Source: Myxococcales bacterium 68-20
Lineage (GTDB): Bacteria > Myxococcota_A > Polyangia > Polyangiales > Polyangiaceae
Assembly (NCBI GenBank): GCA_001899635.1
Contig: MKVQ01000004.1
Location: 124,001 to 188,000 of the forward strand
Direction: 5' to 3'
Length of the DNA stretch: 64,000 bases
Shown: piece after piece, positions 1 to 64,000 of the stretch
How positions within the stretch are numbered: the first letter of the stretch is position 1
Layout: each line of letters opens with the position of its first letter
The notes under the pieces: model-generated
What the model saw: the letters and a program-made list of their open reading frames with translations, nothing else
Databases searched by the model: none
What the model was told of the DNA's origin: nothing
Position numbers and translations under genes: made by a program

Positions 1-540
1 TACCGTTGCGTGGAACACGGTGACCTTCACGCCGGCACCGAAGCGCCCCTCGCGCGTGAGCTCGTCGTAGGCCGTGACGAGGTTCTCGGCGAACGCGTTG
101 CGGGCCTTCTCGTCCTTGCCGTTCAGGATGTCGAGCGCGGAGGCCTGCATGTCGTTTCCGCCGATGGTGACGGTCACGGCGACGGGGCCGGACAGTGTCT
201 CGGGCAGGCCCTTCGCCTGGGCCGGAAGCTGGCGAGACACCGCTCCGCTCTTCGAGTTCTTCACCACCTCGACGTCGCCGAGCTTCGCCTTCAGGTCGTC
301 GGCGAGGAGATCGTAGAAGAAGGGACCGGTGCCGCCCCGATCGCTGATCGAGTCGCCGAGAATGACGTACGACTTGAACGCAGCGCCGGGACCGGCCTTC
401 TGCTCCTCGCCCGCCGAGGCGTCGGCGCCGTTGCCGCCGCTGCTGCTGGTCCCGTCGGCTGGAGTCGACGTGGAGTCCGAGCTTCCCGAGCACGCAGCGG
501 TGAGGACGACGAGAGCACCGAGGAGGAGCGCGCGCTTCAT
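1..540 (-). CDS. SGNH/GDSL-type hydrolase lipoprotein, truncated by window edge
   Basis: The gene starts at ATG 540 and stays open to base 1, giving 180 residues without the C-terminus. It begins with a lipoprotein signal peptide (LTAAC lipobox, Cys at residue 16) and a Ser/Gly/Asp-rich linker to about residue 50. The SGNH fold then appears as block I (LGDSISD, about 61-67), containing the nucleophile serine, and block III (GGND, about 127-130), containing the oxyanion Asn. The Asp/His block V lies beyond the window. The family hydrolyses esters or lipids; the substrate cannot be told. It diverges from the histidine kinase at 796, leaving a 255-base shared promoter region. Confidence 0.85.
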   Translation of the reverse strand, partial: MKRALLLGALVVLTAACSGSSDSTSTPADGTSSSGGNGADASAGEEQKAGPGAAFKSYVILGDSISDRGGTGPFFYDLLADDLKAKLGDVEVVKNSKSGAVSRQLPAQAKGLPETLSGPVAVTVTIGGNDMQASALDILNGKDEKARNAFAENLVTAYDELTREGRFGAGVKVTVFHATV

Positions 541-795
541 GGCGTCTATCTAGCGCTACCGTTTGCTCCCGTCGAGCGCCGCCCGTCGAGCCCCCATGCT
601 GGCGGACATGAGACGACGTGGCCACCGCCTGGTAACGGGACCGACCAACCAGACGGCACGGCGGGTTCACATCTCCCGGGCGGCTCCACGGAAAGGAGCG
701 CAGCGGACGACTCGCTCCACATCGGCACCGAGCGCAGTGACGGCACCCACCGCCGCATCCTAAGCTCCGGCCGATGCGCACCTGCCAGCACGTCG

Positions 796-3105
796 ATGGC
801 TGACCCCCAGCCACACCACTCGCCCGTCGGCGTCATCTCGGGCATCGACGGGGACATCCTCGAAGCCGACGACGCGTTCCTCCAAATCGTCGGCTACAGC
901 CGCGAGGACTTCGAGCGAGATGGCTTGAGCTGGCGAACGCTCACGCCGCCCGAGCACGCCGCTCGTGACGAGGCCTACTTGGGCGAGGCGCTGGAGATGC
1001 TCGGGACCGGCGGCTTCATGGCCCCGTACGTCAAGGAGTACATCCGGAAGGACGGGACGCGTGTCCCCGTGCTCGCGCTCGGCGCCTTCGAGTCGAGAGC
1101 CGAGCCTCGATGGGTCGGCTACATCGTCGACCTCTCGTCGGCCCAACAGACATGGCCGCCCGCCGCCGGCGCCACACACGGAAGGCTACAGCCCGCAGAC
1201 TTCTTCACGCGGCTGATCGGCGAGCTCGTCCGCGAGCGGACGCGCGCGCTCGCGATGCTCGACAACACCGACGCGCTCATCTGGACGGTGGACTCCGACG
1301 CGCGCCTCCTCGGATCGAACGCTCCATTCCGAGCCTCGTTGCAGCGCAGTCTTGGACGTGACGTGACGATCGGCGAATGTGTCCTCGAGCTGGGCTACCC
1401 ACCCACGACGCTCGTCCAGTGGGACGCTGCGTATGCCAGAGTGCTCGCGGGGGAGCGGCTTTCGGCTCGAACGGTACGCCAGATCGCCGGACGGCTCGTT
1501 CACCACGAGACCGTGCTCTCACCCATCGTCGATCCTCGTCAGGGTGTCATCGGCGCAACCGCGATCGCGCACGACGTGACCGCACGCGTGGAGGCCGAGG
1601 ACGCGCTTCGAGAGAGCGAGCAGCGCTTTCGCTTGCTCGCATCGGCCTCGCCGATCGGGATCTTCCTCACGGATGCTAACGGGGCGGTGCTCTACGCGAA
1701 TCCGCGGGTCGCCCGCATCTGGAACATGACAGAGGAAGAGCCGCTCGGCGCCGGATGGCAGCTGCGCCTCCACCCGGACGATCGCGAGCGCGTCTTGCGG
1801 GAATCGAGGGCCGCCTTCGACGGCGGCCACGAGCTCGATTTCGAGTATCGGCTCATCTGGCCGGACGGCCTCTTGCGGCACGTCCACGTCTGGATGGCGC
1901 CCATTCGCGACGGCCTGCGCGTCACTGGCTTCGTCGGCGGAGTCCAGGACGAGACCGAGCGCCACGCCCTCGCGCAGCGAACGAGGCAGCGCGAGAGGAT
2001 GGAGTCGCTCGGCGCGCTCGCAGGTGGCATCGCGCACGACTTCAACAACGTGCTGTCGGTCGTCTTCTCTCACGTCGAGAGCGCGATGGCGGAGGCCGGG
2101 CCCGACGTCGGCATCCGGCACAACCTCGAGGCGATCCGCACGGCCGGGCAGCACGCGCGCGACCTCGTGCGCCAGATCCTCACCTTCTGCCGGACGACGG
2201 AGCGACCGGCGGCGGAGCGCGTCGACCTCGGCGCTGTCGTGCGAGAGGGGTTGAGCCTCCTTCGCTCGACACTCCCTGCAACGATCGGGTTCGACATCAG
2301 GATGCCGGTGGAGCCGGTCGTCGTCCTCGGCGACGCAACGGAGCTCCAGCAGATCCTGGTGAACCTCTGCACCAACGCCGCCCACGCGATGAGCTCGCAC
2401 GGCACCATCTCGGTGCGACTCGAAGCGGTCGGCACGGCGCCCAACGGAGAAGCCGTCCTCTCCGTCTCGGACACGGGCTGTGGGATGACCGCCGAGACAC
2501 AGTCGCGGATCTTCGAGCCGTTCTTCACGACCAGACGGGGCGGAGGAGGTACCGGGCTTGGGCTCCCCGTCGTCCACGGGCTCGTCACCGCGCACGGCGG
2601 GACCATCAAGATCACGAGCGCTCCGCAAGAGGGAGCTACGTTCCTCGTCTCGCTTCCGCTCGTCAGCGGAGTGGCGACGCGAACGACGAGCCCGCCTCCT
2701 CCACCCGTGGCCGTTCGCTCCTGCCGCGTCCTGCTGGTCGAGGACGAGCCCGGCGTCGCCTACGGCGCGATGATGATGTTGAAGCGCTTGGGTTACGAGG
2801 TCACCCACGCGTCGGACGCCATCGAGGCGCTCCGCATCTTCTCCTCCGCTCCCGGCGCCGTCGATGTCGTCCTGAGCGACCTCGACATGCCGGGTCTGTC
2901 CGGCGACAAGCTCGCCCAGGCGATCAACATCGTGCGACCTGCGCTGCCCATCATCCTGATGACGGGCTACAGCGAGCCGCTTCGCCTTGTCGATCTGCGT
3001 CAGGTCGGGGTCGTCGCCACCCTCGCCAAGCCCTGGACTTCGACGGAGCTGGTCGCGACGATACAGCTCGCGCTCGAGACCTCCTCGAAGGCGAGCCGCA
3101 CCTGA
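796..3105 (+). CDS. Hybrid sensor histidine kinase with PAS domains and receiver
   Basis: This is a soluble 769-residue signalling kinase; no membrane segment is seen. Three PAS-like regions occupy roughly residues 15-125, 150-260 and 270-395. A HisKA dimerisation box follows, with the phospho-acceptor His at about 414 (GIAHDFNN). The HATPase domain has N-box (NLCTNAAHAM), G1 (DTGCGM) and G2 (GTGLGL) motifs at about 510-610. A C-terminal receiver holds the acidic pair in VEDEP and probable phospho-acceptor Asp at about 695 (SDLDMPG). The reading frame is open upstream to base 10, but that part is antisense to the lipoprotein gene and has no domain, so ATG 796 is chosen. No obvious Shine-Dalgarno precedes it. 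No DNA-binding output domain is seen, so signalling probably passes to another protein. The sensed cue is unknown. Confidence 0.9.
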   Translation: MADPQPHHSPVGVISGIDGDILEADDAFLQIVGYSREDFERDGLSWRTLTPPEHAARDEAYLGEALEMLGTGGFMAPYVKEYIRKDGTRVPVLALGAFESRAEPRWVGYIVDLSSAQQTWPPAAGATHGRLQPADFFTRLIGELVRERTRALAMLDNTDALIWTVDSDARLLGSNAPFRASLQRSLGRDVTIGECVLELGYPPTTLVQWDAAYARVLAGERLSARTVRQIAGRLVHHETVLSPIVDPRQGVIGATAIAHDVTARVEAEDALRESEQRFRLLASASPIGIFLTDANGAVLYANPRVARIWNMTEEEPLGAGWQLRLHPDDRERVLRESRAAFDGGHELDFEYRLIWPDGLLRHVHVWMAPIRDGLRVTGFVGGVQDETERHALAQRTRQRERMESLGALAGGIAHDFNNVLSVVFSHVESAMAEAGPDVGIRHNLEAIRTAGQHARDLVRQILTFCRTTERPAAERVDLGAVVREGLSLLRSTLPATIGFDIRMPVEPVVVLGDATELQQILVNLCTNAAHAMSSHGTISVRLEAVGTAPNGEAVLSVSDTGCGMTAETQSRIFEPFFTTRRGGGGTGLGLPVVHGLVTAHGGTIKITSAPQEGATFLVSLPLVSGVATRTTSPPPPPVAVRSCRVLLVEDEPGVAYGAMMMLKRLGYEVTHASDAIEALRIFSSAPGAVDVVLSDLDMPGLSGDKLAQAINIVRPALPIILMTGYSEPLRLVDLRQVGVVATLAKPWTSTELVATIQLALETSSKASRT

Positions 3106-3164
3106 CGGATTTGGTGCTCGCGCCCCGACCACCCGCGGCGCTCGTCGAGTGATCGCGCTCCTCG

Positions 3165-4130
3165 TCAGCGCATGCGGACGACGGCTCGATCGGGGCGTGC
3201 CTCGTCGTCGAGCATGATCGTGTCCGGCTTCGCGCCGCGGCGATCCAGCTCACCGACGATACGTACCGCCTGATCGAGCTTGCGACGGTACGGAGCGGTG
3301 CCCATCCTCAGGACGACGCCGCTCTTGCCGACCACGAGCGTCATGTCGCCGTTGGGCTCGACATGCACCTCCTGGATCGGAGACCGCTGCGCGAGGGGCG
3401 AGCGATCGTAGTCGGAGGCGAGATCGAGCGCCTGACGGATCGTGCGCGTGGCGCCCTCGCGGTCCTCCAGCAGCGTCTTCAGCTCGATACCGGTCACCAC
3501 GTGGAGATCGAGCGGATCGTCGGGGCTGTCGAGGCGCTTGATGATCGCGCCGTCGCGGGTGACGAGATAGGTGCCGCCGCCTCCCGACACCTCCGTCCCC
3601 GTGGTCGCCTGCGGCGCCTCTGCCACCGAGACGAGGCCTGAAGCCTCGCGCTCGGTGATCCGAACGGAGATCGTCCCGGGCAGCTGCCGGCTGATCTCGG
3701 CGGTCTCGATCCACGGATCGGTCAGGAGACGGGCACGGGCGAGGTCGAGATCGATCGAAAAGACGTTCTGGCCCTTCGCGATGGCGGCGATGCTCGCGAT
3801 GTCGTCGGCGCCTTTGCGCTTGCCGCCGGACGTGACGATCTCGTTGACCTCGAAGCGCGGGCTCGTGCGCACGTACCGGCGCGCGCCCCAGACGACGCCC
3901 CAACAGATGCCGACGATCATCGCCAGCCCGAAGGCAGCGCGGAGAGCACGGACGACGCGCGACTCACCGGCGGGCTTCGCCGGCTTCCGTGGCTTCGACT
4001 GTGCGATGTCGCCCGAGACCGGCGGCGGGAGGCTCCCGGAGCTCGGGGCTCGCGTCCGCACGTTCGCCGGGGGCATCGGAGCGAGGCTCGACACACCCGA
4101 GCGCGGTCCCCGAGCCGACGGAGGGCTCAC
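3165..4130 (-). CDS. ftsQ: Cell division protein FtsQ/DivIB
   Basis: FtsQ links early and late divisome proteins at the inner membrane. The 321-residue product has a proline- and basic-rich cytoplasmic tail of about 60 residues and one membrane helix (about 66-83). The periplasmic POTRA domain starts at about 92 (FEVNEI, then NVFSIDLDLARARLLTDPW), followed by the FtsQ beta domain. Its ATG overlaps the murC stop by 4 bases, so it is translationally coupled as the last gene of mraY-murD-ftsW-murG-murC-ftsQ. Unusually, no ftsA or ftsZ follows: the next gene is the convergent histidine kinase 59 bases away. Confidence 0.92.
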   Translation of the reverse strand: MSPPSARGPRSGVSSLAPMPPANVRTRAPSSGSLPPPVSGDIAQSKPRKPAKPAGESRVVRALRAAFGLAMIVGICWGVVWGARRYVRTSPRFEVNEIVTSGGKRKGADDIASIAAIAKGQNVFSIDLDLARARLLTDPWIETAEISRQLPGTISVRITEREASGLVSVAEAPQATTGTEVSGGGGTYLVTRDGAIIKRLDSPDDPLDLHVVTGIELKTLLEDREGATRTIRQALDLASDYDRSPLAQRSPIQEVHVEPNGDMTLVVGKSGVVLRMGTAPYRRKLDQAVRIVGELDRRGAKPDTIMLDDEARPDRAVVRMR

Positions 4131-5548
4131 TGGCCGCCTCCATCGCTCGCTCCGCCATCGAGCCTGGCGGCGAGCTTCTTCGCGCTCGCGTTGATGTCGC
4201 CTGCACCGAGCGCGATCACGAGGTCGCCGGGCAGCACCTCCTCGTAGAGCGCGCCTTCGACGTCGTTCTTGTCCGGGATGTAGCGGACGGCATGGTGACC
4301 GTGCGCACGGATCGCGTCCGCGAGCTCCTTGCCCGTCGCGCCCTCGATCGGCTTCTCGCCTGCGGGGTAGACCTCGGTCACCAGCACGAGGTCGGCCTTG
4401 TTGAACGAGCGCGTGAACTCGTCGAACAGGTCCCGCGTTCGCGTGTAGCGGTGCGGCTGGAAGGCGACGACAACGCGGCGATCGAACCCGCGCTGCGCAG
4501 CATCGAGGGTGGCCTCGATCTCCGCCGGGTGATGCCCGTAGTCGTCGACGATCATCACGTCCCCCTTCTTTCCGTTCTTCGTGAGGACGGGCTGCCCGAC
4601 GACGGTGAAGCGACGCTGCACGCCGTGGAAGTTCGCGATCGCGTCGCGAACGACGTCGAACGGGACCTCGAGCTCGTCGGCCACCGCGATGACCGAGAGC
4701 GCGTTCAGGATGTTGTGCGCACCGGGCATGCGTACCGTGAACGACCCGAGCGACTCACCACGTCGATGCACCTCGAAGTGCGTCTCGAGGCCGGCGAAGA
4801 TCGGGTTCTTCGCGCGGTAGTCGGCCTGGCGCGAGACGCCGTAGGTGACGTACCGCCGGCCGATCTTCGGGAGGATCGCCTGGACGTGCGGGTGATCGAT
4901 GCAGAGGACGGCGAGGCCGTAGAACGGGACCTTGTTCGCGAACTGGACGAACGCTTCCTTCACGTTCTCATGATTGCCGTAGTGATCGAGGTGCTCGGCG
5001 TCGATGTTCGTGATGACGCCGATCGTGGGCGTGAGCTTGAGGAACGATCCGTCGCTCTCGTCAGCCTCGGCCACGAAGAGATCGCCGGCGCCGAGGCGCG
5101 CGTTCGATCCGAGCGCGTTCACCTTGCCGCCGACGACCACGGTGGGGTCGAGGCCGGCGTGGCGGAGGACGGTGGCGACGAGCGAGGTGGTCGTCGTCTT
5201 GCCGTGCGAGCCCGCGAGGAGCACGCAGTACTTCACGCGCATCAGCTCGGCGAGCATCTCTGCGCGCGGGATGATCGGGATCTCGAGCTGGCGGGCGCGG
5301 ACGATCTCCGGATTGTCCGGCTTGATCGCGCTCGAGAAGACGACGACGTCCGCGCCTTCGACGTTCTCGGCACGGTGGCCGACATCGATGCGAACGCCCA
5401 TCGTCTCGAGGCGGCGCGTGATGTCGTTCGGCTTCATGTCCGAGCCCGAAACGTCGAACTCCATCGTCCGCAGGATCTCGGCAAGGCCGCTCATTCCGAT
5501 GCCGCCGACACCGACGAAGTGGGCGTGGCGCATCCGACCGCGAAACAT
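4127..5548 (-). CDS. murC: UDP-N-acetylmuramate--L-alanine ligase
   Basis: MurC adds L-alanine to UDP-MurNAc in the cytoplasm, the first step of stem-peptide synthesis. The 473-residue protein has the N-terminal UDP-binding glycine loop (VGVGGIGMSG, about 12-21), the ATP P-loop GSHGKTTTT (113-121), the central ligase motif around DADESDGSF-type residues (EADESDGSFL), and the C-terminal ligase domain with DDYGHHPAEI. The length is normal. The start ATG at 5548 shares its A with the murG stop (TGATG); a second ATG five codons in (MRHAHFVG) is also possible. It belongs to the six-gene dcw operon. Confidence 0.97.
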   Translation of the reverse strand: MFRGRMRHAHFVGVGGIGMSGLAEILRTMEFDVSGSDMKPNDITRRLETMGVRIDVGHRAENVEGADVVVFSSAIKPDNPEIVRARQLEIPIIPRAEMLAELMRVKYCVLLAGSHGKTTTTSLVATVLRHAGLDPTVVVGGKVNALGSNARLGAGDLFVAEADESDGSFLKLTPTIGVITNIDAEHLDHYGNHENVKEAFVQFANKVPFYGLAVLCIDHPHVQAILPKIGRRYVTYGVSRQADYRAKNPIFAGLETHFEVHRRGESLGSFTVRMPGAHNILNALSVIAVADELEVPFDVVRDAIANFHGVQRRFTVVGQPVLTKNGKKGDVMIVDDYGHHPAEIEATLDAAQRGFDRRVVVAFQPHRYTRTRDLFDEFTRSFNKADLVLVTEVYPAGEKPIEGATGKELADAIRAHGHHAVRYIPDKNDVEGALYEEVLPGDLVIALGAGDINASAKKLAARLDGGASDGGGQ

Positions 5549-6735
5549 CAGGAGACCTCCTTGCGCGCCGTCGTCATGACGCGGAACCGTGACGAGCTGC
5601 CGTTGACGGCCCCGTTCGTCTTTGCGTGCTCGTGCTCGTTCTTCGCCCCGATCCCCGCGAGCTCGAGCAGATCCTTCGCGATGTCCTCGGCGGCACGAGG
5701 CCGCCCGTGCTCGCGCGCGGCATCGGCCATGCGGGTGCGCCGGGCGTCGTGGCCGAGGAGCGCCGCGATCTCTTCCGCGAGACGCGCCTCGTCGGCGGCC
5801 TCCTGCCGGATGCAGACCGCACCACCGATCTCGGCGAGCGAGAGCGCGTTCTTCGCCTGGTGATCGTCGGCTGCGTGCGGGAAAGGAACGAAGATGGCAG
5901 CGCGGCCGACGGCGGCGATCTCCGCGACCGTCGCCGCGCCCGAGCGCGCGATGACCAGATCGGAGGCGCCGATGCGCTCCGCGATGTCATCGATGAAGGG
6001 AACGACCTCCACGTCGCGGACGCCGCCTTGCGCGTAAGCCTCGCGCACGCTCGCCTCGCGATCGCGTCCGGTCTGATGCACGATGGTCAGCGGCGCCGCC
6101 ACCCGTGCGTCTCGCACCACGCGCCCGACCGCGCGCGGGAGCACCTCGTTGAGAGCTTGCGCGCCCTGACTCCCGCCGAGGACGAGGACACGTCGCGGAC
6201 CGCTGGAAGCCGGGGCATACGCACGCGGCTCGAAGCCCGGCCGGAGCGGCACACCGTAGATGCGCGCCTTGCCTCCCTTGAAGTGGCGTCCGGTCTCCGC
6301 CCACGCGATGTACGCGCGCTTGGCGAACGGCGCGAGGAGGCGATTCGTGAGGCCGAGCGTGCTGTTCGGCTCGAGGATCGCGAGCGGGATGCGCTGCGAG
6401 ACGCAGGCGAGCGCCGCCGGTCCCGCCGCATATCCGCCGACGCTGAGCACCGCCGCCGGCCTCAGACGGCGGACGATTCCGTGGGCCTGCCGCGTCGCCT
6501 TCGCCGCGACGAGCGCGCCGCGGATCGCGCGCTGCGGTCCGCCACCCTTCATCGGCTCGACCTCGAGCAACTCGAGCGCGTAGCCGTGCTCGGGGACGAC
6601 GCGCGCCTCGAGACCACGCGGCGAGCCCGCGAACACGACCTCGACGTCCGCGAGCCGCCCCAGCGCGCGCGCGATCGCGAGGCCGGGGAAGACATGGCCG
6701 CCCGTTCCGCCGCCCGCGATGAGGATCCGGCGCAT
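5548..6735 (-). CDS. murG: UDP-GlcNAc:undecaprenyl-PP-MurNAc-pentapeptide GlcNAc transferase
   Basis: MurG is a GT28 glycosyltransferase that converts lipid I to lipid II at the inner face of the membrane. The 395-residue sequence has the diagnostic N-terminal GGGTGGHVFP loop (about 8-17), the second glycine loop GGSQGA (about 193-198), and the C-terminal donor-site segment (about 265-290, RSGAATVAEI). A short charged tail extends beyond the usual end. It lies 3 bases after ftsW and overlaps murC by one base, as expected inside a dcw operon. Confidence 0.97.
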   Translation of the reverse strand: MRRILIAGGGTGGHVFPGLAIARALGRLADVEVVFAGSPRGLEARVVPEHGYALELLEVEPMKGGGPQRAIRGALVAAKATRQAHGIVRRLRPAAVLSVGGYAAGPAALACVSQRIPLAILEPNSTLGLTNRLLAPFAKRAYIAWAETGRHFKGGKARIYGVPLRPGFEPRAYAPASSGPRRVLVLGGSQGAQALNEVLPRAVGRVVRDARVAAPLTIVHQTGRDREASVREAYAQGGVRDVEVVPFIDDIAERIGASDLVIARSGAATVAEIAAVGRAAIFVPFPHAADDHQAKNALSLAEIGGAVCIRQEAADEARLAEEIAALLGHDARRTRMADAAREHGRPRAAEDIAKDLLELAGIGAKNEHEHAKTNGAVNGSSSRFRVMTTARKEVS

Positions 6736-6738
6736 CGT

Positions 6739-8058
6739 TCAGACGGCCTCCCCTGCCGAGACCGCGCGCGCATCACCGAGCACCGTGGGCTCCGCCAGTG
6801 CGGTCGCGACGACGTCGCGCTCCTCGGGCAGCTCGAAGTCTTCGCTCACCGGCGGCGGCTCGGGCGTCTCGCGCTCCGGCACCGGCGGGGCCATCCCCTG
6901 GCGCGACACGTTGAGGAGGATGCCGGCAGCGGCGGCGTTAACGAGGAGCGACGATCCGCCGAAGCTGAGGAACGGGAGGGTCAGGCCCTTGGTCGGGAAG
7001 ATCGCGAGGGCGACGCACAGGTTCACGAGCGCCTGCACGCCGAACAGCGTCGCGATCCCGAACGCGAGGTACGAGCCGTAGTCGTCCGGCGCGCGATAGG
7101 CCGCCCGGACGCCGCGCGCGACGAGGGCCAGGTAGACGATGCAGAGCGTGAGGATGCCGACGAAGCCGAGCTCCTCGCCGATGATCGCGGCGATGAAGTC
7201 GTTGTGCGCCTCGGGCAAGTAGAGCGTCTGGAGGCCCTTGCCGAGGCCGCTGCCCCATGTGCCGCCCGATCCGAAGGCCATGACGGACTGGAACGGCTGG
7301 TACGCGAGGCCGGCGCGATGCTGCTCCATGTCCTGCCAGGCCGTCCACCGGGCGAGGCGGTACGCCTTCGACATGATGGAGATCGCGCCGAACACCGTGC
7401 CGAGGATCGACGCGCCGAGGATGTAGCCGACCTTCGCTCCCGCCACGAAGAGCATCGTGAACGTGAGCAGGAGGAGCACGACGCTCGATCCGAAGTCGGG
7501 CTGCTTCATGCAGAGGAACATGAAGAGGCCTGCGACGAGCAGGTGCGGGAGGAAGCCGACGGTGAAGGTCTTCACCTTGTCGGCCTTCTTCGCGAGCGAA
7601 TACGAGAGCCAGCAGACCAGCGCGAGCTTGGACATCTCGGCGGGCTGGATGTGGATCGGCCCGAGGGCGAGCCAGCGCGTGGCGCCGCCTCCGGTCTTTC
7701 CGAGACCGACGACGCACATCAAAAGGAGGATCCCGACGCCACCGAGCACCGGGTACGTGAGCTTGTAGAGGCGGTGGTAGTCGATCGCGCCGATCCCGAA
7801 AAAGAGGCACAGGCCGACGAAGGCGTAGGCCGCCTGCCGCTTCAGGAAGAACTGCGGATCGTGCAGGCGGAGCGTCGCCTGCACGGCCGACGCGCTGTAA
7901 ACCATCACGACGCCGAAGCAGATGAGCGCGACGACGATCGCGGCGAGCACGATGTCCACGGGGCGGTCGCCCGCGGAGCTGTTCGGCTTCGCGTCGAGCG
8001 GCAGCGCCAGCTGCTGGACGACGGGAGCGACGAGGCGCCGATTCTTCATCGCCATCAT
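6739..8058 (-). CDS. ftsW: Peptidoglycan glycosyltransferase FtsW (SEDS family)
   Basis: FtsW is the septal SEDS glycosyltransferase that polymerises lipid II and works with FtsI. The 439-residue protein has about ten hydrophobic segments and the SEDS signature regions (GGGATRW, IQPAEMSKLA, and the later GEELGF and FLSFGGSS motifs). The start at 8058 gives an ATGA overlap with murD; nearby in-frame ATGs at 8055 and 8049 are alternatives. After the last helix there is a roughly 60-residue Pro/Glu-rich cytoplasmic tail, longer than in many homologues and of unknown role. It is coupled to murD upstream and murG downstream. Confidence 0.96.
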   Translation of the reverse strand: MMAMKNRRLVAPVVQQLALPLDAKPNSSAGDRPVDIVLAAIVVALICFGVVMVYSASAVQATLRLHDPQFFLKRQAAYAFVGLCLFFGIGAIDYHRLYKLTYPVLGGVGILLLMCVVGLGKTGGGATRWLALGPIHIQPAEMSKLALVCWLSYSLAKKADKVKTFTVGFLPHLLVAGLFMFLCMKQPDFGSSVVLLLLTFTMLFVAGAKVGYILGASILGTVFGAISIMSKAYRLARWTAWQDMEQHRAGLAYQPFQSVMAFGSGGTWGSGLGKGLQTLYLPEAHNDFIAAIIGEELGFVGILTLCIVYLALVARGVRAAYRAPDDYGSYLAFGIATLFGVQALVNLCVALAIFPTKGLTLPFLSFGGSSLLVNAAAAGILLNVSRQGMAPPVPERETPEPPPVSEDFELPEERDVVATALAEPTVLGDARAVSAGEAV

Positions 8059-9383
8059 GCCGACAGCTCCATCACCGCACGGACGAACGCGTCGCCGCGG
8101 TCCTTGTAGTCGCGGAACATGTCGAAGCTCGAGCACGCGGGCGAGAGGAGGACCGCGTCCCCCGGGCGAGCGAGCTCGGCCGAGACGAGGACGGCCTCGT
8201 CCATGCTCGCGGCGATGCGAACGGGAAGCGCCGAGCCGATCGCGTCGCGGATGAGCTCCTTCGCCTCTCCGATGAGGACCGCGGCGCGGCCTCGCTCGCG
8301 GAGCGCGTCGACGAGCGGGCCGTAGCTCCCGCCCTTGTCGCGGCCGCCGGCGATGAGGACGACCTTGTCCTCGCGGATCCCGCGCACGGCGGTGACGGTC
8401 GCCCCGACGTTGGTGCCCTTCGAGTCGTCGTAGAAGCGAACGCTCCGGCGCTCCCGGACGAACACCATCCGGTGCGGCAGGCCCTCGAAGGTCGTGAGGA
8501 CCTCGCGGACGATCTCGGGCGCGATCCCGAAGGGCTGGATCGCGGCGAGCGCGGCCGCGACGTTGAGCGCGTTGTGCCCGCCCTGGAGCGAGAGCGTCCT
8601 TCGCGGGTGGACCGCAGCGCCGTCGACGATCGCGTCCGCGCCGACGGAGACGTCGCCGCCCTCGCCGAACGTCACGACGCGAGCCGCCCCGCGCTTCGCC
8701 TGGCGGAGGCAGACCTCGTCGTTCACGGGGACGACCGCGACGTCGTCCTCCGTCTGGCGGACGAAGGCGTTGCCCTTCGCGTCCGCGTAGGCAGCCTCGC
8801 TCGGGTAGCGGTCGAGGTGATCGGGCGAGACGTTGAGCAGCACGCTCACCTTCGGACGGAAGGCCGCGACGCGCTCCATCTGGAAGCTCGACACCTCGAG
8901 GACGACGACGTCGAACGGCTCGTCGGCATGGGCCGCGAGCGGCTCGCCGAGGTTGCCGCCGACGAACGTGCGCTTGCCCGCACGCGCGAGCAGCTCACCG
9001 ACGAGCGACGTCGTCGTGCTCTTGCCGTTCGTGCCGCCGATCGCGATCACCGGCGCCGGCTTCGCGAGCGCCTGCACCGCGAGCTCGACCTCGCCCCAGA
9101 TCGGGACGCCGCGCTTCTCTGCGGCCTCGAGCTCCGGGAAGAGTGGCACGCCGGGAGAGACGACGACGAGATCAGCCTCCGGCAGCCGTGCCTCGGCGTG
9201 GCCTCCGAGGACCAGCGTGATGCCTTCACCCGCGAGCGCGCGGACGCCGTCCGAGACCGACTCCGCCTTCTTCGCGTCCGTGCCGACGACGTGAGCGCCG
9301 CGCGCGACGAGGAGGCGACAAGCGGCGATACCGCTCGCCCCGAGCCCGACCACGACCACGCGCTTGCCCTTCACGTCGAGCAC
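8055..9383 (-). CDS. murD: UDP-N-acetylmuramoylalanine--D-glutamate ligase
   Basis: MurD adds D-glutamate to UDP-MurNAc-L-Ala. The 442-residue protein has an N-terminal Rossmann loop (VVGLGASGIAA, about 11-21), the Mur-ligase P-loop GGTNGKSTTT (116-125), the acid cluster near NVSPDHLDRY, and the C-terminal DDSKGTNVGAT motif that marks MurD. Length and domain order match the family. It starts 3 bases after the mraY stop and overlaps the ftsW start by 4 bases. Confidence 0.97.
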   Translation of the reverse strand: MLDVKGKRVVVVGLGASGIAACRLLVARGAHVVGTDAKKAESVSDGVRALAGEGITLVLGGHAEARLPEADLVVVSPGVPLFPELEAAEKRGVPIWGEVELAVQALAKPAPVIAIGGTNGKSTTTSLVGELLARAGKRTFVGGNLGEPLAAHADEPFDVVVLEVSSFQMERVAAFRPKVSVLLNVSPDHLDRYPSEAAYADAKGNAFVRQTEDDVAVVPVNDEVCLRQAKRGAARVVTFGEGGDVSVGADAIVDGAAVHPRRTLSLQGGHNALNVAAALAAIQPFGIAPEIVREVLTTFEGLPHRMVFVRERRSVRFYDDSKGTNVGATVTAVRGIREDKVVLIAGGRDKGGSYGPLVDALRERGRAAVLIGEAKELIRDAIGSALPVRIAASMDEAVLVSAELARPGDAVLLSPACSSFDMFRDYKDRGDAFVRAVMELSA

Positions 9384-9386
9384 GAT

Positions 9387-10541
9387 TCACCGAACCTTCA
9401 GGCTCGCGAGGCTCACGAGCGCCAGGAGGATGGAGACGATCCAGAACCGGACGATGATCTTCGGCTCTGGCCAGCCCTTCTTCTCGTAGTGGTGATGTAT
9501 CGGCGCCATCAGGAAGACACGCTTGCCGGTGAGCTTGAAGCTCACGATCTGCGTGACGACGCTGAGGCCCTCGAGGAAGAAGACGCCGCCGAGGATGATC
9601 GAGAGCAGCTCGTTCTTGAGGAACACGGCGCAGGTGCCGAGTCCGCCGCCGAGCGCGAGCGCGCCGACGTCCCCCATGAAGACCTGCGCGGGATACGTGT
9701 TGTACCAGAGGAACCCGATGCCGGCGCCGACCATGGCACCGCAGAAGATCGAGAGCTCGCCGGCGCTCGCGATCTGCGGGATGTCGAGGTAGCGCGCGAC
9801 GACGAAGCGCTGCGCGACGTTCGCGATGCCGAAGGTCGCTCCGGAGAGATACGCCCAGATCAGGTACGTGCCGGAGTTGAAGATGACGGGGCCGATCGCG
9901 AGGCCGTCGAGACCGTCGGTGAAGTTCACCGCGTTCGACGTCGCGACGACGCACAGGACCGCGAACGCGATGTAGACGCCGAGCGGCAGCTCGACCGGGT
10001 GCTTCGCGAACGCGACGAACGGGATGCCGAGGCGCGTGCGGATGTCCCACCAGTCCGCCGGCACGTGCTCCTTCGCGTTGAACACGTAGACCATGACCGC
10101 GGCGGCGACGAGGAACTGACCGAGCAGCTTGTAGCGTGCGGGCAGCCCCTTCGAGTTCTTCATCCGGATTTTGAGGTAGTCGTCGAGGTACCCGATGACG
10201 CCGTAGCCGGCGGTCACCGCGGTCACCGCGAGGACGAACGTGTTCCGGAGATCGCACCAGAGGATGGTCGATCCGAGCACCGCAAGGAGGAGGAGCGCGC
10301 CTCCCATCGTCGGCGTGCCACGCTTCTTGATGTGCGCTTCGGGGATCAGCCCTTCGTCCCGAATGACTTGTCCGATCTGCTTCCTCTGCAGCGCGCGGAT
10401 GAACCACGGCGAGAAGGCGAAGCAGATGAACATCGCCGTCATCGTCGCCATGATCACGCGGAATGGGACGTAACGGAGGACGTTGAGCCACCCCAACCAG
10501 CTCGCGCTATGGCGCAAGGGATAGAGAAGCTCGTAGATCAT
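9387..10541 (-). CDS. mraY: Phospho-N-acetylmuramoyl-pentapeptide transferase
   Basis: MraY is an integral membrane enzyme that transfers phospho-MurNAc-pentapeptide to undecaprenyl phosphate, making lipid I. The 384-residue product has about ten membrane helices and family motifs KRGTPTMGG (about 93-101), NFTDGLDGLA, and the C-terminal GK-FLMAPIHHHYE loop. It is the first gene of the distal dcw half, with its own roughly 200-base upstream region shared with the divergent gene at 10741. In usual dcw order murF would lie immediately upstream; here murF is about 32 kb away. Confidence 0.97.
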   Translation of the reverse strand: MIYELLYPLRHSASWLGWLNVLRYVPFRVIMATMTAMFICFAFSPWFIRALQRKQIGQVIRDEGLIPEAHIKKRGTPTMGGALLLLAVLGSTILWCDLRNTFVLAVTAVTAGYGVIGYLDDYLKIRMKNSKGLPARYKLLGQFLVAAAVMVYVFNAKEHVPADWWDIRTRLGIPFVAFAKHPVELPLGVYIAFAVLCVVATSNAVNFTDGLDGLAIGPVIFNSGTYLIWAYLSGATFGIANVAQRFVVARYLDIPQIASAGELSIFCGAMVGAGIGFLWYNTYPAQVFMGDVGALALGGGLGTCAVFLKNELLSIILGGVFFLEGLSVVTQIVSFKLTGKRVFLMAPIHHHYEKKGWPEPKIIVRFWIVSILLALVSLASLKVR

Positions 10542-10740
10542 CGAACACCTGACGTCGCAGACTCTGGAGGATTCGGCAAAGTTTCCGGCATTTTCGAGGG
10601 ACCGTCGGACGTCCCGTGGAACGCCGGGCGGGGGCCTCCCTATGCCATGGTTGCCGCACGGATCGCGCCGTTTCCTCGAAGAAAATGCTCTCTAGCTGAG
10701 CTTCGGAGCGGCTGAGATCCAGGCGTATCGCTATGATCGC

Positions 10741-11625
10741 ATGAGGATGTTTTCGCGTGGCACGCCACTCGTCGTCTTCGTCTTCGCCGTCGTCGGCGCC
10801 GGCTGCTCGCTCTTCGTCCTGGACGAAGGCGAGTTCAGCGGAGGCGGACGGGCACCTGCCACCGAGCGTGACGCGGACGTCGCCCCGAGCGAGGCGGGCG
10901 CGAGCGATCCGGACGGAGCGTCACCTGACACTGGCGTCGATGCAGCGACGAGCCGTTACGCGAGCGCGATCCTCGCCGACGAGCCGACGCTCTACTCGCG
11001 ACTCGGCGAGAGCAAGGGGACGACGGCGAAGGCCACCGCCGGGGCGGACGGCACCTACTCCGTCGCGGGTCTCGCGCTCGGCGCGCCCGGAGCGATCGCC
11101 GGAGACCCGGATACGGCCGTGACGCTCACCGATGGGTCGGGCCGGATCACGATCGACACCGGAGCCTCGTTCGACGGCCTCGTCCCGTTCTCCGTCGAGC
11201 TCTGGGTGAAGCCCTCGCCATCGAACACGACGCTTGGGTTCGTCTTCGACCACACCTACTGGAGCGGCTCCGAGCGACGAGGATGGAACTTCCTCGCGGG
11301 CAACGAGCAGACGAACTTCGAACGGTGGGTCAGCGCCACCGACAGGAGCATCGCCTACGGCGCGCCGGTGTCCGTGGGGCAGTGGCATCATCTGGTCGGG
11401 ACCTTCGACGGCGCGACCCTGCGCGTCTACGTCGACGGCTTGCGCGTCAGCGAGTCGACCACGAGCGTGGTGCTGCCTGCGCGGACCAGCGTGCTGACGA
11501 TCGGACACCAGAGCTGCGATTGCGGCCGCTCCAACTCCTTCATCGGCGACATCGACGAGCTCGCCGTCTACGACAGGGCCCTGACGGATACGCAGATCGC
11601 CGCCCACTACGCCGCGGCGAAGTAG
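10741..11625 (+). CDS. LamG/concanavalin A-like secreted lipoprotein
   Basis: The 294-residue product has a lipoprotein signal peptide (VVGAGC, Cys about 21), a Gly/Asp/Ala-rich linker to about residue 70, and one LamG/laminin-G-like jelly-roll domain (about 75-292). Diagnostic segments are FSVELWVKP, VGQWHHLVGTFDGATLRVYVDG and the terminal GDIDELAVYDRALTDTQI. Such domains bind glycans or proteins and usually have no catalysis. It diverges from mraY and converges on the amidase. ATG 10741 is used; an in-frame ATG two codons later also fits. Confidence 0.85.
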   Translation: MRMFSRGTPLVVFVFAVVGAGCSLFVLDEGEFSGGGRAPATERDADVAPSEAGASDPDGASPDTGVDAATSRYASAILADEPTLYSRLGESKGTTAKATAGADGTYSVAGLALGAPGAIAGDPDTAVTLTDGSGRITIDTGASFDGLVPFSVELWVKPSPSNTTLGFVFDHTYWSGSERRGWNFLAGNEQTNFERWVSATDRSIAYGAPVSVGQWHHLVGTFDGATLRVYVDGLRVSESTTSVVLPARTSVLTIGHQSCDCGRSNSFIGDIDELAVYDRALTDTQIAAHYAAAK

Positions 11626-11705
11626 GCTCGGGCGAACAGTCGAAGCGAAGCGACCGAGAGCCACCTCGAGGTCGACAACGGAGACGATCCGTCAGGCCGG
11701 ACGCG

Positions 11706-13106
11706 TCAGAACAGCGCGGGGATCGAATAGGGCGGCCAGCGATCCTTCCACGGTCGCGCCGCCTCGAGCTGGTAGGCGAGGCCCAAGAGGCGCGCGTCGT
11801 TCCCCGGCGCGGCGGAGAAGTGCATGCCGATCGGCAGACCTCCGTCCTGGAAATGAAGCGGCACCGACATCGCGGGACAGCCCGCGATGTTGTGGATCGG
11901 CGTGTAGCCGACGGCACGCCCCGTACGGCGAACGAGCTCTTCACGCCCGAGGAGCGGCGAGAGGTGTCCGAGATGCCAAGGTTCGGTCGCGAGCGTCGGC
12001 GTGAGCACCACGTCGTAGCCGCGCGTCGCCTCGTGGTAGACGCGGACCGCTTGCGCGAAGGCCGCGCGCGCCCGAGCGAGCGCATCGGGGCCGCGCGCGA
12101 GAAACGCGTCGACGAGCGCCCAGGTGAAGGGCTCGAGCTCACGCTCTTGGACGGGCTCACCACGCGTCCGATCGATGGCGTCGACGATGCCCGAGACGGC
12201 CGCGCCCGCAACGACGAAGAACGCGTCCGCGAGCCCCGGCCCCTCGAACGTGGGCGGGGCGATCGGCTCGACGACGTGCCCGAGCTCGCCGAGGAGCGCG
12301 ACGGCCTCGTCGTAGGCGCGACGCACGGCAGCGTCGGGCTCCTCTCCGAGCATCGTCTGAGTCCACGTTGCGACGCGGAGCTTCCGGGCGATCGGGTCAC
12401 GCACGAAGCCGATAGGCGTGCCGTTCGAACGGTCCTCGGTGATCGCGAGAAAGAGTGCGCTGTCACGCACCGAGCGGCTGATGCAGTGCTCGCTCGTCAT
12501 GTCGGCGAAGTCCGACCTCGCCATGATCGCGGGCATCGTGCGACCGCGACTCGGCTTGAAGCCGAAGACGCCGCAAGCCGAGGCGGGCATGCGGATCGAG
12601 CCGCCACCGTCGTTCGCCTGTGCGAGCGGTACGAGGCCCGCGGCCACCGCCGCCGCGCTTCCCCCCGACGAGCCTGCAGCCGAACGCGCGAGGTCCCACG
12701 GATTGTGCGTCGCGCCCTCGAGGAGCGTCTCGGTGCTCGCGAGCAGACCGAGCTCCGACGTCGCGCTCTTGCCCACGCAGACGAGCCCGGCTTCGACGAG
12801 CCGCTTCGCATACGGCGTCTGCTGCGCTGCGACGTTGCCCGCGAAGAGGCGTGAGCCCATCGACCAACGCATCCCCGGCCACGCGATGGCGTCCTTCACG
12901 AGGAACGGCACGCCGGAGAGGGGGCCCGGTCTCGTCTGACGTGGCCGCTCGCGTGTGACGGTGACGACCGCGCGAAGCAGTGGATTCAGGGCCTCGATGC
13001 GCGCGATACATGCGTCGAACAGCTCGTCCGCGGAGACCTCTCCACGCGCGTGGAGCTCGGCCTGCGCGACGGCATCGAGGCGCGCGAGCGATGTCAGGTC
13101 GTTCAC
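11706..13106 (-). CDS. Amidase signature family enzyme
   Basis: This is a 466-residue cytoplasmic serine hydrolase of the amidase-signature family. The Ser-cisSer-Lys triad is visible: Lys at about 71 (LVKDAIAW), cis-Ser in GSSGGSAAA (about 145-153) and the nucleophile Ser at about 170 in DGGGSIRMPA. The family hydrolyses carboxamides from aliphatic or aryl amides to Glu-tRNA. There is no gatB or gatC nearby, so a role as GatA is unlikely. It converges with the LamG lipoprotein and diverges from the lipoprotein at 13231. The true substrate cannot be inferred. Confidence 0.9.
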   Translation of the reverse strand: MNDLTSLARLDAVAQAELHARGEVSADELFDACIARIEALNPLLRAVVTVTRERPRQTRPGPLSGVPFLVKDAIAWPGMRWSMGSRLFAGNVAAQQTPYAKRLVEAGLVCVGKSATSELGLLASTETLLEGATHNPWDLARSAAGSSGGSAAAVAAGLVPLAQANDGGGSIRMPASACGVFGFKPSRGRTMPAIMARSDFADMTSEHCISRSVRDSALFLAITEDRSNGTPIGFVRDPIARKLRVATWTQTMLGEEPDAAVRRAYDEAVALLGELGHVVEPIAPPTFEGPGLADAFFVVAGAAVSGIVDAIDRTRGEPVQERELEPFTWALVDAFLARGPDALARARAAFAQAVRVYHEATRGYDVVLTPTLATEPWHLGHLSPLLGREELVRRTGRAVGYTPIHNIAGCPAMSVPLHFQDGGLPIGMHFSAAPGNDARLLGLAYQLEAARPWKDRWPPYSIPALF

Positions 13107-13230
13107 GGCCGGAACGTACCCGACGCGCTGCGGCGCGGGGAGGGCCCACGAAAGCTCAGCCGATGAACGGCCGGAGCTCGTTCGCAGTCAAAACGTCGAA
13201 ATCGAGGAGGCGAAGCGGTAACGTCTGGTT

Positions 13231-14856
13231 GTGCTTCAGACGCGGCTCCTCGCTTGCCTCGCGGTGACGACCGTCACTCTCACGACGCTCATCCACTGCG
13301 GCGGCGACCCTTCGAATGGTTCCGCGCCCCGCGAAGACGCGAGCCCCGATGGGCCGATACGCAAACGCGACGCAGGGCCCGATGCCGAAGGCCCGACGAG
13401 CCTCGGCCCGCCGACCGAGGGTGGAGGCAGCCGATTCAAGCCGATGAACGTCGTGCGGACGTTCGACGACGGCACGAGCGACGTCCAGTTCGCCGATCTG
13501 TTCATGGACACGAAGCTGAGCTCGATGTGCTTCATCGACGCCGTCGGGTCGAGCATGCATCGATGCATGCCCTTCCTGGAGGACGCCTTCGAGGGATTCG
13601 CGGACTCATCGTGCTCGGTGCCGGCGGTCGTCCTGTCGAGCTCACTTTCGGGCGCCACCGGTTTCGCGCGGCTCCCTGACGGCACGAGTTGCGAGCCTCG
13701 CATCGTGACGTTGAGCGGGCTCCGCCAAGGGCCGGCCTATCGACGGAGGTCCGGCACGTGCGAACGATACTCGGAGAACGCCCACTACACGACGCTACGC
13801 ACCGCGATCCCGCTCGACACGTTCGGCGCCTTCACGAGAACGACGGACACCACCGACTTCCCTCGCGAGCGCAGCGGCACGAAGCTCGCTCTCGAACGTT
13901 GGCGTTTCACCGCGGAGGATGGCAGCTTCCAGGTGCGAGCGCCGCGCGTCATCGACGTCTTGCGAGACGCAGAGGGCTCGGTCCAGCTGGCAATGGATCG
14001 TCAGCTCCGCTTCTTTCCATCGTCGTCGAGCCTGTGGCCTGATCTCCAGTTCGCCGACGCGACGTGCACGACGCCGCTGCTCCGGTTCGCGTCGAACGCC
14101 CCGCCGGCGTGTCACGCAGACCCTCGCCGCTCGAACATCGCACTGAAGACCGAGCGCATCGAGGCAGGTTGCAACGGCACACGGGCCGTCCGTGAGCCGA
14201 ACTCCCCTCCTCTCGAGCTCGTCCATCGCATGAAGCAGGGGACATGCAGTGAGGCCGAGCCGACCTACTCCTCGAATCGGCTCCATCCGGCGCAAACACT
14301 CGAGGAGATCGCGCAGGACTCGCTCGTCGCCGTCACCCGAACGCTCGTGACGACGACCAAGCACACGACGGCAGGCTCGAAGCTCGAGGCGCGGTCGGTC
14401 CTCATCTCGAGCGCGGACGGCTTCGAGCTCGAAGAGCGAGCGACGCGCTTCTACTTGCGCAAGTACGACGTGCCCTGCGAAGCCGGCTACCACTCGCACT
14501 CCGGCGACGAGCGATGCGTGCCCGACGTGCCTTGGGAGCAGGCCGGCCAGCTGTTCGCGGATGCCGCCTGCACCGAGCGGCTCCTCACGCTCCCCGACCG
14601 CGCCGGCTGCGAGCCCGTACGTCTCTACCGTGGCTCGAGCTCGAGCGTCGGCGGCAGCGGCATCTTCGAGCGGCCGCCGGGCCCCCCGGTGTCGGCGGAG
14701 ACCATCTACCGCAAGGAGGACGGCGGCGAGTGCCTCCCGGTCGCCGCGAACTACGGCTCGTACGTCCATTTCCCGATGGGCACGCCCGTGGAAATACCGC
14801 TGTCGGAGCTCCCGCGGCTCACGGACCGCTATGTCGTAGTGGCCGACGATCTTTGA
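13231..14856 (+). CDS. Cysteine-containing secreted protein of unknown function
   Basis: The 541-residue product starts at GTG 13231. It has a hydrophobic signal segment ending TLIHCGGD (Cys about 24, a poor but possible lipobox), then an Asp/Pro/Ala linker, then a region with many paired cysteines. Short similar units recur, such as LQFADATCTTPLL and QLFADAACTERLL, suggesting a repeated small beta domain stabilised by disulfides. No enzymatic motif is recognised. The nearest purine-rich stretch (GAGGAGG at 13204) is too far for a normal ribosome site, so the start is uncertain. It stands alone between divergent and same-strand genes. Confidence 0.75.
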   Translation: MLQTRLLACLAVTTVTLTTLIHCGGDPSNGSAPREDASPDGPIRKRDAGPDAEGPTSLGPPTEGGGSRFKPMNVVRTFDDGTSDVQFADLFMDTKLSSMCFIDAVGSSMHRCMPFLEDAFEGFADSSCSVPAVVLSSSLSGATGFARLPDGTSCEPRIVTLSGLRQGPAYRRRSGTCERYSENAHYTTLRTAIPLDTFGAFTRTTDTTDFPRERSGTKLALERWRFTAEDGSFQVRAPRVIDVLRDAEGSVQLAMDRQLRFFPSSSSLWPDLQFADATCTTPLLRFASNAPPACHADPRRSNIALKTERIEAGCNGTRAVREPNSPPLELVHRMKQGTCSEAEPTYSSNRLHPAQTLEEIAQDSLVAVTRTLVTTTKHTTAGSKLEARSVLISSADGFELEERATRFYLRKYDVPCEAGYHSHSGDERCVPDVPWEQAGQLFADAACTERLLTLPDRAGCEPVRLYRGSSSSVGGSGIFERPPGPPVSAETIYRKEDGGECLPVAANYGSYVHFPMGTPVEIPLSELPRLTDRYVVVADDL

Positions 14857-15073
14857 GGCGCTCTCGTTCGATGATCGCGGGCGGCACGAGCGCCAGCAGG
14901 TGGAGCGCTTGCGCCCGCGAATTGAGGTCAGGTCAGCACGGCTTACCGACCGAGCATCACTGAGGCAGGCATCTCCCGCGGATTGTCAGGTACGACATCG
15001 AAGGGTTGTCGGCGCGGCTCCAGGACTCTCCCTTGCCGATGCACCGCCTCGGCGTGGTAGTCGTCGCCCCGCC

Positions 15074-18073
15074 ATGCGGCCGTCGCTCGACCCCCTCCGC
15101 TATTCGCTTCGCGCCCTCGACGAGATGGCGCGCGAGCAGGCGAGCGTCGCGCCTCCGCCGCGGGTCGATGAGCCGCTGTTCTCGCCCCACCCGGTCTTGC
15201 GCCCGATGGCCCGGGACGGCGCGGCGCTGTCGCTTCGGCTCTTCACCGACGCCGACGACGACGCGACCGCGCTCGTCCTCGGCGACGCCTCCTCCCATCG
15301 CTTCGATCCGATCCCTGCCCGCGCGGCGACGCTGTTCGACGCCCACGCCGCGCTCATCGCCCGAAACGGTGAGGACGACATGGTCCTCGGCTTCCCGCTG
15401 GTGACCTTCGTCCAGCAGGGCAGCACACGCGTCGCACCGCTCATCTCCCGCGGAGGCGTGCGCGCGCGATGGATGCTCGGACAGCGGGGCTGGGAGCTTC
15501 CACGAGACGCGTCCGCCGGCGTGCCGTTCTCGCCACCCGATGCGCTCGAGATCGAGGTCGCCGGAGACGAAAACACGTACGCGCTGCACGGCGGCGTGTG
15601 GCACTTCCTCTTCGGGTTCGATGGCGCGACCCTCGCGCGGATCGGGGCCACAGGGCGTCGAGGGACCTCCGCGCTCGTGCGCGCCGCGACACGCGCGCTC
15701 GAGAGCGGCGCCGAGGACGTCGAGCCGGACACGACGATCGAGAGCGGACCGCTCACCAAAGACGAGCTGCAGGCGTTCTGCGAAGCGGCGGCGACGCGCG
15801 CCGCGCCGAGCCGCGCCCTCCGGTGCCATCCGCACGGGCTCCTGATGTTGCCGCCGCGTGGCGATCCGACGAGCGGCCTCCGAACCGAGCTCCGCGCATT
15901 GCTCGACGAGCGGGCGCCCGAACGAGGCCCGCTCGCGGTCTACCTCGGCGCCTCGGCCGCCCCAGCCGATGAGCAATCCGTCTGGACGAGCGGGAAGGTC
16001 CCACCGACGCCGTCGCAGCTCACTGCCGCGCGCGCGTTCGAGGGAACGCAGGATCTCGTCGCCGTGCGTGGTCCGCCGGGCTGCGGGAAGACTGCGCTGC
16101 TCCATCACGTGACCGCGCAGACCGTCGTCGCGTGCGCGCTCGGCGACGTCTGGGTGAAGGCACCGTCGCGGATCGCGCCATGGCCGCTCGTGGTGACGAG
16201 CACCAACAACGCCGCCGTCGACCACGCGCTCTCGCCGTTCGTGAACGCGCCGGCAATCCCGGTGGCGCTCCGGCTCGGCAACCGGCGCACGCTCGCCGAA
16301 GAGACCGCCACCGCCCTCGCCTTTGCGATCGACGCCTTGCAGGCACCGGGCGAGGCGACGCTCGTCGAGGCGCGCGAAGCCTTCGAGGCACTGGCGCGGC
16401 CGGTACGCGCGCACCTTCGCGATCGAGCCGCCACTCGCAAGGCGCGTGAATCGCGCTCGGCTCGCCGACGGCAGCTCGAGCAGCGTGCAGCTACGCTCAG
16501 GCAGACGCTCGCGGAGACGCTCGCAGCTCTTCCCGACGGCGACCCGCCGCCCGTGGGGCTCTCCGATCTCGACGAGGCGATGCAGGCCCTCCGCGAGCAC
16601 TTGGAAGCGGCGTCGCGCCTCGCGCCGCTCCACCTCGATGGCAAGAAGCCGTCGGTCGAGCGCGCGTGCGAGAAGTGGGCACGAGCCAATGCGCTCCGCG
16701 CCCCGCGGGTCGAGCCTGTGCTTCGGAGCCTGTCGCTCGAGACACCGTTCGGCGCGCTCGACGCCGCACGACCACGCGAGGACGTGACGCGCCAGCAGAG
16801 CGCGATGGGGGCGACGCTCGCGCAGCTGGAACGCGTGCGTGCCCTCCTCGCCGCTCCCGAGCTGCGTCGCGAGCTCGCCAGCGTCGAGTCCGAGCTCGCG
16901 GTCGCTCCGTCCGAAGCGTCTGGGTTTTCGCCGGACCCCGCGCTCTACGATGCCGCGCTCGTCGTGCGCGACGCCTGGGCCCGCGCACACCGCACCACGC
17001 TCGTTCCGCGCCTCTCTGCGGCGCTGGCCGCGGTGCGCGAGGAGTGGAGCGGCCCACGCAAGCCGCTGTCTCAGCTGCTCTGCGAGCTCGCGCCGCTGTT
17101 CCCGCTTGCAGGATGCACACTTCTGTCCATGCGCGCGTCGTTTCCGCTCGAGCCCGACGTCATCGAGCGGCTCGTGATCGACGAGGCGGCGCAATGCGCC
17201 CCGGTCTACGCCGTCCCGGCCTTGGCGCGGGCGCGACGTGCGTTGCTCGCGGGCGACACGGCGCAGCTCCCGCCGGTCTACACGCTCGATCCACGCGTCG
17301 ACGAGCGACTCGCGCGCGGGCTCCACGAGACCTCCGTCACGCCGTTTCGAATGGGAGCCGACTGCACATCCTCGGCGCAAGCCACGGCGGAGCCGCGCGC
17401 GCGGACACGCCTCGCGCTCGTCGAGCACTTCCGCTCGCAGCGCGAGATCGTCGCGCTCTCCTCGCGCTGGAGCGGCTACGACCTGGACGTGCGCACGACC
17501 TCCCGCTCGCTGCGAGCGATCTCTCCGCGCCTCGTATCGCCGGTGACGGTCCTCCCGGTGCGAGGGCACGGCGGACGCGCCCCCGAGGGGGTCGTCAACG
17601 AGGCCGAGGCCATCCACACCGTCGACCTCGTGGCCGAGCTCCTCGCGGACGGCATCGAACCGGCGGACATCGCCGTCCTCACGCCGTTCGTGGGCCAGTG
17701 CGTCCGTGTCGAACGGGAGCTGCTCGCGCGCGGCCTCCTCCAGCGCGGAGGCGTGCTCGTGAGCACGGTGCACAGGCTGCAGGGCGGCGAACGGCGCGTC
17801 ATCGTCTTCTCGGTGGCCGCGACCCAGCGGCGGCACCTGCGCTGGCTCGCCGAACGGCCGCATCTTCTCCACGTCGCGACGAGCCGTGCCCAGGATCATC
17901 TCGTGGTGCTGCTCGATCCGGAGGCGCTCGCCGATGAGCCCGCGCTCGCGCCGTTCCGTGAGCATCTTCGGAGCACGCCCGCGGGAACCGCGTCGCTCCA
18001 TCACGAGCTCGAAGCTATCGACGCGTCGACGATGGGCAGTTCCCCTGTGCGTGCGCCACGATGGCCTCGATGA
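15074..18073 (+). CDS. Superfamily 1 (Upf1/AAA_11-AAA_12-like) helicase with novel N-terminus
   Basis: The predicted cytoplasmic ATPase has 999 residues. The helicase core carries Walker A GPPGCGKT (about 333-340), Walker B DEAAQC (about 703-708), motif III GDTAQLPPV, motif IV region EHFRSQREIV, motif V STVHRLQGGERR and motif VI HVATSRAQDH. A charged insert of about 350 residues, rich in Arg/Glu/Ala and probably helical, separates Walker A from Walker B, as in Upf1/Dna2-like helicases. The first roughly 320 residues match no family I recognise. No nuclease motif follows the core. ATG 15074 is preferred over upstream in-frame starts, which would only add a low-complexity Arg-rich leader. Its last 59 bases overlap the convergent LysR gene. 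Confidence 0.85.
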   Translation: MRPSLDPLRYSLRALDEMAREQASVAPPPRVDEPLFSPHPVLRPMARDGAALSLRLFTDADDDATALVLGDASSHRFDPIPARAATLFDAHAALIARNGEDDMVLGFPLVTFVQQGSTRVAPLISRGGVRARWMLGQRGWELPRDASAGVPFSPPDALEIEVAGDENTYALHGGVWHFLFGFDGATLARIGATGRRGTSALVRAATRALESGAEDVEPDTTIESGPLTKDELQAFCEAAATRAAPSRALRCHPHGLLMLPPRGDPTSGLRTELRALLDERAPERGPLAVYLGASAAPADEQSVWTSGKVPPTPSQLTAARAFEGTQDLVAVRGPPGCGKTALLHHVTAQTVVACALGDVWVKAPSRIAPWPLVVTSTNNAAVDHALSPFVNAPAIPVALRLGNRRTLAEETATALAFAIDALQAPGEATLVEAREAFEALARPVRAHLRDRAATRKARESRSARRRQLEQRAATLRQTLAETLAALPDGDPPPVGLSDLDEAMQALREHLEAASRLAPLHLDGKKPSVERACEKWARANALRAPRVEPVLRSLSLETPFGALDAARPREDVTRQQSAMGATLAQLERVRALLAAPELRRELASVESELAVAPSEASGFSPDPALYDAALVVRDAWARAHRTTLVPRLSAALAAVREEWSGPRKPLSQLLCELAPLFPLAGCTLLSMRASFPLEPDVIERLVIDEAAQCAPVYAVPALARARRALLAGDTAQLPPVYTLDPRVDERLARGLHETSVTPFRMGADCTSSAQATAEPRARTRLALVEHFRSQREIVALSSRWSGYDLDVRTTSRSLRAISPRLVSPVTVLPVRGHGGRAPEGVVNEAEAIHTVDLVAELLADGIEPADIAVLTPFVGQCVRVERELLARGLLQRGGVLVSTVHRLQGGERRVIVFSVAATQRRHLRWLAERPHLLHVATSRAQDHLVVLLDPEALADEPALAPFREHLRSTPAGTASLHHELEAIDASTMGSSPVRAPRWPR

Positions 18074-18935
18074 GCTTCGTCACACGGAGCGGCGTGTGGC
18101 GGAGCGCCGGGTAGACGAGCTGCATGGTCTCCCCGCGAACGACGTAGTCGGGGAGCACGCGCTCGAGCGCTTCTTGCTTCGGATCGCTGGCAGGCAGGTG
18201 CAACGGTAGCAGCGCGAGCCCGCCGTGCGCGGCGGCAGCGGCCATGGCACCGAGGAGATCGTCGACGCGAAGATGGCCGTCGACCGGGACGACCACGGTC
18301 CCCGACGGTCCGGTCAACCTCCAGCGATCCTTCTTCCCCGAAGGACCACGCAGGATGCAGTCGTGGTCGACCAGATCGCCCGGTCGCCGCGGCGTGTCGT
18401 ACTCGCGAAGATAGGTGGCCGTCGCGTAGACGCCGGCATCGAGTGTCCCGAGCGAACGGACCTTCGACGACGAGTCGGTCAGCTTTCCCGCGGCCACGAC
18501 GAGATCGAAGCCGTCGCGCACCGGGTCGACCTGCCGGCCCGTCACGCTCAGCTCGATCTTCACCTTCGGGTAGTTCCGCACGAAGGTCGTGAGAACGGGC
18601 GGGAGGAGCGCCGTCGCGACGTTCGCCGGCGCAGCGACGCGGACGAGCCCGTGCGGTGTCGTCTTGTCGATCCGGATCTCCTCACGAGCCTCGTCGAGCG
18701 CCGCGATGCCCTTCGAGGCCGTCCGGAGGAACACCTGACCGGCCTCGGTGAGCCTGAATCGCCGGCTGCTCCGGACGACGAGCTCGACGCCCAGCTCGGC
18801 CTCGAGCTGACTGAGCCCGCGACTGACGGATGACTTGGGTCGCTTGAGCTGCTCGGCCGCGGCGGTCACACCGCCGGCGTTGGCGATCCGTACGAACATC
18901 GCGACGCGATTGAAGTCGAGGTGCTCTGTATCCAC
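18015..18935 (-). CDS. LysR-family transcriptional regulator
   Basis: This is a LysR regulator with an N-terminal winged helix-turn-helix (LDFNRVAMFVRIANAGGVTAAAEQL, given here as its opening only, residues about 5-60) and a C-terminal periplasmic-binding-like effector domain (about 90-295). Length is about 306 residues from GTG 18935. The ATGs at 19001 or 18992 are alternatives, and no start has a strong ribosome site. It diverges from the DoxX-like gene, the classical arrangement for a LysR regulator and its target. Its C-terminal codons overlap the helicase C-terminus on the other strand. Confidence 0.9.
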   Translation of the reverse strand: MDTEHLDFNRVAMFVRIANAGGVTAAAEQLKRPKSSVSRGLSQLEAELGVELVVRSSRRFRLTEAGQVFLRTASKGIAALDEAREEIRIDKTTPHGLVRVAAPANVATALLPPVLTTFVRNYPKVKIELSVTGRQVDPVRDGFDLVVAAGKLTDSSSKVRSLGTLDAGVYATATYLREYDTPRRPGDLVDHDCILRGPSGKKDRWRLTGPSGTVVVPVDGHLRVDDLLGAMAAAAAHGGLALLPLHLPASDPKQEALERVLPDYVVRGETMQLVYPALRHTPLRVTKLIEAIVAHAQGNCPSSTRR

Positions 18936-19075
18936 ATCCTTTGCTCTACACGAGCGACGGCGACGATGCGCGCAATCGAGCGCGGATTCCATTCGTTCCA
19001 TTTCGAGCAACTCATCGTTCGATCGAGACTGCGCCCGCTCGCCAAACATCCGACGGGGCCTGGAGGATTGATTCC

Positions 19076-19498
19076 ATGGCCTCACTGACGTCGAACGAGC
19101 GCGCGAACGAAGTTGCTACCCCGAAGAACTGGCAGCTGTGGACCGGACGGGTGCTGAGCGCGTTGCCGGTTCTGCTCATGACGATGAGCGTTGCGATGAA
19201 GCTGATGCATGCCCCCGACTTCGTCGCGATGTGGACCGGCAAGCTCGGCTGGCAGGAGGGCTCGCTCACTGCCATCGGCATCCTCGAGCTCGCTTGCCTG
19301 GCCGTCTACCTCGTCCCGCGAACGGCCTTCCTCGGCGCGCTGCTGCTGACGGCGTACCTCGGCGGTGCGGTCGCCTCGCACGTCCGGATCGGCGACCCGT
19401 TCGCTGTGCCGATCGTCCTCGGCGTGCTCGCCTGGGCAGGGCTCTACCTGCGCGACGAACGCGTGCGCGCGCTGGTCTTCCCGCGAAAGGCGGCGTGA
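19076..19498 (+). CDS. DoxX-like integral membrane protein
   Basis: The 140-residue inner-membrane protein has four hydrophobic helices (about 20-40, 55-75, 80-98, 105-120) and the DoxX-like pattern MKLMHAPDFVAMW-GKLGW then IGILELACLAVYLVPRTAFLGA. A good Shine-Dalgarno (GGAGG, 19062-19066) fixes the start at ATG 19076 rather than the upstream in-frame ATG at 18941. The family includes small redox-related subunits and many proteins of unknown role. It probably belongs to the regulon of the divergent LysR gene. A perfect hairpin follows its stop. Confidence 0.85.
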   Translation: MASLTSNERANEVATPKNWQLWTGRVLSALPVLLMTMSVAMKLMHAPDFVAMWTGKLGWQEGSLTAIGILELACLAVYLVPRTAFLGALLLTAYLGGAVASHVRIGDPFAVPIVLGVLAWAGLYLRDERVRALVFPRKAA

Positions 19499-19534
19499 GC
19501 CTCTCGACCGGGAATCCTGGAGACGCGCCGCAGC

Positions 19535-19557
19535 CGGAGCGCGCAGACCGCGCTCCG
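19535..19557. terminator. Hairpin between convergent genes
   Basis: A perfect 9-bp stem (CGGAGCGCG / CGCGCTCCG) with a 5-base loop sits between the DoxX-like stop at 19498 and the stop of the convergent kinase at 19560. It has no T-tract on either strand. It may act as a bidirectional transcription end. Confidence 0.55.
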
Positions 19558-19559
19558 AC

Positions 19560-20459
19560 TCACGGGGGCAGCCGCTCGATGCGTGCGCGCATCCGCGGCA
19601 ACAGGTCGGCGTGGCGCTCGGCGAAGACCGCGAGCCAGAGGATCACCTGGACGTTGCGGACGAGACCGAGGTCGCGCACGAGGTCGACATCGTAAGAGGC
19701 GCGGTAGGCGCCGGTCATCGCCTCGATCGCGTCGCGCTCCTCGCCGAACAGCTCTGCCTTCGATCGAAGGCATGCGAGGTCGAACTCGATCGGTCCGACG
19801 AAGGCGTCTTCCCAGTCGGTCCACACCGGACCTCGATCGGTGGCGAGCACGTTCCCGATGTGCGCGTCGCCGTGAATGGCCTGGAAGGAGGCGCTGCGCG
19901 ATCGCGCCGAGGCGACGATCGCCTCCGCCTTCTCCCACGCGGCCTCGAGCCGGCGGAGCTCGGTCTTCGTGAGCACCTCGCTCGTTCGCGCACGCGCAAG
20001 CACCTGGCGCGCTTCCTCGACCCCGCCCCACTCGGGCAGCTGCTCGATCGGATAGCTCGCGAGATGCGCATGCGCGTCGGCAAGAGAGGAGCCGGCGGCG
20101 ACCGGATCGGCGCGCTCGCCCACGATCGTCTCGAGCTCCCAGAAGCTGATGACGAGCCCCGAACGCTCGAACGGGCCCGGTGAGAGGCGCGTGCTCGGTC
20201 GTGTGACGCGACCACCGCGCTCGGAGAGCCAGCGAGAGAGATCGACCTCGCGCCGGAGCCACGTCATCCCCACCCGCACGAGTGACGTCGCCATCGCGAC
20301 GCGCGCCACGACGGCGGCCCCGTCGCGATCGCGCGGGTGCGGGTCGAGCCGCAGCACGAGGTTGCTCCGATCGGCGATGACGACGGGCTCGGCCTCGAGG
20401 CCCATCTCGCGAGCGAGCTGCCCTACCTCCACAATCGCACGCTCGACCGAGAGCCCCAT
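19560..20459 (-). CDS. Aminoglycoside phosphotransferase (APH)-fold kinase
   Basis: The 299-residue product has an APH/choline-kinase-like fold. Seen motifs are the catalytic Brenner loop HGDAHIGN (Asp base and Asn metal ligand) and the metal-binding DWEDAFVGP segment 12 residues later. The N-lobe carries an RSNLVLRL strand. The start at ATG 20459 is chosen because the family's N-terminus begins near there; a GTG at 20522 would add 21 residues. The substrate is probably a small hydroxylated molecule. Calling it a resistance gene would go beyond the evidence. Confidence 0.8.
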   Translation of the reverse strand: MGLSVERAIVEVGQLAREMGLEAEPVVIADRSNLVLRLDPHPRDRDGAAVVARVAMATSLVRVGMTWLRREVDLSRWLSERGGRVTRPSTRLSPGPFERSGLVISFWELETIVGERADPVAAGSSLADAHAHLASYPIEQLPEWGGVEEARQVLARARTSEVLTKTELRRLEAAWEKAEAIVASARSRSASFQAIHGDAHIGNVLATDRGPVWTDWEDAFVGPIEFDLACLRSKAELFGEERDAIEAMTGAYRASYDVDLVRDLGLVRNVQVILWLAVFAERHADLLPRMRARIERLPP

Positions 20460-20598
20460 CGCCCGGACACGATACGCGACACGCGAACGATTGGTCACCG
20501 GGGCCTGCCATCGCAGGCGCACCGCTCGAACCTAGCTCGACCGGTAGAATCGGAAGCGACCCTGGTATGCCGGCCACGGTGGTGGTTAGGTGGCACCC

Positions 20599-22407
20599 AT
20601 GACCTCGTCCGCCCTCGCCGCCACCCGAATCGCGACCCTGCGCGAGCGCCTCGCCCACCACGGCGTCGCCGCTCTGCTCGTGCCGTCCGCCGATCCGCAC
20701 CTCTCCGAGTACCTGCCTTCACGCTGGCAGGGGCGCGCATGGGCCTCGGGCTTCACGGGCTCCGTCGGCACGCTGATCGTCACGCCGACCTTCGCAGGCG
20801 TCTGGGTCGACAGCCGATACTGGACGCAGGCCGACCGGGAGCTCGAGGGCTCCGGCATCACCCGCATGTCGCTCGCCGCGTCCGGGGCCACGGGCCACCT
20901 CGACTGGCTCGCGGAGAACCTTCCGGAAGGCAGCGTCCTCGCGGTCGATGGCGACGTACTCGGCTACGCCGCGGCGAAGTCGCTCGAGGCAGCCGTCGCC
21001 AAGCGGCGCGCGACGCTGCGCACCGATCTCGATCTGATCGGCGAGGCGTGGCCCGATCGCCCCGGGATGCCGACCGCTCCAATCGCCGAGCACCTTCCTC
21101 CCTTCGCGACCGTCACCCGCGCGGAGAAGATCGCGCGCCTGCGCGAGGCGATGACGAAGCGCGGCGCTGCCTGGCATTTCGTCTCGACGCTCGACGACGT
21201 CGCGTGGCTCCTGAACCTCCGCGGCGCCGACGTCGCCTACAACCCCGTCTTTCTCGCGCACGCGCTCGTCGGCCCGAGCGAGATCGTCCTCTTCGTGGGC
21301 GAAGAAAAGATCGCGCCGGAGCTCCGCGCGCGCCTTGCCGCCGACGGCGTCCGAGTTGCTCCTTACGAGGACGCGAAGCGAGCGCTGGCGGCGTTGCCGG
21401 AAGGAGCGAAGCTCCTCGTCGATCCCGGGCGCGTCACGCTCGGCCTGACCGAGTCCGTCCCAGCCCACGCGACGATCGTCGAGGCGGCGAACCCGACCGT
21501 GCTCTTCAAGGCGTGCAAGACCGAAGGCGAGATCGCGCACGTCCGAAAGGCGATGGAGCAGGACGGCGCGGCGCTCGCCGAGCTCTTCGCGTGGCTCGAA
21601 GGTGCAGTCGCGCGCGGTGAGCGCATCACCGAGCTCACCATCGACGAGCAGGTCTGCGCGGCGCGCGCGCGTCGACCGGGCTTCGTCGGGCCGAGCTTCG
21701 CGACGATCGCGGGGTGGAACGCGAACGGGGCGATGCCGCACTACCGCGCCACGCCCGAGCTCCACGCCACGATCGAAGGCGACGGGCTCCTGCTCGTCGA
21801 CTCCGGCGGCCAATACATGGGCGGCACGACCGACATCACCCGAGTGGTCTGCATCGGCGCGCTCTCGCCGGAGCAGAAGCGCGACGTAACCGCGGTGCTC
21901 AAGGGCATGATCCAGCTCTCGCTCGCGCGATTCCCGCGCGGGATCCGGGGCGGTCTGCTCGACTCGCTCGCGCGCGCGCCCATCTGGGCGACGCTCTCCG
22001 ACTACGGCCACGGGACGGGCCACGGCGTCGGTTATTACCTCGCAGTGCACGAGGGACCGCAGAGCATCTCACCGGGCGCGGCGGGCCTCCCGCACGCGAT
22101 CCTCGAGCCGGGCATGATCACGTCGAACGAGCCCGGCATCTACCGCTCTGGTCGCTGGGGCGTGCGCATCGAGAACCTCGTGCTCACCGTGCCGGCGGGC
22201 ACCTCCGAGCTCGGCGAGTTCCTCATGTTCGAGACGCTCACGCTCTGCCCGATCGACACGCGCTGCATCGACGCCGCCCTCCTCGACGCACGCGAGCGTG
22301 CCTGGCTCGACGCCTATCACGCCGAGGTCCGCGCCCGCCTCTTGCCCCACGTCGAAGGCGAGGCCCGCGCGTGGCTCCTCCGAGCGACCGAGCCGCTACC
22401 GGTCTGA
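20599..22407 (+). CDS. Xaa-Pro aminopeptidase, long XPNPEP1-like form (M24B)
   Basis: The 602-residue enzyme removes N-terminal residues preceding proline. It has two creatinase-like N-terminal domains (about 10-300) and a C-terminal pita-bread M24 domain. Dimetal ligands are visible as LLVDSGG (Asp), GTTDITR (Asp), HGTGHGVG (His), SNEPGIY (Glu) and IENLV (Glu). The three-domain architecture matches the roughly 600-residue XPNPEP1-type enzymes rather than short PepP. ATG 20599 is supported by AGGTGG five bases upstream; an earlier GTG at 20590 lies inside that site. It diverges from the APH-fold kinase gene. Confidence 0.93.
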   Translation: MTSSALAATRIATLRERLAHHGVAALLVPSADPHLSEYLPSRWQGRAWASGFTGSVGTLIVTPTFAGVWVDSRYWTQADRELEGSGITRMSLAASGATGHLDWLAENLPEGSVLAVDGDVLGYAAAKSLEAAVAKRRATLRTDLDLIGEAWPDRPGMPTAPIAEHLPPFATVTRAEKIARLREAMTKRGAAWHFVSTLDDVAWLLNLRGADVAYNPVFLAHALVGPSEIVLFVGEEKIAPELRARLAADGVRVAPYEDAKRALAALPEGAKLLVDPGRVTLGLTESVPAHATIVEAANPTVLFKACKTEGEIAHVRKAMEQDGAALAELFAWLEGAVARGERITELTIDEQVCAARARRPGFVGPSFATIAGWNANGAMPHYRATPELHATIEGDGLLLVDSGGQYMGGTTDITRVVCIGALSPEQKRDVTAVLKGMIQLSLARFPRGIRGGLLDSLARAPIWATLSDYGHGTGHGVGYYLAVHEGPQSISPGAAGLPHAILEPGMITSNEPGIYRSGRWGVRIENLVLTVPAGTSELGEFLMFETLTLCPIDTRCIDAALLDARERAWLDAYHAEVRARLLPHVEGEARAWLLRATEPLPV

Positions 22408-22442
22408 CCAACTGCGCTCGGCGAAACGAGCGCGCGTGTGGC

Positions 22443-22476
22443 GCGCCCGTGCAGATCCGTTTCGATGCACGGGCGC
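22443..22476. terminator. Hairpin after Xaa-Pro aminopeptidase
   Basis: A perfect 11-bp stem (GCGCCCGTGCA / TGCACGGGCGC) with a 12-base loop lies 36 bases past the aminopeptidase stop and before the convergent gene's stop at 22591. It lacks a T-run, so it is a probable rather than a canonical terminator. Confidence 0.55.
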
Positions 22477-22590
22477 CTACGCCGATGACGATCGAGTCCG
22501 AATGAACGGCCCGCGCCGTCGCCGTCGTGTCGGCCAACTCGAGATCACCGAGGCCCCAGCCCCCCGCATGCCGTCGTCCTCGCATGCGAG

Positions 22591-23418
22591 TCACTGCAGC
22601 TCGCCGTCTGTCGCGTTCCCTTCCCTTCCCCGCGCGACCTCTTGCCGGCTCGGGGACGGCTGCACTTCCTTCCCCCTCACCGCGCTGCGCATCGCTTCGT
22701 CGAGGGTCATCGGCACCTCTGCGCGTGGCGTAGGCGCGGGCGGAGCCTCCTCGGCAGGAGGGGCTACCTCGGTGGACGGAGCAGCCGAAGGCGGAGCCGC
22801 CGCTGCAGCGGTCGTCGGGTCGGGAGCGGCCTCCGTGGTCCTCGCCGTTTCGGCGTTGTTCGGAGCATCCTCGGACGGTGGCTTCGCGAGCTCGTCGGTC
22901 TTCGCCTTGCTCACGCCCGCTCGATGCGGCCTCGCAAGCGCGGCGGGATCGGGACGAGACGACGTGCTGGCCTGCATCGTCGCGGGCGTGTGGTTCGGCA
23001 TCTCGGCGCGGTCGCACGGCGTCCGCTCAGCAACTGCGAGGGTCGGCGCTACGGCTCGCTCGTGCTCGGGCGGCGGCTGCGACGTCGTCGCGGTGTAGGT
23101 CGCGACACCGCCTTGCGTGAGCCAGATCGCCGTTCCACCGCAGGCGAGGACCGCGGCGAGCGCGACCGTGATCGCGAGGCGCGTCCACCCCTCACGCCGC
23201 GCCGGCAGCAGCGAGCCGCCGACGCTCTCTGGCGCCGGAGCCGAGCCAGCCGCCGACAGCCGCATGGTGAGGAGATAGAGGTCGCCTGGAACCGTCGCGA
23301 GCGGGTCGCAGGCGACCTCGTGGCACTGAGGGCTCTCGTTCGGCGGTGACGCACTCCACGTCACGTCTTTGAGCAACGCGTTGAGGTCGATGAGCCCGCT
23401 GTCGTCACGTTGAGTCAT
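22591..23418 (-). CDS. Single-pass membrane protein with Ala/Pro-rich exported region, unknown function
   Basis: The 275-residue product has a cytoplasmic N-terminus with a short motif (SGLIDLNALLKDV, about 7-19), one membrane helix at about 80-98 (LAITVALAAVLACGGTAIWL), and a long low-complexity Ala/Pro/Glu/Thr region to the end. It resembles regulator-like membrane anchors common in myxobacteria, but no family is recognised. ATG 23418 is chosen because the upstream in-frame stretch is antisense-like and lacks a ribosome site. A 7-bp inverted repeat lies 78 bases upstream. Confidence 0.65.
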   Translation of the reverse strand: MTQRDDSGLIDLNALLKDVTWSASPPNESPQCHEVACDPLATVPGDLYLLTMRLSAAGSAPAPESVGGSLLPARREGWTRLAITVALAAVLACGGTAIWLTQGGVATYTATTSQPPPEHERAVAPTLAVAERTPCDRAEMPNHTPATMQASTSSRPDPAALARPHRAGVSKAKTDELAKPPSEDAPNNAETARTTEAAPDPTTAAAAAPPSAAPSTEVAPPAEEAPPAPTPRAEVPMTLDEAMRSAVRGKEVQPSPSRQEVARGREGNATDGELQ

Positions 23419-23761
23419 GGTCGGCTGCTCGCTTCGCCATGACGTTCCACGCGACCGCGAATGGGTGTGCTCGCGATCGAAGAACGTTGGCGATAGTGAC
23501 GAGTTCGTCACCAGCTCGAGCAGTGTCAACGCGGCTCGCAGGCGTGAACAGCGCAGGGGCCGGGGCACATTCGACCGTCGTCGCGAGCGATGTACCAGAG
23601 CGCATCACTCACCGCTCCCCGGACGTCACGCGCCTCGTGTCGAGTCGTGCTTGCACGCGGATGACGCACCTGCCGAGATCGCGAGCCGACAGCGTGAAAC
23701 AGTGCCCTGTCGCTGTGCCGGTCCGACACCACGAGAGTGACCGTTCCGTTCGCACGAACCG
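23419..23761. other. Non-coding interval with one palindrome
   Basis: No convincing coding sequence is seen in these 343 bases. They hold the upstream region of the membrane protein gene ending at 22591 and the downstream region of the DUF3160 gene. The only structured element noticed is the inverted repeat at 23496-23511. Confidence 0.6.
23496..23511. promoter_or_regulatory. Possible operator, 7-bp inverted repeat
   Basis: GTGACGA and TCGTCAC face each other across two bases, 78 bases upstream of the start of the membrane protein gene at 23418. The position fits an operator for that gene, but no cognate regulator is adjacent. Confidence 0.35.
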
Positions 23762-26350
23762 CTAGCGCCGCTTCTGCAGCTTCTCGCGCAGCGCTTCCGC
23801 CGCCTCCCACTCGGGGGCGACCATGCCGCCCATCGCCTCGTTGACGTCACCGAAGCCCGACGAGAGCTCGCGGGAGAACTCGCCAAAACGCACGCGGAGC
23901 AGCTCGCCGTACTCCTCCGTGGGCTGCTTGATCGTCACCTTCGTGTAGCTCGGGCCCACCACGGCGATCGCCTTCGCGATGACCTCGCGATGGTGACCGA
24001 GGAGCTCGAACGTCACCGGTCCCAGCGCGCGCGTGCTTCGCACCGCGAAGCTACGCGCGTCGTCCGCGCCGTAGAACGACAGGACGGCCATCGGGGGCGC
24101 CGCGATGGCCGGCGCGGTATAGCTCGCGGCCCACGGCTCGCGGACGGCGCCGAGCTTCGGCGCGTCACTGTCGTTCAGGCGCTTGTCGAGCGAGCCGACA
24201 TGCTCGTATGCCCGCGCGACCGGGCCGACCATCAAGCGCGCCTCCCCGCCCGTGTCGACGACGAAGATGCCGAGCCGAGGAGCCGATGCGCCCGCGTAGA
24301 CGGCGGCATGCGCGTTCGACGCGGTGAACCAGTCGGCGATGAACGTGTGCTCCTCGAACGCCTGGTGGCTGTGCGGGAAGAGATCGAAGTACCAGCCGTC
24401 GAAGCTGCCCGGTCCGTCGGACGACGGCGGAACGATCTCGACCACCATCGAGAGCCAGCGCTTCTCTTCGTCCGAGAGCGCGCGTCCGGCGAGCTCGTCC
24501 CTCGAGATCGCCGCGAGCACGCCCATCGTCGTCTCGAGCCGCGTGAAGTAGGCCGTGCTCTCCTCCGAGCCGCCGACCGTCTTCATCGCCTCGACGCCGC
24601 GCTTCGCATAGACCGCGAGGCGCTCGTAGACCTCGACCGCAGGCTCGACCCACCCGTCGGGCACCTCGCAGCCACCTTCGCTGTACGGCTGCCCGGCGAC
24701 GAGCACGTAGTTGTGGCGCAGCTGACCGTATGCCGCCACGGCTCCGTTCACGCGGAGGTCACGGAACGCGTCGGTCTTCATGAACGACGGCACGTTCGCA
24801 GGCGGGATCGATCCGAGCCCGCGGATCGCCCCGAGCCACGCCGAGTACATATCCGTCGGCGGAGCTGCAGCGATGAGCGCTCGACCTTTCTCCAGCTTGG
24901 CGCCGAGCTCGGGGAACCGCGCCAGGTCCTTCGCGAGCCAGGTGTTCGCGCGATCGTGTCCGAGCATGAACGCGACGTCGGCGAACGACGGCATGTCCCG
25001 ACCGTCGACCTGCGCGTGGACGAGCTCGGTCCCCGCCTGTGCATCGACGACGACGCGCGGTCCGAACATCGTCGCAATGGCCGGAAGCGGCGTCGATCCT
25101 TGCGGCATGTAGTGCATGCGCGTGGTCCGCTGAAAGCCGCTCCCGATCTGTGCCTTCAGCTTCTCGGCCGAGCCCGGCACCGTCAGCGCCCCGATGCCCG
25201 CCTGTCTTCGAAGCGCAAGCAGCGCTCGGATCGACACGTCCTCGCGCCGTCCGGCGAACTGCGTCCAAACCGCCTCGATCGCGTCGAGCTCGCCGAGCAC
25301 CTGCGCGCGCTCCGCGAGATCGGCGATCGCGAGCGCATCGACCGCCTCCCGCGGCGTCTCCTCCGGATTCGGCGTGGCCCCCGGCTGCGAGCTCCGCGAC
25401 CCTCGCGACACGAGGTTCATTTCGAGCCTCGAGAGCCACAGCGACGCCGCGAACCAGCGCTCGAGCTCCGGGGTGCTCGCGTAGTGACCGCGCGGCGCGT
25501 ACTGCGAGAAATCGATCACGCGCGAGCGCCCGAAGAGCGACACCGTCGCGAGACCATCGGATGCCGCGCGCGCCCGCGTGATGAACGGCTCTGCCTCCTT
25601 GTCCGTGCCGAGGACCGACGGGACCGACTCTTCGGACAGAAGCGACCGCGCCACCGTCAGGTACAGATCGACGTCGCGCGCGACCTCCGCCGGGTAGTCG
25701 GCCTGCTTCTTGGCGAGCGTGTCGTGCATCTTCTCGAGCAAGGCCTCGAGCCGCGGCAGGAGCGCGGTCTCGGTCTCCGCCAGGACGGCGTCATTCGACT
25801 TGAAGACGGAGTGGAGGATCGCGTCGGCCGAGACGTAGATCGGGAGCTGCGACTGATAGATGTCGTGGAACGCCTCTGCATAACTGCGCGCCGTCAGCCG
25901 GGCCGGCACGACGAAGCCGTTCTTCGCCAGCATCGATTTCTCGGCCGACGTCAGGGCATAGCGAGCGCCGACGAGCTTCGAGAACTCCGGCGGAGTCGAT
26001 CGGTTCCACGCCTTCTTCGAGGCCGCCGGCTCGCGCCGACGGTCCGCCGACACGATCGCACGGGCCGCGCGATCGAGGTTCTCGCGCACCGGCTCGCAGA
26101 GGTCGCTCGGATCGCGCCGCCTTCGAGCCTCGTCCCACGGAGTGACGAGCGAGATTCCGAGACCGGCCCCCGGCCCCCCGGCATCGACGGCAGAGGGAGA
26201 CGTCGGCGTGGGTACGGTCTGCGCGACGGGCCGCACCGCCTCCTTGGTGCGGAGCGTCTCGCGTGGGCCCGGACATCCCACCACCACGAGGGAAACCACG
26301 AGGATACCGCCGAGAAGACACGAGCCGCTGCGCGCCATCGTCCTCTGCAT
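23762..26350 (-). CDS. DUF3160-family secreted lipoprotein
   Basis: This large secreted protein, about 862 residues from ATG 26350, has a lipoprotein signal (VVVGCPGP, Cys about 20), a Thr/Pro/Ser linker, and then the DUF3160 domain over most of the chain. Recognisable segments are NGFVVPARLTARSYAEAFHDIYQS, given here as one of its conserved openings only by its first residues NGFVV, then LPIYVSADAILHSVF and later GWYFDLFPHSHQAFEEHTFIADW by position about 650. The family is common in Myxococcota and has no established function. ATGs at 26368 and 26338 are alternative starts. It precedes a convergent hairpin-free region and follows a small gene on the same strand. Confidence 0.82.
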   Translation of the reverse strand: MQRTMARSGSCLLGGILVVSLVVVGCPGPRETLRTKEAVRPVAQTVPTPTSPSAVDAGGPGAGLGISLVTPWDEARRRRDPSDLCEPVRENLDRAARAIVSADRRREPAASKKAWNRSTPPEFSKLVGARYALTSAEKSMLAKNGFVVPARLTARSYAEAFHDIYQSQLPIYVSADAILHSVFKSNDAVLAETETALLPRLEALLEKMHDTLAKKQADYPAEVARDVDLYLTVARSLLSEESVPSVLGTDKEAEPFITRARAASDGLATVSLFGRSRVIDFSQYAPRGHYASTPELERWFAASLWLSRLEMNLVSRGSRSSQPGATPNPEETPREAVDALAIADLAERAQVLGELDAIEAVWTQFAGRREDVSIRALLALRRQAGIGALTVPGSAEKLKAQIGSGFQRTTRMHYMPQGSTPLPAIATMFGPRVVVDAQAGTELVHAQVDGRDMPSFADVAFMLGHDRANTWLAKDLARFPELGAKLEKGRALIAAAPPTDMYSAWLGAIRGLGSIPPANVPSFMKTDAFRDLRVNGAVAAYGQLRHNYVLVAGQPYSEGGCEVPDGWVEPAVEVYERLAVYAKRGVEAMKTVGGSEESTAYFTRLETTMGVLAAISRDELAGRALSDEEKRWLSMVVEIVPPSSDGPGSFDGWYFDLFPHSHQAFEEHTFIADWFTASNAHAAVYAGASAPRLGIFVVDTGGEARLMVGPVARAYEHVGSLDKRLNDSDAPKLGAVREPWAASYTAPAIAAPPMAVLSFYGADDARSFAVRSTRALGPVTFELLGHHREVIAKAIAVVGPSYTKVTIKQPTEEYGELLRVRFGEFSRELSSGFGDVNEAMGGMVAPEWEAAEALREKLQKRR

Positions 26351-26513
26351 CGGGCCACCGCCCAACATCGTGACGCGCTCTCTCGGGAAAAGTGACGACG
26401 TCCCCCGGAGTCCCGGAGGACGAAGCTGCTCACGAGCGTCGAGGCAAGCGGCCCGAAGCGACCGCGACCGCCGGTGACGCTCGCGTATACGGAGGTCGCT
26501 CGACCGCGCGCGC

Positions 26514-26825
26514 TCAGCGCTTCTTCTTCTTGGTCCTCCTGTCGTCGTCCTTCGGCGCACGCTCGGGGACGAGCCGACCGCCTTCCGCACGCCCGCAAAC
26601 GGCGAAACGCGTCATACCTGCCTCGTCCTTACCCGGCAGCGGTTGCGCGAACCGATGCGGCGGGGCGGCGACGACGACGCCGAGTCGCTCGGCGGCGTCG
26701 TTCAAGGGGTCCGAGAGCGCAGCGTCGAGCGCACGATCTCGGAGCTGCGCGGTCATCCCCGGACGGAGCTCGATCGCAACCTCGCCGGTGACGAGTCGAT
26801 CCGCGATGGTGAAGGGTTCGGCCAT
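26514..26825 (-). CDS. Small hypothetical protein
   Basis: A possible 103-residue soluble protein begins at ATG 26825 (MAEPFTIADRL). It ends in a Lys/Arg/Asp-rich tail (DDDRRTKKKKR). The central part contains a GVVVAAP strand, and no family is recognised. It lies between the DUF3160 gene and the alpha/beta hydrolase gene on the same strand, in good codon phase with GC-rich third positions. Support is limited to the open frame and its position. Confidence 0.4.
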   Translation of the reverse strand: MAEPFTIADRLVTGEVAIELRPGMTAQLRDRALDAALSDPLNDAAERLGVVVAAPPHRFAQPLPGKDEAGMTRFAVCGRAEGGRLVPERAPKDDDRRTKKKKR

Positions 26826-26894
26826 GGTGCGCACATGCACCGCCGGGGCCGTCGCTGCAACCCCGACCTCACATCGACTGATCGCGGTCTTACA

Positions 26895-27956
26895 CTAGGG
26901 GCGACTTCGCTCGAGGAAGGAGACGAGCGCCGCCGCGTAGGTATCCCACGCTTCGATCTGCGGCATGTGCCCGACCTTCGGGATTTCGACGAGCTTCGCG
27001 CCCGGAATTGCAGCGGCGGCGTTCTTGCCGAGCGCGGGGTAGTCGCCGAGCTTGGCAGCCACCTCGGGCGCGACGGCGTCCTTCCCGAGCGCGGTCCGAT
27101 CGCGCTGGCCGATGACGAGCAAGGTCGGCGCCTTCAGCAGCGGGAGCTCGTAGAGCACGGGCTGGGTGAAGATCATGTCGTAGGTGCGGGCGGAGCACCA
27201 GGCGACCTTCGGATGGTCGGGGTGCTTGGTCTGGCCGGCCGCGGGCTCGATGAGCGCCTCGTACTCGGGCTTCCACTCCCCGTCGTAGTAGCTCTTCTTC
27301 TGGTATTCGCGGATGGAGTCCGGCGTCGCGCGGAGCTCACGCGCGTACCATTCGTCGACCGAGCGATACGGCACCACCGTCTTCCAGTCCTCGAGCCCGA
27401 TCGGATTCACGAGCACGAGCTCGGTAACGCGCTCCGGCAACATGAGCGTGAAGCGCGTCGCCAGCATTCCGCCCATCGAGTGCCCGACGACGGCCACCTT
27501 CGATACTCCGAGCGAGTCGAGCAGTGCCTTCGTGTTCTCGGCGAGGGCCTGGAAGGTGAACTGGTAGTCGTGCGGCTTGTCGGACTTACCGAACCCGATC
27601 TGATCGGGCGCGATGACGCGATAGCCCTTCTCCGTGAGAAGCCGAATCGTCGGCGCCCAGTACGACGCGCCGAAGTTCTTCCCGTGAAGGAGGAGCACGA
27701 CGCGCCCGTTCGGCGATGCCGGCTTCTCGTCGAGGTACGCCATGCGGAGGCGCTCCCCCTGCGACTCGAGCTCGAAGACGCGGACCGGGAAGGGATACGT
27801 CGTTCCCGAGAGCATGGCGTCGAAGCGCGGATCGGCGGAGCCCTTCGACGCCGCTGCCATGGCGTGGAGCGGAGGCGTCGCACGCGGCGCCTTGGCCGCG
27901 CCGCACCCCGTCACCGCGAACAGAAGGCCGAGACCGAGGAGCAGAGGCGCCTTCAT
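26895..27956 (-). CDS. Alpha/beta hydrolase lipoprotein
   Basis: The 353-residue exported serine hydrolase begins with a lipoprotein signal (AVTGCGAA, Cys about 18). The alpha/beta-hydrolase fold is shown by the oxyanion HGKNFGA segment, the nucleophile elbow GHSMGG, an Asp strand GQRDRTA, and the catalytic His in VGHMPQ. The substrate is unknown. Its ATG shares a base with the stop of the upstream aldo/keto reductase (TGATG), so the pair is translationally coupled. A longer in-frame extension upstream is antisense-like and rejected. Confidence 0.88.
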
Positions 27957-28786
27957 CAGAACGTCGCCGTGTACGGGTTCGGGCCGATGCGGCCGTCCGC
28001 GGAGTCGAGCCCGTCGAGCGCCTTCATGTCTTCGGCGTCGATGTCGAAGCCGAAGACGTCGAAGTTCTCGCGGATACGTGAAGGCGTCGCCGACTTCGGG
28101 ATGACGATGAAGCCGTGCCGGAGGTGCCAGCGCAGCAGCACCTGCGCCGCCGAGCGCCCGTGCTTCTGCGCGATCGACGTCACGACCGGATCCTGCAGGA
28201 GCTGGCCCTGGCCGAGCGGGCTCCATGCCTCGGTCGCGACGCCGTGCGCCTCGTGGAAAACGCACGTCTCCCGCTGCTGAAAGCGCGGATGAAGCTCGAT
28301 CTGGTTGAGGACCGGACGTTCACCCGTCTCGTCCAGGATCCTCTTCAGCTCGTTCGGTCCGAAGTTCGACACACCGATCGATCGGACGCGCCCTTCCTTC
28401 TTCAGCTCGATGAGGGCCTTCCACGTCTCGACGTAGAGCCCGCGCTTCGGCGACGGCCAGTGAATCAGGTAGAGGTCGAGGTAGTCCGTCGCGAGCTTCT
28501 TCAGACTGTCATCGAAAGCGCGACGGGTCGCGTCGCGCCCCTGGTTCGCGTTCCAGACCTTCGTCGTGAGAAACACGTCGCTCCGTGCCACGCCGCTGGA
28601 CGCGATGGCCCGGCCGACGCCCTCCTCGTTCGCGTAGATCTGCGCGGTATCGATCGAGCGATAGCCGGAAGCGAGCGCCTCGCGCGTCGCCTTCTCCGCC
28701 TCCGGATCCGGGATCTGCCAGACGCCGAAGCCGAGCGCGGGCATCGAGCGACCATCGTTCAATCGAATCGCGGGCACGCTAGTCAT
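27956..28786 (-). CDS. Aldo/keto reductase
   Basis: The 276-residue cytoplasmic NADPH-dependent reductase resembles the 2,5-diketo-D-gluconate reductase group. The catalytic tetrad is visible: Asp in SIDTA and Tyr in IYANE (about 45-52), Lys in TTKVWN (about 75) and His in LIHWPSP (about 107). The C-terminal cofactor loop [13 protein letters not shown] is present. It is the first gene of a two-gene operon with the secreted hydrolase at 26895. The 292 bases upstream, to 29078, hold no gene I can support. Confidence 0.93.
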
Positions 28787-29078
28787 GCCCTTCGCGTAGC
28801 ACAGACCAGCGACGTCACGATCCCGTCGTCACTCACGCTCGAGCTCGTGCGACATCAACGACGTCGCTTCCGCGCTGACCGTCGAGCGAGCTTTCGATCC
28901 CCCCATACCTCCACCGAACGCAGCGTGGCGCAACGGTGTGAGCGACTTCTCCGGTTCGTGGTGCCGCGATCTCGAAGAAATCGATCTGCGTGATGAGGCG
29001 CTGGCGGCGGCCGCGCAGGTCGGGACCGCTCCCGAGGATGGCGTGCACTCCGGTGGATCGGCCATAATCGCGTCAGCG

Positions 29079-29576
29079 ATGGAGAACGTCGAACTCGGGC
29101 CCGACCGGCTTGGACCTTGGCGAGAGGACGCCCAGTCCGGAACCCGACGACGGGTCATCCTCTCGCTTGGTCTCGCTCTGCTTGCGAACATTGGCTGCGG
29201 TCCGCAGGCTTATGTTCGCGATCGTGCGGAACGAGACCTGCGGAGGCGCGCTGCCTTTGAGACCAATTGTCCAGCCGACCAGCTCACGCTCACGCCACTG
29301 TCGTCCGAAATGGCCCTCGAGAATGGCGCCCGAGATCCCGTGCTCGGCGGAACGACGACCAGGGAAACCGACGCTCCGAGGACGATGGGCGTTTCCGGGT
29401 GCGGGAAAAGAGGCACGTACATCTACGTTGCAGGCAAGGGATACGTGCTCAATTCCTCCACCGAGGAGGTTCACACGGGTTCGCAGAGCGGCTCGGCTGG
29501 CAACGCTCTGCGCCCTGGCGTGATCGCTCCAACAGCGCCGTCCCCGTCCATGCCACCGCCCGCCGGAATGCAGTGA
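29079..29576 (+). CDS. Small Cys-containing lipoprotein of a myxobacterial type
   Basis: The 165-residue product has a long basic n-region, a hydrophobic segment and a lipobox (LANIGCGP, Cys about 40). The mature part contains FETNCPADQLTLTPL and VSGCGKRGTYIYVAGKGYVLNSST. I recognise this Cys-pair pattern from small lipoproteins in myxobacterial genomes, but it has no function I know. ATG 29079 is the best start; an upstream in-frame ATG at 28938 would put the signal peptide inside the chain. It opens the plus-strand surface-protein locus but is about 200 bases from the next gene. Confidence 0.7.
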   Translation: MENVELGPDRLGPWREDAQSGTRRRVILSLGLALLANIGCGPQAYVRDRAERDLRRRAAFETNCPADQLTLTPLSSEMALENGARDPVLGGTTTRETDAPRTMGVSGCGKRGTYIYVAGKGYVLNSSTEEVHTGSQSGSAGNALRPGVIAPTAPSPSMPPPAGMQ

Positions 29577-29783
29577 GTCGCATGAGCGGCGTCGTTCGCG
29601 GCGTCCATGCCCCGGTGATGGCGCTCGCGCGCTGAGCCGACCGGCAGCGCCGGAGACACACCGCCAAAAACGCGGCTCCGGAACACGGTCGCGCGAAGCG
29701 CAGCCTTGGCGGCTGGGACCGCGAGCCCCGATGTTCGTCGGCGCCCCATAATGAGCGGCGTCGTGGCAGCATGTGTTCCCGCG

Positions 29784-30854
29784 ATGAACGTGAGCCGTGG
29801 CGATGCATGCGCTCGGGGACGGCGCTCCGCCGTACGGGCGGGCAGCTTCCTCACGTTCATGGCTCTCGGTCTCGTCGCGCGCTCGTCCAGCGCTGCCGAC
29901 GGGGTCGATTCGAACGTCGAGCTCGAGTACGTCGTTGCCGGCGGCATCCCCGATTGCTTGTCGCGGTCCGACTTCGAGGACGCCGTGCGGGCTCGTCTGG
30001 CGGGCACCACGTGGGCTCCGCACGAAGCCATCGTCGTCTCGACCCGCATCGAGCCCGAAGACGAGCGGCTCCGTGCGACCATAGTCCTGCGCGAACGTGG
30101 CGAGGGCGGGCGGTGGACCGAGGCGAAGCAAGAGCTCTTCGCCGCTCCGCACGAGTGCGCCACGCTGAGTGCCACCGCTGCGCTCGCCGCCAGTCTGACG
30201 ATCCGGCGTTCACTCGCACACGCGAAGTCGACCCAGCTCGAGCCGTCCGAGCTCCGGCCCCCCACGCCACCACCCGGGCCATCATCCGCGAGCAAACGAC
30301 GGGAGTCTCCGGCAGCTCCCCCGCCGGCACGCCCGGCAATGGCACACGAGCGAAAGAAGCGGCCGGAGATTCGAACGCATCTCGTCGTCGTCGGTGGCTA
30401 CGACATCCAGCCCAGCGCGTCGGTCGGGAGCGCGTTCGGCGCCTCCGTGAAATTCCAGCCGTGGTCGGCGGGGCTCGAAGCCGGCGCGTGGCTCCCTGCA
30501 GTCCTCACGACTGCCTCCGGACGAGGAGGAGGCAAGGCGTGGCTCGTCTTCTCCAGCGCCTCAGCTTGCGTTCATCCCGGCCCCCTGTTTGTCTGTGGCG
30601 TCGGCACGATCGGCAGGCTCCGTGCCTTCGGAATGGGACAACTGCACAGCCGCTCCGGTGCCTCCACGTACGTCGCGATGGGCGTTCGTGTCGGGGCCGA
30701 GATCGTCGTCGCATCCCCGTTCTCCCTCGTCGTTCATGGAACCGCTCTCTCTCCGCTTCTCCGGCCGTCGCTGCGGATCGGTGACGAGCTGCTCTGGCGA
30801 GCGCCGCTCGTGGGAGCCGAGGTGGGAATCGGCGTCCGCGTATCGATTCTTTGA
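29784..30854 (+). CDS. Exported protein with probable C-terminal beta-barrel
   Basis: The 356-residue product has an N-terminal signal peptide (FLTFMALGLVARSSSAADG). A soluble alpha/beta domain follows (about 40-150; EYVVAGGIPDCLSRSDFEDAV, cited by position). After a Pro/Ser/Arg linker, a C-terminal half of alternating hydrophobic strands rich in Gly and aromatics resembles an outer-membrane barrel. No family is recognised. It lies 32 bases before the ECF sigma factor gene, implying co-transcription. Start ATG 29784 is preferred; ATG 29751 is possible. Confidence 0.6.
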   Translation: MNVSRGDACARGRRSAVRAGSFLTFMALGLVARSSSAADGVDSNVELEYVVAGGIPDCLSRSDFEDAVRARLAGTTWAPHEAIVVSTRIEPEDERLRATIVLRERGEGGRWTEAKQELFAAPHECATLSATAALAASLTIRRSLAHAKSTQLEPSELRPPTPPPGPSSASKRRESPAAPPPARPAMAHERKKRPEIRTHLVVVGGYDIQPSASVGSAFGASVKFQPWSAGLEAGAWLPAVLTTASGRGGGKAWLVFSSASACVHPGPLFVCGVGTIGRLRAFGMGQLHSRSGASTYVAMGVRVGAEIVVASPFSLVVHGTALSPLLRPSLRIGDELLWRAPLVGAEVGIGVRVSIL

Positions 30855-30886
30855 CGGTTGGTCGATCGAGCTCCCAATAGGGGGGC

Positions 30887-31450
30887 ATGACGATGGCCTC
30901 ACGGCTGGCCATGACGACGGCTGAGGTGACGAGCGAGCCGAAACGCTCGGACTTCGAGGCCATTTTCCAGGCCAACTTCCGCTTCGTCTGCGCCTCGCTC
31001 CAGCGTCTCGGAGTTCGCGAGCGCGACGTCGAGGACGTAGCTCAGGAGCTCTTCGTCGTCGTCCACCGCAAGCTCGACAGCTACGACGACCAGCGACCGG
31101 TACATCTCTGGCTGTTCGGTTTCTGCCTTCGCGCCGCGTCCGACTACCGCCGTCTGGCTCGAAATCGTCGGCTCGTTCACACGGACGTCGAGCCGGCACA
31201 TCCCGATCTCCTCGCCGACGACAAGATCGCCGCAGAGCAGAACCGTCGCCTCCTTCTCGCCGCGCTCGACGAGCTCGACTCCGACCGTCGCGAGGTCTTC
31301 GTCATGCACGATCTGAACGAATTTTCCTCCCCGCAGATCGCAGAGATGCTCTCCATCCCCGTCAACACCGTCTACTCCCGGCTCCGCATGGCTCGCGAGG
31401 AGCTCAAGCGAGCCGTCACCCGCCTTCGCGCGTCGCGAGGTTCGAAATGA
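30887..31450 (+). CDS. ECF-type RNA polymerase sigma factor
   Basis: The 187-residue sigma-70-family factor has region 2 (FEAIFQANFRFVCASLQRLG through RDVEDVAQELFVVVHRKL, about 22-70) and region 4 (LDELDSDRREVFVMHDLNEFSSPQIAEML, about 125-175, with a helix-turn-helix NTVYSRLRMAREELKRA). Regions 1 and 3 are absent, so it is an ECF factor. A G-rich ribosome site precedes ATG 30887. The stop overlaps the start of the next gene by 4 bases (ATGA), the usual sign of a sigma/anti-sigma pair. Confidence 0.92.
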   Translation: MTMASRLAMTTAEVTSEPKRSDFEAIFQANFRFVCASLQRLGVRERDVEDVAQELFVVVHRKLDSYDDQRPVHLWLFGFCLRAASDYRRLARNRRLVHTDVEPAHPDLLADDKIAAEQNRRLLLAALDELDSDRREVFVMHDLNEFSSPQIAEMLSIPVNTVYSRLRMAREELKRAVTRLRASRGSK

Positions 31451-32304
31451 CCGAGCGAGTCGATATGGGCGACGCGCTCGAAGCCCTCGATCCCGAGCTG
31501 CGCACGCTCGTCGAGGACACGCGCTCGTGTGACGCCGACGATGCTGCGTTCGGGGACGGCACGAGCCGGCGAGTCCTCGATCAGGTTCGTCGATCCGTCG
31601 GATCGGGCGGAGCTCACGAAGCGCTCGCTGTCTCGAAGGCAAGCCGCCTCCGGCTCGGAGTGGTGCTCGCCTCGACCTGTGTCGTCGTTGCGTTCGCTGG
31701 CTCGAGGCTCGTCCTCGACGAGGGAAAGACCGTCTCGGCATCGAGCGCGTCCCAGCCGGAGAGCGTCGCTCGGCAGGCTCCTTCCGCATCGCTGGAGACA
31801 TCCGAGGACACGTCGGCGAAGCCATCTCCGACGACGGATCCGGCGAGCGACGGCGTCCCGACGATGCACATCGACGAGCTTCCGCCGTCTGCCGCGGCGG
31901 CGCCCGCGTCTGCCGCGCTTCCGCCGTCTGCCGCGGCGGCGCCCGCATCTGCACCGCCGCCGGCGCCACTTGTCGGCCGGCCGGCTCCTCCGAGCAAGGT
32001 CCCGCCCGCGGGGACCGATCTGGCCGAGGAGTATCGACTGATCGAAGAGGGGCGTGCCGGTCTCGCCACTGGGGACTACGCGAAGGCGCTCCGATCGCTC
32101 GGAGAGCACGAACGGCGCTTTCCCAACGGACAGCTCAATCAAGAGCGCGAGAGCTTGCACATCGAGGTGCTCGTCTCCACCGGCCGCATCGCAGAGGCGC
32201 GCGAACGCGCACGGACCTTCCAGGAGCGCTTCCCGAGCGGCCTGCTGATGCCGTCCGTCGCGCGTGTGATCGCGGGCTCGTCGCCGCCTCCTCCGACGCC
32301 CTGA
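31447..32304 (+). CDS. Single-pass membrane protein with TPR-like C-terminus, probable sigma partner
   Basis: The 285-residue product has a cytoplasmic N-terminus (about 1-65), one membrane helix (about 70-90), a Ser/Pro/Ala-rich spacer containing a duplicated 13-residue unit, and a periplasmic helical region (about 190-270; EEYRLIEEGRAGLATGDYAKAL) resembling tetratricopeptide repeats. Overlap with the ECF sigma gene suggests it binds or controls that sigma factor. No zinc-finger anti-sigma motif (HxxxCxxC) is seen, so it is not a classical ZAS anti-sigma. The stop codon lies inside an 8-base tandem repeat. Confidence 0.7.
   Translation: MTERVDMGDALEALDPELRTLVEDTRSCDADDAAFGDGTSRRVLDQVRRSVGSGGAHEALAVSKASRLRLGVVLASTCVVVAFAGSRLVLDEGKTVSASSASQPESVARQAPSASLETSEDTSAKPSPTTDPASDGVPTMHIDELPPSAAAAPASAALPPSAAAAPASAPPPAPLVGRPAPPSKVPPAGTDLAEEYRLIEEGRAGLATGDYAKALRSLGEHERRFPNGQLNQERESLHIEVLVSTGRIAEARERARTFQERFPSGLLMPSVARVIAGSSPPPPTP
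31879..31956 (+). repeat. 39-base tandem duplication inside the coding spacer
   Basis: Two 39-base units, 31879-31917 and 31918-31956, each encode LPPSAAAAPASA plus one residue. They differ at only a few bases, so the duplication is recent. It lies in the flexible spacer and keeps the frame. Confidence 0.85.
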
Positions 32305-32326
32305 CGCCCTGACGCCCTGACGCCCT
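32295..32326 (+). repeat. Four tandem 8-base units over a stop codon
   Basis: The unit GACGCCCT occurs four times without interruption. The stop of the preceding gene (TGA, 32302-32304) spans the junction of units one and two. Copy-number change would not alter that protein, because the frame enters the array at a fixed phase. Confidence 0.9.
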
Positions 32327-32371
32327 TCCGCGTCGTCCAGCTCACGCTTCATCAACACCGTTCTCACGCCG

Positions 32372-33604
32372 GTGCCCATGTCTGCCATCAGGTACAGCCC
32401 ACTCATCGTACTGACCGTGCTTGCGGCATCTGCCGTCGTCCTGGGCAGCGGTTGCGCGGAGACGTCGATCGATCTCGGCGAATACGTCGACGCCAACGCA
32501 CCGCCGCCGAGCTTCACGGACCTCGACGCCGGAGCCGACGGCGACGCCTCCACGACGAGCCCCCAGGCCCCCCAGAACCTCTGCATCGCAACGGAGTGTC
32601 CAGAGGGGTTCGCAACCTGTGCGGCGGAGAACGGGCCCGCATACAAGTGTGGGACCGATCTCTTGCACGATCCGAAGAACTGCGGCGCGTGCGGGCACGA
32701 ATGCCTCGTCTACGAGCCACTGCACATGTCGTCACGCTGCATCGAGGGCGTGTGCGAGCTCGAGTGCATGAACTCCTCGAGCATCACGGAGGATCGGAGG
32801 AACTGCAACGGCGTGGTCGACGACGGCTGCGAGGTCGACGTCCTCAGCGATCGACGAAACTGTGGCGCTTGCGGCAAAGCGTGTCCCGCCGACCAGCCCT
32901 GTCTCAACGGCAAGTGCGGGTGCCCTGCAGGGAAGATCCTGTGCGGTGACAAGTGCATCGATCCGAAGACCAACGACGAGAACTGCGGCGCGTGCGGGAA
33001 CGCGTGTGAGCAGCCGGCCGATTCGTGCGAGCAGATGCCTGCTCACGTCTACTACGGATGCATGGGTGGCACGTGCGGTCACCTGAAGTGCGGTGGCACG
33101 TCGGCCGACTGCAACAACGACGTCGCGACCGATCTCTGCGCGTCCGACGGCTGCGAGGTCGAGGACATCCGCACCGACCCCAACAACTGCGGTGGTTGCG
33201 GGATCAAGTGCAAGGACGGAGAGGAGTGCATCGACGAGGGCTTCGGCGTCGAATGCGCGGTGCGGTGCTCGCGATTCGGCAAAGTGTATTGCCCGGACAT
33301 CCCCGCCTTGGACCAGTGCGTCGACTTCCTGACGGACCCGGACAACTGCGGTGGTTGCGGGAGGGTCTGTCCGAAGGCGGGCGCGAACGAGATCCGTGCC
33401 TGCAAGAAAGGCCTCTGCGCAAACGAGTGCGTCACCGGATTCGCCGACTGCAACGCCGACACGTCCGACGGCTGCGAGACGAACTTGATGGCTCATCCCG
33501 CAAACTGCGGCGCGTGCGGCAACCGTTGTGACATCGGCGCAGGTCAACCTTGCGTCGAGGGCGAGTGCCTCATGACGACCTGCAAAGACCAGGAGACGCA
33601 CTGA
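32372..33604 (+). CDS. Cys-rich lipoprotein with Stig1-like NCGxCG repeats
   Basis: The 410-residue surface lipoprotein has a lipobox at VLGSGCAET (Cys about 28) and an Asp/Ala-rich linker. Six cysteine-rich units follow, each built around NCGACG or NCGGCG and a following Cys, often preceded by D(G/D)C-V/E. The pattern resembles Stig1-type repeats found in many myxobacterial surface proteins. The cysteines are probably disulfide-bonded outside the cell. It is the first gene of a five-lipoprotein run; its stop shares a base with the next start (TGATG). Confidence 0.82.
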   Translation: MPMSAIRYSPLIVLTVLAASAVVLGSGCAETSIDLGEYVDANAPPPSFTDLDAGADGDASTTSPQAPQNLCIATECPEGFATCAAENGPAYKCGTDLLHDPKNCGACGHECLVYEPLHMSSRCIEGVCELECMNSSSITEDRRNCNGVVDDGCEVDVLSDRRNCGACGKACPADQPCLNGKCGCPAGKILCGDKCIDPKTNDENCGACGNACEQPADSCEQMPAHVYYGCMGGTCGHLKCGGTSADCNNDVATDLCASDGCEVEDIRTDPNNCGGCGIKCKDGEECIDEGFGVECAVRCSRFGKVYCPDIPALDQCVDFLTDPDNCGGCGRVCPKAGANEIRACKKGLCANECVTGFADCNADTSDGCETNLMAHPANCGACGNRCDIGAGQPCVEGECLMTTCKDQETH

Positions 33605-34827
33605 TGAGTCTTCGGATGGGACGAACCTCTATCCTCGCCATGCCCCTGCTCGCGGCAGCGATGGTGCCGTCGTTCGCGAGCTGTGCGCAGACCGAAGGTG
33701 CCGAGGCCGACGGCGGTGACGGGCGTGTCGTCGTGCCGGCCGAGGCCGGCGTCGACGGGGGCGACCTCGACGCATCGAGCGACGGCGGCGATTGTGAAAC
33801 ATCGGCGAACGACTGTGTCTCTCAGAGCATCACGTGTGACGAGGCGCCGTGGTGCCCGATCCCGACAGGCGTGAGCACGCGCTACGCGCTCACGGCCGTG
33901 TGGGGCAGCAGCAAGAACGACATCTGGGCGGTCGGCTCGGGCGGAACGATCATCCACTTCGACGGCGCTGCGTGGACGACGACTCCGACGGATCTTCGAC
34001 ACACGTTCAACGACGTCTGGGGATCGGGGCCGAACGACGTCTGGGCCGTCGCGATGACGGATACGATCCTCCACACGACCGGCTTCGCCAGCGGCACCGC
34101 GACCTGGACGCGCGTTCCGGCGCCGCGCGATCCGCGCAACGCCCTTCCCGTGCACGCGGTCTGGGGTACGGGGCCCGATGCGGTCCGGCTCGGCGTTCGC
34201 GCGTACTCGTTCTACGACCCGAACACGGGCGAGTTCCCGTTCATCGATCAGTACACGCTGAAGGTCGAGGACGACGGCGGCATCGGGTGGGATCCCGTCG
34301 AAGGAGAGGGATCCGTCCTCGGCTTCTGGGGCTCGTCGACGGACCTGTGGGTCGTCGCGGACAACAGCGAGAAGAACAGCTGGCAAAAGGGCATGACGAA
34401 GCAGGGCACGCCCGGCAAGGGCGGCGTCTTCGAGTGGAAGGTCGTCGATAGCCAGTCGACGGTCGTGCTCGAGGGGATCTGGGGAAGCTCCGCGAACGAC
34501 ATCTGGGCGGTGGGCCAGAAGGGCACCATCCGGCGGATGAGCAACGGCGCGGCTCGGTGGGAGGTCATCGACGCGCCGACCCAGGAATCGCTGCACGGGA
34601 TCTGGGGCAGCGGCCCCAACGACGTCTGGGCCGTCGGCGACTCCGGCACGATCCTTCACTGGGACGGGACCGCCTGGAGCCCATCGCTCGCCGCATTCGC
34701 TCTCGGGAAGAAGCCGAACCTCTACGGGATCTGGGGTAGCGCTCCGAACGACGTCTGGATCGTCGGCGATGGCGTCTCGCTCCACTACACCGGGCCGAAG
34801 TCCGGAGGACAAGGAGGTGGCCAGTGA
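33604..34827 (+). CDS. Lipoprotein with beta-propeller repeats, first of two
   Basis: The 407-residue product has a lipobox (PSFASCAQ, Cys about 24), a Gly/Asp linker, and several copies of a blade-like motif (VWGSSKNDIWAVG, VWGSGPNDVWAVA, IWGSSANDIWAVG, IWGSGPNDVWAVG, IWGSAPNDVWIVG). The spacing of about 45-60 residues suggests a beta-propeller. Such proteins usually act as binding scaffolds. The start is set by the overlap with the preceding gene, and the end overlaps the next gene (GTGA). Confidence 0.82.
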   Translation: MSLRMGRTSILAMPLLAAAMVPSFASCAQTEGAEADGGDGRVVVPAEAGVDGGDLDASSDGGDCETSANDCVSQSITCDEAPWCPIPTGVSTRYALTAVWGSSKNDIWAVGSGGTIIHFDGAAWTTTPTDLRHTFNDVWGSGPNDVWAVAMTDTILHTTGFASGTATWTRVPAPRDPRNALPVHAVWGTGPDAVRLGVRAYSFYDPNTGEFPFIDQYTLKVEDDGGIGWDPVEGEGSVLGFWGSSTDLWVVADNSEKNSWQKGMTKQGTPGKGGVFEWKVVDSQSTVVLEGIWGSSANDIWAVGQKGTIRRMSNGAARWEVIDAPTQESLHGIWGSGPNDVWAVGDSGTILHWDGTAWSPSLAAFALGKKPNLYGIWGSAPNDVWIVGDGVSLHYTGPKSGGQGGGQ

Positions 34828-36032
34828 GCCGCTTCGTAGCCGCTACTGCGCTCGGCTCTCTCGTGCTCGTGGCGCTCTCGGCATGCGCCGACACCGATGC
34901 CAGCCCCGGTCAGGTCGACACGCCGAACGACGAAGGCGGGATCGTGCCCTCGTCCGATGCCGGTTCGCTCGAGGACGCGGGCGACGTTGACGCCGACGCC
35001 GACGCCGACACCGACGCTGGTCCACGCGAGTGCTCGAAGGAGGGGTTCTGTCACACCGTCCTTCCATTCAACCAGACGCTGCGAGCCGTTTGGTCCGATG
35101 GAGCCGGCACGACGTGGGCGACCAGCGAGCAAGGGTCCGTGCTTCGATACGATGGGAAGACGTGGAGCGTTCACGCGAAGCTGAGCACCGCGCTCTGGTC
35201 CATCTGGGGAAGCAGCCCGACGGACATCTGGGTCGGAGGCGACGCCGGGCTCTTTCATGGCGTGGGCAACACGTCGGCGACGCTCGCGTTCGCGCAGGTG
35301 GCGCTCCCCGATGTCGACACGCCGATCACGTCGATCTGGGGAACCAGCGCGACGGACGTATGGGCGACGGGATCCTATCTGTACGCCTCCGGCCGCGTCG
35401 TCCACCACACGGGCGGAGTCGGTCGCGACGACGGACCGGAGTTCGTCCTCGAAAGCGTCTCCGCCAAGCCCATCTCCTACACGCGTGTCTTCGGCTCGCA
35501 GGCGACTGGGGTATGGATCGCCGGTTCCTGGGTCGACAAGCCCGGCCGCCGCGCCATTCTCCTCCGTCGAAGCCCGGGGACGAGCGACTTCGTCGAGGTA
35601 TCGCTCCCGACGAACCCCAACCCCGGCGGCCCCCTGGAAGGGGCGCTCGACCGACTCTACGACGCGAGCCTCAGCGCAGACGGTCTATCGGTCTACGTGC
35701 TCGGACGCGCCGAGGGCGCGGTGCCCGCGGTCGCCACGGGGACGAGCGCCGACGGTGGGCAGACCTTCACCTGGGGATTCACCATCACCGGCAACTACAA
35801 GGAGCCGCTCCTCAACGCGGTCGGCGCGAAGTCCGCGAGCGACGCGTGGATCGCCGGCGACTACGGGCGGCTCCGCCACTGGAACGGTACCGAGTGGAGG
35901 CAGTCCATCATCACGAACGACAAGTATCCGGTGATCGCTCCGCTCTACGCGATGGGTGGCCGGGGAGACGATCTCTGGTTCGTGGGCGACGGCATCGCGC
36001 TGCACAGGGCCCCTTCGAAGGTCGAGCCGTGA
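34824..36032 (+). CDS. Lipoprotein with beta-propeller repeats, second of two
   Basis: The 402-residue paralogue of the preceding protein starts at GTG 34824 with a strong ribosome site (AGGAGGTGG at about 34807). It has a lipobox (VALSACADT, Cys about 21), an Asp/Ala-rich linker with a DADADAD tract, and diverged blade motifs (IWGSSPTDIWVGG, IWGTSATDVWATG, VGAKSASDAWIAG). The repeats are fewer and weaker than in the first paralogue. The GTGA overlap with the upstream gene implies translational coupling. Confidence 0.8.
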   Translation: MSRFVAATALGSLVLVALSACADTDASPGQVDTPNDEGGIVPSSDAGSLEDAGDVDADADADTDAGPRECSKEGFCHTVLPFNQTLRAVWSDGAGTTWATSEQGSVLRYDGKTWSVHAKLSTALWSIWGSSPTDIWVGGDAGLFHGVGNTSATLAFAQVALPDVDTPITSIWGTSATDVWATGSYLYASGRVVHHTGGVGRDDGPEFVLESVSAKPISYTRVFGSQATGVWIAGSWVDKPGRRAILLRRSPGTSDFVEVSLPTNPNPGGPLEGALDRLYDASLSADGLSVYVLGRAEGAVPAVATGTSADGGQTFTWGFTITGNYKEPLLNAVGAKSASDAWIAGDYGRLRHWNGTEWRQSIITNDKYPVIAPLYAMGGRGDDLWFVGDGIALHRAPSKVEP

Positions 36033-36039
36033 GGAACGC

Positions 36040-37485
36040 ATGAGAGCTCAGATCCGCAAACTCATCTTCGTGACGACTTCGTTCTCCGCGACCGCGGCCG
36101 CCGTCGCATGCAGTGACGACGCACCCGCGGTTCGACCGGGGTTCGGGCTCGACGCATCTCCGGACGTCGTGGTCAGTCTTCCGGAAGCGGCCGCTCCGGA
36201 GGATGGCGGCTCGGACGCGGACTCCGGCACGCAGCGCGATCCGTTCGATCCCGCCGACGAGCCCGTGAGCTGCGCGGGCGCCGGGCCGTGCGCGACTCGG
36301 ATCGTCGCGGGTAGCAACCACTTCTGCGCGTTGATGAGCGACGGGACCGCTCGATGCTGGGGCAGCGACGAGTACGGTGCTCTCGGCGGTGTCGATCCCG
36401 CCGAAGGCGTCGGGCCCGTCGTCGTCGATGGCCTCCACGGAGCGACGCAGCTCAGCGCTGCGCGCTCGACGACGTGCGCCCGGATGGGAGACGGGACCGT
36501 GATGTGCTGGGGCTCGAACAGCTTCGGTCAGCTCGGTCTCGACGACCAGCAGCCTCGGTCGGATGAACGCGAACATCGCACGCCGTCGCAGGTCGCTCTT
36601 CGTGCCGCGGCGGTGCGTGTCGACGTCGGGCCAAGGAACGTCTGCGCCGTCCTCACGACCGGCAAGGTCTCATGTTGGGGCACGAACGAGCAGTTGCAGC
36701 TCGCGCGCACGGATCCGGACTTCAGCTGGGTCGTCGGGCCGGGCATCGCGGAGCTCGATCCGCTCCTCGTGAAGAAGACGAGCATCGGAACCACGACGGT
36801 CTTCGCCCTGACGAACGACGGCGAAGTCTTCAGCTGGGGCGCCGTCTCGGGTAAGGACGGCTTCATCAGCGGGCGCAGGTCGTCCATCAGCCCCGACGTG
36901 GTCCCGAACCGGGTCGGGCAGTTGAAGAGCGTGACGAGTCTCGTGGTGGGCCCGACGCTCGCCAAGGACGAAGCAGGGCCGCTGGAGCAGGGCCTGGCCC
37001 CGTCCTTCGCCCCTCCCTGCGGATGGGGCGGTTGCCCGCCGGTGAACATGCACGGCCACGCCTGCGCGATCTCCGAGGGCGAGGTCTATTGCTGGGGACG
37101 GAGCGACATCGGTGCACTATGCACGGGCCTCCCGGACGAGGAACGCCTGCCTGCGCCCGTGCCCGTGAAGAGCAAGGCGTGGCCGCAGCAGCTCGCCATC
37201 GGCGACGAGATCACCTGCGCACGCATGACGGATGGGAGCATCCAATGCTGCGGTGCCGATGCGCTCGGCAGACTGGGCCCGGATCAGACGAGCATCTACT
37301 CGGCGCTCCTCAAGCCCATCGTCTCCTTCAAGAGCCACGCCGTACAGGTCGCAACGAGCTACCGCGCCGTCTGCGCCCTCGTGAAGGACGGGACGGTCGA
37401 GTGTTGGGGAAGCAACCAGTTCGGTGAGCTCGGCATGAGCCCGGACGAGGACCGGCATGCGACGCCGGTCAAGATCGCATTCTAG
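36040..37485 (+). CDS. RCC1-repeat lipoprotein
   Basis: The 481-residue product has a lipobox (AAAVACSDD, Cys about 24) and RCC1-type repeats recognised by CWGSDEYGALG, CWGSNSFGQLG, CWGTNEQLQL, SWGAVSG, CWGRSDIGALC and CWGSNQFGELG, with paired cysteines in most units. RCC1 repeats form a seven-bladed propeller; in bacteria they are mostly extracellular binding modules. A ribosome site (GAGGAA) overlaps the stop of the preceding gene 7 bases upstream and fixes ATG 36040. Confidence 0.87.
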   Translation: MRAQIRKLIFVTTSFSATAAAVACSDDAPAVRPGFGLDASPDVVVSLPEAAAPEDGGSDADSGTQRDPFDPADEPVSCAGAGPCATRIVAGSNHFCALMSDGTARCWGSDEYGALGGVDPAEGVGPVVVDGLHGATQLSAARSTTCARMGDGTVMCWGSNSFGQLGLDDQQPRSDEREHRTPSQVALRAAAVRVDVGPRNVCAVLTTGKVSCWGTNEQLQLARTDPDFSWVVGPGIAELDPLLVKKTSIGTTTVFALTNDGEVFSWGAVSGKDGFISGRRSSISPDVVPNRVGQLKSVTSLVVGPTLAKDEAGPLEQGLAPSFAPPCGWGGCPPVNMHGHACAISEGEVYCWGRSDIGALCTGLPDEERLPAPVPVKSKAWPQQLAIGDEITCARMTDGSIQCCGADALGRLGPDQTSIYSALLKPIVSFKSHAVQVATSYRAVCALVKDGTVECWGSNQFGELGMSPDEDRHATPVKIAF

Positions 37486-37538
37486 AGCACCGCCCATTCG
37501 GGGTGCAGCTCGCGTTTCGGGTGAACGAAAGGTCGACG

Positions 37539-39356
37539 ATGGTGTCCGAAGGTCGCGTGATTCGCTTTGCCTCTCTCCTGTTCGGTACGAGTGTCATGGC
37601 CGTGTGCTTCGCCGCGTGCAGCGACGATCGCGATGGCTTCACCGACAGGAAGGACATCTTCGAGGTCCCGGACGCCGAGGCGTCGGCGCCCGAGCCGCCT
37701 TCGTGCGGATTCCGCTGCTCGCGGGATCTCAAGACGGTCCTCAAAGGTTGCGACGGCGCCGAAGAGGTGGTGGCGAGCTGCCCGCCCGATCAGGGATGCG
37801 GCATCGACAGGTGCGTCGACGCTTGCGAGAGCGCTGCGCTCTCGAAGGGCTCGATCGGTTGCTCCTTCTGGACGCTTCCGCCCGACGACGGCGACGACGG
37901 CGCCGGAGCGTGTTTCGCGGCGATGATCGCGAATACGTGGGACCGCCCCGTGAACATCACCGCGGAATGGGGCGCCGATCCGCTCGATGTGAGCGAGGCG
38001 ATCTACACGGCCTCCGTCGTCGGCGAGAACGCCACGTACACGCCGTTGACCGGCCCCTTGCCTCCCGGACAGGTCGCGATCGTCTTCCTCGCGCAGGCCA
38101 CGATCGTCTCCGACGCCGACGCGGTCAGGTGTCCCGAAGGCACCAAGGCTGCGGTGAAGATCGATCCGATCCGCCACGGGACGACGAAGACGAAGGCGTT
38201 CCACCTCAAGACCGACGCGCCCGTCTCCGCGTACTCGAGCTTCCCGTACGGTGGCGCGGAGAGCTTCTATCCAGCCGCGACGCTGCTCTTGCCGGTCTCG
38301 TCCTGGGACACGAGCTACATCGCAGTGTCGACGGGCAAGTACGGTGACGCGCAACAGTCCGAGGCCGATCAGCGGACGGTGCAGATCATCGCCAACGAGG
38401 ACGACACGTCGGTCTCGATGCGCCCGAACGTCGACGTCGCCGAAGGCAACGACGTCGCGCCCGCAGGCGCAAACGAGGTCCAGACGTGGACGCTCTCGCG
38501 CGGGCAGGTGCTGCAAATCACGCAGCGTGGCGGCATCACCGGCAGCGCGATCAAGTCGAGCAAGCCGGTGGGCATGTTCGGCGGCGCACCCTGCAACTTT
38601 CTGCCGTCGACCGTTCCTTGGTGCGATATCACCCAGCAGCAGATCCCGCCGTTCTCCCAGTGGGGAAGCGAGTACGCTCTCGTGCCCTACCTGCCGCGGA
38701 TCGAGGCCGTCACCGGCACCGCGCGCGAGACCGTTCCGTGGATGTTCGTCGGTGCGGTCGACGGGACCGAGCTGACCTACGAGCCGAAGAAGCCCGCTGG
38801 GGCGCCCACGAAGCTCTCGGCCGGGCAGGCGGTCCACTTCATGACCGATCAGCTCGTCACCGTGAAGAGCCAGGACTCGAAGCATCCGTTCTACGTCGCG
38901 GTCCATATGACGGGCGCCACGTTCGGTGGCGGCACGCCGGGCGGAGGATCGACGAAGGGTGATCCCGACTTCGTCAACGTCGTTCCGTCGGACCAGTTCC
39001 TCGATCGGTACGTGTTCTTCGCCGACTACACGTATCCGGACACCAGCCTCACCGTCGTGCGCCGGAAGGCAAAGGACGGCTTCAAGCCGGTCGTGCTCGA
39101 GTGTGGCGGCGAGATCACCGGCTTCGCGCCGCTTGGATCGAGCGGAGAGTACGAGTTCGCCTGGGTGAAGCTGACGAGCGGATGGGGACCCCAGAAGCTC
39201 GCGAACGGAGAGTGCGGCTACGGCCGGCACGAAGCACGAAGCGAAGCCCCGTTCTCGATCACGGTCTGGGGCATCGGTCAGGACGCCAGCTACGGCTTTG
39301 CCGGCGGCATGGGAAGCCGTCCGATCAACGACGCGCCCGCTCCGCCGGTCAACTGA
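37539..39356 (+). CDS. IgGFc-binding-domain-like secreted lipoprotein
   Basis: The 605-residue product has a lipobox (VCFAACSDD, Cys about 28), a cysteine-rich N-terminal region (about 50-120), and a long domain resembling the IgGFc_binding family. Typical features are PVSSWDTSYIAVSTGKYG, FGGAPCNFLP, and the closing DASYGFAGG strand. In bacteria the family is found on secreted surface proteins; the ligand is unknown. ATG 37539 is chosen over an ATG at 37503 because GAAAGG lies 6 bases before it. It ends the five-gene lipoprotein run and is followed by a hairpin. Confidence 0.8.
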   Translation: MVSEGRVIRFASLLFGTSVMAVCFAACSDDRDGFTDRKDIFEVPDAEASAPEPPSCGFRCSRDLKTVLKGCDGAEEVVASCPPDQGCGIDRCVDACESAALSKGSIGCSFWTLPPDDGDDGAGACFAAMIANTWDRPVNITAEWGADPLDVSEAIYTASVVGENATYTPLTGPLPPGQVAIVFLAQATIVSDADAVRCPEGTKAAVKIDPIRHGTTKTKAFHLKTDAPVSAYSSFPYGGAESFYPAATLLLPVSSWDTSYIAVSTGKYGDAQQSEADQRTVQIIANEDDTSVSMRPNVDVAEGNDVAPAGANEVQTWTLSRGQVLQITQRGGITGSAIKSSKPVGMFGGAPCNFLPSTVPWCDITQQQIPPFSQWGSEYALVPYLPRIEAVTGTARETVPWMFVGAVDGTELTYEPKKPAGAPTKLSAGQAVHFMTDQLVTVKSQDSKHPFYVAVHMTGATFGGGTPGGGSTKGDPDFVNVVPSDQFLDRYVFFADYTYPDTSLTVVRRKAKDGFKPVVLECGGEITGFAPLGSSGEYEFAWVKLTSGWGPQKLANGECGYGRHEARSEAPFSITVWGIGQDASYGFAGGMGSRPINDAPAPPVN

Positions 39357-39376
39357 TGGCGGTGCTCACTCGAGGG

Positions 39377-39398
39377 CGCGGCGTTCTTCATCGCCGCG
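39377..39398. terminator. Hairpin between convergent genes
   Basis: A 7-bp perfect stem (CGCGGCG / CGCCGCG) with an 8-base loop lies between the stop at 39356 and the convergent stop at 39400. It could end transcripts from either side. Confidence 0.45.
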
Positions 39399-39399
39399 T

Positions 39400-40179
39400 T
39401 CAGGCTCCGCGGCGATCGAACGAGAGGAGGCGCCGAACCTTTGCCGCAACCGAGCGCGCCGCCGACGGGTACGTTGCCGCGACGACGTCGCCGGTCTTGC
39501 CGGAAACGGCCACGAAGAGCTGCTCGTCAGGATGCCGTCGGGCCTCTCCGCTGTACGCATAACGTGCGTAATACAGTGGATAGAGGCAGAACGTAGGGGC
39601 CTCCATCCGCGGCTCGTAGGTCGGATACATCGCATGGGTCGGGCTCACCTCGCGAAGGAGGAGCTCCGTGGCGATGCTCTCGGCACGATCGCGGCTGACG
39701 TCCGCGTCGACGACCTCGGCGTCGTTGGCGAGAAGCACCTCGGGCGACGGCTCGGCGACGAGCTCATCCGCACCTACCTCGAGCGGATGGATCCCCGTGA
39801 CGCGGCCGAAGAGCGACGGCAGCTTCGGCTTGTACGGAAACGCGACGCGCGCGCAGATCATGACGGCGGCGCTCTTGTAGCGGCCGCCGCCCGTCGGGAG
39901 CGGGACCGTGCGGCCTTTCGACCCCACGCTCACGTTCGAGACGTCGAAGTAGAAGCCCTCGAGCGCGACGGCAAACCTCCAGAACGGAACCCAGAGTGGC
40001 GCGACGTCGATGTGCGCGTAGCTCGCGATGTCGAACGGCCGGAGCACGCTGCCCTTGATCGCACGCTCGACGAGCTCGCGTCCCTGCTGCATGTCGAGCG
40101 TGGCCGGCACGTAGAACGTCTGGCTGGCGGCGACTGCAATCGCGCTCTCGAGCTTGGGAAATGTCTCGCGGCGCGCCAT
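39400..40179 (-). CDS. Conserved-looking hypothetical protein
   Basis: The 259-residue soluble protein has no signal peptide or membrane helix. Visible features are a strand-rich middle (APLWVPFWRFAVALEGFYF) and a C-terminal segment, CLYPLYYARYAYSGEARRHP then LFVAVSGKTGDVVAATYP, like the end-strand pattern of some zinc-ribbon or PepSY-like membrane protein tails. No family is firmly recognised. The Shine-Dalgarno is weak. It lies between convergent and same-strand genes, and its role is unknown. Confidence 0.6.
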   Translation of the reverse strand: MARRETFPKLESAIAVAASQTFYVPATLDMQQGRELVERAIKGSVLRPFDIASYAHIDVAPLWVPFWRFAVALEGFYFDVSNVSVGSKGRTVPLPTGGGRYKSAAVMICARVAFPYKPKLPSLFGRVTGIHPLEVGADELVAEPSPEVLLANDAEVVDADVSRDRAESIATELLLREVSPTHAMYPTYEPRMEAPTFCLYPLYYARYAYSGEARRHPDEQLFVAVSGKTGDVVAATYPSAARSVAAKVRRLLSFDRRGA

Positions 40180-40419
40180 CCTGCGCCAGCGTTCTCACCC
40201 GACGCCGAGGTGTCAACCGGCTCGGAGAGAGCTGGCCTGCGCTAGGCAGTCGCCCTCGGGCTGGGATCGCATGTGCGATCGACCTGGGCGCCGCGTGCCT
40301 TGCCGGGAGCATGACCCGCGAGGACCGATGAGCACGTCCACGGCCGAGGTCGAGCCCGGGTGCTCGTGGTCGAGCAGCTCATCACGCCGATTCGCACGGT
40401 CGGATGCCTCAGGGCGCCA

Positions 40420-41226
40420 TCAGGTCCGCTTCGCGACGAAAAGGACTCCCCAACCACGAACGACGACGCCATCGGGGCCTCTCAGGTCGTCGAACCCCGA
40501 GACGAGATCCGCGCGAAGCGCCCCCCGCAGCTCCTCAGGGACGATGCGGAGCAAATTGCCGAACGAGCTCGCTTCGGCGAAACCGAGGAAGGCCTCTCCG
40601 CTCTCGTGATGGCTCGCGTGCTGTGTGACGTGGAGCTCCACGAGCTCGAGTCGGCTCTCGAGGACGAGCGTCACGAGATCGGCCGTCGTGCAGCGCTTCC
40701 CGGCTCCGAGCGCGGAGAGATCGACGTGACCCGCGTACGGAGGGCGTCGTAGCAGAGGCTGAAGGACGCGGGCGACGGTGCCCGCCCCGGACAGTTCGTG
40801 TGGAATGGTCGTCACTCCGAGGCGCCCGCCAGGTCGGAGTACGCGACGGATCTCGGCGAGCGCCTTCGCCTTGTCCGTCACCCAGTGGAGGACGGACGAC
40901 ATGCAGACCGCGTCGAAGCTCGCGTCCTCGAAGGCGTCGAGAGCCTCGGCCTGCCCCACCTCGAACCGAACCGCGCCGCCGTGGGAACGCGCGAGGCGGA
41001 TGCGCTCCACGAGCGGATCGATACCGACGACGCTCCCTCTCGATCCGAGGCGCTCGCCGATCCACCGTGTCAGGCGCCCCGTCCCGCACCCGATGTCGAG
41101 GACGGGCGCCCCCTCCTCGAGCCCGAGCCGTTCGACGAGGCGCTTGCCTCCTTCGAACTGGAGATCGCTCCCCCGTTCGTAGCTCTCCGCGAGATGCCGA
41201 CTGTCGTGCGTGAATGAGGTCGTCAT
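40420..41226 (-). CDS. Class I SAM-dependent methyltransferase
   Basis: The 268-residue enzyme has the Rossmann-like methyltransferase core: motif I VLDIGCGTGRLT (about 42-53), an acidic strand VVGIDP, motif with DAVCMSSVLHWV (about 105-116) and LRPGGRLGV. The N-terminal segment YERGSDLQFEGGKRLVERL is typical of small-molecule methyltransferases. The substrate is not indicated. It follows the small membrane gene at 41257 with a 30-base gap and probably shares its promoter and TetR control. Confidence 0.88.
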   Translation of the reverse strand: MTTSFTHDSRHLAESYERGSDLQFEGGKRLVERLGLEEGAPVLDIGCGTGRLTRWIGERLGSRGSVVGIDPLVERIRLARSHGGAVRFEVGQAEALDAFEDASFDAVCMSSVLHWVTDKAKALAEIRRVLRPGGRLGVTTIPHELSGAGTVARVLQPLLRRPPYAGHVDLSALGAGKRCTTADLVTLVLESRLELVELHVTQHASHHESGEAFLGFAEASSFGNLLRIVPEELRGALRADLVSGFDDLRGPDGVVVRGWGVLFVAKRT

Positions 41227-41256
41227 GAGTACCCTACCTCGGGTGTCCCCAAGGGC

Positions 41257-41571
41257 TCAGACCTGCCCTTGGAGCCGCGCCAGCGAGCGCGCGACGAGCA
41301 GCGCCATCGCCACGAAGCCGAGCCCGAAGGCGCCCGCGTGCGTCGAGCTCCGTGGCTCGAAGTCTCCAACACGCGAGAGCAGCGCGTAGGCGACGGTGAG
41401 GTTGCACAGCCCATACAGGACGTTCACGCGCGACGACGACGACCCGCGAAGCGGGGGCGACGCGAACGGAGTCGGAAACGTGCGCCCCAGCATCCCCGAG
41501 ACGAAGTGCAGGGCGAAGTTCGTGGAGAAGGCGCCCGCGAAGAAATACGCCGGGAAGTGAAACCAGAGCAT
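41257..41571 (-). CDS. Small membrane protein
   Basis: The 104-residue product has three hydrophobic segments (about 5-25, 45-62, 72-92). ATG 41571 is fixed by a strong ribosome site (AAGGAGG, about 41578-41584); an upstream in-frame ATG at 41673 would run through the operators. No family is recognised. It is the first gene of the operon with the methyltransferase and sits next to a pair of operator-like inverted repeats. Confidence 0.75.
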   Translation of the reverse strand: MLWFHFPAYFFAGAFSTNFALHFVSGMLGRTFPTPFASPPLRGSSSSRVNVLYGLCNLTVAYALLSRVGDFEPRSSTHAGAFGLGFVAMALLVARSLARLQGQV

Positions 41572-41584
41572 GGGCCCCCTCCTT

Positions 41585-41607
41585 GATGGCAACCACCTGT
41601 TGCCATC
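41585..41607. promoter_or_regulatory. TetR operator 1 (proximal to membrane gene)
   Basis: Perfect inverted repeat GATGGCAA / TTGCCATC with a 7-base spacer. It overlaps the predicted transcription start and lies just before the ribosome site of the membrane gene. The half-site is shared with the operator at 41629, 49 bp away centre to centre. Confidence 0.7.
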
Positions 41608-41628
41608 TCCCCAACGTACCCGCGGCGA

Positions 41629-41661
41629 GACGAGATGGCAACCTGCACTTGCCATCTCGTC
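41629..41661. promoter_or_regulatory. TetR operator 2 (between divergent promoters)
   Basis: Perfect inverted repeat with 13-bp arms (GACGAGATGGCAA / TTGCCATCTCGTC) and a 7-base spacer. Its arms contain likely -35 elements in both directions: TTGCCA with an 18-base spacer to TATCCT for the TetR gene, and TTGCCA with a 17-base spacer to TACGTT for the membrane gene. Binding would block both promoters. Confidence 0.72.
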
Positions 41662-41705
41662 GTGGGCCGGCATATCCTCGCCGCCCGAGGAGCTCCCGCA
41701 ACACC

Positions 41706-42431
41706 TTGACCGAGCGTACGGAGACGCGTCGAACGAGAGGCGTGCTCGGCGGCCGCAGCGAGCGCGTCGTTCAGCAGGTGCTCGTAGCCACCGTCGCCGA
41801 GCTGGCCGAGTCCGGCTACAGGGCGTTTCGCATGGACGCGGTGAGCGCGGCGGCGGGGGTGAACAAGACCACGATCTACCGGCGCTGGCCCGGCAAGAAG
41901 CCGCTGGTGGCGGCCACCGTCGACTGGATGCGCAGGTTCGTGCATGACGTGCCGTTGCCCGACACGGGCTCGCTCGAGCAGGATCTCGCCGAGGCCTTCC
42001 AGCGCAGGGTGAGCTTCAAGGACCGCATCGAGGGACGGGCGTGGGCTCGGTTGCTCGCGGAGAAGCACGACCCCGAGGTCAGCGCCGTCACCGATGACGC
42101 CGTCAAGGAGCGCAGCGGCGCTTGGTACGCGATGGTTACGCGGGCCGTCGCGCGTGGCGAGCTCCCCGAGGGCACCGACCCGCAGCTGTTGCTGGGGATG
42201 CTCGGGGCGGTCGTCGACGCGTGGTACGCGAGGTCGCCAGGCAAGCTGACAGCCGAGCTGCTCGAGGCTGCCGTGCGCACCATCGTTGCCGGCGCGCGCT
42301 CGGGTTCGCTGGTTCGCTCCAACGGGGAGCGCCGGACCGTGCGCGCACGGCCACGGATGTCGACGGACGCGACCGGGTCGACCCGTCATCGGCGCCAGGG
42401 TGGCGAAAGCTCGATCAAGAACCGAAAATGA
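41706..42431 (+). CDS. TetR-family transcriptional regulator
   Basis: The roughly 241-residue regulator has an N-terminal TetR helix-turn-helix (ATVAELAESGYRAFRMDAVS then AAAGVNKTTIYRRWPGKKPLV, about 20-65) and a C-terminal helical ligand/dimer domain. The start is uncertain: TTG 41706 has GAGGAG 13 bases upstream, and GTG 41742 is the alternative. The last roughly 45 residues after the expected end of the fold are basic and low-complexity, and they run towards the transposase remnant, so the tail may be a junction product. It diverges from the membrane protein/methyltransferase operon, and two perfect inverted repeats lie between them. Confidence 0.88.
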   Translation: MTERTETRRTRGVLGGRSERVVQQVLVATVAELAESGYRAFRMDAVSAAAGVNKTTIYRRWPGKKPLVAATVDWMRRFVHDVPLPDTGSLEQDLAEAFQRRVSFKDRIEGRAWARLLAEKHDPEVSAVTDDAVKERSGAWYAMVTRAVARGELPEGTDPQLLLGMLGAVVDAWYARSPGKLTAELLEAAVRTIVAGARSGSLVRSNGERRTVRARPRMSTDATGSTRHRRQGGESSIKNRK

Positions 42432-42599
42432 ACCGCGACGCGTTCGTCGACGGACGCGTCATCGACTCCGTCGGCGACCATCCATTCTGCCGAGGCGCAC
42501 CGCACGTGCTCCCGAGCCGAACGCATGCAGCGCCAAAAGCTCGACGCCGAGCAAGCGCGTCATCGGGAAGCTCTCCCATCCCCGGAGGGATCGACGGTC

Positions 42600-42889
42600 C
42601 GCGCCAATCGTGGCCCTCTCGTCGTCGGCGTAGACGCCGTCGAGGCGCGGGTATGCAGATGGACGTGGACGTCGAGGCTCGAGCCAAAGCGCTGCACGAA
42701 GGTGAAGGAGCCCGCGTGGAGCTTCCCCGTCACGCCGCTCTTCTTCGCGGCGCTCTTGAAGTGGCGGGCGAGCTCCTCCGCGTGGATGCGCGCGAGCGCG
42801 CGGAGCACCTCCGGCTTGGTCGCCGCCAAGAGCGACAGCTCGAAGGGGAACGACGAGACGAATTGCCGAATCGGCACCGTCGGCAGACT
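42600..42889 (-). pseudogene. IS91-family transposase remnant, frameshifted
   Basis: About 85 codons match the core of IS91/IS801-type transposases: a start-like LPTVPIRQFVSSFPFEL segment, a helical stretch ending FTFVQRFGSSLDVHVHLH, and then LDGVYADDE in a different frame. One base is missing near 42645-42649, between HLHT and LDGVY. The N-terminus, the catalytic tyrosine region and the C-terminus are absent. It lies 31 bases after the murF stop, exactly at the break in the dcw cluster. The flanking interval 42432-42599 shows no gene. Confidence 0.75.
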
Positions 42890-42920
42890 GCCAGGGCTGC
42901 GCCCGCGCGCGCCGCCCGCT

Positions 42921-44453
42921 TCAGCGCTCCCGGCGCTCGAGCGCCGACACGACGGCCTCGGTCCCGGTGCTCCGCGAGCCCTTCACGAGCACGGCGTCTC
43001 CGGCGGCGGCGCGCTCCGTCGCCGCCGCTGCTGCCGCGGCGGTGTCGGTGCAGCGCACCACCTCGACGCCGAGTGAAGCGGCGCGATCGAGGGCACTGTC
43101 GATCCGGCCGCCGCAGCCGATCGCGAGCGCGACGCCCGCTTCGGCGATCGCGTCACCGAGCGCGACGTGCTCCGACTCCGCCAGCGGACCGAGCTCCTTC
43201 ATCTCGCCGAGGACGACGACCTTCCTCCGTGGACCGGCGAGCTCCGCGAGCGTGGCAAGCGCGGCGCGCATGCTCGCCGGGTTCGCGTTGTACGTATCGT
43301 CGAGCACGAGAAGGTCGCCGGCGAGAGTGCAAACGGCTCCGCGACCGGCAAGCCGGACGGAGGCGAGCGCGCGCTCGATCGACGCGCCGGAGAGCATCTC
43401 CCGGCTCACCGCCTCCTGAGCGGCGAGCGCGGCGGTGAGATCGATCGCTGCGGCTTCGCCGGGCAGCGGAAGGTGCAGCGTGAGGTCACGACCCGCGCAG
43501 GAGACGACGACGCGTGAGCCCGCTCCTTCCGGCGCACGATCGACGAGCCGGTAGTGCGGACCGCCTGCGCTCGGTGGCAAGGGCGATGGCCGCGCCCGCG
43601 CATGCTCGAGCGGCTCCGCCATAGCGTTCTCTGCGAACGAGCCCGGACGTCGCGAGGTGCCCACGCCCCGACCGAACGTCTCGATTCGCCGAACACGCGC
43701 CTCGCGTGCGGCGCGCCGTACGTATTCGTCGTCCGCGTTCACGATCGCGATGCCGGCCGAGTCGAGCGCACGATAGACCGCGCCCTTCTCCTTCATCACT
43801 CCCTCACGGCCACCGACGCCCTCGGCGTGCGCGACGCCGACGTTCACGACGACCGAGACGTCCGGCTTCGCGAAATCGCAGATCGCGTCGAGCTCTCCCG
43901 GCAGGCTCATCCCCATCTCGAGCACGCAGAAGCGATGCGTGGGCTCGAGCGCGAAGATCACCGCGGGAACGCCGATGCGGTTGTTGAGATTGCCTGCGGT
44001 GAAGTGCGTCGGCGCGATCTCGGCGAGGAGCGCTGCGGTGAGCTCCTTCGTCGTCGTCTTCCCGGCGCTCCCGGTGATCGCGACGACACGGCCGTCGACC
44101 GACGACATGCGCCACTTCGTGAGGTGCGCACGCGCGAGGCCGCCCCATGCAATGAGCGTATCGTCGACCTCGACCACGCTCGCGTCCTCGGGCAGCTCGA
44201 GCCCCCTGCCCTTCTCGACGATGACGATGCTCGCGCCCTTCTTCACCGCCGCAGCGACGAACGCATGACCGTCGTGCGCTTCGCCGCGGAGCGCGACGAA
44301 GATGCTGCCCGGCACGACGGCGCGGCTGTCACTGAACACGCCCGCGGCGGGCTCCTCCGAGCGCGAGCCCCGACGGGTGATCGTCCCGCTGGTCGCGAGC
44401 GCGACCTCCGGAAGGAGGAAGCGCGCGCGGTTCGAAGGGATCGGCGTCGCCAT
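42921..44453 (-). CDS. murF: UDP-N-acetylmuramoyl-tripeptide--D-Ala-D-Ala ligase
   Basis: MurF adds D-Ala-D-Ala to complete the UDP-MurNAc pentapeptide. The 510-residue protein carries the P-loop GSAGKTTTKE (about 128-137), the NLNNRIGVP motif, the central VLEMGMS strand and the C-terminal domain with DDTYNANPASM. A roughly 40-residue insert rich in Arg, Pro and Ser (about 260-300) lengthens it relative to typical MurF. Its start shares a base with the murE stop. It is the last gene of the proximal dcw half; mraY does not follow. Confidence 0.97.
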   Translation of the reverse strand: MATPIPSNRARFLLPEVALATSGTITRRGSRSEEPAAGVFSDSRAVVPGSIFVALRGEAHDGHAFVAAAVKKGASIVIVEKGRGLELPEDASVVEVDDTLIAWGGLARAHLTKWRMSSVDGRVVAITGSAGKTTTKELTAALLAEIAPTHFTAGNLNNRIGVPAVIFALEPTHRFCVLEMGMSLPGELDAICDFAKPDVSVVVNVGVAHAEGVGGREGVMKEKGAVYRALDSAGIAIVNADDEYVRRAAREARVRRIETFGRGVGTSRRPGSFAENAMAEPLEHARARPSPLPPSAGGPHYRLVDRAPEGAGSRVVVSCAGRDLTLHLPLPGEAAAIDLTAALAAQEAVSREMLSGASIERALASVRLAGRGAVCTLAGDLLVLDDTYNANPASMRAALATLAELAGPRRKVVVLGEMKELGPLAESEHVALGDAIAEAGVALAIGCGGRIDSALDRAASLGVEVVRCTDTAAAAAAATERAAAGDAVLVKGSRSTGTEAVVSALERRER

Positions 44454-46105
44454 CAGGTCTCGTTCTGTTCTACGCCACGCCGATGCGCGAGCGCGAGCCG
44501 TGCCTCCACCCGGTCGTCGAAGGGGCGCTTCTCGGTGCCGATGATCTGATAGTCCTCGTGGCCCTTGCCGGCGACGAGGACGACGTCACCGGGGCGAGCC
44601 GATGCGATTGCCATCGCGATCGCAGCGCGGCGATCGAGCTCGACGAGGTAGCCCTTCGCGCCGGCGGCGGCATAGCCCGCGGAGATCCGAGCGAGGCCGA
44701 GCGCGACGCCCTCCTCGACGGGCCTCGCGATCGCGGCGGGGTCCTCCGTCCGCGGGTTGTCGCTCGTAACGATGGCCACGTCCGCGCGCGCGCCCACGGC
44801 TTCGCCCATGGGACCTCGCTTCGACGGATCCCGGTCTCCGCCGCATCCGAAGACACAGATGACGCGCTTGCCTTCGGACGCGCCGCGAACCGCATCGAGC
44901 GCGCGGGCGAGTGCGTCGGGTGTGTGCGCGTAGTCGACGAGCACGACGACGTCGTCGCCGGGACCGTCGCACCGCTCGAGCCGGCCAGGCGCGCCGACCT
45001 CGGTCGCAAGCGCCTCCGCTGCGCGCTCGACGTCGAGCTCGAGCGACGACACGATGCCCATGGCGACGAGCAGATTCTCGACGTTGTGCGCGCCGACGAG
45101 ACGAGTCGCGATCTCGACGGTGCCCTTCCGGGAGCCGGGCACGCGCGCGACGATGCGCATCCCCGCGTTGCTCGTCTCGACACGCTCGGGGAAGACATCC
45201 GCATCGCTCGCGCCTGGACGCGTCCGCACGCGCAGCACCTTGCACCGCGCGGCGGCGGCCATCTTCGGCCCGAACGGATCGTCGACGTTCACGACGGCGA
45301 GGCCCGGCCCCATCTTCGTGAACAGCTCCATCTTCGCGGCGGCGTACGCTTCCATCGAGCCGTGGAAGTCGAGATGGTCTTGCGTCAGGTTCGTGAAGGC
45401 GCCCACCCGGAAGCGCACGGCAGCCACGCGCCGGAGCACGAGAGCGATCGACGACACTTCCATCGCCACGTGCGTCGCTCCGCGCTTTCGCATCACCGCG
45501 AGGACACGCGCGAGCTCGTCGGCCTCCGGTGTCGTATGCGACGCCGCGATCGTTCGGCCCGCGTAGTTGTGGCCGATCGTTCCGACAATCCCCGTCAGTG
45601 CCCGTGCATGTAGCACGGGCACATCCCTCGCCTCCGAGCTCGTGATCCGGAGCCCGAGCGCGCCGTCGATCGCCGCGCGAACGAGGTGCGTGGTCGTCGT
45701 CTTGCCGTTGGTGCCGGTGATCCCGATGACGTCGAGCGAGAACGCCGGGTGCCCGTAGACGGCAGCAGCGGCATACGCGAGCCCGTCGGCGGCATCGGGG
45801 ACGCGAAGCACGGGGACGCTCGGCGTCTCGAGCTCGAGGTCCTCGGCGGCGAGGACAGCCGCCGCGCCACGCGCGATCGCGGGAGCGACGAACGCGCGCC
45901 CGTCGTGCGTCTCCCCTTTGCGCACGACGAACAGATCGCCAGGCAGGACGCGGCGGGAGTCGTGCTGCACTCCGTGGACACGCACCGAGCCGTCACCGAA
46001 GACGGTCGCCTTGCCCGGTACGTCCCGAGCGAGCTCGGCGAGCGTCATCCCGTCGGGCGTGCGCGCCTCCGCGAGAAGCTCGAGCTCGTCGCCCGGCGTG
46101 CTCAT
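44453..46105 (-). CDS. murE: UDP-MurNAc-L-Ala-D-Glu--meso-DAP ligase
   Basis: MurE adds the third residue of the stem peptide. The 550-residue protein has the P-loop GTNGKTTTT (131-139), the HTTPEA and LTQDHLDFHG motifs, and the C-terminal DNPR signature (SDNPRTEDP), which favours meso-diaminopimelate over lysine. ATG 46105 overlaps the ftsI stop by 4 bases; the longer in-frame extension upstream is antisense to ftsI coding phase and rejected. It is coupled to murF downstream. Confidence 0.97.
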   Translation of the reverse strand: MSTPGDELELLAEARTPDGMTLAELARDVPGKATVFGDGSVRVHGVQHDSRRVLPGDLFVVRKGETHDGRAFVAPAIARGAAAVLAAEDLELETPSVPVLRVPDAADGLAYAAAAVYGHPAFSLDVIGITGTNGKTTTTHLVRAAIDGALGLRITSSEARDVPVLHARALTGIVGTIGHNYAGRTIAASHTTPEADELARVLAVMRKRGATHVAMEVSSIALVLRRVAAVRFRVGAFTNLTQDHLDFHGSMEAYAAAKMELFTKMGPGLAVVNVDDPFGPKMAAAARCKVLRVRTRPGASDADVFPERVETSNAGMRIVARVPGSRKGTVEIATRLVGAHNVENLLVAMGIVSSLELDVERAAEALATEVGAPGRLERCDGPGDDVVVLVDYAHTPDALARALDAVRGASEGKRVICVFGCGGDRDPSKRGPMGEAVGARADVAIVTSDNPRTEDPAAIARPVEEGVALGLARISAGYAAAGAKGYLVELDRRAAIAMAIASARPGDVVLVAGKGHEDYQIIGTEKRPFDDRVEARLALAHRRGVEQNET

Positions 46106-48231
46106 GACGCGGGCTCGAAGACCAGCCGCACGCTCGAGCCCTTCGGCACGGCCGAGCCCGCTGGGGGAAGCTGCTTCACGAGCTTGCCGCTGCCCTCGAT
46201 GACCGGCACGAGCCCGACCGCGCCGACGGCACGGACGGCGTCGCGTGCGCCCATCCCCGCGGTGTCCGGCACCTTCACGGAGCTCGGGAGCGGAGGTCCT
46301 GCGGCCGGCGCCGGCCCGGCGACGGCGACCGGCTCCGCGGGCGCAGCGTTGCCCTCCGGCTTCTCGGGCTCGGCCGGCTTGATCGCGATCGCGACCAGAT
46401 TGGGTTCGGCGTCGCTGCCCTTCACGTTCTTGATCTTCGGCGCGGCGTTCGACGGAGGGACACCGAGGTAGCGGAGGCTCGCCTCGGCGACGCGGCGGAA
46501 CACCGGTCCCGCCAGGTCGCCTCCATAACGTCCGATCATCGGCTCGTCGAGCACGACCGCGAGGACGAGGCGCGGCTTGTCGGCAGGCACGAACCCCACG
46601 AACGACGCGGTGTATTTGTCCTCGGAGTATTTGCCGGTCGCGGGGTCGACCTTCTGCGCGGTCGAGGTCTTTCCGGCGACGCGGAAGCCCGACATCGCGG
46701 CCTCCGTTCCCGTGCCGCCCTGCTCGACGACGGCGGTGAGCATCTCGGTCACCGTCTTCGCCACCGCCTGCGGAACCGCCTCGCGCCGGACACGCGGCGT
46801 CCACTCCTTGACGATGTTGCCGCGCGAGTCGGTGACCTTGCGGATCAGGATCGGCTCGAGCATCTTCCCGCCATTGGCGATCGCCGACATCGCCGTCGCG
46901 AGCTGCACCGTGGTGACGCTGATGCCCTGACCGAAGGACGCGTTCGCGGTCTCGACCTCGTACCAGGGACGGCCCCGCGGGCGGAGGACGCCGGAGGCCT
47001 CACCGGGCAGCGGAAGCCCGGTCGGTTCGCCGAAGCCGAAGCGCCGGTACGCGCCGTAGAGACCAGGCTCACCGAGGGCGAGGCCGATCTTGAGCGAGCC
47101 GATGTTGGAGCTCTTCGCGAGGATCTGCGTGACCGTGAGCCAGTCGTTCTGGTGCGTGTCGTGGATCGTGACGTTGCCGATCGAGTAGTTGCCGTGCTCG
47201 CAGAAGATCGTATCGGTAGGCTTGAGCGATCCGGCAGCGATCGCCGCCGCCACGGTGAAGACCTTCATCACCGATCCCGGCTCGAAGCGGTCGGTCACCG
47301 CGCGACCACGTCGTGCGTCGGGCTCCGCATCGCCGTAGTCGTTCGGGTTGAAGCCGGGCACCGACACCATCGCGAGGATGTCCCCGGTCGTCGGGTCCAT
47401 CACGACGAGCGATGCGCCCTTCGTCTCGTACGTACGATAGGCGACGTCGAGCTCGCGCTCGGCCACGCGCTGGATCGCCTGATCGATCGCGAGGTGCACG
47501 TCGTGGCCTGCGAGGCTGCTCTCGTCGGTGGTCCCTTCGGAGAAGATGAGGCGGCCCGATCGATCGCGAAGGCCACGCACCTCCTCCACGCGGCCGCGGA
47601 GCTCCTCGTCGAGCGACAGCTCGAGGCCGTCCTTGCCGAACCCGTCCGGCGCGACGAAGCCGAGCACCGGTCCCGCGAGCTCGCGTCCCGGGTAGTAGCG
47701 CCGACCTTCGCCCTCGACAGCGAGGCCCCTCACCACGCCCTTGCCCGGAGCGTAGGCGCTCCCGTACTTCTTCACGTCCCCGAGGTCGCGGATCGCCTGC
47801 GCCTCCTCGGCGGTGACACGCCGTTTGAGCCAGACGAAACGACGCCGGTTCGCGAGCTTTTGGTGGACGTCCGACGGATCCATCCCGAGCGCACCCGCGA
47901 TGCGCGTCGAGAAGTCGATCAGCGCGGCGCCCTGCGCGTTCTGCCCGTCGACGCCCTTCAGCATCTCGACGACGTCGGCGCTGATGCTCGGGACCTCGAC
48001 GCTCGCCGCGAGCGCGGCGCCGTTGCGGTCGTAGATGCCGCCGCGCTTCGGCTCGATGTGGAGGCGGCGCTGGCGCTGGTTCTCCGCGGTCTCCTTCCAG
48101 GACGCCGAGTCTTCGACCTGGACGCGGTACGCGCTCGAAACGAATCCACCGAGCCCGAGCGCCATCGTTCCGCAGAGAAGGCCCATGCGGATCCGGATCC
48201 ATTTCGCGCGCGCGGGATCGAGGTTCTTCAC
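46102..48231 (-). CDS. ftsI: Septal penicillin-binding protein (FtsI/PBP3-type) with PASTA domain
   Basis: This transpeptidase crosslinks septal peptidoglycan with FtsW. The 709-residue protein has a short cytoplasmic tail, one membrane helix (about 15-33), a dimerisation domain (RGGIYDRNGAALA, about 63-76) and a transpeptidase domain with SVMK (Ser320, Lys323) and SSN (376-378). The third motif reads K523-T-S-T instead of the usual KTG. After a Pro/Ala-rich spacer a single PASTA domain occupies about 645-708. It overlaps ftsL and murE by 4 bases each. The SEDS partner FtsW lies in the distal cluster. Confidence 0.95.
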   Translation of the reverse strand: MKNLDPARAKWIRIRMGLLCGTMALGLGGFVSSAYRVQVEDSASWKETAENQRQRRLHIEPKRGGIYDRNGAALAASVEVPSISADVVEMLKGVDGQNAQGAALIDFSTRIAGALGMDPSDVHQKLANRRRFVWLKRRVTAEEAQAIRDLGDVKKYGSAYAPGKGVVRGLAVEGEGRRYYPGRELAGPVLGFVAPDGFGKDGLELSLDEELRGRVEEVRGLRDRSGRLIFSEGTTDESSLAGHDVHLAIDQAIQRVAERELDVAYRTYETKGASLVVMDPTTGDILAMVSVPGFNPNDYGDAEPDARRGRAVTDRFEPGSVMKVFTVAAAIAAGSLKPTDTIFCEHGNYSIGNVTIHDTHQNDWLTVTQILAKSSNIGSLKIGLALGEPGLYGAYRRFGFGEPTGLPLPGEASGVLRPRGRPWYEVETANASFGQGISVTTVQLATAMSAIANGGKMLEPILIRKVTDSRGNIVKEWTPRVRREAVPQAVAKTVTEMLTAVVEQGGTGTEAAMSGFRVAGKTSTAQKVDPATGKYSEDKYTASFVGFVPADKPRLVLAVVLDEPMIGRYGGDLAGPVFRRVAEASLRYLGVPPSNAAPKIKNVKGSDAEPNLVAIAIKPAEPEKPEGNAAPAEPVAVAGPAPAAGPPLPSSVKVPDTAGMGARDAVRAVGAVGLVPVIEGSGKLVKQLPPAGSAVPKGSSVRLVFEPAS

Positions 48232-48575
48232 GGATCGGCCTTCGCTTGCGGGCCCTCCTCGGGAGTCGCCTTGCTCGCGGGCAACGCTGCCTGCGCACGG
48301 ATCGGGACGATGCGGTCGGGCCCGGGCGGCTCCATGCCGAGGAGCGTGCGCGCGACGATCTCGACGCGCTGAGGGGTCTTGTAGCTCGCGGCTTCGAGCT
48401 CGTGCACGCGCTTCACCTCGCGGAGACGCGCCTGTTCCTGACGAGCCTTACCGAGCTCGTAGCCGAGTGCCACCGTGCGCCCGCGCATCGCCAGGTGCAC
48501 CACGAACGCGAGCCCGCAGGCGACGACGGCCAGCGTCCAGTGGATGAGAAACACCCGCGCGCGCTTCAGCGTCAT
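48228..48575 (-). CDS. ftsL: Cell division protein FtsL
   Basis: The 115-residue bitopic protein has a short basic N-terminus, one membrane helix (about 10-30), and a coiled-coil-like stretch (ELGKARQEQARLREVKRVHELE, cited by position about 40-62), then a divergent tail. Size, topology and location between rsmH and ftsI mark it as FtsL, which recruits FtsI with FtsB. Sequence conservation of FtsL is always weak, so the assignment rests mainly on context. It overlaps both neighbours by 4 bases. Confidence 0.85.
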   Translation of the reverse strand: MTLKRARVFLIHWTLAVVACGLAFVVHLAMRGRTVALGYELGKARQEQARLREVKRVHELEAASYKTPQRVEIVARTLLGMEPPGPDRIVPIRAQAALPASKATPEEGPQAKADP

Positions 48576-49588
48576 CGATCCTTCGCCTTCCGACGCGGCA
48601 TCGCCGTCTCGGGGGTGGTCGCGATGCGGCGCGCCGCGCGGAGCTTCGCGCTGCGAGCACGCGGGTTGGCCGCGCCCTCCTCTTCCGAGGCGACAACGGG
48701 CTTCTTCGTCAGCGGCGCCCAGATCTCCCGGTCGTGGAAGGCGCGCTTCACGAGGCGGTCCTCGAGGGAGTGGAAGCTGAGGATGGCGACGCGCCCGTCG
48801 ACCCGGATGATGTCGGGGAGCGCGCCGAGCAGCGCCTCGAGTTGCTCGAGCTCGCCGTTGACCGCGATGCGGAGGGCCTGGAACGTGCGGGTGGCCGGAT
48901 CGACGCCGCCGACGCGTACCGGACCGACGGCGCGCACGATCGCCCGACGGAGATCGAGCGTCGTCGCGAGCTGTCCTTCTGCCAGCGCGCGCTTCACGCT
49001 GCGAGCGATGCGCCGCGAGCGCTTCTCCTCGCCGTAGTGGAAGATGATGTCCGCCAGCTCGTCGTCGGAGAGCCGCTCCACGAGCTCGAGCGCCGTCTCG
49101 CCACTGGAGCGGTCCATCCGCATGTCGATCGGCCCCTCGCGGCGGAAGCTCATTCCGCGCGCCGCCTCGTCGAGCTGCGGAGAGCTCACGCCGAGGTCCG
49201 CGCAGAGGCCGTCGACCTGGGTGAGCCCGGCAGACGCGAGCGCCGCGACGACCTCGCCGAACGGCGTCTTGACGAAGGTCACACGATCGCCGAAGCGAGC
49301 GAGCCGCTCCTTGGCGGCCGCGAGCGCGATCTCGTCACGATCGAGCGCGATCACCCGGGCTTCCGGATGAGCCTCGAGGATCCCTTCGGTGTGACCGCCG
49401 CCCCCCACCGTCGCGTCGACGTAGACGCCGGCGGAAGGCGCAAGCGCGTTCACCACCGGCGCGCGCATCACGGTCTCGTGGACGAAGGCAGGCACGTCAG
49501 TCTCCTCTCCGGTCTCTTCGCTCCACACCCATTCTGCGGACGATTCAGCCGCAAGTCCCGGGAGGGCGAGCTGCGCCTGACCGCTCAT
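48572..49588 (-). CDS. rsmH: 16S rRNA (cytosine(1402)-N(4))-methyltransferase
   Basis: RsmH (MraW) methylates C1402 of 16S rRNA. The 338-residue enzyme carries the SAM-binding loop DATVGGGGHTEGIL (about 58-71), ADLGVSSPQLD, and the C-terminal FHSLEDRLVKR motif of the family. The first roughly 35 residues precede the usual start (HETVM...) and look like an unusual extension. It overlaps mraZ and ftsL by 4 bases (ATGA both sides), giving fully coupled translation. Confidence 0.96.
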   Translation of the reverse strand: MSGQAQLALPGLAAESSAEWVWSEETGEETDVPAFVHETVMRAPVVNALAPSAGVYVDATVGGGGHTEGILEAHPEARVIALDRDEIALAAAKERLARFGDRVTFVKTPFGEVVAALASAGLTQVDGLCADLGVSSPQLDEAARGMSFRREGPIDMRMDRSSGETALELVERLSDDELADIIFHYGEEKRSRRIARSVKRALAEGQLATTLDLRRAIVRAVGPVRVGGVDPATRTFQALRIAVNGELEQLEALLGALPDIIRVDGRVAILSFHSLEDRLVKRAFHDREIWAPLTKKPVVASEEEGAANPRARSAKLRAARRIATTPETAMPRRKAKDR

Positions 49589-50028
49589 AGGCCGAGCTCC
49601 GCCAGGCGGGCGCCGATCTGCTCGCGATCGTCATCCGTCGCCTCGAAGTAAGTCTTCCACTGCTGGGCATCCCAGAGCTCGGCGTACTTGCCGCTGCCGG
49701 CCCAGAGGACGTCCTTCTTCAGCCCCGCGTAGTCACGGAGCGTGGGCGGAATGAGGATACGCCCCGAGTCGTCGACGTCACACTCGACCGCGCCGGAAAC
49801 GTAGATGCGCTTCAGCTTCTGAACGGCGCGATCGAACTGGGGCAACTTCGCGAGCTTCTCCTCGAACGCGTTCCACTCCGGAACGGTGTACGCGACGAGG
49901 CACGGGTCGAGCGCGTTCGTGAGGATGATGCGCCGCTCGCCGATCGACGAGAGCACGTCGCGATAGCGCGCGGGGAGGCTCGTCCGCCCCTTCGCGTCGA
50001 TCGTGTGCTCGTAGCGACCGCGGAACAT
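49585..50028 (-). CDS. mraZ: Transcriptional regulator MraZ
   Basis: MraZ is a DNA-binding AbrB-like protein that represses its own dcw operon. The 147-residue protein has two duplicated MraZ/SpoVT-AbrB domains: FRGRYEHTIDAKGRTSLPARYRD (cited by position about 2-24) and AVECDVDDSGRILIPPTLRDYAGL (about 80-103). It is the first gene of the proximal dcw half, preceded by a promoter and three MraZ-box-like repeats. Confidence 0.96.
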   Translation of the reverse strand: MFRGRYEHTIDAKGRTSLPARYRDVLSSIGERRIILTNALDPCLVAYTVPEWNAFEEKLAKLPQFDRAVQKLKRIYVSGAVECDVDDSGRILIPPTLRDYAGLKKDVLWAGSGKYAELWDAQQWKTYFEATDDDREQIGARLAELGL

Positions 50029-50084
50029 CGACGACGCGCCCTCGAACTAAGAGGGGAAGCCCTCGGGCGGTCATGCCGTCCCTT

Positions 50085-50109
50085 GGCACTTCCCGCCACT
50101 TCCTCCCAC
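50085..50109 (-). promoter_or_regulatory. MraZ boxes upstream of mraZ
   Basis: On the minus strand three direct units TGGGA, TGGCG and TGCCA occur with a 10-base period. MraZ is known to bind TGGGN repeats with this spacing upstream of its own gene. The array begins 57 bases before the mraZ start and just downstream of the predicted promoter, which fits repression. Confidence 0.7.
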
Positions 50110-50120
50110 GTACAAGCCGC

Positions 50121-50149
50121 AAGGTATTTAGAACGCCCTCAGGAGTCAA
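50121..50149 (-). promoter_or_regulatory. Sigma-70-type promoter of mraZ
   Basis: TTGACT at 50149-50144 and TACCTT at 50126-50121 are separated by 17 bases on the minus strand. The predicted transcription start is near 50114, directly ahead of the MraZ boxes. This promoter would drive mraZ to murF. Confidence 0.65.
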
Positions 50150-50229
50150 ACATTTGTCGGCCTTTAGAGACCTCCGGAAACGTCGAAAACCTCAAGGCGA
50201 TCGCTCGCGTGGATGTTCCAGGCGCAAGC

Positions 50230-50412
50230 CCACAGCTTTTCCACCGACCGATGGGCAACGGCAACTATTTGGGGGTGATGGCCCCCTCGCGAGAGGCATT
50301 CGCGCGGCAAGAAAACCACAGGTTTTCCACAGCTCGTGATGCGCGCATACCGCAGACCCGCGACTGGATCACAGGTTCTCCACAGGCCTGGACACCCCAC
50401 AGGTTTTCCACA
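50230..50412 (+). promoter_or_regulatory. Cluster of four DnaA-box-like motifs (candidate origin or DnaA-controlled region)
   Basis: Four related 16-base motifs lie at 50230-50245, 50316-50331, 50369-50384 and 50397-50412. Two are identical (CCACAGGTTTTCCACA). They contain TTTTCCACA, which fits the relaxed DnaA box TTWTNCACA; the other two each differ by one base (TTTTCCACC, TTCTCCACA). All face the same way. A 7-bp inverted repeat (GAAAACC-ACA-GGTTTTC, 50311-50327) overlaps the second copy. The stretch 50119-50170 is more AT-rich than its surroundings. No dnaA or dnaN is present. Confidence 0.5.
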
Positions 50413-50673
50413 AGCCGTCGAGCGACCGAGGTGTTTTGCCGCCCCGCGGGCGAACCCGAGGAAGCGGGCCCCCCTCGCGGCCTCGCGCCGTGGCCCTCAC
50501 CGGCCCCGAGTCGACTCAGTCCCGAGTCTCGGAGACGGGCATCGAGTGTCGAGCGATCGAGTCGTCGGCGATCGCGTTCGAGACCGAGGACGTGTCGTCG
50601 GACGGCCCCTTCGGGTCGACGACGCCGGTGAGCTTCACGATCCGTACGCGCCGATGACCGAAGACGTCTTCCG

Positions 50674-51906
50674 TCAGGGGCCTCGCTTCACGACGGAGAG
50701 CGTCTCGGCCACGGCGCGCATCTCGTCGAGGACCTTCGCCTGGCGCGTCGCCCTGACGAGGACCTCGGCCGTCTTCCGGTTCTCCTTCGGATCGAGCGTC
50801 TCGGCCGCGAAGAAGAACCCGCCCTTCGGCGACGTCTTGCCACGCCACTCCATCGGTCGCCCAAGGAGCTTTCCGGCCACCGTCGCATCGGCCCCTTCGG
50901 GGACCTTCTTCTCCGTGGCATCGGAGACCGAGACGCTGATGCTCCCGGCGTAGAGCGAGAGCGGCCGGAGCTTGTAGAGGCGCGCGCCGGTCCCGAATGG
51001 AACCGAGACGTAGTCCGCAGGCACGGTGACGGCGAGCTCCGTCTCCGGAGGCACGTCGGCGATCTTGCGCTTGCCCGCGGCGCGTTCGAGCTTTCGTGGC
51101 CCCGGCGCGATCGTCGCCGCGATGCGCTCTGCGAGGCGGGTGCAGCCCACGAGATCGGAGCCCGTCGCGTTCCGGACCGTCTCGCCACGCACGTAGAAGC
51201 CGACCGACTCGAGCGTGCCGTCCTCTTGTGCGAGGAGCAGCGCGAGCACGAGCGCGGTGTCCTTTCCCGGCGGCGCGTTCGGATGCGGAGGACGCGCCGC
51301 ATACGCACGCAGCTTCGTCGGGCCCGTCCCGAGCTCCACCGGCACGACGTCGAGCGGCTCCTCGCTCGGGAACGTCGCCTTCAGGAACTTCGGCGCCTCC
51401 ACGTCGAGCGACCCGGGCTTTGCCTTCGCGTCGGCCTCCGGCTCGTACAGATCCGGATCGAGCTGGAACGTCTCGCGGGCGACGATCGCGAGCGAGACAT
51501 CGGAGCCTTCCTTCTTGGAGGGCGACTCGACGATGACGCGCGACTCCTCCTCGATCGCGGGCGCCTCGGGCAGCGCCGCAGGGACCTTGGCCCCAGACGG
51601 CGGACGGACGAGCAAGCGACCTCCGAGCAGCTCGCTCATCTCCGCATCGGAGGCAGGCCTCGGAAGCTTTCCGCACTTCGCTGCGCCCGCCTTGCCGATC
51701 ACGAGCGGCTTCGCCGGTGCGCGGACACCGGGCTCGGCGCGACGATCGCGGAGCACGTTCGGAGAGAGGTCGGCCGGCACCGCGGCCTCGGGCTCCGGCG
51801 ACGGGGCGGCAGGCCCTTTGGCGACCGGCTTGGGCGCGCCTCCACAGGCGCACACGAGGACGAAGGCGAGAGCGGTCAGCGTGGGGCGAAGGTACGACAG
51901 CGACAT
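50674..51906 (-). CDS. Lipoprotein of unknown function
   Basis: The 410-residue secreted protein has a lipobox (LVCACGGAP, Cys about 21) and a Pro/Ala-rich linker, followed by a mostly strand-rich chain without recognised family motifs. Segments such as FLKATFPSEEPLDVVPVEL and LERAAGKRKIADVPPETEL look globular. It stands alone between the mraZ-upstream interval and the frameshifted gene. Function is not inferred. Confidence 0.72.
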   Translation of the reverse strand: MSLSYLRPTLTALAFVLVCACGGAPKPVAKGPAAPSPEPEAAVPADLSPNVLRDRRAEPGVRAPAKPLVIGKAGAAKCGKLPRPASDAEMSELLGGRLLVRPPSGAKVPAALPEAPAIEEESRVIVESPSKKEGSDVSLAIVARETFQLDPDLYEPEADAKAKPGSLDVEAPKFLKATFPSEEPLDVVPVELGTGPTKLRAYAARPPHPNAPPGKDTALVLALLLAQEDGTLESVGFYVRGETVRNATGSDLVGCTRLAERIAATIAPGPRKLERAAGKRKIADVPPETELAVTVPADYVSVPFGTGARLYKLRPLSLYAGSISVSVSDATEKKVPEGADATVAGKLLGRPMEWRGKTSPKGGFFFAAETLDPKENRKTAEVLVRATRQAKVLDEMRAVAETLSVVKRGP

Positions 51907-52035
51907 CGGCTATCGAGATCTACGCCCGGTGACGGAGTTGTCATCCAGCATCGACCGACAAAGCTCGACCGAAGCTGGCTGACGCTCGCGTACGATGCCG
52001 GAAGGTCCACGCGATGATCGTTTCGAATCGGGACC

Positions 52036-52369
52036 ATGTTCATGGGGGAGGTCGATGCCGTCGGCCCTCACTCCATCAAGACGAAGTTCTTCGCCCTCGG
52101 CGTGCCGCTGGTCCCGCTGTGCTCGATGTTCTTCACCGGGGCCAGCAGCGGCCGTCCCGATCGCGCTCAACGGCAAGAGCGTCCTCGCGGCTTACGTTCG
52201 GCTCCGGCTCGGCCTCGCCGCGGTCCTCTCCGCCATCTTCGCATTCCGGAGCGCCTGCGATCGACGAGACGACATGGGAGACGTCTACGCCTACGCCCGT
52301 CATGCGAGCGTGAACGATCGCGCATGGAAAGGAGCGCTCGAGCCGCTCTGGAAGAAGGTCGCTGGTTGA
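52036..52369 (+). pseudogene. Small membrane protein gene split by a frameshift
   Basis: The frame from ATG 52036 reads SIKTKFFALGVPLVPLCSMFF. A second frame then continues as AAAVPIALNGKSVLAAYVRLRL, with a membrane helix (LGLAAVLSAIFAF), to a stop at 52369. Together these make one plausible small membrane protein. The switch falls near 52147, in a G/C-rich run (about +1 base). The protein resembles small IKTKFF-type membrane proteins I have seen, but I cannot name a family. A sequencing error is as likely as a true mutation. Confidence 0.5.
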
Positions 52370-52838
52370 CGTCGCGGCTTCCGTCCGCACGCCGGCCCGA
52401 CGAGCTGGAGCGGTGCGGCCGGGACCGAAATAGCGCGATATCGCGACGCTCGCGCTCGCATCCAGCCGAAGAGGACATACGGATGATGCATGCCATCTCG
52501 CCCTCCGGATTCGGACGGCGAGCGAGGATCCGGTGACGACGACAGCGCTGTCGTCTGCCGAGTCCCGCTTGCCATGACCGTCGCACTCGAGGTCGTCGCC
52601 GCGCTCCGCGCGCGTAGACGAGACGCTCAGCGCGCTCCCCACGAAGGCGATGATGCGGCAACGTCGACGGCCCGATCGGACACCGATGACGCGTCGACGG
52701 CCTAGTATCGACGAGGCGACTCCGGGCGCCTCTCACTTCGGTGCGCGGGGAGTCTCCGAGTCGGGCTCCACGCACGCCGAGAGGTCGAAGAGAATCGGCA
52801 TCGTCGCCCGACCCGGTCGCGACGTCGGGCGAGGGACC
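52370..52838. other. Non-coding interval after uvrB
   Basis: No supported gene lies here. The open frames are short and GC-driven. The only feature is the hairpin at 52804-52832 immediately past uvrB. Confidence 0.6.
52804..52832 (-). terminator. Hairpin downstream of uvrB
   Basis: A perfect 9-bp stem (TCGCCCGAC / GTCGGGCGA) with an 11-base loop begins 7 bases beyond the uvrB stop. The minus-strand sequence after it is only mildly pyrimidine-rich, so it is a probable terminator. Confidence 0.55.
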
Positions 52839-55037
<2,199 letters not shown>

Positions 55038-55396
55038 GGCGCGAATCGAGCCGGTGACCGTAGCTTCCCTTCATGACGGACCGCAAGCGGGAGCGCCTCT
55101 AGCGGAGACCACCTAGGACGAAAGATGGCAGGCATTTGTCAGGAGATCCGCGTGAGGCTCGACCAGGCGTGACACCGATCTCGGGGCTTCGATCTCGGCC
55201 CTTCGATCTTTGGCCTTCGATGAGAGCGACGACGCGCCCTCGTCGAGATCGCACGGCTCGGGTCCCATGGATGTGCGGATGTGCGTGGCCGCGCGCCGAC
55301 CTCGGGGGCCGGGTGCGCTCGAGCTTCCTTTCGAGCCGCGTGCCCGGAACGCGCCTTGCGACCCGCGTGGAGAAGGAACCAGTCAGGAGGCTCCTC
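55038..55396. other. Divergent intergenic region of uvrB and DUF2231 gene
   Basis: These 359 bases contain the promoters of both divergent genes. A triplicated 14-base unit (CTTCGATCT...) occurs at 55187-55228, the third copy degenerate. No LexA-type SOS box was recognised. Confidence 0.55.
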
Positions 55397-55978
55397 ATGG
55401 CGATGCGGCTGTCCGAGATGCACCCGGCGCTCGTCCATTTTCCGCTCACGCTTCTTCCGGTGGCGGTGGGAACGGACACGATCGGCGCGATCACTCGAAA
55501 CCGAAGGCTCTACGAGGTCGGAAGGTGGAGCATCGTCGGTGCTGCGGTGGCCACCGCGGTTGCCGGGCTCTTCGGTTTGATCGCGCAGGAGGCGATCGAC
55601 GTCGACGACGACGGGCGAAACATCCTGAAGACACATCGCTCCCTCAATCTCGGCCTCTTCGGCGCGCTGACGGCGATGTCGCTCATCCGGACGAGGCAGA
55701 GAGAGCCGCGGATCTGCTACCTGATCGCCGGGCTCGGCGCCTTCACGGTGGCGATCTTCTCGGCGTACCTCGGCGGGAGGCTCGTCTACGATCATGGCGC
55801 AGGCGTCGTGCGAACGCGCGGGCTCGGCGTCAGCGACGAGGAGCTCACGCTTCGCAACACCGTTCACGCGGCAAGTCAGGCCGCGAGGGACCTCGGCCGT
55901 GGCGTGAAGCACACCGCGCAGGACCTGAGGAAGGGCGACATCGTGCCCACGCTGATGACGACCCGCCGGACCACCTAG
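55397..55978 (+). CDS. DUF2231 membrane protein
   Basis: The 193-residue membrane protein has the family's opening MHPALVHFPLTLLPVAVG (histidines and membrane helix 1) and three further helices to about 130, then a cytoplasmic or periplasmic helical tail. AGGAGG (55385-55390) supports ATG 55397; the longer frame upstream lacks a domain. DUF2231 proteins are small membrane proteins of unsettled function, sometimes linked to metal or haem handling because of the conserved histidines. It is divergent from uvrB. Confidence 0.82.
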   Translation: MAMRLSEMHPALVHFPLTLLPVAVGTDTIGAITRNRRLYEVGRWSIVGAAVATAVAGLFGLIAQEAIDVDDDGRNILKTHRSLNLGLFGALTAMSLIRTRQREPRICYLIAGLGAFTVAIFSAYLGGRLVYDHGAGVVRTRGLGVSDEELTLRNTVHAASQAARDLGRGVKHTAQDLRKGDIVPTLMTTRRTT

Positions 55979-56127
55979 CCCGCGTGCTCCTCTGCGGCCC
56001 GAGACCGTCCGCTGCAACCACTCGAGCTGCGCGCCGCCGCACCGGCCGTCGGCAATAGGGCGGCTGTGAGATCGGCGAGGAGCTTCCGCGGCGGTCGAAT
56101 CGAGCCGATGCGCTAAGCTAAGTCGAC

Positions 56128-56865
56128 GTGGAAAGTCTCCCCGAAGGTGCACGCAGGGCGCTCGAACGGGCCCGCGCCGAGAAGATCAGCTATGAGGTGC
56201 GCATCGTGCGAGCGCCCGACGGCCGTCTCGTCGCGATCCTCGGCGAGGCCCATCTGAAGCTCGCGAAGGCGGCGGAGATCGGCAAGGACGTCGTCGGCAA
56301 CTTCGAGCTGCGCGGCGTCGAGACGTTCCAGCGCAAGCAGGTCCTCGCCGGCCGCGCGCTCGGTATCTGCATCAGTGCGCCGCGGACGTTGCTCCGCGCG
56401 CTGTCGCTCGGCGCGATCAAAGGGAGCACGATCACGGACGCGAAGCAGCTTCCGGACGGCTACACCGTCGAGCTCGAGCGGGCGAAGAAGATGCCGTTCG
56501 GCTTGCACGTGACGTCCCTCTACATGACCGCGTTCTTCGTCGTCAGCTTCCTCGCCGTGCTGGCGCCGCTGATCGCCACGATCACGCCCGTCCTCGCCGG
56601 TGTGATCGTGCTCGTCGCGATCGGCTTCCAGGTGCACATGCTCGCTCTCGTGCCCGGGATCCTGCTTCGAAGGTACTCGTGGAGCTGGATGATTCATCCC
56701 TTCCTCGGGATCTTGACCCTTCGCGACGAGCTGATGGCGGCAGGGACCGTGCGGATGCTCGAGGACCACCCGACCGCGAAGGCCGCGGTGGTGGTCATGG
56801 GACGCGCGCACGTATCCGGTTACGAGCGCCTCCTGGTCGAGCGATACGGATTCACGCGGGTCTGA
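56128..56865 (+). CDS. TraB/PrgY-like membrane protein
   Basis: The 245-residue product begins at GTG 56128. An N-terminal soluble domain has an ILGEAHLKL strand and a later FELRGVETF strand, with a pair of C-terminal helices around 125-170 (FFVVSFLAVLAPL, GVIVLVAIGFQVHML). The end segment ELMAAGTVRMLED then VVVMGRAHVSGYERLL resembles TraB/PrgY-type domains. The family is thought to be a metal-dependent peptidase-like or regulatory module. Its role here is unknown; it precedes the large lipoprotein at 56921 by 55 bases. Confidence 0.65.
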   Translation: MESLPEGARRALERARAEKISYEVRIVRAPDGRLVAILGEAHLKLAKAAEIGKDVVGNFELRGVETFQRKQVLAGRALGICISAPRTLLRALSLGAIKGSTITDAKQLPDGYTVELERAKKMPFGLHVTSLYMTAFFVVSFLAVLAPLIATITPVLAGVIVLVAIGFQVHMLALVPGILLRRYSWSWMIHPFLGILTLRDELMAAGTVRMLEDHPTAKAAVVVMGRAHVSGYERLLVERYGFTRV

Positions 56866-56920
56866 TCGCGCCGTTGCGCCTTGCTCGGCGCCCCTCGGCT
56901 CGTCATAACACGCTCCCGGT

Positions 56921-59104
56921 ATGACGCTCCGCCGCCTCCTCTGTGCCTCCGGGCTCCTCGGTATCCTCGTGGCCAGCGCCTGTTCTTCCGAGGAGCCCCG
57001 TGCGCCCGAGCCGAGCATCCCGTGCACGGCTGCCGAGGCGAGCGCGGGGATGGACCCTGCTGCGAACGTCCGCGTGTTCGTCGACGACACGCTGCCCGAG
57101 CAAGTCCGGGCCGACGTCGCGATGTACCTCGAGCGCATGTGGAAGACGCCCGTCGCGATCCAGCTCGGCACGCCTCTCGGCCAGCCGGGCGACGCGATCT
57201 GGATCTCGACCTCGCCCGAGGCGAAAACCGCCGCGCGACACGCGACGGACGCCGCGTCTTCCTTCTCGCTCGCGCGCGCGGACGAGGGCGCGCGCAAGGT
57301 GATCGTCGCGCATGCGGCGACGAGGGAAGACCTCACGTCCGCGACCTATGCGCTGCTCGAGGAGCTCGGCGTCCGCTTCTTCCACCCGATGCAGGAGCTC
57401 GTTCCGGAGCTCGGCTCGCCGTTCTTCCCGCGCGGGCTCGACGCCCATCGCACCGCGATGACGAAGGTGCGCGGGCTCCAGCCACACATCCTCCACCCGA
57501 TCGAGTGGATGCCGTCGCTCCACGAGCCGAGCGATGCGAGCCTTGCCGAGGCGAAGAAGCTCGTCGACTGGATCGTGAAGACCGGCCAGAACCACCTCCA
57601 GTGGCCGCTGATGGCGGCACCTTGGGAGCCGCTTGCGGAGCACTCTCGCAAGATCGCCGACTATGCGCACGCGCGCGGCATCACGATCGGCGCCGTCGTG
57701 CAGATGCACCACAAGGCCTCGCTCCAGAAAAACTACGTTCTGGTCACCGACGACGCGAAGCACGAAGAGCAGATCGCGAGCGGGCTGACCCGCCTGATGC
57801 AGGTGCCGTGGGACGAGGTCGAGCTCGCGATGGGCGAGTTCCTAACGACCGACCCCGAGGCGCTGATCGAGTGGCTCGACCTCGCGGTCGCCCATCTCGG
57901 CAAGATCGCCCCGAACGTGCGCGTCGCGGTTCAGAACCACGTCGGGAATTACGAGAACCTCTACGTCGACTTCCGCGGGACGCCGCGGACGTACTTCTAT
58001 CACCTGCCCCGCTTCGCCGATGCGCGCCTCGGCCAGACGGTGCACACGCTGTTCTGGTTCGATCTCTATCGCGAGGGCGGGATGTACCAGCATCCCAATT
58101 TCCACTTCCAGCGCGACTTCATCCTCGAGGAGCTGGCGAAGAACGAGCGACGCGTCCGCTACTTCCCGGAGTCCGCCTACTGGATCGCCACGGACGTGGA
58201 CGTGCCCGCCTTCCTCCCCGAGTTCATCGAGAGCCGCTGGATCGACATCCACCGCCTCGACGAGGACATCCGCGCCAGGAACCTTCCCCCGCTCGATGGC
58301 CACGTGCTCTTCAGCTCCGGGCACGAGTGGAACTACTGGATGACCGACTACCTCACGGCCAAGATGCTGTGGGAGCCCGCGGCGACGCTCGAGCGCTTCT
58401 TCGGACACTACGCGTCCGCATACGGATCGTGCGGTCCGAAGATCGGCGAGGATCTCGGTCGGTTCGTCGACCTCCAGCGCCGGTACCTCTTCGAGAAGAA
58501 GCTCGTCGCGTACGTGAGCGGAGAGGACAACGCCGTCGACCTCGGCGCGCTCGTCGCAGGCGTCACGATCCGAGAGCTGCGGAAGAAGTTCGACGACCTC
58601 GTCACCGGATCGGAGGAGGAGCGCGTCTCGTTCGAGACCGGCATGCTCGCCGATCTCCAGGCGCTGGCCCGCGAGGTGCGTCCGATCGAGGACGACGTCG
58701 CCGCGCACTGCCGCGGCTCGGACGAGACACTCGGACCGTGGTGCAACGAGCTCCGCGACGGCATCCGCGTCGTGCGCATGCGTCTCGAGCACTCCGTCCT
58801 CTTGTATCGCTCGGTCCTCGCCTATGGCCGGCAGAACAAGGCCGACGCCTTGCGCCTCTTCGCAGCAGCGAAGGCGAAGACCGACGAGGCCGCGCCGGTC
58901 ATCCAGGGCCGCGCGAAGAGCTACCGCTTCGACGCCGAGCGGCTCACCGGCAGCTACGCGAACACGACGAACTACGCGTTCGGCTACCTTCGCCAGGCAC
59001 ACACGCAGTGCTTGTGGCATCGCCAGAACGAGCAAGCGAAGCGGATCGTCGAGGACGACACGATCGGGAGCTTCCCGACCGGCCTCCCGAGCTGCCTCGA
59101 CTGA
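56921..59104 (+). CDS. Large lipoprotein with GH20b-like N-terminal domain
   Basis: The 727-residue secreted lipoprotein has a lipobox (LVASACSSE, Cys about 21). The N-terminal domain (about 48-165; VFVDDTLPEQVRADVAMYLERM, then YALLEELGVRFFHP) resembles the GH20b/alpha-glucuronidase-type fold that precedes several glycosidase barrels. The middle region (about 175-470) has barrel-like segments, including MQMHHKA, ARNVRVAVQNHVGNYEN, FWFDLYREGG and HEWNYW. A helical tail follows. A catalytic acid is not certain, so glycoside hydrolase activity is an inference. It follows the TraB-like gene and converges with the lipoprotein at 59175. Confidence 0.65.
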   Translation: MTLRRLLCASGLLGILVASACSSEEPRAPEPSIPCTAAEASAGMDPAANVRVFVDDTLPEQVRADVAMYLERMWKTPVAIQLGTPLGQPGDAIWISTSPEAKTAARHATDAASSFSLARADEGARKVIVAHAATREDLTSATYALLEELGVRFFHPMQELVPELGSPFFPRGLDAHRTAMTKVRGLQPHILHPIEWMPSLHEPSDASLAEAKKLVDWIVKTGQNHLQWPLMAAPWEPLAEHSRKIADYAHARGITIGAVVQMHHKASLQKNYVLVTDDAKHEEQIASGLTRLMQVPWDEVELAMGEFLTTDPEALIEWLDLAVAHLGKIAPNVRVAVQNHVGNYENLYVDFRGTPRTYFYHLPRFADARLGQTVHTLFWFDLYREGGMYQHPNFHFQRDFILEELAKNERRVRYFPESAYWIATDVDVPAFLPEFIESRWIDIHRLDEDIRARNLPPLDGHVLFSSGHEWNYWMTDYLTAKMLWEPAATLERFFGHYASAYGSCGPKIGEDLGRFVDLQRRYLFEKKLVAYVSGEDNAVDLGALVAGVTIRELRKKFDDLVTGSEEERVSFETGMLADLQALAREVRPIEDDVAAHCRGSDETLGPWCNELRDGIRVVRMRLEHSVLLYRSVLAYGRQNKADALRLFAAAKAKTDEAAPVIQGRAKSYRFDAERLTGSYANTTNYAFGYLRQAHTQCLWHRQNEQAKRIVEDDTIGSFPTGLPSCLD

Positions 59105-59174
59105 GCACGCGCGACGCCGTCGGGGGCGCCGCCGGAGGGCCAGCTCGGGCGATCGCTTCAACGAGGCGTCGGGG

Positions 59175-60569
59175 CTATTGCGGCAGTCGGAGGTTCAGGA
59201 GCCCGTCGATGGCCGTTCGGGGCACCGTGTTGGGAAGCGCGGGCACGATCGCCCTTGCCGCCTGCGGGATCGCGGCCGGGTGGATGACGGCGACCTGCAC
59301 GACGCGCGACCTCTCGTCGAGCAAGAGCAGGTAGAAGCGGTCGTCCTGCGCCCGTCGCCAGGCCGGGCCCTCCTTCATCGCGCGGTTGTTCGCGTCGATG
59401 ACCGCGCCTGACTTCATGGCGGTGAGGCTGTTCACGTCGAGCAGGTCGGCGTCGGCGGGAAACTGGTCGATCCCGCACGATTGGATGCCGCACGTGGCGC
59501 CGCCGAGCGAGCCGACCTGATACGAGCGGATCCCCGTGCTGATGATGTCGCGGTTGCCCCATTGGGCACCGGAGGCCTCGGCGATGACCTCGAAGACGTT
59601 GATCTGACCGCAGCCGTCTCCGAGCTGGCCGTTATTCGTGTTGTTGAAGCAGTGGCATGGGTGGTAGCCGGACCAGCCGTCGCGATTCAGCTCGGAGGGC
59701 GAGATGCCGATCCAGGGAGAATCTTGCTCGCGCTCGTCTTGCCCCTTGGCGATGCAGCTGAGCGGCTTCATCGCCGGATCGTCGGCGTAGGGCATCGATG
59801 CGAGGAGGACGACGAGCTTCGAGCCCGGCCAGCCATCGTAGTCGAGGTCCGATCCCGGACAGAACGGATCGCTGCCCGGGCCGCAGGGAAACTTGCGCTG
59901 CTGCATCGCGAAGAACGTGCAGCTGTTGCCTAGGTCGCCGGCGAAGACCGCCTCGTTCTTCGGCCCGGAGAAGTGGAAGTTGTAGGGCGCCTCGGGCGTG
60001 CGGCGATCCCAGAACGATCGGATCGCCCATGGGCCGGTGGTGGCGGCGAGCGGCTGGTAGACCGCGAACTGCTTCACCCGCAGCGGGCCGTCGAGCACCA
60101 TCGTCAGCTGCTCGTTGAACGGCGTCAGCAAATTCGACGTCACCTCGTGCTTGGTCCGGCAACAGAACTCGCTGCCCCAACCGAAGTCGATCGTCTCCGA
60201 CTGCACGTCGCAGCGCGCGTCTCCAGGCGCGGCCTCGATGCGACGTCCCCAGTATCCCGCCGCGCCGATGTTCGTGAACGTCAGCGTTCCACCGCGTGTG
60301 ACGACGCCCGTGTTCGTCGGCACCGCCGGATCGTGCGGCGGCGCTTGGGTGTTGCCGAGATCGAGCCAGTTGCCCGACTCGGGATCGCCGGCGGGGGCCC
60401 CCGTCGGATCCGCTTCGCCGCCGGTCGAGCCTCCGCTGCTGGTGCTCGCGGCGGGCGTGGGGGGAGGACTCGAGCCACCGTCGTTCGAGCCACACGCGAT
60501 GGCGAGCGCGGTGCCGAGGACGAGGGAGAGCACCGAACCGAGCGCGTGCGTTCGCCGAGGAGGTTGCAT
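59175..60569 (-). CDS. Lipoprotein resembling TOS1-type glycosyl hydrolase domain
   Basis: The 464-residue secreted protein has a lipobox (LAIACGSND, Cys about 26), a Ser/Gly/Pro/Thr linker to about residue 65, and a Trp- and Cys-rich domain. The CHCFNNTNNGQLGDGCGQINVFEVI segment (cited by position, about 320-345) is close to the CGE-FD-E core of TOS1-type (DUF2401) glycosyl hydrolases known mainly from fungi. The acid residue is in a shifted form (CGQINVFE). It starts 11 bases after the stop of the lipoprotein at 60581, so the two are an operon. Confidence 0.5.
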   Translation of the reverse strand: MQPPRRTHALGSVLSLVLGTALAIACGSNDGGSSPPPTPAASTSSGGSTGGEADPTGAPAGDPESGNWLDLGNTQAPPHDPAVPTNTGVVTRGGTLTFTNIGAAGYWGRRIEAAPGDARCDVQSETIDFGWGSEFCCRTKHEVTSNLLTPFNEQLTMVLDGPLRVKQFAVYQPLAATTGPWAIRSFWDRRTPEAPYNFHFSGPKNEAVFAGDLGNSCTFFAMQQRKFPCGPGSDPFCPGSDLDYDGWPGSKLVVLLASMPYADDPAMKPLSCIAKGQDEREQDSPWIGISPSELNRDGWSGYHPCHCFNNTNNGQLGDGCGQINVFEVIAEASGAQWGNRDIISTGIRSYQVGSLGGATCGIQSCGIDQFPADADLLDVNSLTAMKSGAVIDANNRAMKEGPAWRRAQDDRFYLLLLDERSRVVQVAVIHPAAIPQAARAIVPALPNTVPRTAIDGLLNLRLPQ

Positions 60570-60580
60570 CGAGCCTCTCG

Positions 60581-61966
60581 CTACAGGTCCTCGAGGATCG
60601 CGAACACGTGATCCCCACGATCCTGGAAGACGGGCCCGTTGACGATCCAGCGTCCGTTCCTGTCGTTGAGCGAATGGACCTCGGGCCCGGAGCCGGTCGG
60701 GATCCACTCGCCATTCGCTTGCTGCTCGTAGGAGAGCGTCCCGAGGAGCTCGGTCCTCTTCTCCTTGCCGAGGTACTTGTAGAGCGTGATCTTGTAGAGC
60801 TGCTCGCGCGTCGGGATGTCGCCCATCTTCGTGCGCGCTGCGCGGAGCTCGGGCCAGGTGAAGCCCTCCGCGTGGGCGAAGTTGTAGCCGGCCTGATCGC
60901 ATCCCCCCGAATAGGGCTTGTGATAGTTGCCCGGCGAGTTGAGGCCGGGCGCGCCGTCGTCCTCCCAGATCGCGGTCTCCTCCATCGTTCGACCCTTCTG
61001 GCCCCAGTACTTGTGCCCCGACGCGCCGGACGAGGCGTACCCGGGCAAGAACGTCTCGGACGCGTAGTACGACTCGTTCCCCGGGAACTGCGTCCGGGTC
61101 GTCGGGATGGGCGCGCTCGCTTTGTTGATCGTGACGCACCCGTGATAGGCGTCCCAGCCTTCGCCGTGGTTGGCGAGCGTTGCTTTGGACGGCTTGGGCA
61201 CGTAGACGTGCCCGGTCGGAGCGACGTAGAGCCCGAAGTTGAGCTCCCAGTTCTGCCCGTGGCGTGGCCACTCGAATCCTTGCGAGTCCGGCGCGGCCGG
61301 ATCGAGGAAGAACATCTTGAAGGCGTTGCCGTCGGGATGAACGACCCAGGTCGGACGGAAGCCGGTGAAGCGGATTGGATCGCCGGGCAGCGGGTCGTTG
61401 TTGTACGTGAAGTAGCCGTACTCGTAGCCGGCGTTCACGTGATAGAGGAACGGGCGCATCCCGCCGTGCTTCTGCACGAACGCCGCCGGGTCGTCGTTCG
61501 AGCCGATCGCCCAGCCCTTGTTCTTCTCGCCGGGCGTCCAGGCAACGTCGTCCGTGACGCCCTTGATGTAGGGGAGCTCGAACTTGCTATCGACGATGTA
61601 GTGGGTATCGGTCTCCACCATCGGGAACGACTTCCGACACTGGACCGCCGAGAGCGTGTACGTCCAAGGCATCGTCGAGACGATCGCGTAGGGCTTCCCT
61701 TCGAACGTCGTGTCGCCGACGCGCTTGACCCGATACGTCTTGGAGAAGGGCGTGGTGTTGTCGACGCCGTCCTCCAGACAGCTCTCGTCCGGCCGTTGGT
61801 CGGGGCCGTCGTCGACGTTGCAGCATCCGCCGGCAGTGCCCGGCTGCCCGCCTCCGGGGCCACCCCCTCCGCCGGCTTGATCCGAAGACGAGGTCGCGTC
61901 AGCACCGCCGCAACCGGCAACGAGCGAGGCGAGCAGCAACACGAAAGGCGTGGTCTTGATCGTCAT
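60581..61966 (-). CDS. Lipoprotein of unknown function, operon partner
   Basis: The 461-residue secreted protein has a lipobox (LVAGCGGAD, Cys about 19), a Gly-rich linker, and a Cys/Trp/Tyr-rich globular chain. Notable segments are the aromatic YEYGYFTYNND and the region FKMFFLDPAAPDSQGFEW. No family is recognised. It is the first gene of the pair with the TOS1-like protein; a physical or functional link with it is likely. Start ATG 61966. Confidence 0.68.
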   Translation of the reverse strand: MTIKTTPFVLLLASLVAGCGGADATSSSDQAGGGGGPGGGQPGTAGGCCNVDDGPDQRPDESCLEDGVDNTTPFSKTYRVKRVGDTTFEGKPYAIVSTMPWTYTLSAVQCRKSFPMVETDTHYIVDSKFELPYIKGVTDDVAWTPGEKNKGWAIGSNDDPAAFVQKHGGMRPFLYHVNAGYEYGYFTYNNDPLPGDPIRFTGFRPTWVVHPDGNAFKMFFLDPAAPDSQGFEWPRHGQNWELNFGLYVAPTGHVYVPKPSKATLANHGEGWDAYHGCVTINKASAPIPTTRTQFPGNESYYASETFLPGYASSGASGHKYWGQKGRTMEETAIWEDDGAPGLNSPGNYHKPYSGGCDQAGYNFAHAEGFTWPELRAARTKMGDIPTREQLYKITLYKYLGKEKRTELLGTLSYEQQANGEWIPTGSGPEVHSLNDRNGRWIVNGPVFQDRGDHVFAILEDL

Positions 61967-62322
61967 AGCGTGTTCCAGCCGTCGAGGAATCAGCGCCCGA
62001 CGACTCTCCCCTCGTGACCGGGCGCCGCCGATTCCGTTTTGAAAAGACGACGGCGATCGAGGATCGGTAGGAGCCCGTCTCACACCTGCGGCGACGCCGG
62101 TCAGCGCGGATCGGCCCATCGAGCGACGACGCGGAGTCGTCCACAGCAACCTGCACAGCGCAGCAGAGGACGTCGAGCGCGAAGGTCCGCATCATGAGCT
62201 CGGGCCGTGGGCGACAGCGACAGCGACGGGGTCGCGGCTCTGGCTCCTGCTCGGCGACGGTCGGGTCGTTGCCTGGGCTTCCGACGTAAGTGCGAGCTGG
62301 GTGAGGAAGGCCCGCGGCTCGG
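61967..62322. other. Intergenic region upstream of lipoprotein pair
   Basis: These 356 bases hold the promoter of the lipoprotein pair and the downstream end of the LysR gene. A short GCGACA-type tandem stretch lies at about 62213-62225. No gene or operator is recognised. Confidence 0.5.
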
Positions 62323-63201
62323 CTATCCGAAGGCCAGGAGCTCGCGCTCGAGCCACTCCCACACGCCTTTGATGCGCGGAACGGCACGCAGTGTTCGCGG
62401 AGCGACGAGGTAGACGTCGAGCGTGCCGGGAGACGGGAGGCCGAGGTCCAGCTCGACGAGGTTCGGGTCGATACGGGTGAGCGCCCGTGTGAGGACTGCC
62501 GCCCCCAATCCCGCCCGCACGGCTTCGACCTGCGCCAGGTGGCTCGTCGTCTTCATCGCGGGGGTGATCGAGAGGTGTCGCGCCAAGTACGCCGCGTCCG
62601 GCGCCTGCCCGCCACGGAGCTCGAGGACGATCCACGACAATGCGCTCGCGTCGCGAGGCGCATGCTTCGCGTAGTGTTTGTGCGCGAGGAACGTGAGCGG
62701 TAGGCGCGCGACACGCTTCTCGACCAGGTCGCCGCGACGGGAGCGAAAGAACCGAATCGCGAGATCGGCCTCTCGCTGCACGAGGTCCGTCTCGCTGTCG
62801 GAAAGGACGAGATCGATCGCGAGGCCCGGATGCGTCTTGCGCAAGCGGGCGAGCATCTCGGGAATGAGGACCTGCACGGCGAACGATTCGGTCGTCGATA
62901 CGCGTACCCGCCCCGATAGCTCGCTGCTCGTGCCTTGCACGTGTTCGCTCAGAGCGAACACCTCGGCCTCGATCCGCTCGAGATGCGCTTGAAGCGCCTG
63001 ACCGATCTCCGTTGGTCGCGGCCCTTGGGGCGTCCGATCGAACAGCGGCGCCCCGAGCGCGGCCTCCAGCGACGCGATGCGCCGGCTCACGGTCGACTGC
63101 TCGACTGCGAGTCGTTCAGCGGCGCCGGTGAAGCTTCCGTGGCGAAGGACGGCGAGCAGGATACGAAGGTCGTCCCAGCGGACCGCGTCGAGCCCATGCA
63201 T
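62323..63201 (-). CDS. LysR-family transcriptional regulator
   Basis: The 292-residue regulator has an N-terminal winged helix-turn-helix (WDDLRILLAVLRHGSFTGAAERL, cited by position about 8-30, then STVSRRIASLEAALGAPLFDR) and a C-terminal effector domain (about 90-290). ATG 63201 is preferred; ATG 63216 is also possible. It diverges from the quinone reductase-like gene at 63267, suggesting that gene is its target. Confidence 0.9.
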   Translation of the reverse strand: MHGLDAVRWDDLRILLAVLRHGSFTGAAERLAVEQSTVSRRIASLEAALGAPLFDRTPQGPRPTEIGQALQAHLERIEAEVFALSEHVQGTSSELSGRVRVSTTESFAVQVLIPEMLARLRKTHPGLAIDLVLSDSETDLVQREADLAIRFFRSRRGDLVEKRVARLPLTFLAHKHYAKHAPRDASALSWIVLELRGGQAPDAAYLARHLSITPAMKTTSHLAQVEAVRAGLGAAVLTRALTRIDPNLVELDLGLPSPGTLDVYLVAPRTLRAVPRIKGVWEWLERELLAFG

Positions 63202-63266
63202 TTTAGCATGGGCCATATCCCAAATCGGGGAGCGCCGTCCAACGAATGCATGGGCATAGTCGAGGC

Positions 63267-63896
63267 ATGACGACCATCGCCTTGATCGTTGGGCACGCCG
63301 ATCCCCAGAGCTTCTGCCACGCGCTCGCCCGCGCCTACGAAGATGCCGCGCGTGCGGCGGGCGCATCCGTGACGCGTCTCGATCTTGCGGCGCTCGCGTT
63401 CGATCCGGTGCTCCGAACGGGCCACCGCACGCATCAGGTGCTCGAGCCCGATCTCGTACATGCTCAAACGGTCCTCACCGAAGCGGCCCACGTCGTCTTC
63501 GTGTTCCCGATGTGGTGGGCGAGCACGCCGGCGCTCGTGAAGGGCTTCATCGACCGCGTCTTCTTGCCGGGCTTTGCGTTTCGCTACGAGCGCGGGCACA
63601 GCTTTCCGAAGAAGCTCCTCGTTGGGCGTTCGGCGCGCCTCATCACGACGATGGACTCCCCCCGTCTCTGGTACGCGCTCGGCTACCGGAATGCACTTCA
63701 CCGGGGCTTCGTCGACGGAACGCTGAAGTTCGTCGGGCTGTCGCCCGTTCGAGAGAACGTCTTCTACTCGTTGCGGTCGATGACGACCGAAGCTCGTGCG
63801 CGGGCGCTCTCTCGCGTCGAGGATTCGGCGCGCCAAGACGCTCGCATCCTCCTCGGAGCTCGCCCGAACGTCGCGCCACGCGCCCTCACGGGATGA
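63267..63896 (+). CDS. NAD(P)H dehydrogenase (quinone)-like flavoprotein
   Basis: The 209-residue cytoplasmic enzyme has the flavodoxin-2 fold of NQO1/KefF-like reductases: the opening IALIVGHADPQSFCHALA, FMN-contact segment VFVFPMWWASTPALVKGFIDRVFLPGFAF (about 76-104, cited by position) and the family's SPRLWYALGY region. It reduces quinones or similar acceptors, lowering oxidative stress; the exact substrate is unknown. ATG 63267 is used; ATG 63246 would add seven residues. It diverges from a LysR regulator. No element is recognised in 63897-64000. Confidence 0.9.
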   Translation: MTTIALIVGHADPQSFCHALARAYEDAARAAGASVTRLDLAALAFDPVLRTGHRTHQVLEPDLVHAQTVLTEAAHVVFVFPMWWASTPALVKGFIDRVFLPGFAFRYERGHSFPKKLLVGRSARLITTMDSPRLWYALGYRNALHRGFVDGTLKFVGLSPVRENVFYSLRSMTTEARARALSRVEDSARQDARILLGARPNVAPRALTG

Positions 63897-64000
63897 GCGC
63901 GCCTCGGCACCGTCGTCGAGCCGTGCAACCCGCAGAAGCTCCCCGACGCGCGGCGCCTGACTCGCCGGAAAGGACTTTGGGCGAAACGACGGCGCGGAGT

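Follow-up and report, generated by a model that had tools for sequence, protein, structure and literature searches.

A family of lipoprotein cassettes with sigma-factor heads and separately inherited bodies in Myxococcales bacterium 68-20

An eight-gene run in the window

The window, that is, the whole 64,000-nucleotide stretch analysed here, contains eight consecutive genes at positions 29784-39356, all on the + strand. They form a head, consisting of a barrel protein (BARREL), an ECF sigma factor and a single-transmembrane (TM) TPR partner, and a body of five surface lipoproteins, as follows.

29784..30854, + strand: BARREL, head gene 1 (AF2 model, Foldseek, family alignment)
30887..31450, + strand: ECF sigma factor, head gene 2 (PF08281, 2.5e-16; PF04542, 1.9e-6)
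31447..32304, + strand: TPR partner, head gene 3 (AF2 model, Foldseek, 4-base overlap with the sigma gene)
32372..33604, + strand: STIG1/MXAN_6577-like Cys-rich lipoprotein, body gene 1 (PF04885, 1.1e-11; NF041328, 1.9e-29)
32489..32632, + strand: putative head/body junction zone in the STIG1 gene, an Asp/Ala/Pro linker and the first Cys block (from its position in other copies)
33604..34827, + strand: P1, propeller-like lipoprotein, body gene 2 (translation, lipobox, WG-S-NDxWAVG repeats)
34824..36032, + strand: P2, propeller-like lipoprotein, body gene 3 (translation, lipobox, WG-S-NDxWAVG repeats)
36040..37485, + strand: RCC1-repeat lipoprotein, body gene 4 (PF25390, 1.5e-52; PF13540, 2.8e-43)
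37503..39356, + strand: IgGFc_binding lipoprotein (IgGFc), body gene 5 (PF17517, 6.6e-101), with an alternative start perhaps at 37539

The first-pass annotation had described a barrel, an ECF sigma factor, a membrane TPR protein and five lipoproteins in close succession, and the genes indeed follow each other in this way, with intergenic distances of +32, -4, +67, -1, -4, +7 and +17 in gene order (gaps positive, overlaps negative). Sigma factor, membrane partner and lipoproteins can likewise be retained as one operon-like unit, apparently an envelope system.

BARREL is predicted to be exported, with a periplasmic alpha/beta domain that carries two conserved Cys, a Pro-rich linker and a C-terminal 8-stranded outer-membrane barrel. 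The AF2 model has a mean pLDDT of 79, and its best Foldseek match is NspA (2.2e-6), with OmpA at 6.6e-5; BARREL is proposed to be a surface sensor. The second protein belongs to the ECF sigma factors (sigma-70 group 4), since PF04542 and PF08281 are both above cut-off and a sigma3 match is absent in Pfam; in the PDB it matches CnrH (2.2e-13). The TPR partner is predicted to begin with three short helices and a single TM helix (67-86), followed by a disordered Pro/Ala linker and a periplasmic TPR domain (192-277). Its AF2 model has a mean pLDDT of 69, above 90 in the TPR part, and Foldseek gave YbgF TPR as the best match (E 0.02, probability 1.00) and also BamD, fold matches that are weak by E-value, none being at or below 0.001. 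BARREL and the TPR partner have nothing above the Pfam cut-off, and no known anti-sigma domain was recognised in the partner by Pfam and a further search. Its predicted topology and its place in the operon, where its gene overlaps the sigma gene by 4 bases, agree with a single-TM anti-sigma factor, the role proposed for it here.

In the body, the STIG1 protein scores 102.4 bits against NF041328 (MXAN_6577-like; NCBI cut-off 100), with the best stretch at 71-221, and the IgGFc protein scores 337.9 bits against PF17517 (gathering score 25.6) over model positions 1-297 of 297. P1 and P2 have no match above the Pfam cut-off, and therefore the label 'propeller' is based on their visible WG-S-NDxWAVG repeats. 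Thus a PF17517, RCC1 or STIG1/NF041328 family matches each body gene except the propellers, and membership in it gives no function. As annotated earlier, a recognised enzyme domain is absent from all five. A lipobox pattern is present in four of them, and STIG1 has only a near-lipobox (SGC).

Copies in the genome and in relatives

The first-pass reading of one undescribed envelope system at a single locus was replaced after searches of the own genome revealed a cassette family, in which the window locus is one copy among about 127. The word 'undescribed' may be kept, as a literature search turned up no description of the combination, nor of the fixed five-gene block. From 129 IgGFc places preceded by a STIG1 gene, 127 bodies with both genes were obtained, and the analysed set comprised these 127 own cassettes and 10 foreign ones. 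The block (STIG1, propeller, propeller, RCC1, IgGFc) occurs 127 times, on 35 contigs of the 11.9 Mb genome, and the cassettes total 1,149,360 bp, or 9.7% of it.

A same-strand ECF gene stands in front of 120 of the 127 bodies; it is missing for seven, two of which have a divergent head. All eight genes are present in 95/127 cassettes, a count from which cassettes cut by contig ends are absent. BARREL was detected in 101/127, probably an undercount because its profile misses divergent members. In a census of ECF genes with 212 candidates, 150 were scored and listed; among these 150, STIG1 is downstream in 127, IgGFc in 119, and both on the same strand in 118, so the gene run is not due to chance. 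The spacing from sigma factor to IgGFc is nearly constant among the listed matches (5-95% range 6.7-7.3 kb), and the first 30 sigma loci have a TPR gene in 28 and STIG1 in 27 cases. The reading frames are mostly intact, with 139 of 141 PF17517 matches free of internal stops, and dN/dS values of 0.12-0.62 show purifying selection in the ten pairs tested.

Copy number changes steeply within the genus. A first look gave 144 IgGFc candidates in this genome, and none of the other listed genomes (377 sampled from the same phylum) exceeds 27; the highest congener has 48. Therefore, about 127 sigma-headed surface operons on a tenth of the genome lie far beyond the range sampled in the phylum. Both the own copies and the sampled congeners G125, G145 and G144 preserve the gene order, in line with the expectation of the first-pass annotation, for which independent scattering in related genomes would have spoken against a system. 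Among 18 IgGFc regions sampled in the order outside this genus, 17 are without the cassette, and one (G041) has pieces of it. Some congener IgGFc genes stand alone. As a baseline, UvrB identity is 91-92% in G125 and G145 and 86-87% in G144, G147 and G141, with no full-length UvrB match in G148. No flanking genes common to the species were found around shared cassettes in the stretches compared, and no empty site could be shown because just two of 11 congeners had a match to the neighbouring gene P0008. A sigma factor search in named genomes (80 loci, L051-L130) gave best matches 37-38% identical, mostly from distant groups.

Two modules and their joint

The eight genes form two modules, head and body, that are inherited separately, a feature missed in the first-pass annotation. 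Among own cassettes, the rank correlation of pairwise identities is 0.34-0.43 within the head and 0.68-0.80 within the body, and -0.04 to 0.09 between them; nearest-neighbour agreement is 0.39-0.47, 0.48-0.61 and 0.02-0.08, respectively. Trees from the 95 of the 127 own cassettes in which no gene of the eight is missing show the same: head and body share 1 of 56 strong splits and contradict each other in 55, whereas the controls share 35/43 with 2/43 contradicted (BARREL against ECF plus TPR) and 42/48 with 2/48 contradicted (P2 against RCC1 plus IgGFc). Bodies also undergo some internal exchange, because agreement among their own genes is incomplete (8/55 and 12/61 strong splits contradicted).

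The exchange is also seen in recent copies. Pairs with body identity of 0.75-0.84 have heads at background identity, and in 13 pairs of tandem neighbours the bodies are shared and the heads are not. The nearest body is at dS <0.5 in 22 of the 127 cassettes (cassettes rather than independent events, as mutual nearest pairs are counted twice), and their heads, 0.23-0.32 identical, are all unrelated; the nearest head is at dS <0.5 in only 2/120. Therefore, the bodies are the exchanged cargo.

By DNA comparison, the joint lies within STIG1, the first lipoprotein gene, just past the signal peptide. Across the cassette family the signal peptide of STIG1 is inherited with the head and the mature part with the body. 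Columns 1-30 of STIG1 go with the head, with identities of 0.43-0.45 in pairs that match in the head only (n=32), 0.21-0.25 in pairs that match in the body only (n=58) and 0.21-0.23 in unrelated pairs; columns 41-60 go with the body (0.30 versus 0.54). The junction zone at 32489..32632 of the window is placed by position, the breakpoints having been mapped in other copies. One congener copy (G145_C370_8463m) matches one cassette of the genome studied here up to +106 nt of STIG1, and a second such cassette from +130 nt onwards, the match ending 4 nt short of the IgGFc stop. In 11 head-sharing pairs, common DNA stops at +48 to +218 nt of STIG1 in five and at -123 in one; in four the match continues, their bodies being similar as well, and one is without a match. 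In body-sharing pairs, 14 of 16 chosen matched, the two with C16_90708m giving nothing. The shared DNA ends between -25 and +86 nt of the IgGFc stop codon in 13 of these 14, all in other copies, and runs at least 616 nt beyond it in one. A DNA word search at the joint found no common site, and no recombination site is claimed because the enriched words vary from gene to gene and agree with coding motifs.

Regulation, possible function and comparison with known systems

The first-pass annotation had proposed a search for a shared promoter motif. A putative ECF motif does precede the sigma gene in a minority of copies (16/140 when one mismatch is allowed, against 1.1 expected, the motif being chosen from the same sequences on which it was counted), while no motif is common to all and there is no enrichment upstream of STIG1 (0/151, 1.5 expected) or BARREL (1/119, 0.7 expected) at the same threshold. 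K-mer and dyad scans across copies gave no universal motif. Part of the k-mer/dyad signal upstream of STIG1 resembled coding sequence of the TPR gene. Since the motif is found before the sigma gene only in a minority, self-regulation of the operon by its sigma factor is something that we infer.

In FecA-FecR-FecI cell-surface signalling, an outer-membrane barrel with a periplasmic domain, a single-TM sigma regulator and an ECF sigma factor are encoded together, and the FecR-type regulator has a short helical cytoplasmic N-terminus and a periplasmic C-terminal part (PMC9249621). The cassette head is alike in encoding a predicted barrel, a predicted single-TM partner and an ECF sigma factor together, and it may represent a FecA-FecR-FecI-like switch. 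There are differences. BARREL is predicted to be 8-stranded and OmpA-like, unlike the TonB-dependent receptor FecA, and a TonB-dependent transducer with an N-terminal signalling domain is recognised in it (P0001) neither by Pfam nor in the model. The TPR partner (P0003), unlike FecR, has no FecR domain match, and its periplasmic part is a predicted TPR. The cargo is lipoproteins rather than iron uptake, and there are more than 100 copies.

The favoured scheme, to which we assign a probability of about 0.6, is that the roughly 127 cassettes are self-contained, self-transcribed sensor switches whose bodies are shuffled, giving a combinatorial repertoire for recognition or adhesion. The barrel would perceive a surface cue, and its periplasmic domain would act on the periplasmic TPR domain of the partner, which would then let go of the sigma factor; this would transcribe its own operon, lipoproteins included. 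Bodies would be exchanged by recombination between cassettes, ectopic gene conversion being its most probable form. The crossovers would fall in the 5' part of STIG1 on one side and at, or close to, the end of IgGFc on the other, and any sensor could thereby gain control of any set of lipoproteins. The repertoire probably serves for contact-dependent recognition of kin, prey or surfaces, or for adhesion to them. A more far-reaching version is put forward tentatively, at rather less than even odds: about 120 private sensor/sigma heads, drawing on a mobile pool of bodies through the joint in the STIG1 linker, may rewire cues to complexes, a multi-locus analogue of expression-site switching that would allow recognition at the level of individuals.

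Recombination of surface lipoprotein cassettes similar to that of vlsE is known in other systems. In Borrelia vlsE, surface lipoprotein sequence is reported to be exchanged among copies by recombination (PMC2779866), and here too such sequence is swapped between cassette copies. The cassettes differ in that most are whole operons, each with a sigma factor of its own, and there is no single expression site; moreover, what moves from head to head is a five-gene block, its first gene from just after the signal peptide. An exchange of cargo behind numerous controlled loci is like surface-variation systems such as vlsE, and the repertoire might accordingly be a defence by which phages or predators are evaded rather than a recognition device. 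This reading is unlikely, since the more than 100 complete operons have their own sigma genes (on the same strand at 120/127 bodies) instead of one expression locus with silent donors, and the ten tested pairs are under purifying, not diversifying, selection. The recent body copies behind unrelated heads would fit the transfer of surface-protein sequence between copies that marks antigenic variation, though they do not tell non-reciprocal from reciprocal transfer.

It is also conceivable, and rather less probable, that bodies are selfish, semi-mobile cargo units that place copies of themselves behind sigma heads already present and so gain expression, with no organismal need for a repertoire. 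Recent copying is evident for bodies and scarcely for heads, and tandem neighbours have bodies, not heads, in common. Moreover, two bodies are at dS 0.17 and 0.21 between species, closer than those of cassettes inherited whole (0.34-0.78), which suggests horizontal movement of bodies. However, neither Pfam nor NCBIfam recognised a mobility gene among the eight in the window, function is argued by the dN/dS values and the stop-free PF17517 matches, and nearly all bodies have a same-strand head. It seems still more doubtful that the heads control genes elsewhere, as in general envelope stress, with constitutive bodies and a merely historical adjacency. The absence of an enriched motif upstream of STIG1 and BARREL would fit this, as would heads or part-heads without a body (L038, L047); on the other hand, order is retained in 120/127 despite the shuffling, four divergent heads still adjoin a body, and start codons exist that let neighbouring genes overlap or lie no more than 30 bases apart, for TPR-STIG1 in 63% of 114 copies and for STIG1-P1 in 122/122 (choosing the start closest to a 4-base overlap makes these figures upper bounds for overlap). 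Whole duplication of cassettes, with the discord produced artificially by rapid evolution, alignment errors or misassembly, could appeal to the divergence of heads and bodies (median pair identity 0.20-0.41) and a genome contamination given as 4.2%, but it is hardly credible and already contradicted by the congruence within each module in the same alignments, the similar bodies behind background-level heads, the sharp DNA breakpoints, and 8 of 20 cassettes from other assemblies whose head and body are closest to one and the same own cassette.

Because each copy divides at one joint into a regulatory head and a body that can be exchanged, the family is a concrete case in which bacterial regulatory evolution, or who controls what, is traceable event by event. 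The cassettes also offer a way into the role of the IgGFc_binding, STIG1-like and RCC1 lipoprotein families, found here together. Myxobacterial outer-membrane exchange and the polymorphic SitA lipoprotein toxins are reported to mediate recognition among related bacteria (PMC5562445, PMC8546572). Polymorphic surface lipoproteins are common to both, while the protein families here are others; no toxin, immunity or TraA-like gene was recognised in the eight window genes (Pfam/NCBIfam), of which the propellers and the barrel have no family match. The cassettes may have a bearing on how social or predatory bacteria distinguish partners from prey.

Six IgGFc fragments are listed. Three places, too few to carry weight, could be the remains of replaced bodies: two are in the own genome and one is in G145, and each has an intact IgGFc gene 1-3 kb upstream of it.

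The window cassette and its relatives in the same genome

All eight genes that the first-pass annotation described as one run are found as described, on the forward strand at 29784-39356 of the window.

G000:C4:124001-188000: the window, on contig C4 of its source genome (G000)

The genes for a barrel protein, an ECF sigma factor and a TPR partner make up the head, and those for the lipoproteins STIG1, two propellers (P1 and P2), RCC1 and IgGFc make up the body. Four genes carry Pfam names (ECF sigma factor, STIG1, RCC1 and IgGFc_binding, PF17517), and no Pfam match above cut-off was found for the barrel, the TPR partner and both propellers. The STIG1 protein belongs to the MXAN_6577-like Cys-rich subfamily of NCBIfam.

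The source genome (11.9 Mb in 52 contigs, completeness 98.4%, contamination 4.2%) holds many such cassettes; its gene content and weak matches to named genomes suggest a Myxococcota of the Polyangia. A sigma-factor search listed at least 150 matches (the best 150 of 212 candidates), and a relative of the TPR partner lies within 1.5 kb in 28 of the first 30, a STIG1 relative in 27. PF17517 gave 141 matches, and the STIG1 protein at least 161 matching pieces (best 150 of 184 candidates scored). A same-strand STIG1 gene lies 0.6-2.6 kb downstream of 127 of the 150 listed sigma genes, an IgGFc gene 4.5-10.5 kb downstream of 119 (5-95% range 6.7-7.3 kb), and both downstream of 118, 13 of which are followed by a second cassette in tandem. 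When the 129 IgGFc places with an upstream STIG1 gene were fetched and annotated, they yielded 127 bodies on 35 contigs, accompanied by a same-strand sigma gene (120), a TPR gene (116) or a recognised barrel (101), with all eight genes present in 95. The summed length of the cassettes is 1,149,360 bp, or 9.7% of the genome. Since nearest-neighbour identity has medians by gene of 0.47-0.71 and exceeds 0.90 in none, the majority of cassettes did not arise by recent copying.

A sizeable remainder of sigma genes lies outside cassettes, which hold about 120 of the at least 150 ECF matches (212 first-look candidates). IgGFc groups without an upstream STIG1 gene, outside the cassette order, occur at C9:49854-54818 (three genes) and C4:487760-490601 (two). 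Sigma-TPR pairs without a body were seen at two fetched loci, L038 (about 13706-17129, barrel present) and L047 (14808-16162); in L038 a gene for a 170-aa Cys-rich lipoprotein comes next after the pair. Such heads may perhaps accept other cargo.

Histories of head and body

In G000, pairwise identities correlate at 0.34-0.43 within the head and 0.68-0.80 within the body, and at -0.04 to 0.09 between head and body genes. Nearest neighbours agree in 39-47% of cases for the head and 48-61% for the body, versus 2-8% for head against body. In trees of the 95 complete cassettes, with well-supported splits scored, one of 56 head splits was shared with the body tree, and well-supported body splits contradicted the other 55. 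As controls, 35 of 43 splits inside the head were shared and 2 contradicted; inside the body these figures were 44 and 8 of 55 (43 and 12 of 61 in the reverse direction), and for P2 against RCC1 plus IgGFc 42 and 2 of 48. An inverted head adjoins the body in four cassettes, two in G000 and one each in the congeners G145 and G144. The window cassette conforms to the two-module pattern, since its head is nearest to the cassette at C12:187434 and its body to one in another congener, G125 (within G000, mostly to C4:273995).

Up to where the TPR gene ends, identity tracks the head; from roughly column 37 of the STIG1 alignment onwards it tracks the body, less strongly in some of the later alignment windows. 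In STIG1 columns 1-30, which cover the signal peptide and first residues, identity is 0.43-0.45 for pairs with only heads alike (n=32), 0.21-0.25 with only bodies alike (n=58), 0.57-0.68 with both alike (n=9) and 0.21-0.23 for unrelated pairs; columns 41-60 show the opposite trend (0.30 when only heads are alike vs 0.54 when only bodies are). The signal peptides of the remaining four lipoproteins go with the body. Of 16 pairs that share a body but have unrelated heads, 14 gave DNA matches, and in all 14 the shared DNA begins 89-175 nt from the start of the STIG1 gene as aligned; it ends -25 to +86 nt from the IgGFc stop codon in 13 and runs at least 616 nt beyond in one. Eleven pairs that share a head were compared: no match was found for one, the match extends further in four, whose bodies are also alike, and in the other six it stops at +48 to +218 nt from the STIG1 start (five pairs) or at -123 (one). 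In four between-species pairs, from two species, one and the same cassette is indicated by head and body, and the match extends from the barrel start region (about -2.6 to -2.8 kb) to the IgGFc end.

With body dS taken over P1, P2, RCC1 and IgGFc, the nearest G000 body lies below 0.5 for 22 of the 127 cassettes (below 0.35 for 11), and in all 22 the heads are unrelated (identity 0.23-0.32); of the 120 heads, only two have a nearest relative below 0.5, and these form one mutual pair. Tandem neighbours (13 pairs) have a median body identity of 0.548 vs 0.313 (p = 2.9e-5) and a head identity of 0.280 vs 0.267 (p = 0.21). It appears as if resident heads receive bodies copied in behind them. Both modules are present in 20 congener cassettes; in 8 of these, here called linked, head and body point to the same G000 cassette, and in 12 they do not. 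Since body dS between species is 0.34-0.78 for linked cassettes, part of the body copying seems to postdate the separation of the species. Two G145 cassettes are clear swaps: G145_C370_8463m (body dS 0.17, head dS 0.88) and G145_C290_37490p (0.42 and 0.37, pointing to different cassettes). In the former, the match to C6_130623m ends at +106 and that to C16_404405m begins at +130, which confines the joint, by local-alignment placement, to about 25 bases. G125_C24_80547p is less clear as a swap, since its nearest head belongs to a cassette that carries a similar body too, and most other unlinked cassettes have one module without a close relative. The dN/dS values of 0.12-0.62 in ten pairs show that purifying selection acts on these proteins.

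An intact IgGFc gene is followed 1-3 kb downstream by an IgGFc fragment at G000:C48:255555-255994, G000:C16:89397-89552 and G145:C290:29235-29570, each a possible scar of a replaced body.

Predicted signalling by the head

The barrel protein is predicted to consist of an alpha/beta domain in the periplasm that a flexible linker joins to an outer-membrane barrel of 8 strands. The TPR partner is predicted to begin with a short helical stretch at its N-terminus, to cross the membrane by one TM helix and to continue through a long disordered linker into a TPR domain in the periplasm, the last of these predicted with confidence. A start codon overlapping the sigma gene is available for the partner in at most 89% of 113 copies. 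The best Foldseek matches of the partner include YbgF (E 0.02) and BamD (E 0.085), with weak E-values. YbgF is a Tol-system protein, and TolB is among the matches of the window's barrel protein (29784-30854), probably via its N-terminal domain; the barrel protein and the partner may interact.

Cell-surface signalling by FecA-FecR-FecI (PMC9249621) has the same layout as the predicted head, but the head differs in its barrel and regulator, and by domain tests it is not a member of that family. The head would work in a FecA-FecR-FecI-like mode through a different barrel and regulator. A putative sigma-dependent promoter word, TTTCGTGATC, precedes the sigma gene in a minority of cases, 16 of 140 sequences at no more than one mismatch (1.1 expected), an excess partly built in because the word was picked from these same sequences. 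No enrichment was seen before the barrel or STIG1 genes. Promoters may perhaps differ from head to head.

Function, novelty and distribution

The scaffold types, the lack of recognised enzyme domains and the repertoire size suggest a surface complex for recognition or adhesion. The individual parts are known families. The combination had been flagged as possibly undescribed, and no such cassette or expansion, nor anything joining IgGFc-binding to Myxococc, was found in the full-text literature searched, a set outside which many subscription papers lie. We rate as new the genome-wide repertoire of sigma-headed operons whose bodies are exchanged at one joint.

First-look PF17517 candidates, which count IgGFc genes and not cassettes, number 144 in G000 and 48, 17, 10, 9, 4, 4, 3, 2, 2, 1 and 0 in the other genomes of the 12 from the genus; every other listed genome of the phylum sample (377 genomes, 213 with PF17517 matches) has at most 27. 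The same gene order, sought in relatives, is present in G125, G145 and G144, and in the congener G147 it is cut by a contig end; cassette-less IgGFc genes are among those sampled in G125, G144, G147, G141 and G055. It is absent from 17 of 18 sampled IgGFc regions in other genera (L165-L180 and L299, of the same order). The eighteenth, a 7.7-kb contig from another family (G041:C195, L300), holds parts of two cassettes in tandem that share 50-71% identity with cassettes of the genus and may be due to either transfer or bin contamination.

In G141, a fragmented congener, contig-end STIG1 matches near cassette quality (C339:326-1420, C466:6-779 and C201:7-291) are probably cut cassettes. In three genomes of family f6 (G033, G043 and G052), 249-269 first-look STIG1-type candidates per genome, often with longer open frames, possibly represent another large expansion.
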